A DNA stretch of 34,564 bases from positions 1-34,564 of the IMG/VR virus record IMGVR_UViG_3300032245_000174; one strand, written 5' to 3'. This document shows positions 1 through 34,564 of this stretch, piece after piece. How positions within the stretch are numbered: position 1 is the first letter of the stretch; each line of letters starts with the position of its first letter. The translations under genes and the position numbers were made by a program. The notes beneath the pieces are model-generated. The model was not told the origin of the DNA. It saw only the letters and a program-made list of their open reading frames with translations, and did no database searches. The DNA comes from a virus.

Positions 1-123
1 CAGTAAATGTTAATACGGTATTAGAACCATTAGTTGAAACAGTAGGCGATCCAGTAGTAATTGCGGTGTAACTAGAAGTTGGAACGGAAATAATCACAAC
101 GCCAGAACCACCTGCACTACCAG
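1..123. repeat. Left copy of 123-base terminal direct repeat
   Basis: Positions 1-123 are identical base for base to 34442-34564. A glycine-rich tail gene reads without interruption across the junction when the ends are joined, which shows that the molecule is circular or circularly permuted and that one copy is redundant. The repeat lies inside a coding gene and has no packaging-site features, so I read it as an assembler overlap and not as a physical phage terminus. The true unit would be 34,441 bp. Confidence 0.9.
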
Positions 124-934
124 TTGATGAAACGCTATTACCACCACCGCCACCACCGCCTCTATTTGCAGTTCCAGCAGTACCAGTTGAAACCGCAATA
201 TTGCCACCATTACCGCCACCGCCCGCACCACCTGCGCCACCAGTATTAATTCCATCTGCACCACCGCCACCACCACCAGCATAAGTTACAGATGAGCCTG
301 TAATAGATGATGCAGTACCAGCACCACCCGCACCTGAAACTGTGCCGCCTTGCCAGTTTTGACCAACAGCACTAGCACCACCACCACCACCAGCAGAGGC
401 AGCATTGCCACCGCCAGAGCCGCCACCAGTACCGCCATTATTTCCTTGACCAGAAGTGCCAGTTCCCGCTGTGGTTTGATTTGCACCAGCTCCACCACCA
501 CCTGATCCGCCATTTCTACCAGCAGTTCCGGTATTTGCAGAGCCACCACCACCGCCACCAGTTGCAGTAATTCCGAATGCAGATGAACTACCGCCATCAC
601 CACCGTTAGCACTTGTTCCAGCTGAACCAGCAGCACCTACTGTTATGGTATAAACAATTGATGAAGTTAAAACAGCTGAGCCAGTTATAAACCCACCAGC
701 CCCACCGCCACCGCCAAGATTTTTACCCCCGCCACCGCCACCAGCAACAATTAAATAAGACGCAGAATAAGTTTTAGCTTGGTTAAATTGATACCAATTA
801 TTTCCATCGTAATATTCTGGAAAACCTGTTGTAGTGTTGAAACCCATCTGACCAACAGCAGGACTAGCTGGCCTCGTAGCAGTAGTCCACGATGCGTTAG
901 TTATTCCATTTGTGCCGTTTAGCGTAATAGGCAT
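1..934 (-). CDS. Glycine-rich tail protein, N-terminal 311 residues (continues across the circular junction)
   Basis: Reading leftward from ATG at 934 the frame stays open to position 1 and, after joining the ends, stops at TGA 34421-34419, giving about 318 aa. The first ~55 residues ([10 protein letters not shown]..., then a YYDGNNWYQF motif) look like a phage fibre attachment segment. A long stretch of GGGGGG, GGSGGGG and GGAGG runs follows, then GSGVVII and a Thr/Ser-rich tail. This is the glycine-rich domain pattern of phage distal tail proteins, which can pack as polyglycine-II sheets in adhesins. It follows the 46-aa gene with a one-base overlap (TAATG). Role in receptor contact is inferred from position at the end of the fibre gene series. 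The Ala/Val-rich minus-strand frames over this region are shadows. Confidence 0.8.
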   Translation of the reverse strand, partial: MPITLNGTNGITNASWTTATRPASPAVGQMGFNTTTGFPEYYDGNNWYQFNQAKTYSASYLIVAGGGGGGKNLGGGGGAGGFITGSAVLTSSIVYTITVGAAGSAGTSANGGDGGSSSAFGITATGGGGGGSANTGTAGRNGGSGGGGAGANQTTAGTGTSGQGNNGGTGGGSGGGNAASAGGGGGASAVGQNWQGGTVSGAGGAGTASSITGSSVTYAGGGGGGADGINTGGAGGAGGGGNGGNIAVSTGTAGTANRGGGGGGGNSVSSTGSAGGSGVVIISVPTSSYTAITTGSPTVSTNGSNTVLTFT

Positions 935-1074
935 TATTCATCCGCAGGTAATGGTGTGTTGCCTTCTGCAAGCCATTTTAAATAGGCTTGGTAGTCTGTG
1001 TTAGCTTCATCCATTGGAATAAATGCACCATCCGACAAACGAATTACAGTTTCGTATTTAGTTAATTTATACAT
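934..1074 (-). CDS. Small tail-fibre-associated protein (46 aa)
   Basis: This 46-residue protein begins [13 protein letters not shown] and ends with the motif [16 protein letters not shown]. That C-terminal pattern ([15 protein letters not shown]) recurs in small phage proteins and in tail-fibre assembly proteins, so a role with the neighbouring fibres is likely though unproven. The start follows directly on the stop of the 370-aa fibre gene (TAA at 1077-1075, ATG at 1074), and its own stop overlaps the next ATG by one base. Such tight coupling suggests translation together with the glycine-rich protein. It could be a fibre chaperone rather than a virion component. Confidence 0.75.
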
Positions 1075-2187
1075 TTATAGCTCCGCAGATGCAGCCCAAT
1101 GAATTACAAAACCACCTGTTGCGGGGGTTATATTTCCACCAGAATTGTTATATATAGTAAATGATGAATCAGAGGGTATATTTACAGCACCACTATTTGC
1201 TGCTAAATCAGTTCCTGCTGCAGTAGAAGCAACAGATGCTGTGCTACTTGTAAAACTATACGTATTTATAGTAGCAGACGTTCTTTTCGTAACAGCAAAT
1301 TTAACGTTTGCGTATGTAAGTGTATTTGCAATAGCTACCGTAGTCGATGCAAAAGCATATCCTCCGTTAGTTAAATTAGTTGGAACTGCTGTCCCTTGTG
1401 GGTATGACTTTTCATAATACCTCTGACACAAAGCTAACTCAGTTCCATAAGGTCTGTAATCAAAGCTAGTAGCTGTACTACCCTTCTCTAGTTGTACGCC
1501 AGTAATGTAGAACGTAGCTCCAGATGTGCCTACTACGGATGTTGCGCCTGTGGCTGAGTAATAAAATCCAGAACCCCAAGAACCTGCTGCTGCACTATAT
1601 GTTGTTCCAACACCTAAACCAAAGTTTACATTTATACCTATACCATTTGTTTTATTCCAAGTCCCGCTAGTAGAACCAGTAATAGTAATAAACTTTTGTT
1701 CCCAAGTATTTGCAGCAGATATTGTGTATGTAAAAGGATAAACCTGACCACCGTATAAAGTACCGCCAAAAGTTCCTGTTAATGAACTACGTACCCAAAA
1801 TGATAAAGTAACAGTAGCGGCAGATGCAGTACCCCATGCTAAATCATTAATGTTATAACCTTCAATATTTTGAATTAATGCAAAATAATCCCCAGTAAGA
1901 ACTGAATATGCTGATGAAGATGTAATGCCTAAATAACTAGAATACCCTGCTGGTGGCGTTACTGATCCAGCATTTTGCTGTACAGTTAATTTTGAACCTT
2001 GACTTGCATCTATACGCCATCTATCAACTGTATATTGTCCATTTGTTGCAGTAACACTCGCACCAGCATTACGCTGGTCTATGACCATCGCACCATTGAT
2101 AATTCTATTCTTGAATCCGTACAAGCCAGCAGAACTTACACCATCACTAGTGGTCATTAAGTCTGCGTTTACAAAGCCGTATCCCAT
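1075..2187 (-). CDS. Tail fibre / carbohydrate-binding-like protein
   Basis: 370 aa. The N-terminal part has the phrase KNRIINGAMVIDQRNAG followed by DRW, a signature of many phage tail fibre and receptor-binding proteins whose middle forms a jelly-roll-like sugar-binding fold. Residues ~235-265 carry VQLEKGSTATSFDYRPYG and ELALCQRYYEKSYP, the standard end of that module, and a short beta-rich C-terminus follows. The start has a strong Shine-Dalgarno (AGGAG, six bases before ATG) that overlaps the end of the preceding S74 fibre gene. Part of a run of five fibre-type genes. Recognition of a surface sugar is inferred from the family and not visible directly. Confidence 0.82.
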   Translation of the reverse strand: MGYGFVNADLMTTSDGVSSAGLYGFKNRIINGAMVIDQRNAGASVTATNGQYTVDRWRIDASQGSKLTVQQNAGSVTPPAGYSSYLGITSSSAYSVLTGDYFALIQNIEGYNINDLAWGTASAATVTLSFWVRSSLTGTFGGTLYGGQVYPFTYTISAANTWEQKFITITGSTSGTWNKTNGIGINVNFGLGVGTTYSAAAGSWGSGFYYSATGATSVVGTSGATFYITGVQLEKGSTATSFDYRPYGTELALCQRYYEKSYPQGTAVPTNLTNGGYAFASTTVAIANTLTYANVKFAVTKRTSATINTYSFTSSTASVASTAAGTDLAANSGAVNIPSDSSFTIYNNSGGNITPATGGFVIHWAASAEL

Positions 2188-2188
2188 C

Positions 2189-3061
2189 TTATTCTCCTAC
2201 TTTCGCTTTAAGTGCGTCTAGTTCTGCTTTTAATTCTTGAATTGCTTTTAAAAGTAATGGCGTTAATTTACCGTAATCAACCTGCCATGTGCCTTTAGGA
2301 TCAGTTAATTCTGCATTATTATCGCCAACACAAACTGCATCTGGATAATGCTGTTGAAGTTCTTGAGCAATAAATCCAAAGTCAACATGACCGTTATCTT
2401 CTTTCCAATCAAACGCTCTTACTTTAATAGCATCAACAACAGTCAAAGCATTAGATGAATCTACAATATTTTCTTTTAAACGGAAGTCAGATGATGTTGC
2501 AAAATTAACTGTACCTGCTGCGTTATGTTGAATTGATCCTGCAACAGTTGCTGACGAGTTTGCAAACGTAATGTATTGAGTTCCAGAACCATAAGTAGTT
2601 CCAGTATCTTGCAAAGTAATTATGCTTATTGAATTAGCATTTCCAACAATAGTTTGATAAGCAGGTAATGCACCAACAGCAGCAGATGTATTTATATACA
2701 ATCTACCATTTGCATCAAGACGCATACGTTCTGTAAATGTATTTGTATAAAAACTTAAAGACGTAGAGTCTGAACTTCCAATATAGGAACCAATTGTCCC
2801 AGCGTTATTAGAAAAGCTAATTAAAGAATAATTATCGCTAGCACGTCCTCGACAATTAAGCGTAACAGCATTTGCAGCACCAAGAACATCAAGCCTATAA
2901 TTTGGCGTAGTAGTACCGACACCTACGTTCTGAGAACCATCTACCGTTACGGCAGTAGCACCCGAACCTGATCCAGTAACAATATTTAACGTACCGCTAG
3001 TGTCTGTAGTGATCTGCGTACCGCCATTTGTGCTGTTGCCAGCTGTGATTATATTTGCCAT
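2189..3061 (-). CDS. Tail fibre with C-terminal S74 intramolecular chaperone domain
   Basis: About 290 aa from ATG at 3061 (Shine-Dalgarno AAGGAT eight bases upstream); a longer frame to 3085 runs into the preceding gene and lacks such a site. The N-terminal ~180 residues are Ser/Thr/Gly-rich fibre sequence with a VGVGTTTP motif. From residue 191 comes SDFRLKENI, the conserved start of the peptidase S74 autoprocessing chaperone. Ser191 and Lys196 hold the Ser-Lys spacing of the catalytic dyad, and FGFIAQEL and LTPLLLKAIQELK follow, ending in a helix. In this family the domain trimerises the fibre and cuts itself off before Ser. Expected mature product is therefore about 190 aa. Confidence 0.9.
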   Translation of the reverse strand: MANIITAGNSTNGGTQITTDTSGTLNIVTGSGSGATAVTVDGSQNVGVGTTTPNYRLDVLGAANAVTLNCRGRASDNYSLISFSNNAGTIGSYIGSSDSTSLSFYTNTFTERMRLDANGRLYINTSAAVGALPAYQTIVGNANSISIITLQDTGTTYGSGTQYITFANSSATVAGSIQHNAAGTVNFATSSDFRLKENIVDSSNALTVVDAIKVRAFDWKEDNGHVDFGFIAQELQQHYPDAVCVGDNNAELTDPKGTWQVDYGKLTPLLLKAIQELKAELDALKAKVGE

Positions 3062-3069
3062 GATTATCC

Positions 3070-3426
3070 TTAAATAACAACCCAACGTGAGCCAGATGGA
3101 ACTGTAACTGTTTTGCCTGGCGCAACCGTAACAGGGCCTATACTTTCTGCGTTATATCCATTACTAACTGTGTAATTATCTGCAATTGTATTTTTAACTT
3201 GAAAAATACCAGTAGAAATAGATACATTGCCGCCAAGTTTAGCAATGCTTACATTTTGATTAGCGTCAATTGTGATTGCATCTAAACCGCCAGTTTGCAA
3301 TGTTAAAGTTGTTGGACCATTTAAAACGCCATTCAACACAACCCCGTTATAAGTCATGTTGTTTACGTCATTCAACCAAGACGCATAAATAATCGTCTGA
3401 TTGTCAATAAAAGTAGTAGATGCCAT
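3070..3426 (-). CDS. Short tail fibre protein (118 aa)
   Basis: The protein begins MASTTFIDNQ and continues IIYASWLNDVNN, the short N-terminal motif (F.D...I.AsWLNDVN) found at the virion-anchoring end of many podovirus fibres and spikes. It then becomes beta-rich with an AITIDANQNVSI segment and ends ESIGPVTVAPGKTVTV-SGSRWVVI. Almost the same 25-residue ending closes the 923-aa fibre at 4714-7485. At 118 aa it is far too short for a complete spike, so it probably acts as an adaptor or a minor fibre. It sits nine bases from the neighbouring head-tail adaptor gene. Confidence 0.75.
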   Translation of the reverse strand: MASTTFIDNQTIIYASWLNDVNNMTYNGVVLNGVLNGPTTLTLQTGGLDAITIDANQNVSIAKLGGNVSISTGIFQVKNTIADNYTVSNGYNAESIGPVTVAPGKTVTVPSGSRWVVI

Positions 3427-3434
3427 TTCTTGCC

Positions 3435-4406
3435 CTATCTAAAGAATCCACCGGTCAAAATCCAACCAGCATCACGCGAGTTCATGCTTGTAATCACATC
3501 TGAATACATTGCAGTTTGCTGTGGGGCCATGTTGGTACGTTTAACCGTTGCTTTGGCTTGTGCTGCAAATGAAGTAATCATCTGAATCTGCGTTGTGTTT
3601 GCTTTGCCGTACATCGGCATTAATCGTTCAGCTAAACACCATCTAAGAGCATTCACATAACCCTGTGGTATTTGTATGTCGTTAAATTCTGTCGTAAATC
3701 TTGGGAAAATCGTTTCACAGAACAAATGCAATTCACCTTGTGACGGGTTAGGCCACACCGACAAATTACCTAAAACATCCCCTGCGTTGTAGTACAAGGC
3801 TTTAGGCCAGGGGCCTGACAGGGTTTTTAAACCAATCATTTCATAATCTTGAAGTGCCAAGATTGCAATAGGGTAATCCAAGCCCCCGTTAACCACTGGC
3901 TGACCGTTAGAATTAGTATTAATACGAACAAAAGCGGAATCAATACTAAGCGGCTTTTGATAATAGGCTGTGATAGTCGTTGCCGCAACGGTTTGAGCAT
4001 AGTTGAGTTTGTAAGTACCCGCCTCAAGTGTATTTCCCCCTGCACCTGTTTCAAACGCCATGATCTGTGTGCCAGGCGTAATTCCTGCGCCTGATAACGT
4101 CTGATTTAACGCAACCGCACCAGAAAGTACATTTGTAACCGTCAAAATGTTACCGGCAATCGAACCTTGAAAACTAGCTTGGGCAGTACCGCCTGGTCCT
4201 ATTGTGTAATTAATTTGTCCAGCGGTAACAGGAAATATGATTTCGGTAATGTTGTACACCATCATATTTTCATTCGACCATTGATCGATCATGTCGTTCA
4301 ACATATCGTATGCGTCTTGTGCTTCCTCTGGTGCTGGTGTTTCACCCGCAGCAATAGCACCGATGTCTTTTAAAGCGCGAGTTACTATGTCTAAGGGAGT
4401 TGTCAT
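3435..4406 (-). CDS. P22 gp4-like head-tail adaptor / packaged-DNA stabilisation protein
   Basis: 323 aa. The N-terminus (TPLDIVTRALKDIGAIAAGE, then A.DMLNDMIDQWSNENMM) is the helical start of phage adaptor proteins of the gp4-like family. These sit below the portal and close the DNA-filled head. The family motif TIGPGG appears at residues 68-73, but its usual continuation (KPLSIDSAFVR) is only reached at residue 151. The gap, about residues 78-147, is a beta-rich insert with TLTVTN..., GAGITPGTQI and a Gly-rich turn. A similar module occurs twice in the gp10-like protein at 32136-34076. The C-terminal half (QIPQGYVNALRWCLAERLMP) is typical. It overlaps the upstream gene by four bases (ATGA). 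Confidence 0.82.
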   Translation of the reverse strand: MTTPLDIVTRALKDIGAIAAGETPAPEEAQDAYDMLNDMIDQWSNENMMVYNITEIIFPVTAGQINYTIGPGGTAQASFQGSIAGNILTVTNVLSGAVALNQTLSGAGITPGTQIMAFETGAGGNTLEAGTYKLNYAQTVAATTITAYYQKPLSIDSAFVRINTNSNGQPVVNGGLDYPIAILALQDYEMIGLKTLSGPWPKALYYNAGDVLGNLSVWPNPSQGELHLFCETIFPRFTTEFNDIQIPQGYVNALRWCLAERLMPMYGKANTTQIQMITSFAAQAKATVKRTNMAPQQTAMYSDVITSMNSRDAGWILTGGFFR

Positions 4407-4717
4407 ATTTGTACCGTAAATGTTTCAGCACCAAGCCAGGGAGCGCGAATAGGCATATTTTGGCTTTTTAGCGTGTCTAATTGCTCAATTAACCTTGATT
4501 TTATTGCAGCAATAGCATCTTGGCTAGAATTTTCAATAAAATGAACCACCTGATTTTCTGTAATTTCAGGGAATATTTTTATAGGATTTACCGCATCCCA
4601 ATAGCCTTCAGTTGAAACAGTATTTTCACCGTCAATCAACGTCAATAAATAACGAACTTGAGTAATCTCATGCTCAGAATTTGTATAAACGTCCAATATT
4701 TTCCATGTGTATGTCAT
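4403..4717 (-). CDS. Conserved small phage protein (104 aa)
   Basis: Translation most likely begins at ATG 4717 (MTYTWKILDVY), which overlaps the stop of the fibre gene by four bases (ATGA); the longer frame to 4729 would start inside that gene. The body has the pattern of a small phage family related to tail genes: a Y.W.I opening, a central YLLTLIDG strand, then ITENQVVHFIEN. I recall this as similar to the DUF7936-type phage proteins, but cannot confirm it. No membrane segment or signal is present. Position between fibre and adaptor genes suggests a tail assembly role. Confidence 0.65.
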   Translation of the reverse strand: MTYTWKILDVYTNSEHEITQVRYLLTLIDGENTVSTEGYWDAVNPIKIFPEITENQVVHFIENSSQDAIAAIKSRLIEQLDTLKSQNMPIRAPWLGAETFTVQI

Positions 4718-7485
4718 AACACCACCCACTTTGATCCAGATGCAACAGTTACAGTTTGACCAGAAGCAATTGTTATAGGGCCTACAGAATGTCCAGATGT
4801 GCCAGCTGCAATTGTTTGACTTGCTGATACCGTTAAACTGTTTATAAATATGCCGTTAGTCGAACTAACTGTATTTCCCGCCACCGTACCAGTTGCGGTT
4901 ACAGATGTTGCACTAGCAACACCTAATGACGGTGTGGTAAATGATGGACTTGTTGCTAATGCTACAACCGTACCGCTACCAGTAGTTGAATAAGACGTTC
5001 CCCAAGCTGATCCTGTGCTGTTTGGGATACCTGCGCCTGGATAAACCATGCCAGAAGCAGCGGCAGCCCATGTAGGAACACCACTCGCTAAAGTTAAAAC
5101 ATAACCGTTCGTTCCAGCCGCTAATTTAGATAGCGTATTGGTTGCAGATGCGTAAATTATGTCACCAGTTGCATAGCTGCTTAATCCTGTACCGCCGCGA
5201 TTATATGCAACAACATTACCGTTCCATGTGGCAGAAGTAATAGAGCCTGGGTAATCCAATGTATTGGTTGACCATGAAACATTTGATGGGGCTTGATCGT
5301 GCCTATCCCAAGAACCTGCCGCAATAACATTAGACAATAAAGTAAGCTCAACCAACCCGCCTGACGGTACAGAAACAATTAATGTGCCTGAGTTATTGTT
5401 TACTAATATTGCGCCACTACTTTGATTATTGTTAAAAATATAATTTGTGCCAGCGTTTAATGTTGTTGCATTTGGCAATTGGAATGTTTGTCCACCTGAG
5501 CCAGTAACAACATAATTAGGAACTGATGCAGCAGTTAAAACTGTAGTTGTACCCGCTGCCGCAACACTAGCAAACCCTTCATCTACTATGTTTGCAGAAA
5601 TATTAACATTTGCATCACGCAAAACAACAGAATTAGCACCGCTAGATGCAGTAACACCAGTTCCACCATAAGCCACACCCAACGGATTAATTGGTGTCAA
5701 ACTTGTTGACGTTAATGCGCCTGTGGATGGGTTAAATTGCAGCCTAGTTGAACTGACATTTTCTGTCGTTACTGAACCAGAAGTCGCACTAGTAAACGTC
5801 AAATAACGTGTGGCGTTTGTAGTCGTATCGTCAACAATCGTCACACCAGTTGCAGGTAATGCTGACCATGTTGGCAATCCTGACGATAATGTCAGAACAT
5901 AACCGTTCGTTCCGGCAGCCAAGAATGTAGTTGTATTGCTACCCGTCTGGTAAGGCAAAGAACCCGCTGCACCGCCATTTAAGTTATTTGAATACCCAAC
6001 GCTCAATGTTGATTGATTTGCCCATGTAGGGCTTCCTGTGCCGCCTGAGAGCAATACTTGGCTAGACGTTCCCGCAGCACTAAAACTTGTCGTACCTACC
6101 GCACTTTGATAAGGCACTGCACCCGCTACGCCACCAGAAATATTGGTTGCAAATCCAACGGTTAAACCAGATGGTGCAATCCAAGCTGGTGGTGAACTTG
6201 TACTGTTTGTCTGAAGAATATATCCGGCAGTACCAGCCGCTAGGAATACTGTTGAACCTGCTGCATTTTGATACGGGAAAGCATTGACAGTTCCACCAGC
6301 GACATTTGTTGTAGTCGTTGCAGTTGCGGCATTACCGCCAATCGAAAGGCCAGATGCCGTACCGGTGAAGTTCGTTCCAACAAGAGCCGGTGAAGTTGTA
6401 TAGCTTGGTGCAGAACCGCCAACCAAAACGCCTGTTCCAGACGCAAGGAAAGTCGTTGCCCCAGCAGCAGTTTGATAAGGAATCGCACCTGTTGATCCCC
6501 CCGATAAATTGGTTGATGTTGCCGAACTTGTTGCATTTGTTGCAGTTGCGGCATTTCCAGTAATTGAGCCATTAATCGTATTCGTTACCGTTAAATCTAA
6601 TAACGTACCTAAACCAGTAATGCCAGAATATGAGCCACTTATTAAACTGCTTGCAATTGTGCCGCTTGTAATCTGACTAGCAGCAATGGCAATAGACACA
6701 TTAGCCGCTAAAGTCAATTGACCTTGAGCATTTACCGAATAAGTAGGAACTGAACTTGCAGAGCCATACGCACCCGCAGTAACTCCGGTGTTTGTAATGC
6801 TGAAAGTGTTGCCGACTAAAGATAAACCTGTGCCAGCGTTGTAACTTGTAATGCCATTAAATTGCACCCAAGTCATCGGTGTAACGTTAATTGTGCCGCC
6901 CTTGTTGGACGTACAAACATAACCGTTATCAGCCTGGGTAGAGCCTTCCTGCACGAAACAGAACGCACCAGGCACTTGTGCCCAAACCGACATATCTGTG
7001 GCTCTTGACCATGCAGTCGCAGATGCAACATAAATGCCGTTCTCAGCCTGTGCGGTTTGGTTTTTAACTAAAACACGATCACCAGCCGCAACAGTTACGC
7101 CATCAATTGACAATAAGCCAGATAACGTGATGTTTGCAGTTGTTGCTACCAATACAGGGGCTTTAACTGATAAACCAGCCGCTATTTGATCTACATATTG
7201 CTTGTTTGCTATGTCAGACGCATTGGTAGGCCCTGTGCTAATCGTGCCTGTCGTTGTCGCAATATTCGTAAATGTTGCAGACGATGGCGTAGTACCACCA
7301 ATTACCGAACTATTAATCGTGCTATTCGTAATCGTTAGATTAGATTGAAGCGGATTAATAGCTGCATAAAAAGGTGTCCCCGCTGGACCAATTAAACTAA
7401 TCAGCGCAAACGTTGGTTCGGGCATAAAAATGCCCTGTACCGGTACTATGTTGGTTGTCTGTGTGACAGCCGTATCATTAGACAT
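4714..7485 (-). CDS. Large repetitive tail fibre protein (923 aa)
   Basis: The N-terminal ~70 residues (VPVQGIFMPEPTFALISLIGPAG) have no repeats and may be the virion anchor. Residues ~95-215 form a module with IANKQYVDQI, GDRVLVKNQTAQAENGIYV and a TPMTWVQFNG end, common in long phage fibres. The middle holds at least five imperfect repeats of the form NxxGGxxGAxPYQxAxGxTxFLAAGTxGYVL...PTW, spaced roughly 40-60 residues apart. The C-terminus ends SVGPITIASGQTVTV-SGSKWVVL, nearly the same as the 118-aa fibre at 3070. It is almost free of Cys and very rich in Thr, Ser, Ala and Gly, as expected for an extended trimeric beta fibre. Confidence 0.82.
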   Translation of the reverse strand: MSNDTAVTQTTNIVPVQGIFMPEPTFALISLIGPAGTPFYAAINPLQSNLTITNSTINSSVIGGTTPSSATFTNIATTTGTISTGPTNASDIANKQYVDQIAAGLSVKAPVLVATTANITLSGLLSIDGVTVAAGDRVLVKNQTAQAENGIYVASATAWSRATDMSVWAQVPGAFCFVQEGSTQADNGYVCTSNKGGTINVTPMTWVQFNGITSYNAGTGLSLVGNTFSITNTGVTAGAYGSASSVPTYSVNAQGQLTLAANVSIAIAASQITSGTIASSLISGSYSGITGLGTLLDLTVTNTINGSITGNAATATNATSSATSTNLSGGSTGAIPYQTAAGATTFLASGTGVLVGGSAPSYTTSPALVGTNFTGTASGLSIGGNAATATTTTNVAGGTVNAFPYQNAAGSTVFLAAGTAGYILQTNSTSSPPAWIAPSGLTVGFATNISGGVAGAVPYQSAVGTTSFSAAGTSSQVLLSGGTGSPTWANQSTLSVGYSNNLNGGAAGSLPYQTGSNTTTFLAAGTNGYVLTLSSGLPTWSALPATGVTIVDDTTTNATRYLTFTSATSGSVTTENVSSTRLQFNPSTGALTSTSLTPINPLGVAYGGTGVTASSGANSVVLRDANVNISANIVDEGFASVAAAGTTTVLTAASVPNYVVTGSGGQTFQLPNATTLNAGTNYIFNNNQSSGAILVNNNSGTLIVSVPSGGLVELTLLSNVIAAGSWDRHDQAPSNVSWSTNTLDYPGSITSATWNGNVVAYNRGGTGLSSYATGDIIYASATNTLSKLAAGTNGYVLTLASGVPTWAAAASGMVYPGAGIPNSTGSAWGTSYSTTGSGTVVALATSPSFTTPSLGVASATSVTATGTVAGNTVSSTNGIFINSLTVSASQTIAAGTSGHSVGPITIASGQTVTVASGSKWVVL

Positions 7486-7487
7486 AG

Positions 7488-7745
7488 TTACTCGTAGTAA
7501 ATGGTTGCTTTTACAGTTCCAGTTATCACGACATATATGCCGTCTGCTACGTTTATCCCATCATAGAAGTTGTAGTTAGTCGCCGCTGTCGGTGTGAACA
7601 CACCCAAAACTGTTTCAGTTGTGCCAGTTGTTTGGCTGTCGTAAACGGTCATTGTTCCACCAGCTGTGCTGACAAATATGCCTTTTAACTTACCAGGCTG
7701 GCTTTTAATGTTACCGGTTGCTTCGGTATAGGTGTAATTGGACAT
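7488..7745 (-). CDS. Small beta-rich virion protein (85 aa)
   Basis: A short all-beta protein (SNYTYTEATGNIKSQPG at the start, VVITGTVKATIYYE at the end) without Cys, membrane segments or signal peptide. Small proteins of this look, with a KGIFVSTAGGTMTVYDS-type strand pair, are common between coat and tail genes in podoviruses, perhaps as decoration or fibre-anchoring subunits. The start has a good Shine-Dalgarno (AGAGGAAATT before ATG). It is the first gene after the intrinsic terminator at 7781-7816, so it leads the fibre operon. Precise function is not recognised. Confidence 0.65.
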   Translation of the reverse strand: MSNYTYTEATGNIKSQPGKLKGIFVSTAGGTMTVYDSQTTGTTETVLGVFTPTAATNYNFYDGINVADGIYVVITGTVKATIYYE

Positions 7746-7769
7746 AATTTCCTCTTAAAAATTACCCAA

Positions 7770-7775
7770 ATTATA
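7770..7775 (-). promoter_or_regulatory. Possible late promoter -10 (TATAAT)
   Basis: The minus strand shows a perfect TATAAT just downstream of the terminator at 7781-7816 and 25 bases before the ATG of the 85-aa virion gene. The hexamer 17 bases upstream (GTGGCT) is a poor -35 and no extended -10 is present. If real, it would restart transcription of the fibre genes after coat transcripts stop, possibly with an activator. Weak evidence. Confidence 0.3.
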
Positions 7776-7780
7776 GACGC

Positions 7781-7816
7781 ACAAAGAGAAAAAGCCACCA
7801 TTTTTAGATGGCGGCT
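7781..7816 (-). terminator. Intrinsic terminator after the coat-region genes
   Basis: On the minus strand a 9-bp stem (7816-7808 with 7801-7793; AGCCGCCAT and ATGGTGGCT, one G-U pair) encloses a six-base loop and is followed by a T-rich run (TTTTTCTCTTT). It lies 23 bases after the stop of the 140-aa gene. It would separate the highly needed coat and small virion proteins from the fibre genes. Partial read-through is likely because the whole left arm lies on one strand. Confidence 0.8.
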
Positions 7817-7838
7817 CTTTCCTTAATTACCGTTCCAA

Positions 7839-8261
7839 TTAAGACAGGAACGATAAGTCGTAACCATAAACGAAAACGTCCATAGTTGCAGCAGCACCTT
7901 GTGCTGTGCCAACGTTTACATATAGGTTTTGACCAGTTTGAACAGCAGTAGATGCAACAGTACGCTGCGAAACTACGGTTGAAGCGGTCAATGCAGATAA
8001 TGCTGCATTTGCAACAATGCCAGTACCACCAGCACCAGGTGCAGTAAATACACCGGCTAATGCTGTGGTCAAGCTAGTTGATGCGTTAGTAAAAATAACG
8101 TTAGAAACAGAATAGTTAGTAGTATTGTTAATTGGCAATACTGTGTCACCGGTCTGGTTAACGTTAACACCTTGATAGGAAGCTAACAGACGAATAGCCT
8201 GGTTGCTTGCTACGTTCGATGGATGAATGGTACTGGTACTTGCTGGTCCTGGATTTGCCAT
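7839..8261 (-). CDS. Virion-associated protein, possible decoration protein (140 aa)
   Basis: I do not recognise a named family. The protein is Ala/Thr/Ser/Val-rich, lacks Cys and charged patches, and reads as an extended beta protein (TNYSVSNVIFTNAST, QNLYVNVGTAQGAAA, ending DVFVYGYDLSFLS). Its gene lies directly downstream of the coat gene (18-base gap) and is closed by a strong terminator. It would therefore share the coat gene's transcript and probably its high expression, which suits a capsid decoration or head-exterior protein. That role is inferred from context only. Confidence 0.6.
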   Translation of the reverse strand: MANPGPASTSTIHPSNVASNQAIRLLASYQGVNVNQTGDTVLPINNTTNYSVSNVIFTNASTSLTTALAGVFTAPGAGGTGIVANAALSALTASTVVSQRTVASTAVQTGQNLYVNVGTAQGAAATMDVFVYGYDLSFLS

Positions 8262-8279
8262 TTTTCTAGTCCTTTCCTA

Positions 8280-9521
8280 TTAAGCTGCAACGCGGCAAGC
8301 GAGTTCTGGATAAAGCGGGGCCCATCCGTATAAAACGTCTATACGAGTAGGGATGCTGTCGTTGTTGATCGTGTATTGACGAACAACACGCATTGACAGA
8401 CCGATTTCTTTATCACTTGCACGACCTGCAAAATGTACGCCTTCTGGCAATTCCAAGTCAGCCATTGCAACGGTAAACGCATTTTTGTGCATTACGATGT
8501 TTTGTGGCGATACAGTACCGGTGTTGTTAAATGGTGTCACAACAGCGGTTGAGCTAGTTGCAGCAACAGTTACGTTCTGGAACTGACCAGCAGTAATGAT
8601 AGCTGGGGAAACAGTTACAGACATTGCGCTTGAGCCAGAAACAGCCTGAGTAACTACAAAGTTACGCAGTTTGTTTGAGCCATAAGCCTGACGATTCTGT
8701 GGGTTAACCGCAAAAACGTTAGCGATGGTAATTACATCACCTTGCTTCAGGTTAGCAGTGCCACCTGTAGGTGTGATGGTGATGGTTGATGTTTGTGCCC
8801 AGCCAGAAGTCAACGAACCGGTAAAGGTTGCTGTGTTTGTAGCTAGGGTAACACCGCTGTAAGAACCAAATGTTTGGGCTACAACGTTCTGATCCATCTT
8901 CCAGTTCATACCAGCTGAATCGCGGCCCATCAAGCCCTTACGATATTGCTCACCAATTGCTTCCTGTGGCACGAACAAACCTTTTAAGCTGTTAACGATG
9001 GTTGCACCGGTAAATGGCTCAACGATACATGATCTACGACCGTCACGTGGTGCGCCTTCAGAATCAAGGTATGCGCCAGCAGTCAGGTAAGTAATCAAAT
9101 CAGATGGTGGAGTACCAGCAACGCCAACGATGTTAGCGGTGTTGTTCTTAGCCATTGTCATACCGTCAAAGTCAATCTTGTTGGCGATAGCAGCAACAGC
9201 TGGTTTTAACACGCGATCGCTGAACATATCTAAAGATAATGCTAAGTCTTGTGTTGTGAATTGTGTGTCAACGTGGAACTGAGTAGCAAGGGTAACTGGT
9301 ACGCTAGTTTCGTTGAAATCTTCAACGTTAAGAGCTGGACCAGTAGTACCGATGAAACGACCAGGTCTGCGAACGTTTACGGTGTTACCAATTTTTGCGC
9401 CAACAACAGCAAATTGGTCATCATAGTTACGATCTACTTCTGACGTAAAGGTCAGTTCATTTTCCAAGACCATCAACGCTTCGTTGGTGATCTTGCTAAT
9501 AGTTAGCAAGTTATTTGCCAT
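8280..9521 (-). CDS. Major capsid (coat) protein, P22 gp5-like
   Basis: 413 aa, close to the ~430 aa of P22 coat. The N-terminus (ANNLLTISKITNEALMVLENEL) and the following GNTVNVRRPGRF motif, then TSVPVTLATQFHVDTQFT, match the start of P22-type HK97-fold coat proteins. A later segment (GVAGTPPSDLITYLTAGAYL) and the end (PTRIDVLYGWAPLYPELACRVAA) also fit. The variable middle (~210-330, rich in Thr and Ser) corresponds to the inserted domain of this family. It forms the icosahedral shell around the scaffold encoded just upstream. The start has a clean GAGGAT ribosome site eight bases before ATG. Confidence 0.93.
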   Translation of the reverse strand: MANNLLTISKITNEALMVLENELTFTSEVDRNYDDQFAVVGAKIGNTVNVRRPGRFIGTTGPALNVEDFNETSVPVTLATQFHVDTQFTTQDLALSLDMFSDRVLKPAVAAIANKIDFDGMTMAKNNTANIVGVAGTPPSDLITYLTAGAYLDSEGAPRDGRRSCIVEPFTGATIVNSLKGLFVPQEAIGEQYRKGLMGRDSAGMNWKMDQNVVAQTFGSYSGVTLATNTATFTGSLTSGWAQTSTITITPTGGTANLKQGDVITIANVFAVNPQNRQAYGSNKLRNFVVTQAVSGSSAMSVTVSPAIITAGQFQNVTVAATSSTAVVTPFNNTGTVSPQNIVMHKNAFTVAMADLELPEGVHFAGRASDKEIGLSMRVVRQYTINNDSIPTRIDVLYGWAPLYPELACRVAA

Positions 9522-9557
9522 TTTAATATCCTCAAAAAGTAGGTAAGAAAAAGTTTT

Positions 9558-10460
9558 TTACCGAATCTTTCCCGCTTTTCTAGCAGCCTTCCAAGCAGCA
9601 TAGCTGCCATGATATTCGCCATTGGAATCTATCTTGACTTCCGTTGACATTGAAGTTGCTCGAATAGGCGAAATCGGTGTCGGTGCATTTGATTTCGTAG
9701 CAGCAGTCGATGTTCCTGGCTTTCGAATAGCATCTTCGAATCTGCCTTCCAATTTACCTATTTCGCGTAAGGCTTTAGCTTGTGACATATCGGCTAATGA
9801 CTTAGCCAATTCTGGATTCTCAGCCAAGTGATATAGGATTTTAGGGCCTACTTCACTTTCTATAATTGCATCCCTTACAGCGTCACTAACGCCAATTTCG
9901 GATGAAGCAATCATATCTTCGTAATCCGGCAATTCTGCTTTAGCTTTCTCAATTCGTTGCGCCCAAGTCTGTAAAGTCTTGTTGCGTTCCTCATTGGCTC
10001 TGCGTTCAGCATCTTGCTTGTCACGCATCCGCAAGGCGTTTTCCGCACTATATTCAGCTAATGCCTTTGCATATTCAAACGCATCGTCAAACTGACTAGG
10101 TTGCGGCTCTACAAACTCATCCGTAGATGTTGGTTGTGGATTTGCCTTTGCTTCGTATTCTTTCAGCCTGACTTCTAAAGATTCTCTAGCTTCACGCTCT
10201 TTTCGCGCTTCTTCTCGCGCTTGATCCCGCTGGCTAGTTACTTCAGAAAACCGTTTCGCAAGTTTCGGCTTGGTTTTCCCATCCTCTACTGCTTTCGCCT
10301 CTCCTTCTGCTTGCTCGGGTTCACTCTGCGATGTTTCTTCCTGTGTCGGCTCTGTTTCAGCTTCTTCAGCTACAGCCTCGACTGCGGATTCTTCAACAGC
10401 TAAACCTAGTTTTTGAGCATAAAAATCGGCTGCATTTTCGTTCGTTATTACAGTTGACAT
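9558..10460 (-). CDS. Scaffolding protein
   Basis: About 300 aa, matching the 303 aa of P22 scaffold, and placed between portal and coat as in that phage. It is highly charged and helical: an acidic N-terminal third (EAVAEEAETEPTQEETSQSE), a long Arg/Lys/Glu coiled-coil region (REEARKEREARESLEVRLKE) and a basic C-terminus (YAAWKAARKAGKIR) suited to binding coat. I take ATG 10460 as the start because GAGGAAACTC precedes it; the longer frame to 10472 would need TTG. The gene has its own candidate promoter and a 5' hairpin (10481-10539). The role is to direct capsid assembly and leave before DNA fills the head. Confidence 0.85.
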   Translation of the reverse strand: MSTVITNENAADFYAQKLGLAVEESAVEAVAEEAETEPTQEETSQSEPEQAEGEAKAVEDGKTKPKLAKRFSEVTSQRDQAREEARKEREARESLEVRLKEYEAKANPQPTSTDEFVEPQPSQFDDAFEYAKALAEYSAENALRMRDKQDAERRANEERNKTLQTWAQRIEKAKAELPDYEDMIASSEIGVSDAVRDAIIESEVGPKILYHLAENPELAKSLADMSQAKALREIGKLEGRFEDAIRKPGTSTAATKSNAPTPISPIRATSMSTEVKIDSNGEYHGSYAAWKAARKAGKIR

Positions 10461-10480
10461 GAGTTTCCTCAAGGATTAAC

Positions 10481-10498
10481 CCAGTGTTTCCTCACTGG
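10481..10498 (-). promoter_or_regulatory. 5'-UTR hairpin before the scaffold gene
   Basis: A perfect 6-bp stem (CCAGTG / CACTGG) with loop AGGAAA on the minus strand lies near the predicted 5' end of the mRNA made from the promoter at 10512-10539 and about 20 bases before the scaffold ATG. It could protect the transcript from decay or serve as a site for translational control. No protein partner can be read from the sequence. Confidence 0.5.
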
Positions 10499-10511
10499 TA
10501 AGGTTTTCAGT

Positions 10512-10539
10512 ATCTTAATACTATTTACGAATTTGTCAA
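10512..10539 (-). promoter_or_regulatory. Promoter for scaffold and coat genes
   Basis: On the minus strand TTGACA (10539-10534) and TAAGAT (10517-10512) are separated by 16 bases. The -35 directly follows the stop of the portal gene, so it is internal to the late operon and would boost scaffold and coat relative to portal and terminase. It lacks the TTAA-type operator seen at the early promoters, suggesting it is not under the same repressor. Confidence 0.6.
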
Positions 10540-12690
10540 TTATTGCGCTTGCATAAATGGATTTTCACCCTGGTCAATATCCATTGCGGCAGCATTAGCA
10601 AATTTAAATTGCTCTGCATTGCGTTTCTCAATCTCATTAATTAATCGTTGCGTGTCCATGTGATGCAACATTAATTCCACAATAGCATCAATTTCTGTCT
10701 TATTCTGGCTAGTTACTGCCCTAGTGTTCTGGTCATTAACCTTCACTTCAGCCATCGTTTCAGTATTGTGCGCTCTTGCTGTCACATCCATTAGCTTACG
10801 CTTATTAGCCCCATCTTCCTTGATCTGAGCCACTTGTGAACGATTGTTGATCTCTAGCTGCATTGCAATCAATTGATCCTGCAATTGCTTGTTCTGATCT
10901 TCCATCTGCTTCATTTTCATTTGAGCCATTGGTGGAATCTTAGATTTCTCATCAATCTGAGCCATCGGATTCATCGCAGCCAAACGGTCAGCAATAACAT
11001 CTGAGCCAGGGAAATCCATGTTGCGAATAAACAAATCGCCAGCCATCTGGAACAATTGTTCGTTGCCTTGCATTAATGGCATCATGGAATTCACAGCTTC
11101 CAAACGCTTAGAGTTGTAACCTGGTCCTGTATCCATCACAACATCGTATTGCCCAACAGTTACGTCATTCAGAATCTCGTAAACGCCTTCTTCGTTCTGC
11201 GTTGGCTGATTGATTGTCACCATTTCTGGCTGTGCATCTTCACCAATAATACGCATTACACGCTGGCTATCGTAAATGTGTGGGATCAAATCAAGCAAAA
11301 TCTTGCCGGTGTGTTTAATCGAACGTGTCAAATTATCGTAGTAGTGATAATTCGTTAAGTCGATCTGTTGCTGTTGCCCCATTAACGCCTTGCCGCTAAT
11401 GTTGCCTGTCGGCATCTGGTTAGGATCAAACACGCCTAAAACAGCCTGTAAATCCTCATTAATAGATGCAGATGCAGCCAAGATACCTGCCGGTGGTGGC
11501 TCTGGTTGCAGCCTGGTAGGAACTGGTGCTGGTCTGCCTTCAATATCCGTTTGCTTATAACGCAAGACAGGCGTTGACTTGATATTAGCCTGTACCCACT
11601 CGTTTTCATGCCCTTCGTCCTGACCTTCAGCCAACAGCCATTTAGCTTTAGGGGCTAATGCGACTGATTCAGTAATGCTGGTCTGCCAGAAGTTGTACAT
11701 TCTCTGTGGGTCTTTAGCCATGCGAACCAAGCCAAATTTCTTGCGCTTGCTCTCAACAAATAGCCTTTGACCGTAAACCGGAATAACAGGGATAAACTTA
11801 CCAGGCCATTCACGTTCTTCAAGAACTTGCATAGCTGTTAACTTGCACCACTTGATTATTTTTTTGTAAGACGGACGTTCATCTACAACAATGATGCCGT
11901 TTGCAGCCATCATTTCCAATTCGTCATCTTTTAGCTCGTCTTTGTATAGCTTTGTGCCATCCGAAAGCATGATTAACGTTGCTGGCTTGCGCTCGGTGTA
12001 GAAATATTCAGCAATCCGAATATCCTCTTTCATCACCCATTCAGCTAATACGTCACCAGTTGCACGTTGCGTAAAGCTAACTTCATCATCTGCGTCTGGA
12101 TATAGGCTTCTAAATACGTTCTTAGAAATAACCTCAGTAATTAAGCATTTCTCTGCATCTGAGCCATCCGGCAGAATTGAATTCGGATCAAAGTAAACGG
12201 TAAACGGGTTATGAATTGGCTCAATGTAGATTTCCTGATCGAACGAATCTTCGCTTATGTAATCAGTAACCACACGCCAATAACCCCATCCCATGCGAAC
12301 TGCGTAATCAAACGCTTCATCATAAGCTGTGTCTGCATTGGAATTTACTTCAATGTGTCTGCAAATGCCCTGGAGTATCTGTGCAACCTTTTCATCCGAT
12401 TCATTATTCATTCCATGAACTTTGATTCTAGGACGTTGTTGGCGTTGCTGATTTGTAATCTGTTTGATATAAGCATCAATCTTGTTGATGGTCAAACAGG
12501 GACGGGCTTCTAGTGTTCTGCTGTTCTGAATCTCGACAGGCCATTGATCGCCAGCCGCAAATTTCAAATCCTCTTGAGCCTCTGCTCTATTGTTGGAATC
12601 AGCGTCAGCCGCTAATTGCAGGAATTTCTGTGCTTCACCGATGCGGGGATCAAACTCGCCATCGTATTCGCTGCCGTAATCATCTGCCAT
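10540..12690 (-). CDS. Portal protein, P22 gp1-like
   Basis: 716 aa against 725 in P22. The N-terminus has RAEAQEDLKFAAGDQWP followed by LEARPCLTINKIDAYIKQITNQQRQQRP, the hallmark of P22-type portals. Later motifs include NPFTVYFDPNS, a VQANIKSTPVLRYK stretch, NISGKALMGQQQQIDLTNY and MDTGPGYNSKR. The C-terminal ~130 residues are Gln/Met-rich and helical, like the barrel region of this family. As a dodecamer at one vertex it passes DNA into the head and signals headful packaging. It starts one base after the terminase stop (TAACATG), so the two are translationally coupled. Confidence 0.95.
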   Translation of the reverse strand: MADDYGSEYDGEFDPRIGEAQKFLQLAADADSNNRAEAQEDLKFAAGDQWPVEIQNSRTLEARPCLTINKIDAYIKQITNQQRQQRPRIKVHGMNNESDEKVAQILQGICRHIEVNSNADTAYDEAFDYAVRMGWGYWRVVTDYISEDSFDQEIYIEPIHNPFTVYFDPNSILPDGSDAEKCLITEVISKNVFRSLYPDADDEVSFTQRATGDVLAEWVMKEDIRIAEYFYTERKPATLIMLSDGTKLYKDELKDDELEMMAANGIIVVDERPSYKKIIKWCKLTAMQVLEEREWPGKFIPVIPVYGQRLFVESKRKKFGLVRMAKDPQRMYNFWQTSITESVALAPKAKWLLAEGQDEGHENEWVQANIKSTPVLRYKQTDIEGRPAPVPTRLQPEPPPAGILAASASINEDLQAVLGVFDPNQMPTGNISGKALMGQQQQIDLTNYHYYDNLTRSIKHTGKILLDLIPHIYDSQRVMRIIGEDAQPEMVTINQPTQNEEGVYEILNDVTVGQYDVVMDTGPGYNSKRLEAVNSMMPLMQGNEQLFQMAGDLFIRNMDFPGSDVIADRLAAMNPMAQIDEKSKIPPMAQMKMKQMEDQNKQLQDQLIAMQLEINNRSQVAQIKEDGANKRKLMDVTARAHNTETMAEVKVNDQNTRAVTSQNKTEIDAIVELMLHHMDTQRLINEIEKRNAEQFKFANAAAMDIDQGENPFMQAQ

Positions 12691-12691
12691 G

Positions 12692-13972
12692 TTAGTTCAT
12701 CCAATTGGTTGGAAGTTGGTAATTTGTCCGTTTTGGCAATGGCTTTCTTGGCTCATTCACAATTAAACCAACGTAACGCCATGCGTCTGCACCATGCGAA
12801 TAAATGTCATGGACAGGGTTCTTGCTAAATTGCTTTGTTTCTGGGTCAACATCATACCGATAATGACGCAAACATTGTAGCCCCTGATCGCAATTTAACT
12901 TATCAAAGTAACATTTGGGGAATATTGTCCTGGCTGCGTTTATCGAATCAACCACAGAAACCTTGTCAACAATCTGGACTTTGTATCCTGCTGCTCTGAC
13001 GATTTCCTCAATACTCCTACCGTTTGCAGCCAATGTTTTATTCTGTGCGTCATGTGGTAGCCATAGTGTGTCGTAAACGTACCCAAACTTCTGCATCTCA
13101 GCCAGATACCAGCTGATAGTCTGCTGGCTATTCTCAATGTATCGGATTACACGTATTTCCATTGAAACGAATTGGATGAACCAGATGGCTGTGTTATCGC
13201 TCCACCCTAAGTCGAATACAGCATGAACTGGCTTAATCGGATCGTAAGGCACTCGCGTAATCCGTTCTTCCAGGTCTGCCATTTCCATTTCTTTGGCAAA
13301 TATAGCCCCGTCAACCGTTCTACGGCATAAGCCTTCCCAAACGTTTAGATAAGCATTGTTATCTCTGATCCGCAGCGCATCTTTTTCTAGCCTTAATGTT
13401 TCAGGAAACCAAGGGTTGTCTGACCAGTTGATTTTGACGATCTTTGCATCTTCTGGTGGATTAACCACAAACCGCTGGAATGTTTCGTCTGTTTCAAGTT
13501 CAGGGTTAAAGCTAATCCAGATTTCGCTGCCTTCCTTACGGATGGTAGGAATTAAGACGTTCCAAGATAATCGGCTAGTTGTCTGCGCTTCCTCAACCCA
13601 ACATATATCAACGCCTTCGTAAGATTTGACGTTGCCAACATTATTCTTTAGGCCAACAAATGCAAACTCTGTGCCATTCTTGCCGCGAATTGATGTTTGG
13701 GTAATTTCGTAGAAACCTAGTAACCCCAGGCTTTCGATCTGGTCACACAGTAATTTGTGTACAGAATCTTTGATGGATGTTTGAAACTCTCGCGCACACA
13801 ATATGCGTAGTTCGGACTTAGCTCCCAAGATTAGCAACGCTCTGGCTATTCCCCAGGATTTTGCACCACCCCTGCCGCCATACAACACTTTGTAGCGGCT
13901 TTTCTCAAACAATACTGACAGCTTGTGCGGAAACTCAGCTTTTGCAATAGCTGCCCTTAGTTGGTCACTCAT
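12692..13972 (-). CDS. Terminase large subunit
   Basis: 426 aa. Walker A is GGRGGAKS at residues 32-39 and Walker B is ICWVEEAQ at 123-130, with the catalytic Glu pair. The C-terminal nuclease has FDLGWSDNT (253-261) with its metal-binding Asp, HDAQNKT, and DAWRYVGL near the end. It is the ATP-driven motor and headful nuclease that fills the capsid through the portal. Length and motif order fit the Terminase_3 group used by many podoviruses with P22-type heads. The start overlaps the small-subunit stop by eight bases. Confidence 0.95.
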   Translation of the reverse strand: MSDQLRAAIAKAEFPHKLSVLFEKSRYKVLYGGRGGAKSWGIARALLILGAKSELRILCAREFQTSIKDSVHKLLCDQIESLGLLGFYEITQTSIRGKNGTEFAFVGLKNNVGNVKSYEGVDICWVEEAQTTSRLSWNVLIPTIRKEGSEIWISFNPELETDETFQRFVVNPPEDAKIVKINWSDNPWFPETLRLEKDALRIRDNNAYLNVWEGLCRRTVDGAIFAKEMEMADLEERITRVPYDPIKPVHAVFDLGWSDNTAIWFIQFVSMEIRVIRYIENSQQTISWYLAEMQKFGYVYDTLWLPHDAQNKTLAANGRSIEEIVRAAGYKVQIVDKVSVVDSINAARTIFPKCYFDKLNCDQGLQCLRHYRYDVDPETKQFSKNPVHDIYSHGADAWRYVGLIVNEPRKPLPKRTNYQLPTNWMN

Positions 13973-14378
13973 CTGGCTTTACGAACTTGACTTCAATGCC
14001 TTGTAACAATGGCGCACCATCTGCACCAGTAATTTCTGTCTTGGTGCTTTCTCTGTATTTCTTTGGAAACCTAGCCGCCATTGATCTTGACCAAATAGAT
14101 GAGTTCAATTTCTCACCGTCTTTATGCTCCAACATATAGCCTTGAGCCATTTCTTCCCACCAACGTAGCTCGTGATCTTTTGCAACCTCTAAGGCTTCCC
14201 GAAATTCAGGGAATTCATCACGCCATCTGTAAAGTGTTGCTGTTCCGACATCAAGCATTGAACCGATAGCTTCTGTTGATTTACCTAGCTTTCCAAGTTC
14301 GATAACTCTTTCGCAATACTCTGGAAGGTATTTGCTTGGTCTGCCAACAGGCTTAGATTCTTCTACTGTGTTTGTCAT
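13965..14378 (-). CDS. Terminase small subunit
   Basis: 137 aa, directly upstream of the large subunit. A GRPSKY opening and a helix-turn-helix (KSTEAIGSMLDVGTATLYRWRDEFPEF, residues ~33-60) are the classic DNA-binding end of phage small terminases, followed by helices for oligomerisation and an acidic C-terminus. It recognises the packaging site and loads the motor on concatemeric DNA. Its ATG overlaps the stop of a 50-aa frame by four bases (ATGA). The pac site is usually inside or near this gene, but I could not identify it. Confidence 0.9.
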   Translation of the reverse strand: MTNTVEESKPVGRPSKYLPEYCERVIELGKLGKSTEAIGSMLDVGTATLYRWRDEFPEFREALEVAKDHELRWWEEMAQGYMLEHKDGEKLNSSIWSRSMAARFPKKYRESTKTEITGADGAPLLQGIEVKFVKPDE

Positions 14379-14527
14379 ATTTCGCGTTTAACAGCGGTAT
14401 TCAATGCGTTAATGAATGCGTCCAGGGTTTGATCTGCTTCTTTGGAATATTGCTTGCCGTCTTTATACTGGCTTGCTGATTCCTTTTGTTGCCATGTAGA
14501 TGGCTTTACTGATCCGTCCTGCGGCAT
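14375..14527 (-). CDS. Small overlapping gene between Zeta-like kinase and TerS (50 aa)
   Basis: A 50-residue frame starts inside the 3' end of the Zeta-like gene (65-base overlap, different frame) and ends on the TerS start codon (ATGA). It reads MPQDGSVKPSTWQQKESASQ, then a charged helical segment (KEADQTLDAFINALNTAVKREI). The helix with regular hydrophobic spacing, the stop-start coupling and the fact that it fills the only gap between these genes support it as real. Ribosome site is weak (ACGAGA). Function unknown; a partner or antitoxin for the Zeta-like protein is one guess, a terminase accessory another. Confidence 0.55.
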   Translation of the reverse strand: MPQDGSVKPSTWQQKESASQYKDGKQYSKEADQTLDAFINALNTAVKREI

Positions 14528-15326
14528 ATTCTCGTTCAAGGGCATTTTCTAACTCCTTCTTTACTTTAACTGAATCTATAGTTGGCAATTGACTAATCTT
14601 TATTGCTTTGGCTTTGCCCTTACCGCGAGAGTTATCCACAGCGCGAATTTGGACTTTACCGTTATCTTTAAACTCTTTATCTAACTGCTTGATCGTTTCT
14701 AATGCACCAACGTGAGTTTTTAGAAATTCTGTCAGCGGCACTGTGCGACCAGTTCCTAGTTCCTTTTCCATCCTAGATGCTCGTTGCAATGCACCATTTA
14801 CAAACGCATCAACCGGATCACGATAAGTATAAAGAACTGTTGCCTTTTTATTAGCCTTTAATGCTTCCTGTATTTTTTCCCTGGATGATTCCAGCTTTGC
14901 CATGTTTGTGTCGTAAACCACACCGGCATTCTGAATAGCTGGATGATCCTTCATTGCTTCCAGTGCCGTTGATTTACCTGCTCCTGCACCACCAGCGGTA
15001 AACAAAATATCACCACCATCGCCCTGGGCTAGTTTCTCAGCAAATAATTGCTTAATAAACTTACTTGCTGGCTCATGTACGTCACTAGCTTTAGTTCGGT
15101 CTGCTCGGTAATCCTCTGACAGTTCCCTGGCTATATCTGTATTTAATACCTTACCGCCTTCTGTGCCTTCCAATGCTGCATATTCTGCAACCATCTGCGG
15201 GTATTGCTGCATCAACCGCTGGTATAGCTTCTGTTCGACCTGATTTACGGTAGCAGATGTAGCCTGGTCAGTTCCAGCTTGCTTCTGTTTAATTCCTGCT
15301 TCGTAAATGGCGTTCAGTTTATTCAT
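14463..15326 (-). CDS. Zeta-toxin-like P-loop kinase
   Basis: 287 aa. Walker A is GGAGAGKST at residues 112-120. Downstream features match the Zeta/PezT fold: VVYDTNM (Asp139), a YTYRDP strand (166-171), Arg-rich QRASRM and GRTVPLTEFLKTH (193-205). Zeta enzymes phosphorylate UDP-sugar precursors of the cell wall, though many phage relatives are untested. The N-terminal ~95 residues are a separate helical region. No Epsilon-type antitoxin is recognisable next to it. It sits in the packaging cassette in a chain of overlapping genes, so it is probably made late. It might aid lysis, block other phages or act in the virion; none is shown. Confidence 0.8.
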   Translation of the reverse strand: MNKLNAIYEAGIKQKQAGTDQATSATVNQVEQKLYQRLMQQYPQMVAEYAALEGTEGGKVLNTDIARELSEDYRADRTKASDVHEPASKFIKQLFAEKLAQGDGGDILFTAGGAGAGKSTALEAMKDHPAIQNAGVVYDTNMAKLESSREKIQEALKANKKATVLYTYRDPVDAFVNGALQRASRMEKELGTGRTVPLTEFLKTHVGALETIKQLDKEFKDNGKVQIRAVDNSRGKGKAKAIKISQLPTIDSVKVKKELENALEREYAAGRISKAIYMATKGISKPV

Positions 15327-15328
15327 TA

Positions 15329-15475
15329 CTATTCCTCTGGCGGCTTATTTTGGTCAATTAACTGTTTATTAATCTCGTACACAATAGGATTACAGACCTT
15401 GCCTGGCAGTTCATGCAACCCTTGAAATATGACGTTTATCTGTTCAACAGTTAATTCTATCGTGTACTTAGTCAT
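15329..15475 (-). CDS. Small protein of unknown function (48 aa)
   Basis: The frame MTKYTIELTVEQINVIFQGLHELPGKV ends NKQLIDQNKPPEE. The pattern of a short beta strand, then a helix (ELTVEQINVIFQGL.ELP....P.V..I..Q), is shared by small phage proteins seen beside terminase or tail genes, but I know no function. Its ATG overlaps the stop of the 47-aa gene by four bases (ATGA) and its stop lies two bases before the Zeta-like start. It is therefore coupled on both sides. Confidence 0.7.
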   Translation of the reverse strand: MTKYTIELTVEQINVIFQGLHELPGKVCNPIVYEINKQLIDQNKPPEE

Positions 15476-15615
15476 TTTTTAACCTTTTTCTTTGCAGCTT
15501 CACGCTTTTCTGAGTACGCAATTGCCACAGCTTGCTTGATCGGTTTACCGGCTTTTACTTCAGCCTGAATGTTTGATTTAAACGCTTCTTTGCTTGTGGA
15601 TTTCTTTAATGGCAT
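15472..15615 (-). CDS. Small basic phage protein (47 aa)
   Basis: MPLKKSTSKEAFKSNIQAE, then GKPIKQAVAIAYSEKREAAKKK. This layout (PLKKG.S...F..NI..E..AGKP.KQAVAIAYS..R.A) is one of the most frequent tiny proteins in phages of many bacteria. It has a helix and a strongly basic tail that suggests nucleic acid binding. No function is established that I know. The ribosome site is strong (GAGGAGAATTAAG). It overlaps the next gene by four bases. Confidence 0.8.
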   Translation of the reverse strand: MPLKKSTSKEAFKSNIQAEVKAGKPIKQAVAIAYSEKREAAKKKVKK

Positions 15616-15616
15616 C

Positions 15617-15922
15617 TTAATTCTCCTCAATATAACAAACGTCTTGCCAAGACATGACTAAAAATCGCTCTCCATCTTCAAAATATTCAAAATACTTTAA
15701 ATATTCCTCTGACTTTGAGTTGCCCATTGTGCCAAATCTGATTCGTTCTCCACCTGTTAGCGGATTAGGTACAAATCTGTTTTTTTCGTCAAACTTACCT
15801 TTACCAGCTGCGATAACAGTTCCCATATTATCGGCTTCATCCATTATTACATCAATAATATTGCTTTTTACCCTAGTTTCTGGCTTGACAATAATTTTGT
15901 CGAACATTGGAGTTAATCTCAT
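15617..15922 (-). CDS. GroES-like co-chaperonin
   Basis: 101 aa, the normal GroES length. The beta-barrel landmarks are in order: MFDKIIVKP near the N-terminus (residues 6-14), GTVIAAGKGK (34-43), VPNPLTGGERIRFG (51-64) and ERFLVMSWQDVCYI (85-98). GroES caps the GroEL chamber, and T4 gp31 is a phage version that lets GroEL fold the coat. Here the mobile-loop region (15-33) lacks the usual GGIVLP and reads NIIDVIMDEAD, so its contact with host GroEL may differ. The gene lies among small genes ahead of packaging and coat genes. No GroEL is encoded. Family assignment is from motifs alone. Confidence 0.78.
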   Translation of the reverse strand: MRLTPMFDKIIVKPETRVKSNIIDVIMDEADNMGTVIAAGKGKFDEKNRFVPNPLTGGERIRFGTMGNSKSEEYLKYFEYFEDGERFLVMSWQDVCYIEEN

Positions 15923-16158
15923 GCTTGCCCCCTTGCTCTGATAGATTCAGCGCAACCAAGCGCAATACCTTCATACGCCATGCCGATTAACCCTTCTGCT
16001 TCTGCCTCACACAATTTTGCACACGCTTCACGCTCTGCTGCTTCTGCCGTTTCCAACATACGGCGTATAACCCACAACGGAACGGCGTACTGCTTATCAT
16101 CAATCGGTGTATCTGGATGCAGGTCTAAGAACTTGCGGATAATGTCATCTGTAGTCAT
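15919..16158 (-). CDS. Conserved small phage protein (79 aa)
   Basis: The middle has AEREACAKLCEAEAE and the end reads GCAESIRARGQA, a pattern (aAEREACAkvCE...AA.AIRARG) repeated in very many phage hypothetical proteins. The N-terminus (DIIRKFLDLHPDTP...) is helical. Two Cys are spaced CAKLC, but there is no clear metal site. It overlaps the GroES-like start by four bases (ATGA) and the upstream gene by one (TAATG), so it is part of the same coupled row. Function unknown. Confidence 0.75.
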   Translation of the reverse strand: MTTDDIIRKFLDLHPDTPIDDKQYAVPLWVIRRMLETAEAAEREACAKLCEAEAEGLIGMAYEGIALGCAESIRARGQA

Positions 16159-16379
16159 TATTTGCCCCTTGCCGGTCTGCCACGTTTTTTAGGCTCAACA
16201 GGCTCAATTACAGGCTCTACAGGCTGCGGTACTACATGGGGAATAGGATAATGCTCACCACACCAATTCGATGCGTGACGCTGTTCATACGAGGGAAAGC
16301 GGCGGCAGATACCAAACTCTCCGCTACTCAAAAAGAATTTACACGCCCCACAGACGGGACTAGAATTGTTGTCAGCCAT
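16158..16379 (-). CDS. Small putative zinc-binding protein (73 aa)
   Basis: Cysteines follow the layout C-G-A-C (CGACKFF), one in GICRRFP and one in NWCGEHYP, which is a common four-Cys arrangement in small phage proteins and suggests one zinc ion. The C-terminal third is Pro/Val/Glu-rich and ends KKRGRPARGK, an AT-hook-like basic tail. I chose ATG 16379 (MADNNSS); the frame reaches 16382 only with TTG. Possibly a DNA-contacting accessory protein, but no role is known. Confidence 0.7.
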   Translation of the reverse strand: MADNNSSPVCGACKFFLSSGEFGICRRFPSYEQRHASNWCGEHYPIPHVVPQPVEPVIEPVEPKKRGRPARGK

Positions 16380-16401
16380 CAAAAAACGTCCTTTTTGCTT
16401 G

Positions 16402-16446
16402 GTTAGAAACCCTAACTTGACTCTAAGCAGGTTAGGGTTTTGTTTT
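16402..16446 (+). terminator. Hairpin with T-run on the strand opposite to the genes
   Basis: A perfect 10-bp inverted repeat (16407-16416 and 16431-16440, AAACCCTAAC / GTTAGGGTTT) has a 14-base loop and is followed on the plus strand by TGTTTTTATT. A smaller competing hairpin (GTTAG / CTAAC, 16402-16416) uses the same left arm. The T-run is on the plus strand although the flanking genes are on the minus strand, so it would stop antisense transcription. On the minus strand it would be a stable mRNA hairpin in the 66-base gap. Confidence 0.5.
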
Positions 16447-16448
16447 TA

Positions 16449-16661
16449 TTAGCAAGAACCGCGTTTGTGTGTATAGCAAACGCCAGATGTGCGACCAGTA
16501 TTAAACTGTTTGTCTGCACCGTTCATATCTTCCTTACCAATAGCTACGCCATTAATAAGTTTTCCATGACGCTCACCTTTAGTATCAGCTGCATCTGCAC
16601 CTTTTGGCAGTTTTTCGCCATTGCGTAAAGGTATGCCCTTCATTGAATCCATCTTGCCCAT
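16449..16661 (-). CDS. Conserved small phage protein (70 aa)
   Basis: MGKMDSMKGIPLRNGEKLPKG opens a Gly/Lys/Asp-rich, probably flexible protein that ends NTGRTSGVCYTHKRGSC. The C-terminal motif (NTGR..GVCY.HKR) and the central NGVAIGKED phrase occur in small hypothetical proteins of several phage groups. Low complexity, basic, without a membrane segment. The start has AAAGGGAAAATC ahead of ATG. Function unknown. It ends the early-left group before the hairpin at 16402-16446. Confidence 0.7.
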   Translation of the reverse strand: MGKMDSMKGIPLRNGEKLPKGADAADTKGERHGKLINGVAIGKEDMNGADKQFNTGRTSGVCYTHKRGSC

Positions 16662-16672
16662 GATTTTCCCTT

Positions 16673-17032
16673 TCAGTTTAGGAATCGTAGTTTGTAAAGT
16701 GTACTATTTATTAAATCTGCTATTTCGTCAACTATGTTTTGCAATTCTGTGTCCTGCGGCAGCTTTTTGCGATATTGCTCAACATATTTCTTAATGCCCT
16801 GCATATATTTTACGGGATCGGTGTCAACATGGTAAACATCTTCGTATCCAGTAATTACTTTATATTTACCCTGGTAGCATTCAACAAACTTGTCAGTTAA
16901 GTCGATAATCTTATCGTAATACTTACCTAACGCTTTATGTTTAGCGTAGCTTTCAGTCTGCCAGTGCATCAAATGGGTATTCGTGCCGCTGTGCAGCAAT
17001 ACCAAGACAAATGCGGCAACGTCTTTATCCAT
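16673..17032 (-). CDS. Ferritin/Dps-like small helical protein (119 aa)
   Basis: ATG 17032 (MDKDVAAFVLVLLHSG) has GAGGAAG just upstream and overlaps the RusA-like stop by eight bases, so I prefer it to the longer frame at 17059. Residues ~17-40 read TNTHLMHWQTESYAKHKALG, close to the THLxHWQ...h..L opening of Dps-type four-helix bundles, and I recall it as similar to phage family DUF5856. The C-terminal half is helical. Dps proteins bind DNA and oxidise iron; the full metal site is not visible here, so an altered role is possible. Confidence 0.65.
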   Translation of the reverse strand: MDKDVAAFVLVLLHSGTNTHLMHWQTESYAKHKALGKYYDKIIDLTDKFVECYQGKYKVITGYEDVYHVDTDPVKYMQGIKKYVEQYRKKLPQDTELQNIVDEIADLINSTLYKLRFLN

Positions 17033-17390
17033 GATCTTCCTCGTTGTCAATAGCACCAATTATAACCACAGCCAAGCCATTTTTGACAATTTCTCCACGT
17101 TTTACTAAAAGAATATCTACCTGCTCGTCATCATCAAATACACCGGCATCCTGCAACGCATCTAAAACAGCCTTCAGCCTATTGTCCAGGTCAAACTTGC
17201 GCTTATTAGGGCCGTATATCGTAATCGCTAACCCAAGCCTTTGAGGGCCGTATTTGGGGATTTCATGCTCAATAACATATTCAGCCACCGCTTGCTTAAA
17301 ATCAACGCCAGCCTTTGATATGAACCGCCTATGCCCGTTTGCTCGCCAATATGTATTTACTGACGGTGGAAACGGCAAATTAAGTAACAT
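17025..17390 (-). CDS. rusA: RusA-like Holliday junction resolvase
   Basis: 121 aa from ATG 17390, the same size as E. coli RusA (120 aa). The start reads LNLPFPPSVNTYWR, the standard opening. FDLDNRLK (residues 66-73) gives Asp67, Asp69 and Lys73, and GVFDDDEQV (83-91) supplies the further acidic residue, which together make the RusA active site. The enzyme cuts four-way junctions to make DNA fit for packaging. A longer frame to 17441 would overlap YbcO by 62 bases; the shorter overlap is 11. It sits in a nuclease pair as in many lambdoid late-early regions. Confidence 0.9.
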   Translation of the reverse strand: MLLNLPFPPSVNTYWRANGHRRFISKAGVDFKQAVAEYVIEHEIPKYGPQRLGLAITIYGPNKRKFDLDNRLKAVLDALQDAGVFDDDEQVDILLVKRGEIVKNGLAVVIIGAIDNEEDHG

Positions 17391-17670
17391 CAAGCCATCC
17401 CTTTTCAAAGAATTGCCCGATTGTTCGTCTGTGTGCTTCATCCCAAAAATCCATTTTTTCGGATTTATCCCATTTCTTACCCTGGTCTATTTCCATGTGA
17501 CAACAATAGCAAAGCGCAGCTACCCGATAATCATGGGCTTTTAATCCTTTGCCTTTGCCATCCCTTAACTGGTTGCTGTGCGCTGCGACTACCGTTCCGT
17601 CCTGCATACCGCAAATCTGGCATGGCAGTTCTCTGCAACGCTCCAACAGCTTTTTATTTCTATAAATCAT
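17380..17670 (-). CDS. YbcO-type nuclease (DUF1364-like)
   Basis: 96 aa. CQIC (17-20) is followed by VVAAHSNQLRDGKGKGLKAHDYRVAALCYCCHMEIDQG (in pieces at residues 27-64): the His after AA, the GKGKGLKA turn and the C.CCH..ID element define the YbcO/DUF1364 HNH-type fold with a bound zinc. YbcO is a structure-selective or recombination nuclease often placed beside RusA, as here. The ribosome site is weak, so translation may depend on coupling with the 37-aa membrane peptide, whose stop overlaps the start by 11 bases. Confidence 0.88.
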   Translation of the reverse strand: MIYRNKKLLERCRELPCQICGMQDGTVVAAHSNQLRDGKGKGLKAHDYRVAALCYCCHMEIDQGKKWDKSEKMDFWDEAHRRTIGQFFEKGWLDVT

Positions 17671-17773
17671 ATTTCTGGATTAAATAGTAAATAGCCGATG
17701 CGGCCACACCAGCCAACATTGCTACCCCAAAACAATAACCTATCAACAACCAAAGAATTTCTACTTTTGTCAT
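17660..17773 (-). CDS. Small single-pass membrane peptide (37 aa)
   Basis: MTKVEILWLLIGYCFGVAML continues AGVAASAIYYLIQKYDL. Nearly all of it is one hydrophobic helix (residues ~5-31) with a short charged end on each side. The ribosome site is good (AAAGGAAACTAAG before ATG). It overlaps the zinc-ribbon gene by four bases (ATGA) and YbcO by 11. A 37-aa single-span protein could change membrane behaviour or be an early exclusion peptide; nothing in the sequence decides this. Confidence 0.65.
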   Translation of the reverse strand: MTKVEILWLLIGYCFGVAMLAGVAASAIYYLIQKYDL

Positions 17774-17928
17774 CTTAGTTTCCTTTTAGCAGCACAAGCT
17801 GCACATAACCACCTTCGTCTTTTTCCGCATTCGTGATTCTTCCAGTATCCACCGATTGAATCTTTTGCTTGTAAACAGTTCGTGCAGTATCTAGTTCCCT
17901 GTGGGCTTGGCGTTGCTGGTTCGTACAT
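17770..17928 (-). CDS. Small zinc-ribbon protein (52 aa)
   Basis: The frame MYEPATPSPQGTRYCTNCLQ ends RWLCAACAAKRKLR. Two CxxC pairs (CTNC and CAAC, with an extra Cys in HECGKRRRW) make a small zinc ribbon with a basic tail. It resembles the 66-aa protein at 19372-19572 (CTSC ... GWRCQKCVEKR), so the phage carries two related ribbons in the early-left operon. The gene begins inside the 3' end of the HTH gene (38-base overlap) and its stop overlaps the membrane peptide start. Nucleic-acid binding is a reasonable inference. Confidence 0.65.
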   Translation of the reverse strand: MYEPATPSPQGTRYCTNCLQAKDSIGGYWKNHECGKRRRWLCAACAAKRKLR

Positions 17929-18205
17929 TGGTTAATGCCCTAAAATCTTCTAACTCTATTAAATGACGTATTTCACTAATCGACAATCCGCAGATTTCGT
18001 GAATTCTTAAAATTACTGTATCTGATACAGGATAAATCTTTGTTCTGATTTTGCTAATAGTTTGGAAACCTATTTCTAAATGGTTTGCTAGTTCCCGATC
18101 TGTAGCCAAATCGAATTTATCTTTTATTGTATCTAAAACAATATTTGGTGTTTTGCAAATATTCATTAATGCCTTTCTTTTGCGCCACAATGACGCTTTA
18201 TTCAT
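17891..18205 (-). CDS. Helix-turn-helix transcriptional regulator
   Basis: 104 aa. Residues ~34-58 (ATDRELANHLEIGFQTISKIRT) form a helix-turn-helix of the Cro/CI class, followed by VSDTVILRIHEICGLSISEIRHLI, the usual closing helices in small regulators of this type. No peptidase or multimer domain is attached. It sits well downstream in the early-left operon, where lambdoid phages place secondary regulators, so it may switch early to late expression. The start at 18205 has AAAGGAAAAGAACGC; an internal Met14 is a less likely alternative. Confidence 0.78.
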   Translation of the reverse strand: MNKASLWRKRKALMNICKTPNIVLDTIKDKFDLATDRELANHLEIGFQTISKIRTKIYPVSDTVILRIHEICGLSISEIRHLIELEDFRALTNVRTSNAKPTGN

Positions 18206-18255
18206 GCGTTCTTTTCCTTTAGCTTTGCTTTTATAACCATAACTTAATAATTTTC

Positions 18256-18522
18256 TTAAAATGAATATTTAGGCGCACAAGTTACGTCAACCGTTACTTC
18301 TGCCGTATATCCATTGATCTTTCTGCGACCAGTAATAACAACAGCGCGAGTTTTATTAGCCTCACATTCGTTAATCGCCATAATTACTTCATTACGGCTC
18401 ATTGGATGTTGTTTAGCATCTAAGATTAATTGCGTGTTTTGCAGTTCTTGCTGGTCTGGTTTACTAAATGTAGAGCAAGCAGATAAAGTTACAACAACAG
18501 CAATAATTAATAATGATTTCAT
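18256..18522 (-). CDS. Small lipoprotein (88 aa)
   Basis: A signal peptide with a lipobox (MKSLLIIAVVVTLSAC; Cys at residue 16 as the lipidation site) leads a soluble part of ~70 residues with an NECEANKTRAVVITGRR segment and VTVDVTCAPKYSF at the end. Two internal Cys may pair in the periplasm. The Shine-Dalgarno is the stereotyped early type (CACAAAGGGGAACACC). As it is in the early-left group and not the lysis cassette, superinfection exclusion or envelope modification seems more likely than a spanin. No specific family is recognised. Confidence 0.7.
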   Translation of the reverse strand: MKSLLIIAVVVTLSACSTFSKPDQQELQNTQLILDAKQHPMSRNEVIMAINECEANKTRAVVITGRRKINGYTAEVTVDVTCAPKYSF

Positions 18523-18551
18523 GGTGTTCCCCTTTGTGATTACTACGTTAA

Positions 18552-18884
18552 TTAAATTGAACCCTTCCTGCGATTAGCCGACAACGTCTGCCAAATTTCT
18601 GTAATGCGTACTTCGTGAATCCGTTTGTTTTCTATCGTCTTAAAATCTTTGTATGCATTAACCCATTCGTCAACCGCATTCTTGTAAGACGGGCTGTCTA
18701 TGGCTTGCGCTTCCCTTTCTGCTACCGTACCACTAGACAACAGAAAAGCATGGCTCTTGGCCTGTTTAATCAGTTCCTCAAGCCTTTTAACTTCACCAGA
18801 TAACTCTGCGTGTTCTTCATCCGTTTGCGATAAGTACATCAAGGCTTTTTCAACCCGCCCATCGTTTAATTTTTCTAAACTCAT
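18552..18884 (-). CDS. Coiled-coil phage protein (110 aa)
   Basis: ATG 18884 (MSLEKLNDGRVEKALMYLSQ) is preceded by CAAAGGGGG and overlaps the upstream stop by four bases (ATGA); the longer frame would start with TTG. The protein is entirely helical: TDEEHAELSGEVKRLEELIK forms a coiled coil, then AEREAQAIDSPSYKNAVDEW. It ends with EIWQTLSANRRKGSI, an ending seen in small proteins of many lambdoid-type phages near replication and recombination genes. No catalytic residues are visible. Perhaps an accessory of the replication or recombination module. Confidence 0.7.
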   Translation of the reverse strand: MSLEKLNDGRVEKALMYLSQTDEEHAELSGEVKRLEELIKQAKSHAFLLSSGTVAEREAQAIDSPSYKNAVDEWVNAYKDFKTIENKRIHEVRITEIWQTLSANRRKGSI

Positions 18885-19093
18885 TTCCAACCCCCTTTGT
18901 TACCACGATTACCTTTGTTCCATTGTGTGCGGCAATCATCTTCTAACTTTTTTGCCGCTGCTTCACCCCTTGCATCCCTGACCAGGTTTATATGTGTCAT
19001 GGCTTTATTACGATCTTGTAATCTCCATCTAAGGATTTGGTTTACTTCGCACTTATGCCGGTGTTCTTCCGACCATTCGTATGTGTTCTGCAA
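18881..19093 (-). CDS. Conserved small phage protein, DUF7696-like (70 aa)
   Basis: The first codon is TTG at 19093 (preceded by TAAGGAAACGAA); no ATG is available before the conserved part, so an unusual start is likely. The sequence has SEEHRHKCEVNQILRWR, then RDARGEAAAKKLEDD and a Gly/Asn-rich end (WNKGNRGNKGGW). The RH.CEVR...............AR G..AA..L...W.KGN.G pattern recalls DUF7696. Function unknown. It overlaps the replication-type gene by 41 bases and the next gene by four. Confidence 0.7.
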   Translation of the reverse strand: MQNTYEWSEEHRHKCEVNQILRWRLQDRNKAMTHINLVRDARGEAAAKKLEDDCRTQWNKGNRGNKGGWK

Positions 19094-19430
19094 TTCGTTT
19101 CCTTAATTCGGACCAGCCTTCACCTGACCTGGGCTTAACACCTACTTCTGCCGCCTTTTTCATTGTCAGTTCTTCATCTGCGTACCAGGGCAATGCTGGC
19201 GGTGCTTTCTCTTTAAAATCTAACTCATCTTCCCAACGCCATCCGTTTAACCAGGTAGATGCGTGTGGAATAAACTCTGATTCTGTTTGCTTCAATTGCC
19301 AATATCTAACGTGATTTGGTAATGCTTCTAGTGCTGCTTCCTGATCTTCACGTTTAAGCCTGGCAAATGCTTCAAACGCTTTTTTCTTGTTTATTTTTCT
19401 TGGATAAATCGTCCAAAATTTTTCGAACAT
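19053..19430 (-). CDS. Replication-associated protein domain (125 aa)
   Basis: ATG 19430 (MFEKFWTIYPRK) with GGGAG nine bases upstream is preferred to the TTG at 19436. The opening FEKFWTIYPRKINKKKAFEAFARL and the later FIPHASTWLNGWRWEDEL (residues ~53-70) form the well-known segment found at the C-terminal end of phage replication or primosome-type proteins. Here it stands almost alone, without an N-terminal DNA-binding domain or helicase-loader ATPase. The phage encodes no helicase or polymerase, so this may be what recruits host replication proteins. That is inferred. Confidence 0.68.
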   Translation of the reverse strand: MFEKFWTIYPRKINKKKAFEAFARLKREDQEAALEALPNHVRYWQLKQTESEFIPHASTWLNGWRWEDELDFKEKAPPALPWYADEELTMKKAAEVGVKPRSGEGWSELRKRIAEHIRMVGRTPA

Positions 19431-19572
19431 CGGCAATTCTCCCGCTTTTATTTTTGTAAATACTTTCGCTACGTTTCTCTACACATTTCTGGCAACGCCA
19501 ACCCCTAAATCCTTTGGGGCTTTCACCGTTCTCATCTGGTTGCCTAGATTGGCAGCTGGTGCAAAATCTCAT
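19372..19572 (-). CDS. Small zinc-ribbon protein (66 aa)
   Basis: MRFCTSCQSRQPDENGESPK is followed by GWRCQKCVEKRSES and a Lys-rich tail. Two CxxC pairs make a zinc ribbon; proteins starting M.yCtsCq...p.egG are common in phages beside replication genes. The ribosome site is GAGGAATAA before ATG. The last 59 bases overlap the start of the replication-associated gene in another frame. It is the first gene after the 112-base structured gap at 19573-19684. It may bind nucleic acid; no role is known. Confidence 0.72.
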   Translation of the reverse strand: MRFCTSCQSRQPDENGESPKGFRGWRCQKCVEKRSESIYKNKSGRIADVRKILDDLSKKNKQEKSV

Positions 19573-19684
19573 TTATTCCTCAATAGGGTAGGGGCTACGA
19601 TTTGGGCTTTAACTAAGTCGTAAGAGAAAACCAGAAAATCCTACGAATCACCATCCTCGAATGCTGGCTTAACAGCCCCTAAAA
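19573..19684 (-). other. Gene-free 112-base gap with possible RNA structure
   Basis: On the minus strand AGGGGCT and AGCCCCT bracket most of this gap and could close a long stem-loop. Inside, TCGTAGGA and TCTTACGA can form an 8-bp hairpin with one G-U pair. No credible promoter or T-run is seen. It lies between the 57-aa early gene and the zinc-ribbon gene and could be a processing or attenuation site. Pairing by eye only. Confidence 0.35.
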
Positions 19685-19858
19685 TTACGCAATCAACGCT
19701 TCTACTAGTGCGTCATCCATTAATTTGTTTTGCTCAAAGATTTCTAGGCCAAACAATAACAAACCTGTTTCTGAAAATACATATTCAACCTTACCGCCAT
19801 TACCGACAGACCAACATTCTGCGTATTGCTCTGCCAGGTTATAAAATTCTTTTTTCAT
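19685..19858 (-). CDS. Small early-left protein (57 aa)
   Basis: MKKEFYNLAEQYAECWSVGN leads into a beta pair (KVEYVFSETGLLLFGLEIF) and an acidic helical end (KLMDDALVEALIA). Not a family I know. The ribosome site is one of the strongest in the window (AAAAGGGGAAATT before ATG) and follows the stereotype of the early genes. Second gene after the early-left promoter at 20078-20106, hence probably made immediately on infection, a position often used for host-takeover proteins. Confidence 0.65.
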   Translation of the reverse strand: MKKEFYNLAEQYAECWSVGNGGKVEYVFSETGLLLFGLEIFEQNKLMDDALVEALIA

Positions 19859-19869
19859 AATTTCCCCTT

Positions 19870-20040
19870 TTATTTGTTTTTAAATGGTGAATTTGCTTTG
19901 AAATCGTAATTAAGGTTTTTTAGTTCTTCTGTTGTTTCTGCCAGGCTCATGGCATTAACTTGTTGAACTGTATAACCCAGCTTAACTAATGCCTTTTGTT
20001 GTGCAATCGCTAACGTTACCATCCAGTTACAATCCATCAT
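19870..20040 (-). CDS. First early-left protein (56 aa)
   Basis: The frame begins MMDCNWMVTLAIAQQKALVK and ends DFKANSPFKNK. It is mostly helical, with no membrane span. The stereotyped Shine-Dalgarno (GCAAAGGGGAAC) precedes ATG 20040; a second ATG follows directly at 20037. It is the leading gene of the leftward operon, about 30 bases downstream of the predicted transcription start. Its role is unknown; leader genes in phage early operons often inhibit or redirect host enzymes. Confidence 0.65.
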   Translation of the reverse strand: MMDCNWMVTLAIAQQKALVKLGYTVQQVNAMSLAETTEELKNLNYDFKANSPFKNK

Positions 20041-20077
20041 TTTTGTTCCCCTTTGCTAATGCGTTGTCGATGTATGT

Positions 20078-20106
20078 ATATTAATCTAGGTTAATATCTA
20101 TGTCAA
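20078..20106 (-). promoter_or_regulatory. Early-left promoter with TTAA-type operator
   Basis: Minus strand: TTGACA (20106-20101), 17-base spacer, TAATAT (20083-20078). The near-palindrome TTAACCTAGATTAA (20094-20081) covers the end of the spacer and the -10. A repressor bound there would block RNA polymerase. The promoter faces the 56-aa gene and the whole leftward series. It is closely related to the promoter at 22577-22605 (same -35, same first spacer bases TAGA). Confidence 0.88.
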
Positions 20107-20408
20107 ACGATTTATCCAAATTATTTAATTTATTTTTCTATTGAATTTGTTTAGACGATAGGGCAAGCCAATTAGGTGGTACTCACCCAATTCAGCCATT
20201 TGGAATCTTTATTCTTTCCAAACTACTGCACCTATAAGGACTATGTTTTATTTCCAGAGGGACGATTTTGGATCGCCTAGCCACCACACCACCTGTTTTC
20301 CTCTGTTCCTGTGATACCCATAGTAAGTTCACGCGCTGGCTTGCCAGTAAGCGCATCGGTTTTCTTGGTGGCAGCCCCAACATTGGCTCTCTGCTATCGT
20401 GACCAGTA
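20107..20408 (-). other. Gene-free region rich in inverted repeats
   Basis: No credible gene is present here; the short frames lack ribosome sites and cross the repeats. On the minus strand I see CTGGC-AA-GCCAG (plus 20336-20347, flanked by GCG/CGC), GCCACCA pairing with TGGTGGC over about 95 bases, TTTGGAA / TTCCAAA (10-base loop, about 20200-20222), GGCGAT / ATCGTC, and AATT.GGTG-5-CACC.AATT at about 20169-20192. It may be a second structured RNA, an extension of the RNA at 20409-20531, or the replication origin. The stretch nearest the promoter (20107-20160) is simply AT-rich. Confidence 0.45.
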
Positions 20409-20531
20409 CGGTCTAAACGCAAAAAAGCCCTTTAGTCTTGGCTCTTGCGTGTGTCGGGCACGGCTTCCTTTTTACAGGAAAGAGCCAAAGCTAAAAGGCT
20501 TTGATTTGTCTGATGCCCGACACATAGACCG
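20409..20531 (-). ncRNA. Candidate novel pseudoknotted non-coding RNA
   Basis: Read on the minus strand from about 20529. An outer 7-bp helix CGGTCTA / TAGACCG (20531-20525 with 20415-20409) can enclose the rest. Helix 1 is a perfect 11-bp pairing, TGTGTCGGGCA / TGCCCGACACA (20524-20514 with 20460-20450). Helix 2 pairs 20502-20480 with 20446-20424: 23 positions with two mismatches and one G-U. The 5' strand of helix 2 lies in the loop of helix 1 and its 3' strand lies outside, so the fold is a pseudoknot. A small hairpin (TTCCT / AGGAA) is nested inside. Helix 2 is followed by a T-run (GGGCTTTTTTGCG), so transcription may end near 20419, giving ~110 nt. A TTAA-operator promoter ends just upstream. 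No coding frame fits. Confidence 0.7.
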
Positions 20532-20535
20532 GCAC

Positions 20536-20564
20536 AGACTAACATAGGTAAATTTAAACTTCAA
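20536..20564 (-). promoter_or_regulatory. Promoter of the candidate ncRNA, with operator
   Basis: Minus strand: TTGAAG (20564-20559), 17-base spacer, TAGTCT (20541-20536). The stretch TTTACCTATGTTAGTCTGTG matches the promoter at 22.58 kb (TTAACCTACGTTAATCTATG) at 16 of 20 positions, including the operator. The predicted start, six or seven bases past the -10, falls on 20529 or 20530, inside the 5' strand of the outer helix of the RNA. Nothing coding follows for more than 490 bases. Confidence 0.65.
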
Positions 20565-20568
20565 CAAT

Positions 20569-20603
20569 AGGTTTTGGTGCTGGTTGTTGGAAACCTGACC
20601 AGC
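20569..20603 (-). other. Small H-type pseudoknot after the repressor gene
   Basis: On the minus strand GCTGGT (20603-20598) pairs with ACCAGC (20584-20579), and AGGTTT (20596-20591) pairs with AAACCT (20574-20569). The two 6-bp stems interlock with loops of one, six and four bases, the geometry of a classic H-type pseudoknot. It lies 28 bases after the regulator's stop and just before the ncRNA promoter -35. It may be a 3'-end stabiliser or roadblock for the regulator mRNA. Confidence 0.5.
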
Positions 20604-20631
20604 GGCAAGTTACGAAGGAATCCCGTCCAAC

Positions 20632-20871
20632 TCAGGTAGTTTTCCTAAGTTCAGGCCATACTATAAACCAGTCGGCTGGAAATAGTTTTTTCCTACTTAA
20701 CTTTCCTGCCGTTTTTTCTTCCAACATTGCAGCTAAATACATTAGCTTATCTTGCGGTATTCCACGCTTACGCCAAACACATACAGCTGGTGGACTGATA
20801 CTTAATATATCAGCCACAGCTTTAGTGCCACCTAATAAATCAATAATTTGGTCATCTGTCATAGTTTGCAT
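20632..20871 (-). CDS. YdaS/Cro-like repressor
   Basis: 79 aa at most. GGTKAVADILSISPPAVCVWRKRGIPQDK (in pieces, residues ~14-42) is the helix-turn-helix of the YdaS/Cro group, with the typical W+++GIP turn, and a MYLAAMLEE helix follows. These proteins act as phage repressors or Cro. The gene lies between divergent promoters whose -10 regions hold TTAA-type operators, so it very likely controls them and itself. The -10 of its promoter ends one base before ATG 20871, so transcription should begin near 20865 and translation more likely starts at Met4 (20862), leaving an almost leaderless mRNA. No CI-type cleavable repressor is present. Confidence 0.85.
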   Translation of the reverse strand: MQTMTDDQIIDLLGGTKAVADILSISPPAVCVWRKRGIPQDKLMYLAAMLEEKTAGKLSRKKLFPADWFIVWPELRKTT

Positions 20872-20900
20872 AGGTTAACAAAATTAACTTGTGTTAGCAA
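20872..20900 (-). promoter_or_regulatory. Repressor promoter (leftward) with operator
   Basis: Minus strand: TTGCTA (20900-20895), 17-base spacer, TAACCT (20877-20872). The perfect inverted repeat GTTAA-CAAAA-TTAAC (20874-20888) covers the -10 and part of the spacer, suggesting self-repression. The promoter overlaps the rightward one at its -35. Predicted start is near 20865, three bases before the second ATG. Confidence 0.6.
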
Positions 20901-20917
20901 TTAATTTCTGTTAATGT
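20889..20917 (+). promoter_or_regulatory. Early-right promoter with operator
   Basis: Plus strand: TTGTGT (20889-20894), 17-base spacer, TAATGT (20912-20917). TTAATTTCTGTTAA (20901-20914) lies over the spacer end and -10, the same placement as in the other early promoters. It faces the 57-aa gene and the SSB-exonuclease pair. The overlap with the repressor promoter makes a compact two-way switch. Confidence 0.65.
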
Positions 20918-20944
20918 TACTCTGCTTTACATGAAAGGGGAAAA

Positions 20945-21118
20945 ATGGACGAATACGAACACGTAATGAAAGAGATCGAGCAAAAACTCGAACTCGCTCT
21001 AAACAAATTAGAAATCGGTGATTTAAACGCTGACGATATTTCTATAATCCGCTGGGCTTGCAACAAATCTAAAACACAATCTAATAAGGAATCTAATTAT
21101 GCTACTCGCACCATCTAA
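20945..21118 (+). CDS. First early-right protein (57 aa)
   Basis: MDEYEHVMKEIEQKLELALN starts an acidic helical protein; a basic Ser/Asn-rich tail follows (NKSKTQSNKESNYATRTI). The stereotyped ribosome site (GAAAGGGGAAAA) is directly before ATG. It overlaps the SSB-like gene by 20 bases in another frame. The first half could form a coiled coil or helical hairpin. I recognise no family. Its place right behind the early-right promoter is like that of lambda Cro or Kil, but it has no helix-turn-helix. Confidence 0.65.
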   Translation: MDEYEHVMKEIEQKLELALNKLEIGDLNADDISIIRWACNKSKTQSNKESNYATRTI

Positions 21119-21740
21119 ACAAACAAACACATCTAAAGAATTTAAAATTGTTCCACCAGGATCACACTTAGTCCGTTTTTTTAAATACGTTGACTGTGGT
21201 ACTCATATTGATGAGGGTACAAAAATCCGCGAGAACAAAATCAAATACGTTCATAAAGTAATGTTCTTTTTTGAATTTCATGGCGAGGATGCACAAGGCC
21301 AGCCATTAGCTACAGACGATGGTAAACCGCTAGTCTTGGTTAAGTTTATAAATCTAACTACGCATGAAAAAGGTACGTTAGCTAAGATTTTAAAATCTTG
21401 GTTAAACATTGATATTTCATCTGAGCCTGTAGAACTAAGCAGTTTGCTAGGTAAATTTGGTCTAGCTGCCGTTTCTAACTACGTCAACAAAGCCGGTGAA
21501 ACACAGGCAAGCATAGACAACCTTAGTCCAGTACCAAACATTTATTTAAAAGCAGGATTGCCGGAAGGCTTTAACCCTGTTGATTCGTTTGATTTTGAAA
21601 AGTTTGATTCTGAAAAATTTGCTGCTTTGTCAGACAAAATGAAAGCTTGGTTATCTAAAAGCCCTGAGTACAGAGCAGTTACAGGACAGAAGGAAACAAA
21701 GCCAGCTGAAGAATTTTATAACGATGACGTACCGTTTTAA
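21099..21740 (+). CDS. SSB-like DNA-binding protein of the phage recombination module
   Basis: 213 aa. The N-terminal half reads as an OB-like beta domain (GSHLVRFFKYVDCGTHIDEG, KVMFFFEFHGE, PLVLVKFINLTTHEKGTLAKIL). A linker follows, and the C-terminus ends NDDVPF, the acidic tip with terminal Pro-Phe that SSB proteins use to recruit repair and replication enzymes. The exonuclease gene follows after nine bases. Phages often pair such a protein with a RecB-like nuclease. I infer binding of single-stranded DNA made by that nuclease. Whether it anneals strands itself is unclear. Confidence 0.75.
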   Translation: MLLAPSKQTNTSKEFKIVPPGSHLVRFFKYVDCGTHIDEGTKIRENKIKYVHKVMFFFEFHGEDAQGQPLATDDGKPLVLVKFINLTTHEKGTLAKILKSWLNIDISSEPVELSSLLGKFGLAAVSNYVNKAGETQASIDNLSPVPNIYLKAGLPEGFNPVDSFDFEKFDSEKFAALSDKMKAWLSKSPEYRAVTGQKETKPAEEFYNDDVPF

Positions 21741-21749
21741 GGGGCTACC

Positions 21750-22478
21750 ATGACTAGAGCATTTGAATCAAATCATTGGTACACGAAAGACGGTCAGCCG
21801 ATGTACACCGTCATTGGTGCAAACGGTAAAGAACGTAACACCGATTTACGCGATGCAAAAAAGCACGGCTATATTCCGTCTGTTACAACCGTTTTAAATA
21901 TTCTTGCAAAGCCAGGCTTAAATCTATGGTTGCAGAAACAGGCAATCATGGCGGCATTAACTCTGCCACGACAAGACGGTGAGGATGAAGAAAACTGGCT
22001 GGATCGTGTACTGATCGACAGCAAAGCGCAGGGACGCGATGCAGCTGATCGCGGCACATCCATGCACAGCGAAATACAGAGCCACCTTGAGCATAAAGCT
22101 AAAGAGTACCCAAGATATGTGTTTGCATCGAAAGAATGCTTAGACGCTCATTTTGGGCAGCAGGATTGGATTTGTGAGGAATCCTTTGGTCACGAACTTG
22201 GTTTTGGTGGTAAGGTGGATTTACATTGTCCTGGCATCATTGTCGATATTAAGACTAAGGAAAAAGTAGGCGATAAAGTAGATGTGTATGATGAGCATTT
22301 ACTGCAATTGGCAGCTTACAGAACTGGTTTAGGATACCCAACAGCCCGTTGTGCTAACTTGTTTGTCGATCTGGAAGGTAATACCAAAATGATCGAACAT
22401 GACGAAACAAAACTAGCTAATGCGGCTGAACGTTTCTACCATCTATTGCGTTTTTATCAGATTAAAAACGGCATCTAA
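21750..22478 (+). CDS. PD-(D/E)XK exonuclease (RecB/Cas4-type)
   Basis: 242 aa. The nuclease core is clear: GTSMHSEIQSHL (102-113) with the conserved His, GFGGKVDL (151-158) with Asp157, IVDIKTK (164-170) giving Asp166-x-Lys168, and LLQLAAYRTG (184-193) with the Gln and Tyr of the RecB motif. Such enzymes resect DNA ends or trim replication intermediates. The Shine-Dalgarno is AAGGGG. With the SSB-like protein upstream it makes a compact recombination unit, and RusA and YbcO on the left arm would resolve the products. It ends the first rightward operon, just before the hairpin at 22484-22545. Confidence 0.9.
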   Translation: MTRAFESNHWYTKDGQPMYTVIGANGKERNTDLRDAKKHGYIPSVTTVLNILAKPGLNLWLQKQAIMAALTLPRQDGEDEENWLDRVLIDSKAQGRDAADRGTSMHSEIQSHLEHKAKEYPRYVFASKECLDAHFGQQDWICEESFGHELGFGGKVDLHCPGIIVDIKTKEKVGDKVDVYDEHLLQLAAYRTGLGYPTARCANLFVDLEGNTKMIEHDETKLANAAERFYHLLRFYQIKNGI

Positions 22479-22483
22479 ATTTC

Positions 22484-22545
22484 GGGGCGAACGACCGACC
22501 TTATCCCCTTTGTGTCGGAACAATCTAGTAGCCCCACCTTTTTTT
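22484..22545 (+). terminator. Two-part terminator hairpin with an anti-Shine-Dalgarno loop
   Basis: GGGGC (22484-22488) pairs with GCCCC (22531-22535), and inside it CCGAC (22495-22499) pairs with GTCGG (22514-22518). A run of seven T starts at 22539. It lies five bases after the exonuclease stop. The 14-base loop of the inner hairpin contains TCCCCTTTGT, the reverse complement of the CAAAGGGGA ribosome site used by the early genes. Terminator function is likely; a regulatory function is a proposal. Confidence 0.65.
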
Positions 22546-22576
22546 CATCTTTTTTAAAATATTTTATAAATATCGC

Positions 22577-22605
22577 TTGACATAGACATTAACCTACGTT
22601 AATCT
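22577..22605 (+). promoter_or_regulatory. Second rightward promoter with operator
   Basis: Plus strand: TTGACA (22577-22582), 17-base spacer, TAATCT (22600-22605). TTAACCTACGTTAA (22589-22602) overlaps the -10. It is nearly the same sequence as the early-left promoter, so both should respond to the same repressor. It drives the gene at 22641 and those after it. Confidence 0.88.
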
Positions 22606-22640
22606 ATGTCTGTGGTGATTAACAAACAAAGGGGAACGAA

Positions 22641-23225
22641 ATGGCAAGATATATAAGTGTAGTAGAAACAGCAAGAATGATTAGAACTGCTTTGAGAGAG
22701 GCTTTCCCAGGCGTTAGATTTTCTGTTAGAAGCAGCAGCTACAGCGGTGGCGCAAGCATTAATATCAGTTACACAGATGGCCCAAGTGCTGAACAAGTAA
22801 AAGCAATTACTGGCAATTTTGAAGGTAGTTACTTTGATGGTATGACCGATTACAAAGGTCTTAACTACAGCAGCATTAACGGTGAGGAAGTTCGGTTCGG
22901 TGCGGATTTTATTTTTGTTAACAGAATTTTTACCGCACCAGTTTTGACTAGCGTTGTTGTTGAAGTTTGTAATTTTTATGGTTTTGACAATGAAGTTACG
23001 ATTGACAGCGGCAGCGCAAACTACGGTGCGTTTATCAAAGAAATTGGTAGAAATGCTGATAGTGAAGCTAGGGGTTTTGCTGTGTATGACATACAAAGAA
23101 TCATCCAGGAAAACATTAGCAAAGTTAGTCTGTGCGAAACACAGGTCAGCCAAACGGCTGGAAGTGTAGCGTTTTTAGGTGATGATGGTTATGGTTATGG
23201 TGCAGTCGGCAGGTTAGCTGCTTAA
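22641..23225 (+). CDS. LPD29-like protein (194 aa)
   Basis: The first ~90 residues (SVVETARMIRTALREAFPGVRFSVRS, then SYSGGASINISYTDGPS and GSYFDGMTDYKGL, in pieces) match the pattern of the LPD29 'large polyvalent protein-associated' domain, found in phage and plasmid proteins often injected or made early. The rest has ADFIFVNRIF, a SGSANYGAFIKEIG segment, and a Gly/Tyr end (GDDGYGYGAVGRLAA). No catalytic motif is evident. It leads the second rightward operon, with the stereotyped ribosome site ACAAAGGGGAAC. An anti-defence or host-takeover function is a guess from family and position. Confidence 0.7.
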   Translation: MARYISVVETARMIRTALREAFPGVRFSVRSSSYSGGASINISYTDGPSAEQVKAITGNFEGSYFDGMTDYKGLNYSSINGEEVRFGADFIFVNRIFTAPVLTSVVVEVCNFYGFDNEVTIDSGSANYGAFIKEIGRNADSEARGFAVYDIQRIIQENISKVSLCETQVSQTAGSVAFLGDDGYGYGAVGRLAA

Positions 23226-23238
23226 CAAAGGGGAAATC

Positions 23239-23457
23239 ATGAACTACGATGAATGGACAGATGTTTCGGAAAGCTACAGAACTGCTTTAAAAATGTATCG
23301 CGTAGCTTTCCTAGCCTATGTTCCTGTGCGTGATGCGTACAGAGCCGGTGAAGTAAGTGATGAAGTATTTTTAGAAGCGCAAGCAGCCTTTTATGCAGCG
23401 TCAGCAGCCTTTGACGTTGTGGCAGCAGAGGAAGCCAGCGGTATTGAAATTAACTAA
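23239..23457 (+). CDS. Small helical early protein (72 aa)
   Basis: MNYDEWTDVSESYRTALKMY is followed by a long Ala/Glu/Asp-rich helical region (EVFLEAQAAFYAASAAFDVV). Very acidic, no Cys, no membrane span. It reads as a helical hairpin. The start has AACAAAGGGGAAATC. Not recognised. Acidic helical early proteins of this size are often inhibitors that mimic DNA, but nothing here proves that. Confidence 0.65.
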   Translation: MNYDEWTDVSESYRTALKMYRVAFLAYVPVRDAYRAGEVSDEVFLEAQAAFYAASAAFDVVAAEEASGIEIN

Positions 23458-23469
23458 AAAGGGGAAATT

Positions 23470-23655
23470 ATGAAACTCAAAGAACAAATGATTAATTGCC
23501 AGGAAGAATACCAAAATGGTTTAGATAAAGGGATTGATATTTGCCTAAACATGATTAATCAATCACTTGGCACAAACTATCAGTCGTTTGGTGTTGCCCT
23601 GGCTAACATTGAACAAATGAAATATAAAATTGATTTAAAAACAGATTGGAAATAA
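23470..23655 (+). CDS. Small early protein (61 aa)
   Basis: MKLKEQMINCQEEYQNGLDK begins a helical protein with a middle QSLGTNYQSFGVALANIEQM and a basic end. The ribosome site is AAAAGGGGAAATT, one of the stereotyped set. It is separated from the previous gene by 12 bases. No known family is visible. Probably co-expressed with the LPD29-like gene. Confidence 0.62.
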   Translation: MKLKEQMINCQEEYQNGLDKGIDICLNMINQSLGTNYQSFGVALANIEQMKYKIDLKTDWK

Positions 23656-23657
23656 TC

Positions 23658-23729
23658 ATGCAAATACTTAACGAAATCTTTACTAGCATTTTATTTGTAG
23701 CAATTATTTTATGGGCTGTATTTCTTTAA
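23658..23729 (+). CDS. Possible 23-aa membrane peptide
   Basis: MQILNEIFTSILFVAIILWA ends VFL. It is one hydrophobic helix with a short N-terminal polar part. The ATG is two bases after the previous stop, with GGAAA about eight bases upstream, so coupled translation is possible. At 23 codons it could be chance, but it fills the gap before the next stereotyped ribosome site. Low to moderate confidence. Confidence 0.4.
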   Translation: MQILNEIFTSILFVAIILWAVFL

Positions 23730-23752
23730 ATTAACGTCACAAAGGGGAAAAC

Positions 23753-23947
23753 ATGACGCAACAACAAAAGGTAGTAGCTTGCTTAAAAAAAGGCTGGAAA
23801 AGCCCTATAGATGCCTTAAATGAAGCAGGAACAATGAAACTAGCCACCAGGGTGGGCGAACTTCGTAGATTAGGCTATATTATTGAGGACAAATGGTCTA
23901 TAGATCGTAAATTTAAACTTTATCGTCTTGTGGGAATTCCAAAATGA
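23753..23947 (+). CDS. HTH_39-like winged-helix protein (64 aa)
   Basis: MTQQQKVVACLKKGWKSPID leads to ALNEAGTMKLATRVGELRRLGYIIEDKW (residues ~21-48). The TQQQkVl..L..G...sPldAL...gtmrLa.Ri.ELR..Gy.I pattern is the small helix-turn-helix family HTH_39, widespread in phages. The end FKLYRLVGIPK forms the wing. It may regulate transcription from the late rightward region or bind phage DNA in another role. The start has CACAAAGGGGAAAAC. Its stop overlaps the next ATG by four bases (ATGA). Confidence 0.8.
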   Translation: MTQQQKVVACLKKGWKSPIDALNEAGTMKLATRVGELRRLGYIIEDKWSIDRKFKLYRLVGIPK

Positions 23948-24129
23948 TAATTAATGGACAATTTATAAAAGAAAATCCACCTAAAATTGGTCAGATGTAT
24001 GACGTAACTAAAAATCGCGAATATACAAATGACGAATTATTTATGCAGGAAGTTCTACTGTCAAGTAAAACTGCCGAACAAAACTTCATCAAAATGATAA
24101 GGGATTTTTTGGGCAGTTTTAAACACTAA
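23944..24129 (+). CDS. Last rightward protein (61 aa)
   Basis: MIINGQFIKENPPKIGQMYD, then YTNDELFMQEVLLSSK and FIKMIRDFLGSFKH. Mixed strand-helix, no motif that I recognise. It is translationally coupled to the HTH_39-like gene by ATGA. Its last 11 bases overlap the 3' end of the convergent endolysin gene, so the rightward and leftward operons meet with no spacer. Confidence 0.6.
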   Translation: MIINGQFIKENPPKIGQMYDVTKNREYTNDELFMQEVLLSSKTAEQNFIKMIRDFLGSFKH

Positions 24130-24619
24130 GGTACATTGCCCGTTCTTCATTTCTTCTACGGGCAAGTCCTTTATTTACGATTCCGGCAGCTTTGTTGTAC
24201 AGCAAAAAACCTTCCGCTGCACCTTCATAGTCCCCACGATTGTGGCGCATTCTGATGCTTGATCTTTGCAGCGTACCAAGTCCACAATTGAAGGAGAATG
24301 AAACCAAAGCATCAAACCGACCCTGAGTAAGCCCCACAGGGCAATAGCGAGAAACACCTGATTCAAAACGTCTGAGGTCACTTTTGAGTATCGAATCGAC
24401 TTCTTCATTAGATAGCGTCCTATTCCATTCTGCTGGACAAAGTAAGCCACCCTTTGCTTTAGCAGCTTTGCGCTCGTCTAGCGTCATTTTCATGTGTTCT
24501 GGCGGTGCTATTAAATGCCCTACGCCTGTAGTCCACAACAAAATGTGATCCAGATACGGCTTAAACCGCACCCCTTCATTTACTTTAATCGACTGCAAGC
24601 AACGGTCAGAAATAATCAT
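24119..24619 (-). CDS. Endolysin, GH24 (T4-lysozyme type)
   Basis: 166 aa. The catalytic triad spacing of T4 lysozyme (E11, D20, T26) is kept exactly: Glu15 in NEGVRFKPY, Asp24 in YLDHILLW and Thr30 in WTTGVGHL. RFDALVSFSFNCGLGTL and GLARRRNEERAMYL are the standard later motifs of this family. The enzyme cuts peptidoglycan between MurNAc and GlcNAc. There is no signal peptide or anchor, so it needs a holin to leave the cytoplasm. Its ATG overlaps the stop of the holin-like gene by four bases. It is the last gene of the left-going late operon. Confidence 0.93.
   Translation of the reverse strand: MIISDRCLQSIKVNEGVRFKPYLDHILLWTTGVGHLIAPPEHMKMTLDERKAAKAKGGLLCPAEWNRTLSNEEVDSILKSDLRRFESGVSRYCPVGLTQGRFDALVSFSFNCGLGTLQRSSIRMRHNRGDYEGAAEGFLLYNKAAGIVNKGLARRRNEERAMYLSV
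24136..24175 (+). terminator. Possible rightward terminator inside the endolysin gene
   Basis: TTGCCCGT (24136-24143) and ACGGGCAA (24158-24165) form a perfect 8-bp stem with a 14-base loop, followed on the plus strand by CCTTTATTT. It begins seven bases after the end of the rightward operon and lies in the coding sequence of the endolysin. It would stop rightward transcripts before they run antisense into the lysis genes. The T-run is imperfect. Confidence 0.45.
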
Positions 24620-25101
24620 TTTTTGCTAAATGCTTGTGTACCAAACCAAAAACTTACAACAGATGCCCAAATGATCTGAGTTTCATCATCCCACAAAATA
24701 TTTAAAGCCTGGTCAAATGGAACGTTCGTGTGGATGGCATAATAAAAGCCAAAACAATCAACAAACACCAAAAGACCAAACAAGCCAAAAGTAATCAATG
24801 GACGCACCGATGCACGAATATTAATCACCCATTGACTAGCACCTTGACCAATAGCTATATCGTGAGCATACAAGGCTTGACGTTCATCTGCTGCGGTTTG
24901 TATTTCTAACTGGTGTGTTTTGATTTCTTCTATATGCTCTTGGGATTGGAAACCCGCAGCTTGCAAACGCATTTGCTGATCCATCTGCATTTGGGCCATT
25001 TGCAGTTCATGTTTCTTATCTGATTTATCTTGGAAAAAATCCAATAGCTTTGGCAAACCGCCAGATAAAAAAGAAATTAAGGTAGAAAATAAAGTCATCA
25101 T
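24616..25101 (-). CDS. Holin-like protein, GTA holin 3TM type
   Basis: 161 aa from ATG 25101, which has GGAG nine bases upstream; the longer frame to 25155 would start inside the previous gene. A first hydrophobic segment (TLFSTLISFLSGGL), a long Gln/Met-rich coiled coil (~25-90), then INIRASVRPLITFGLFGLLVFVDCFGF (in pieces) and a last span IIWASVVSFWFGTQAF. The RaSVRPliT...WFG..A pattern is typical of the family known from gene-transfer-agent holins. It should open the inner membrane for the endolysin, whose gene it overlaps. Confidence 0.75.
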   Translation of the reverse strand: MMTLFSTLISFLSGGLPKLLDFFQDKSDKKHELQMAQMQMDQQMRLQAAGFQSQEHIEEIKTHQLEIQTAADERQALYAHDIAIGQGASQWVINIRASVRPLITFGLFGLLVFVDCFGFYYAIHTNVPFDQALNILWDDETQIIWASVVSFWFGTQAFSKK

Positions 25102-25102
25102 G

Positions 25103-25723
25103 TTAATGCGCTCCTTGATCGAACATCCATTTAATAAACCATGCAAAGCCAGCAATAATCAACGTAATTACAAAGCCACCAATACAGTTATAAATAATGT
25201 TTAAAACTTTGGCTCGTTCACGCTTTTTACGCATCTTTTCAGCAACCATTGCTAATCTAGCTTCTGTTGCTGCTTTCCTTGCTGCTTCTGCTTTTTCTTC
25301 TCGCTCTTTGCGTAACCTAGTTAGACGTTCGGAAAACTCATCCCACATTCCAGGTTCGTCAAAATGGTAAATAAAAAAATGCTTAATCTGTGCGTAATAC
25401 TGTTTAATTTCTCGATCCATTGCCATCATGTCCATGACATATTCGGCATCTGAAATAGGATCAGCTACAGTTTGACCATTGGCTATTGCTTCGTCTTGCG
25501 CTTTCTTGGCATCCTCTAATTGAGTTCTACCAAGTTCGTATTTACTTGCTGCGGTGAAAAACTTTTTTATAGGTGAAAGTGATTCACCTAGTTTTTTCCC
25601 CGATTCGACACATTCGTTAATACTATCTACTGCTTCTCTAGCCTCATCGGCTGCGGATTTAATGCCATTTATTACTAGCTTAATTCCAGAAACGGCTAAC
25701 CCTATTGTGATTGGGTCAATCAT
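25103..25723 (-). CDS. Membrane-anchored coiled-coil protein of the lysis region (206 aa)
   Basis: A hydrophobic N-terminus (ITIGLAVSGIKLVINGIKSA) is followed by a long charged helical region with REIKQYYAQIKHFFIYHFDEPGMW in the middle, then an Arg/Glu/Ala coiled coil (EREEKAEAARKAATEARL). A clear C-terminal membrane span follows (CIGGFVITLIIAGFAWFIKW). Proteins of this layout occur before holin genes in several podoviruses. It may regulate or form part of the lysis pore, or be a virion membrane protein. No outer-membrane lipobox, hence not a spanin pair. Confidence 0.6.
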   Translation of the reverse strand: MIDPITIGLAVSGIKLVINGIKSAADEAREAVDSINECVESGKKLGESLSPIKKFFTAASKYELGRTQLEDAKKAQDEAIANGQTVADPISDAEYVMDMMAMDREIKQYYAQIKHFFIYHFDEPGMWDEFSERLTRLRKEREEKAEAARKAATEARLAMVAEKMRKKRERAKVLNIIYNCIGGFVITLIIAGFAWFIKWMFDQGAH

Positions 25724-25731
25724 AACAGCAC

Positions 25732-25953
25732 CTATTTATCAGCTTTGCTATCTAGTTTATTAAAGATTTGTTTAAGCATTTCTTTAACTTCGTCTATATC
25801 TCTACGGTAATCATCTTTCTGTACATACATCATGGGCATCGAATTAACCTTATCTTCCAGGCGCACAATAGACCTAGAAATATTATTCAATATCCAGCCA
25901 CCTAAACAACCGGCTAAAGTAAAACCAACGTTAACAATGAATTGAGTTTCCAT
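25732..25953 (-). CDS. Small membrane protein, possible second holin or lysis accessory (73 aa)
   Basis: One N-terminal membrane segment (FIVNVGFTLAGCLGGWILNNI) is followed by YVQKDDYRRDIDEVKEMLKQIFNKLDSK, a charged coiled coil. This arrangement (short span, then the Yv.kddYr.di.eik.ml..If.kLd.K motif) is frequent in phage lysis cassettes. It sits between the short tail fibre and the coiled-coil membrane protein. Class and exact role are uncertain. Confidence 0.65.
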   Translation of the reverse strand: METQFIVNVGFTLAGCLGGWILNNISRSIVRLEDKVNSMPMMYVQKDDYRRDIDEVKEMLKQIFNKLDSKADK

Positions 25954-25954
25954 C

Positions 25955-26482
25955 TTATGCTTTCATGATGTAGCACAGCGCATAATAGGCTGGCAGATTT
26001 GATCCTGTGCCTTGTGTGTTACTTGTTGCACCAACAGCATAAGAATTACCTGCACCGACAACAAAACGATCACGTAAGTCTGGCGTACCGTTTGAACCAT
26101 TACACAAGTAATAACCGGTAGGAATAGCAGCCAATGAGCCAGACCAAATGATAATAGTGCCAGATGGAATAGGTAATGGTGTTGGCTCTACAGTAACAAT
26201 TCCTTCAATATCGTCAATTGACCATATTTGCACACCAGCCGAATCTTTTAAAAGTAACTTGTATCCGCTGCCATAAGTCAACCAAACTGGATTCGGTGTT
26301 CTTCCTGCCGCATCCAACACAATAGGGTTACTATTTGCAGTCGCACCAGTTGAACTAGTGAACGAACTTAATGGCGTAGATGATCCGGCAGCATAGGTAT
26401 AAAGCAAACCACCTGACAATGGAACACCGTTGTTATCAAAGAACTGTTGACCGTTGCCTATTGGCGATAGATTGACTGACAT
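25955..26482 (-). CDS. Short tail fibre with collar domain (175 aa)
   Basis: The N-terminus (NLSPIGNGQQFFDNNGVPLSGGLLYTYAAGSSTP, in pieces) and the following NPIVLDAAGR and GYKLLLKDSAGVQIW match the particle-binding module common to podovirus fibres and spikes. Residues ~100-155 read PSGTIIIWSGSLAAIPTGYYLCNGSNGTPDLRDRFVVGAG (in pieces), the phage tail collar domain. So the protein joins an anchor to a collar with no long shaft. It may take the place of a tail needle or plug, since it follows the ejection proteins as in P22 order. The ribosome site is GGTAGAG. Confidence 0.75.
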   Translation of the reverse strand: MSVNLSPIGNGQQFFDNNGVPLSGGLLYTYAAGSSTPLSSFTSSTGATANSNPIVLDAAGRTPNPVWLTYGSGYKLLLKDSAGVQIWSIDDIEGIVTVEPTPLPIPSGTIIIWSGSLAAIPTGYYLCNGSNGTPDLRDRFVVGAGNSYAVGATSNTQGTGSNLPAYYALCYIMKA

Positions 26483-28900
26483 TTATTCTCTACCTTTTCT
26501 AAAGTTTTCTTCTAATTGCTGCTGTAATCTTTCAGCCGCTTGTCGTTGTGAACGACCTTTTAAAAATCCTCTTGATTTTTCACCAAGATACTGACCTGCA
26601 ATCGCACCTTTAGGCCCTGCCACCGTACCGCCAACAACGCTACCAGCAGCAGGAAATTTCTCAGAAACTCGTTCTAGTCTTGATGTTTGCAATCCAGCAC
26701 CTTCATAACCATGAGTAGGCATTAATTGACCGGCATAGTTTAACTTATGAAATGATTGAATTTCCTCTGGATCAAATGCGTGTTTAATTTTTCTATCTAA
26801 GAAATTTAAACGACCATTTGCAGCATTTGCACTCCATTCACCTTTTTTACTAGCACCAGCACGATAAATATCTCTAGCTATAGCACCTTTCATTTCATTT
26901 TTTGCTGCTTGTGCTGCAATTCTAATATCTTCTGGAACTGGTATAAGTTCACCATTAACTTTAAAAGTTCCTCTTGATAATTGATCTGCGGTGTCATAAA
27001 TGTGCCGCCATTGGTCAAACTTTAAAGCATTTAATTCTTTAGGAATTACATCAAATGGTTTTGCTGTTTGAACGCCATTAGGGTCAATATCACCAAAAAA
27101 TGTTTTAATTCCTTTAGAGCCAAACAAAGTTTTTTCAGCTTGGTGCATACGATCAGCGATTTTATATAAATCACCACCACCAGCTAATGCAACATCTTTG
27201 TCAATAGCCTGGTTAATTGTTCTAATTACTTTGGCGTTTTCTTTAGTCCAACCTTTATTTAATGCTTTTTTAACGGCATCAAATGCAGAAATAGAATTAG
27301 CCGGATGGAAAGTGCCAACCTCATCAGTAAAACCAACAGTTTTAGCTAAATTAATTAATTTTTCAGCACTTGCTCCAACGCTTTCATTTTTTGTTAAACC
27401 AAGACCAGCTTTAAATTGTTCGTTTGATAAAAGTTTATCAACATTATTTGTATTGATTGGATTATCACCGACCGTATCTCTGGCTTTTTGATAAAGATCG
27501 TTTTTCTGTTGTTTAAACCAACCTGTCAAACCTTCTTCACCAGCAAATGCACTATTAATAGCTTGACCACGTTCATAATCGTCAGCAAAGTTTCTATTTG
27601 CACCAGTACGGTTAACTCGATCTTGAGCATAATTAGAAATAGCAACCTGTTCTTTAGCAAGTTGATCTTTCATAATTTGTGATGCCGGTGTATCGCCTTT
27701 TTTAGCAAGTGTGTACTCATTTCTGAGCATATCTTCATTGCCGGTTAACACGCCTTGACGAATGCCGTTAGTTTGATTTCCAAGAACATCCTGCAATATT
27801 TCACCGCGAACTGCCTGTTCTTTTTGTGGCGCATCTTGTCTAATCTTAGAAAGTTTAACTGTTGGGTAAACGCCTGTTGCGGTTTCCTCACCACTAATTA
27901 AACCACCGTAAGGATTAAATTCTGCTCTAGCAGCACCAACGCCAGCTAATTGTGTTGGCTCACCTTCTGTATAGCCTAATTTTTTACGTTTAAATTGTTC
28001 TTCCAATGCTGCATTTAAAGCAAATTTTTCTTTTGCTGCTTTTGCCGCATTAATGGCAGTATCAACGCCAGTATCAACAGCACCTAATACTTTACCGGCA
28101 ACAGGCTTAACTACTTTACCGGCAGCTGGACCAGCCGCAGCAGACAAAGTAAACATCATGTTTTCAACCATAGGCTTCGGAATGCCAGTTTGTGCAGAAA
28201 TCCAATCCGCACCTTTGTCCATATTTTGACCAACAAACTGCATTGCTTGCTGCGATGCTTCGCCTTGATATTCAGGTGTTTGTGTTACGCCAAAAGTTTG
28301 GCCTACAGGCTTGCTAAACGGCTCTACAAACTGTTTATACATTGCTTCCCTGCCACGTTCTGCAACGCCAGGTTTAACTAATCCTAGACCTTCTAAACCC
28401 TTTGCACCCGCATATCCGACTTCGGCAGCAAACGCACCAGGCAATGATTGAATCCCACCAATAGCTGTATCCAATATTCCAGCCACAGTTCTACCGCCAG
28501 CCGCAATAGGGTTTCTAGCTGGTGGTGTTGTTGGCGTTTGTTGTTGTTTTGATGCAGATTTAAACAAAGATTCAACGCCAGTCATATCTAATAAATCATT
28601 AGTTTTATCGCTAGGCTGCGATTGTTGCGTTGTCATCTTTTGACCAGATATAGCTGAAATCTCACGCGAAATAGCATCAATGTTTGATTGCGCTCTATTT
28701 CTTATTTCTGGATTTTGATTTGTTAAATTCTTTTTTTCTTGATTTAGTTCGCTTTGCAAAATACTAATGCGACCGGCATCGTCAGTAGTTGCAGACGGAA
28801 AAGATTCACGTTTACCGGCAGGTTTTGCAGCAGGTTTCCCGCCAAAAGACGATCTGGCAAATGAATCAATATCTTCAACATCAAGAATGTCGGATGCCAT
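26483..28900 (-). CDS. Large internal virion / DNA-ejection protein (805 aa)
   Basis: Long, mostly helical protein with two Gly/Ala-rich hydrophobic stretches. One lies near residues 130-165 (VAGILDTAIGGIQSLPGAF) and the other near the C-terminus (AAGSVVGGTVAGPKGAIAG), with a very basic Gln/Arg tail after it. The middle (AAQAAKNEMKGAIARDIYRAGASKKGEWSANAANGRLN, in pieces) is seen in large injection proteins of podoviruses. By size and order it corresponds to P22 gp16 or T7 gp16-type ejection proteins that form a channel across the cell envelope. No lytic transglycosylase motif is visible. Its ATG overlaps the upstream stop by one base (TAATG). Confidence 0.75.
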   Translation of the reverse strand: MASDILDVEDIDSFARSSFGGKPAAKPAGKRESFPSATTDDAGRISILQSELNQEKKNLTNQNPEIRNRAQSNIDAISREISAISGQKMTTQQSQPSDKTNDLLDMTGVESLFKSASKQQQTPTTPPARNPIAAGGRTVAGILDTAIGGIQSLPGAFAAEVGYAGAKGLEGLGLVKPGVAERGREAMYKQFVEPFSKPVGQTFGVTQTPEYQGEASQQAMQFVGQNMDKGADWISAQTGIPKPMVENMMFTLSAAAGPAAGKVVKPVAGKVLGAVDTGVDTAINAAKAAKEKFALNAALEEQFKRKKLGYTEGEPTQLAGVGAARAEFNPYGGLISGEETATGVYPTVKLSKIRQDAPQKEQAVRGEILQDVLGNQTNGIRQGVLTGNEDMLRNEYTLAKKGDTPASQIMKDQLAKEQVAISNYAQDRVNRTGANRNFADDYERGQAINSAFAGEEGLTGWFKQQKNDLYQKARDTVGDNPINTNNVDKLLSNEQFKAGLGLTKNESVGASAEKLINLAKTVGFTDEVGTFHPANSISAFDAVKKALNKGWTKENAKVIRTINQAIDKDVALAGGGDLYKIADRMHQAEKTLFGSKGIKTFFGDIDPNGVQTAKPFDVIPKELNALKFDQWRHIYDTADQLSRGTFKVNGELIPVPEDIRIAAQAAKNEMKGAIARDIYRAGASKKGEWSANAANGRLNFLDRKIKHAFDPEEIQSFHKLNYAGQLMPTHGYEGAGLQTSRLERVSEKFPAAGSVVGGTVAGPKGAIAGQYLGEKSRGFLKGRSQRQAAERLQQQLEENFRKGRE

Positions 28901-30591
28901 TATTCACCTTTATTAACTAAATTTTGCATAAATTTAATTTGACCTATTAAATTTTTATAGCCTTGCGAATTAACATCAATATTGCCTTTTTTATCTAAAG
29001 CATTTACAGACAAAAGAACTTCTCTCATTCCTTCTATATCTTTATTATTTTTAGCATCGGCAAAACGAATTGCGTTAACGTTTGCAACCTTACTCCATTT
29101 GTTTTGAAAATCTCTTGCTGAAAATGGGTCTTTGGTTTTGTTAAAAGCATTTTCAACGCCTTGATTAAAAAGATTTGTAGCAGTAGATAATGCGCGATTT
29201 ACTCTAGCAGTCGATTTAATTGCTTCTGGTGTCCATTGCGTAGTGCTAGATATTTCACCAGCTAATGCTTGACCAGCATTTGTATTATTAACACCAGCAG
29301 ATTTTGCTAATTCTGCTGTTTGTAATGCCATGTAATGACCTAGCTTGTTCAAGTTATCAGCATTGTCTGACGTAAATGGCAAACCAGCATAACCACCAGT
29401 TAAGTTTGCTAATATTTCAGCACCTTTACCAGTAGCAGTTTTATCAGCAAGTTTAATAATTTCATTATTATTAAATTGTTGATTTTGATATGTAGATGCA
29501 GCATTACTAGCGTTTGATCTAATTTGTTGTGCTGATTTTAATGTTTCTTGTGTTTCACCAGGACGCAAACGTACAGGCGGCCTATTTGCTGGCTCAACCA
29601 TTTGATTCGGTGCAGCCTGGTTTACAACAGGCGCATTAGGATTTACCTGTTGAATATTTTGTTGTTGTACAGGCTGCGGTGCATTTTGCTGTTGCACAGG
29701 CTGTGGCGCAACAATAGGTAACGAAAGTTCTTGGACTGACGTACCGTCTGCGCTATATACATAAGCAGTCGGCAAATTATTTTGATCTACATTGCCACTC
29801 ATTTCAATTCTTGAACCAGGTGGCAATTGTTTCTTCAATAATTCCATTCCAACCGTTATTTTTGGTGGAACATTACCTATTGATGGTGTTGTAACTGTTT
29901 GAACTATGCCAGCACCAGTATCAGCAGTTCCCGCTGTCGGTCTAAGTGCTGTTTCTTTTTCCGTTGGGCTTAATAATTCTTGGCTGCCACGAATAGCCAA
30001 TGATGCCAAACTTGTGCCTTTTGGAACGTTCTCAAGAATTGTTTTTTGAGAATCAATTAAATCATGTAAATCCTTATTTTTAGGATTTTTCTTTTTTAAC
30101 AGTTCTAATTCATTTATATATTTTTCTTTATCTTCAACACCTAAACGACCAAGAATATCTAATGGACCAGCAATAATTGCACGTTGTTCAGTATCTAAAT
30201 TTAATTTAGCTTTAATGCCTTTTGTTTGTGCATCACCCAACGTAGTTAAACGAGAAATAGTTGCATCACCAGTTAACGGTGCAATTTTAGGCAATTGTGC
30301 ATTTATTTTATTAATGTCAATACGACCGTCAGTCTGCCAATTTTCTGGATCAGATAAAAAAATCTGTGTATTAATTCGTTCTTTATTTTCTTGTGCTGCT
30401 TTGTCTGTTGCGTAAGCACCTTGCTCAGTAAGTTGTTGCTGCCTTTGTAGTTCCAAAGGGTTAATTTGTTGCGCTTGCTGAAATTGTCGCGCAGCATTAG
30501 CCGCATTAAGCAAACTGCTTAAATTAGTCATTGAATCTTGCTGTTTAATGCCTAATGCTATTTCAGGACGAATGTTTATATCTGCTGGCAT
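28900..30591 (-). CDS. Internal virion / DNA-ejection protein (563 aa)
   Basis: Helical N-terminal half with QQAQQINPLELQRQQQLTEQ near the start; then a Pro/Gln low-complexity linker (PQPVQQQNAPQPVQQQN, residues ~295-345) and a helical C-terminal domain with GAEILANLTGGYAG and LFNQGVENAFNKTKD. Position between two other ejection-type genes and the Gln-rich composition fit P22 gp20-like proteins, which leave the head with the DNA. No enzyme motif is apparent. Function assigned from context and general character. Confidence 0.7.
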   Translation of the reverse strand: MPADINIRPEIALGIKQQDSMTNLSSLLNAANAARQFQQAQQINPLELQRQQQLTEQGAYATDKAAQENKERINTQIFLSDPENWQTDGRIDINKINAQLPKIAPLTGDATISRLTTLGDAQTKGIKAKLNLDTEQRAIIAGPLDILGRLGVEDKEKYINELELLKKKNPKNKDLHDLIDSQKTILENVPKGTSLASLAIRGSQELLSPTEKETALRPTAGTADTGAGIVQTVTTPSIGNVPPKITVGMELLKKQLPPGSRIEMSGNVDQNNLPTAYVYSADGTSVQELSLPIVAPQPVQQQNAPQPVQQQNIQQVNPNAPVVNQAAPNQMVEPANRPPVRLRPGETQETLKSAQQIRSNASNAASTYQNQQFNNNEIIKLADKTATGKGAEILANLTGGYAGLPFTSDNADNLNKLGHYMALQTAELAKSAGVNNTNAGQALAGEISSTTQWTPEAIKSTARVNRALSTATNLFNQGVENAFNKTKDPFSARDFQNKWSKVANVNAIRFADAKNNKDIEGMREVLLSVNALDKKGNIDVNSQGYKNLIGQIKFMQNLVNKGE

Positions 30592-30594
30592 GGA

Positions 30595-31536
30595 TTAACC
30601 TCTACCCCAATAAGCTGCGCTATTTAATGGCTGAGAAACTGCTGCTGCTTGAGTAGCTGCTGGCTGCCTCATCATTTGACTAAATAAATAAGTGTTACCA
30701 ATATTTTGAGCCGCACCACCTAAAGCATTAGCAGAACCAACCTGACCGGCAGCTTGTGCAGCAGCACCGCCAGTAATTAATCCTGTTTGAGCATTAGCTA
30801 AATTGCTTGAAATATTTGCGGCAGTATTTCCATAATTCATTGCTGCTTGATTTGCTTGTTGCTGTGATGTTTGACCTAATCCAGCAATACTTGCTAATGT
30901 GTTGTAAATGTTATTACGCTGTGTTTGATAACGATTAAAAGCATTACCGTATTCTTGACTTGCCATGCCTTGATTGTAGTCATTCATACCTGTTAAAACA
31001 TTGCCGCCAATTAAACCGCCACCTTTATTTAAAGCAGCTTGATTTGCTAATTGACCTTGTTGCAATCTAAACGCATAACCAGGATCAAGATTGTTTTGGA
31101 AATCTTGTGCGTTAAATTGATGCGTTAAATAATCTTGACCTGTAGCAGTACCAATTGGCTGACCTTGTTCGTTATATTGCGTATATTGACCTGGCAACAA
31201 TGAACGAATTTGAGTTAATCCTTGATACCCTGCTCCACGACCAGCAGCAGTTTGCTGATTTTGAATATTAAATAATTCTCTTTGCTGGGCAAGATTTTCT
31301 TTGGCAGTTTGTCTTTGCAATTCTGCCGCACGATCTGAAGCAGCAGCTTGCGTACCGGCAGCACTACTAGCAGCATCGGACTGCATCATGCCACCGACTA
31401 CTTGACCGCCAATAGCAATAGCAGCAGTTAGAGGATCGTTATATTCCCCATAAGCCGCACCACCAGTAGGATCACCGATAGGATAATCAGTTGACATTGA
31501 TCGCGTTTGCGATCTGCTCATGTAATGTTTACGCAT
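30595..31536 (-). CDS. DNA-transfer protein, P22 gp7-like (313 aa)
   Basis: The N-terminus has DPLTAAIAIGGQVVGGMMQSDAASSAA (in pieces), an Ala-rich hydrophobic stretch, then a long Gln/Arg helical region (QRQTAKENLAQQRELFNIQNQQT). GLTQIRSLLPGQYTQY and DPGYAFRLQQGQLAN follow, and an Asn/Gln/Ala-rich C-terminus. This set of motifs is standard in small ejection proteins of podoviruses (P22 gp7 and its relatives). I chose ATG 31536 because GGAG stands seven bases before it, with an eight-base overlap with the GNAT-like gene. Confidence 0.8.
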   Translation of the reverse strand: MRKHYMSRSQTRSMSTDYPIGDPTGGAAYGEYNDPLTAAIAIGGQVVGGMMQSDAASSAAGTQAAASDRAAELQRQTAKENLAQQRELFNIQNQQTAAGRGAGYQGLTQIRSLLPGQYTQYNEQGQPIGTATGQDYLTHQFNAQDFQNNLDPGYAFRLQQGQLANQAALNKGGGLIGGNVLTGMNDYNQGMASQEYGNAFNRYQTQRNNIYNTLASIAGLGQTSQQQANQAAMNYGNTAANISSNLANAQTGLITGGAAAQAAGQVGSANALGGAAQNIGNTYLFSQMMRQPAATQAAAVSQPLNSAAYWGRG

Positions 31537-31906
31537 ATTTACTCCGTTCGCACTTTAGCAAGATTTTATCGTTTTCTTGCCCTATTTGTATAAAATTTAA
31601 CCGTTTGCAAAATGCTAACCCTCTGTCATTGCCTTTTTGTACAGAAGTAACCACTTCACCATATTTATCTAAAAGATTATTTAAAGTTTGTTTAATATGT
31701 TTCTTAATAGATGCTTTGGGTTTTTTGCCATATCCAACGTGAATTTCGTTTTCTTTTTGGATTACAGCACCAATAATTTCACCATTTTCAGTCAATGGCA
31801 CAAATTCCCAATCTTTTAACGCATCTTTAAACTGATTAAAATTAATTGGCGATCTATGTTTTACAGATTCGTAAATCATAAACATAGCTTGTTCTTGTTC
31901 TGTCAT
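31529..31906 (-). CDS. GNAT-like acyltransferase (125 aa)
   Basis: Small protein with the shape of a GNAT N-acetyltransferase: GEIIGAVIQKENEIHVGYG as the central beta pair, a long helix (KASIKKHIKQTLNNLLDKYG), then VQKGNDRGLAFCKRLNFIQIG, the typical N...a..f..klGF motif near the end. The acetyl-CoA loop (Q/RxxGxG/A) is not preserved in standard form. Proteins of this kind occur beside ejection and tail genes in podoviruses; substrate unknown. The start overlaps the preceding gene by four bases (ATGA). Confidence 0.65.
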   Translation of the reverse strand: MTEQEQAMFMIYESVKHRSPINFNQFKDALKDWEFVPLTENGEIIGAVIQKENEIHVGYGKKPKASIKKHIKQTLNNLLDKYGEVVTSVQKGNDRGLAFCKRLNFIQIGQENDKILLKCERSKYA

Positions 31907-32136
31907 ATATCGTAATAAGGAACTTTATAAGCCACACCGTTTACAGTCACATTAATAAACCCAACAGGATTAGCCGGTAAAGTTGCACTTCCAGCTGTTG
32001 CTGTTGTCGAACTGCTAAAGTTTAATAAATTCATAAAAAACTGTTGCCAGGCTCTAGTCGGTCTTTTGGTAGTTGCATCTAAAAATTCAGTCTGTGGATA
32101 AGGCTGGATTTGTGATGTGTTTGTTGTAATAGCCAT
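31903..32136 (-). CDS. Small tail-associated protein (77 aa)
   Basis: MAITTNTSQIQPYPQTEFLD leads to TTKRPTRAWQQFFMNLLNF and a C-terminal strand (GFINVTVNGVAYKVPYYDI). The motif FLD..T.rPTRaWqqFF..L is common in small phage proteins placed between gp10-like and ejection genes, and likely marks a minor virion protein. The start overlaps the gp10-like stop by one base (TAATG). Confidence 0.75.
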   Translation of the reverse strand: MAITTNTSQIQPYPQTEFLDATTKRPTRAWQQFFMNLLNFSSSTTATAGSATLPANPVGFINVTVNGVAYKVPYYDI

Positions 32137-34076
32137 TAGTTCACCCCAGCTTCAGCAACCAAATCAGCCGACACAATCACAGCCTTAACCGGATCAGTCA
32201 CTACAACCTCAAAAATTCTATCTCTTGACCAGCCTAATCTACGCCAAATAGCACGATTCTGATATTTACCTAGCGCACCAATACCAACCCAACGTTCATT
32301 TGACCATGTAGAACCACCGTCATTTGAGAACCGCAGCATAGCCTTTGGATTAACGTTTGAAATCTCAGTTCCAGATGTACCGGCAACCGCTAAACCTGCC
32401 AACGCAATACCTGCAATTGCACTATTAGAAATAGACTGCGTAATACCAGATAAACCAACACCAGGCTGAAATTGAATCTGCAATGTGCTGAAATATTGAC
32501 GCAAGAAATCCGTTACTAAATGCGGGCATCTGCGTAATCTACGAATAGGGCCTTCATCATCCGTATAGTTCTCAGGATCTAATTGGTAAATCTTTCCATT
32601 CTGCCAATCTCCCACCAAAACCAAGCCTTGAAACAATGCAGAGCAATTACCGCGATGGCGATGATAAACATTTTCAGAATCCACCCATAACCATTTATTC
32701 CACATTCCTGTTGATGTATCGTAAGACCAAGTTAAATCAATAGATGGGAACGTAACAACATAAAATTCATGGCCTTCTAACTGATAAGACCAAGCAATAG
32801 CATCTTCAATAAATTGATCTTTGATCGAATTCTCTACCGCATGAGTAGAAATGCGCTGTGGAATATAGCCGTTCATCATAACAACCTGGCCTTGACCACG
32901 ATCATTTCTTGACACATAAGCAAACGAATTGCCTAGCCTTGCCATCGTAAACTGTGCCGCAATACCATGCTGTGTCGATGTGCCAGGTATTCGTTGAAAC
33001 GCAAACGGGAATGTGCCGGTATCAACCCAAACCTCAGACGATCTTTCGCCCAATAGATACACTTCTCGATGGTCAACAATCATTGAAACCAAGTTATCAG
33101 GCGCACCGTCTTTGGACGCAAACGATAAAGCCCTAGTAATTGGGGATAACGCATCCGATGCAGCCCATTGCTGTGTGCCTGGTCTGTTATAGACAAAATA
33201 GTTGTCCACAATATCAACAGTTCCACCACCGCTAAACGCTCCATCCGTTGTCGGTATTTGGCTGAAATTTAAGGCGTATAACGTTCTACTGGTCAACGTT
33301 TGACTATTGTTGATGGTATATGTGCCTGTGCTGCCTGTACCCGTTCCTAGAGCCGTTATGATCGTTGTGGAAGTTACTCCAGAACCCTGAATAGTCTGGC
33401 CTGGGTATAACGTTCCTGTCACCGCTGAAGCAGTTAAAGTCGTGCCAGAAGTCGATGCAGTAATTACCGCACCCACCAATACAGACGTTAAAGTTTGGCT
33501 TACAACAGTTTGAGAATTATTAATTGTGTAAGTACCTGTACCGCCAGTTCCAGTACCTAATGCTGTGATAACAGTTGCATAAGCCATGCCAATACCGTAA
33601 ATGGCTTGGCCTACAGCAATAGTTCCACTACTCATCAAAGTAACAGTCAGAGTAGTGCCGGAAATAGAACCTACAAACACAGCCGATGCTGGGCTAGATA
33701 TACGCCAGGTATATCGGAATGCACCGTCAACAATGTAAACATTCAGCCCGTTGTCAGTAATACCAACGCGACCAGTTACGGAATTTAATGTGCCTACAAT
33801 GTTTGCTGAAAAGTCAGAATTGACTACATACACATACGCACCAGCAACAACAACCATCTGTTGCCCACCGGATACGGTACGCATTCCACGAATTTGGGTA
33901 TTTGCAGCAAGTTGTAAAAGTGCAGTTAAGCCTGGTGTTGGATACAACGCAACAATGCCACGTTCACCTGGGGCTTTGTTCGGATCAGCTTCACCATACC
34001 AATTGATAAGTTCTTGTGCGTCTTGATAAATAGACGGGGCTTCATACGATGGGCCAATAAATCCAAAGTCAGCCAT
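32136..34076 (-). CDS. P22 gp10-like packaged-DNA stabilisation / tail hub protein
   Basis: 646 aa against 472 in P22 gp10. The opening (FGFIGPSYEAPSIYQDAQELINWYGE, in pieces), PGERGIVALYPTPGL, then MRTVSGGQQMVVVAGAYVY and IVDHREVYLLGERSSEVW (about residue 340) are the standard gp10-family markers. The end RRLGWSRDRIFEVVVTDPVKAVI is typical too. The extra length is mostly two tandem beta modules at about residues 134-198 and 202-267, each with TLT..., GQ.I.G.G and GTGTG.TGTYTINNSQT. Related sequence is inserted in the gp4-like adaptor. gp10 forms the middle ring of the short tail that closes the portal. Confidence 0.9.
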   Translation of the reverse strand: MADFGFIGPSYEAPSIYQDAQELINWYGEADPNKAPGERGIVALYPTPGLTALLQLAANTQIRGMRTVSGGQQMVVVAGAYVYVVNSDFSANIVGTLNSVTGRVGITDNGLNVYIVDGAFRYTWRISSPASAVFVGSISGTTLTVTLMSSGTIAVGQAIYGIGMAYATVITALGTGTGGTGTYTINNSQTVVSQTLTSVLVGAVITASTSGTTLTASAVTGTLYPGQTIQGSGVTSTTIITALGTGTGSTGTYTINNSQTLTSRTLYALNFSQIPTTDGAFSGGGTVDIVDNYFVYNRPGTQQWAASDALSPITRALSFASKDGAPDNLVSMIVDHREVYLLGERSSEVWVDTGTFPFAFQRIPGTSTQHGIAAQFTMARLGNSFAYVSRNDRGQGQVVMMNGYIPQRISTHAVENSIKDQFIEDAIAWSYQLEGHEFYVVTFPSIDLTWSYDTSTGMWNKWLWVDSENVYHRHRGNCSALFQGLVLVGDWQNGKIYQLDPENYTDDEGPIRRLRRCPHLVTDFLRQYFSTLQIQFQPGVGLSGITQSISNSAIAGIALAGLAVAGTSGTEISNVNPKAMLRFSNDGGSTWSNERWVGIGALGKYQNRAIWRRLGWSRDRIFEVVVTDPVKAVIVSADLVAEAGVN

Positions 34077-34080
34077 GTTG

Positions 34081-34422
34081 TTATCTTTCTATCCAATTAA
34101 CCTGTTCATCGTTCCAAATGTATTCTTTTCCATCGCTAGGATAATCTACTGGCGCATTCCATTGGCAAGTTTCTTCATCTAAAACCCATGTTGAATAAAG
34201 TTTTGATGGAATAAAAGCATCACGTTCTTTATCGTATGTGCCGCCAATCATTGCGTAATTCTTGCGTAATGGTCTGCCTTCTGGATGCTGACCACCATAA
34301 GTATTGTATGAAGTTTGAACCCATTCACCAGGCGATGTATCTACAAAAGTATCAAAAAACTCTGGCTCTGCAACAATAACCTGAGTAACAACCCCATTAA
34401 CAATTTTTGCAAAATGGCTCAC
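34081..34422 (-). CDS. Conserved phage structural-region protein (113 aa)
   Basis: The start codon is GTG at 34422, giving MSHFAKIVNGVVTQVIVAEP. The middle holds PGEWVQTSYNTYGGQH and RKNYAMIGGTYDKERDAFIP, and the end STWVLDEETCQWNAPVDYP with a Trp-rich tail. This combination occurs in small proteins of many aquatic phages near tail genes. It overlaps the stop of the glycine-rich protein by three bases within GTGA. Role probably in tail or fibre; no enzyme motif. Confidence 0.8.
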   Translation of the reverse strand: MSHFAKIVNGVVTQVIVAEPEFFDTFVDTSPGEWVQTSYNTYGGQHPEGRPLRKNYAMIGGTYDKERDAFIPSKLYSTWVLDEETCQWNAPVDYPSDGKEYIWNDEQVNWIER

Positions 34423-34564
34423 GCTGTGTAACTCCCTGACGCAGTAAATGTTAATACGGTATTAGAACCATTAGTTGAAACAGTAGGCGATCCAGTAGTA
34501 ATTGCGGTGTAACTAGAAGTTGGAACGGAAATAATCACAACGCCAGAACCACCTGCACTACCAG
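34419..34564 (-). CDS. Glycine-rich tail protein, C-terminal end (wraps from position 1)
   Basis: This is the 3' part of the gene that begins at 934. It reads ...GSAGGSGVVIISVPTSS and ends NTVLTFTASGSYTA, with TGA at 34421-34419. The 34442-34564 part repeats 1-123, so only 34419-34441 (23 bases) is new sequence. Joined, the gene is 957 bases (318 aa). The stop overlaps the GTG start of the 113-aa gene. Confidence 0.8.
   Translation of the reverse strand, partial: GSAGGSGVVIISVPTSSYTAITTGSPTVSTNGSNTVLTFTASGSYTA
34442..34564. repeat. Right copy of 123-base terminal direct repeat
   Basis: Identical to positions 1-123. It marks closure of a circular assembly. No second copy of any neighbouring sequence extends the repeat: position 34441 (g) precedes the right copy, and the left copy starts the window. 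Confidence 0.9.

What the first reader, a model, noticed from the sequence alone, without database searches (positions are those of the whole stretch)
20409..20564. Undescribed phage ncRNA: nested pseudoknot with its own repressor-controlled promoter
Seen: on the minus strand a perfect 11-bp helix and a 23-position helix interlock, a 7-bp helix can close the whole, and a T-run follows the second helix. A promoter with TTGAAG-17-TAGTCT and a TTAA-type operator ends just before it, so the predicted start lands inside the outer 5' helix strand. No protein gene follows for more than 490 bases. Inference: an RNA of about 110 nt, made early, under the same repressor as the early operons. It could be a regulatory RNA, a decoy, or an RNA acting on replication or defence. 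Gene-free DNA of this size in a packed phage genome is itself unusual.
Basis: partly seen in the sequence, partly recalled or inferred. Interest (0 to 1): 0.86.

Follow-up and report, generated by a model that had tools for sequence, protein, structure and literature searches.

The report
New phage early-operon leader RNA family
The gene-free stretch encodes a real, previously uncatalogued RNA, found in dozens of environmental phages, that folds by joining two complementary hairpin loops right after its own promoter and ends in a transcription-stop-like signal; it probably acts as a built-in valve for what lies downstream.

Summary
On the minus strand, 20529 to about 20421 encodes a ~107-nt RNA ("A"). 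Forty-five distinct homologues (A1) from diverse uncultivated phages keep the fold while the sequence changes. Hairpin H1 begins at +1, a 22-position helix P2 runs into a U-run, and the 5-7 nt loops of H1 and H2 are perfectly complementary in 45/45, with double changes at all seven pairs. The best promoter ends exactly 6 nt before H1 in 45/45. A subfamily of different sequence (A2, 50 aligned) keeps the layout, adds a second pseudoknot, and sits 9-16 nt before the start codon of early/replication genes (62 of 62 classified). Both keep a central mismatch in P2. No Rfam family matches.

Corrections: the interlocking helix is best read as kissing loops; the closing 7-bp helix is not conserved (4/45); repressor control is not general. 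The rest of the "empty" DNA (20150-20413) encodes a second pseudoknotted RNA ("C"), just downstream of nearly every A1, with no promoter between.

Best reading: a promoter-proximal, terminator-ended leader (attenuator-like valve). The RNA is near-certain; the valve mechanism is about 0.5, inferred and untested.

The parts
20536..20564 (-). sigma70-type promoter TTGAAG-17-TAGTCT; -10 ends 6 nt before the RNA start
   Evidence: best promoter ends exactly 6 nt before H1 in 45/45 homologues, spacer 17 in 44/45; prediction, no RNA data
20421..20529 (-). RNA A (subfamily A1), predicted +1 at 20529, U-run at the 3' end
   Evidence: 45 homologues, pair counts, covariance model
20508..20529 (-). H1 hairpin at +1 (GTCTATG-TGTCGGG-CATCAGAC); loop 20516-20522
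20448..20462 (-). H2 hairpin CGTG-CCCGACA-CACG; loop 20452-20458 pairs with the H1 loop (kissing pseudoknot)
   Evidence: complementary in 45/45; all 7 loop-loop pairs show changes on both sides
20480..20501 (-). P2 5' strand (22 nt); also folds on itself as local hairpin H0, mutually exclusive with P2
   Evidence: P2 95.5% paired, 11 of 22 pairs with double changes; H0 in 45/45
20425..20446 (-). P2 3' strand, with a mismatch conserved near the middle of P2
   Evidence: not a standard pair in 39/45 A1 and 49/50 A2
20463..20479 (-). P3, variable hairpin in the three-way junction
20421..20426 (-). U-run directly after P2, intrinsic-terminator-like
   Evidence: at least 5 U in 45/45; termination itself not tested
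20150..20413 (-). RNA C, second structured element (pseudoknot 20324-20319 with 20245-20240)
   Evidence: C1 pseudoknot 99.1% paired with 5/6 pairs doubly changed; follows A1 in nearly all loci
20078..20106 (-). promoter TTGACA-17-TAATAT and inverted-repeat operator of the next early operon
20632..20871 (-). Cro-like repressor gene upstream of RNA A

Best explanation
RNA A is the 5' leader of a phage early transcription unit. Transcription starts at the first base of hairpin H1. As the RNA emerges, the H1 loop pairs with the H2 loop, and helix P2 (22 positions, with a conserved central mismatch) closes next to a U-run, which should release many transcripts as a stable ~107-nt RNA and let the rest read through into what follows: RNA C in the window, or the first replication gene in the A2 subfamily. 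In A1 the 5' strand of P2 can instead form hairpin H0, which would weaken the terminator and favour read-through, so A would be an attenuator-like valve set by folding or by a bound factor. Supported by sequence comparison here: fold, promoter position, strand, linkage to C or to early genes. Inferred: transcription itself, termination at the U-run, read-through, the switch, and any controlling factor.
For: Kissing loops complementary in 45/45 with 7/7 pairs doubly changed; P2 11/22; 0 of 500 shuffles match, and sliding the partners destroys pairing. Promoter position locked to H1 in 45/45 and to the H1 stem within 5-6 nt in 55/64 A2. U-run of at least 5 in 45/45. A2 has the same layout with different sequence, 97.4% of cells paired, a second covarying pseudoknot, and a start codon 9-16 nt after the U-run in 62/62 classified loci, encoding primosomal, DnaD-like, replication and ParB-like proteins or short unknown ones. 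No promoter between the A1 U-run and C. H0 in 45/45 A1.
Against: No RNA data: start, termination and read-through are predictions. H0 is not evident in all A2 members and P2 is predicted far more stable than H0, so a switch is not proven (the fixed-column count for H0 shows no covariation). In A1 what follows is RNA C, not a gene. No conserved unpaired bases that would mark a ligand or protein site. A U-run after a helix does not prove termination. Many homologues were found with patterns that fix part of P2, so invariance there is partly by construction.
Confidence: 0.5

Rival explanations
1. RNA A is a stable trans-acting small RNA: made from its own promoter, ended by P2 and the U-run, it binds a host or phage protein (decoy or scaffold), and its nearness to C or early genes is incidental.
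For: Strong promoter, hairpin at the very 5' end and terminator-like 3' end; fold kept while sequence drifts.
Against: A2 always sits 9-16 nt before a start codon in the loci classified and A1 nearly always before C with no promoter between, as expected for a cis leader. No conserved single-stranded stretch for target pairing.
Confidence: 0.25
2. P2 is mainly an RNase III-type processing site that cuts the leader from the downstream RNA; the U-run is secondary.
For: Helix of about two turns with a conserved central mismatch in both subfamilies, recalling phage early-mRNA processing signals (own knowledge).
Against: A U-run directly after P2 is conserved, which processing does not need.
Confidence: 0.1
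4. The repeats act as DNA (origin hairpin, cruciform or recombination site), not as RNA.
For: Inverted repeats lie near replication genes.
Against: Abundant G-U pairs on one strand only, promoter lock at +1, U-run, and pseudoknot covariation all point to RNA.
Confidence: 0.03

Closest known systems
Intrinsic-terminator attenuator leaders of bacteria and phages (general class, own knowledge)
   Same: promoter-proximal leader, helix plus U-run, alternative hairpin using the 5' half of the terminator, gene directly downstream (A2)
   Different: no leader peptide or known ligand site seen; the leader is built around kissing loops; termination untested
Phage HK022 put RNA (antitermination leaders; own knowledge)
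   Same: structured RNA at the 5' end of early transcripts; L042, L054 and L090 carry both an A1 and an A2
   Different: put is a pair of simple hairpins that makes polymerase ignore terminators; A itself ends in a terminator-like U-run
phi29 packaging RNA (pRNA)
   Same: ~110-120 nt phage RNA with a three-way junction and two mutually complementary loops that vary between phages (own knowledge)
   Different: different gene context, P2 plus U-run ending, no evidence of pairing between molecules
GOLLD and ROOL phage RNAs
   Same: uncharacterised phage RNAs with pseudoknots and kissing loops (PMC12286853)
   Different: several hundred nt, often near tRNA islands; no Rfam match here
HDV-like ribozymes
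   Same: interlocked double-pseudoknot topology as first described
   Different: no Rfam match; kissing hairpins instead of P1/P1.1; no P4; 5' end apparently set by a promoter

Membership tests
Any Rfam 15 family | covariance-model match at gathering score | tested here: not met
   no gathering match in the window; no match at E<=5 around the locus; homologues give only sub-threshold miRNA-like or leader-like chance matches
Attenuator leader | transcription start fixed at the leader's 5' structure | tested here: met
   by promoter prediction only
Attenuator leader | terminator helix followed by a U-run | tested here: met
   P2 plus at least 5 U in 45/45; sequence feature, not activity
Attenuator leader | mutually exclusive antiterminator | tested here: inconclusive
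   H0 in 45/45 A1, but no covariation in the fixed-column count and not clear in A2
Attenuator leader | regulated gene directly downstream | tested here: inconclusive
   A2: met, 62/62 classified with a start codon 9-16 nt after the U-run; A1: RNA C instead
Attenuator leader | condition-dependent termination and read-through | not testable with these tools
   needs transcription assays
phi29 pRNA | two mutually complementary loops | tested here: met
   45/45 in A1
phi29 pRNA | loops pair between molecules | not testable with these tools
   needs native gel or SEC
phi29 pRNA | phi29-type packaging context | tested here: not met
   P22-like portal and coat, Terminase_3; A lies between cro and the early operon
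Type III toxin-antitoxin RNA | tandem pseudoknot repeats before a toxin gene | tested here: not met
   no direct-repeat array; neighbours are cro and early genes
GOLLD / ROOL | Rfam model match | tested here: not met
HDV-like ribozyme | Rfam match with P1.1 and P4 | tested here: not met
   no P4 in the alignment

The most novel reading that the evidence does not exclude
A and C form an RNA-only phage cassette in which RNA A assembles through its loops, in cis or between molecules, and works without a protein partner, for example acting directly on RNA polymerase or as a multimeric particle.
Probability: 0.1. Interest if true: 0.9.

Novelty: new variant of a known kind. Interest (0 to 1): 0.76.

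Why it matters
It is an uncatalogued RNA superfamily with unusually clear evolutionary support: two subfamilies of different sequence share promoter position, kissing-type pseudoknot, mismatched helix and terminator-like end, at early or replication regions of uncultivated phages. If the valve reading holds, it adds a structured-RNA layer to phage early gene control, testable in any laboratory strain. RNA C next to it is a second unexplained RNA.

Tried and rejected
Exact 16-mer of the H1 region in viral contigs: six chance hits. Genome-contig scan with the A1 pattern: 20 hits, all read as chance matches, none with the flanking structure. Model R1 in 399 genomes of one order: no match; the tool warns that an empty answer there proves little. 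INPHARED phages by blastn with A1 or C: none; with A2: two weak Manatee Spring records. Group I intron idea for C (P3-P7-P8-like order): dropped, no P4-P6 and no Rfam match. HDV-like and type III antitoxin ideas: rejected, see membership test. Antisense RNA: no conserved unpaired seed. One family search failed on wrong coordinates; proteins were then given as letters.

Full report
What was checked. The window is a 34.6-kb virus record with P22-like portal and coat and a Terminase_3 large subunit. The stretch folds with z -6.2 against dinucleotide shuffles. Rfam has no family for it.

Homologues. A search with the Cro protein gave eleven relatives, and those with enough sequence carry the same element downstream of cro. 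Pattern scans of viral contigs brought many more, from contigs with different gene contexts. After removal of chance hits and duplicates, 45 distinct A1 sequences remained.

Fold. In all 45, hairpin H1 (7 positions, some with a mismatch or bulge) and hairpin H2 (CGTG/CACG in most; AGCG/CGCT in two) carry loops of 5-7 nt that are perfectly complementary (for L031 the script chose an 8-nt register). On a MAFFT alignment not fitted to the structure, the loop-loop helix is 100% paired with double changes at 7/7 pairs, P2 is 95.5% paired with double changes at 11/22, and 0 of 500 shuffles reach the observed values; sliding the partners drops pairing to 26-54%. The exact transcripts fold at mean z -6.1, and adding the loop-loop duplex beats the nested minimum in 44/45 (a rough sum, not a pseudoknot energy model).

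Ends. The best sigma70 match ends exactly 6 nt before H1 in 45/45, with a 17-nt spacer in 44/45; a U-run of at least 5 follows P2 in 45/45; TTAA lies upstream in only 17/45. The sequences are related, so these are not 45 independent events. A1 was found once per record in 19 of 22 records searched, the second match listed for each being the weaker opposite strand of the same place.

A2. A structure-descriptor scan found the same layout with other sequence, including in two complete Manatee Spring genomes. A pattern scan then matched 107 stretches, of which the tool's table printed part; 76 distinct cores were found in the loci held, 74 with H1 and a kissing partner. Fifty were aligned: 97.4% of cells paired, a second pseudoknot between the H1-P2 linker and the P3 loop doubly changed at 4/4 pairs, and the central P2 mismatch in 49/50. 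The -10 ends 5-6 nt before the 5-bp H1 stem in 55/64. A start codon lies 9-16 nt after the U-run in the 62 loci where a Shine-Dalgarno-preceded start was found; selected products match primosomal, DnaD-like, replication and ParB-like families, others are short and unknown. The patterns used fix parts of P2, so invariance there is partly by construction; loops and promoters were not fixed, except that one A1 pattern fixed TACACG at the end of the H2 loop and its 3' stem. Whether A1 and A2 share ancestry or only architecture is not settled.

RNA C. Window 20150-20413 and its relatives form a second structured RNA. In C1 the pseudoknot is 99.1% paired with 5/6 double changes and P8 is 100% paired; in C2 the closing hairpin is 100% with 4/4 double changes, while its pseudoknot is 100% paired but barely varies. 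C follows A1 in nearly all loci with enough sequence, mostly beginning about 10-20 nt after the U-run, with no promoter between. Inserts (small ORFs, another RNA-like module, an HNH-like gene in L094) sit between A and C in some.

Interpretation. Because A2 lies directly before a start codon and A1 directly before C, a cis-acting leader is favoured over a trans RNA. P2 plus U-run looks like an intrinsic terminator, and in A1 the 5' strand of P2 can form H0 instead in 45/45, though a fixed-column count gives H0 no covariation support and shuffled strands of the same composition fold at all in about half of cases. I commit to an attenuator-like valve at about 0.5; a trans sRNA, an RNase III site, intermolecular assembly and a DNA element are the rivals. 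No expression data were available, and the host is unknown.

Noticed in passing
window 20150-20413 (-): Second structured RNA (C) with a covarying pseudoknot, in nearly every A1 locus; function unknown.
   Followed up: partly
L014, L024, L050, between A and C: Insert module B (GGTGGTGAATNCGCAGGCTGATGCG ... CCAGCCACCACC), itself RNA-like; an apparent relative lies upstream of C in L063/L066.
   Followed up: no
L016, L088, L091, L095-L097, L101, L102, between A and C: Small ORF family (about 90-100 aa, QLH..A..YAVF) inserted between A and C; a representative has no Pfam match. A different small ORF sits there in L036, L039 and L058.
   Followed up: partly
L094, directly after RNA A: ORF beginning MDEIWVKIQGWPEYEV, resembling an HNH-type endonuclease by eye, starts right after the U-run; not tested.
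   Followed up: no
window 15617-15922 (-): Cpn10 (GroES-like) gene, E 5e-6.
   Followed up: no
window 14463-15326 (-): Zeta-toxin-like / AAA domain protein, E 2.5e-8.
   Followed up: no
L042, L054, L090: Loci carrying both an A1 and an A2 leader.
   Followed up: partly
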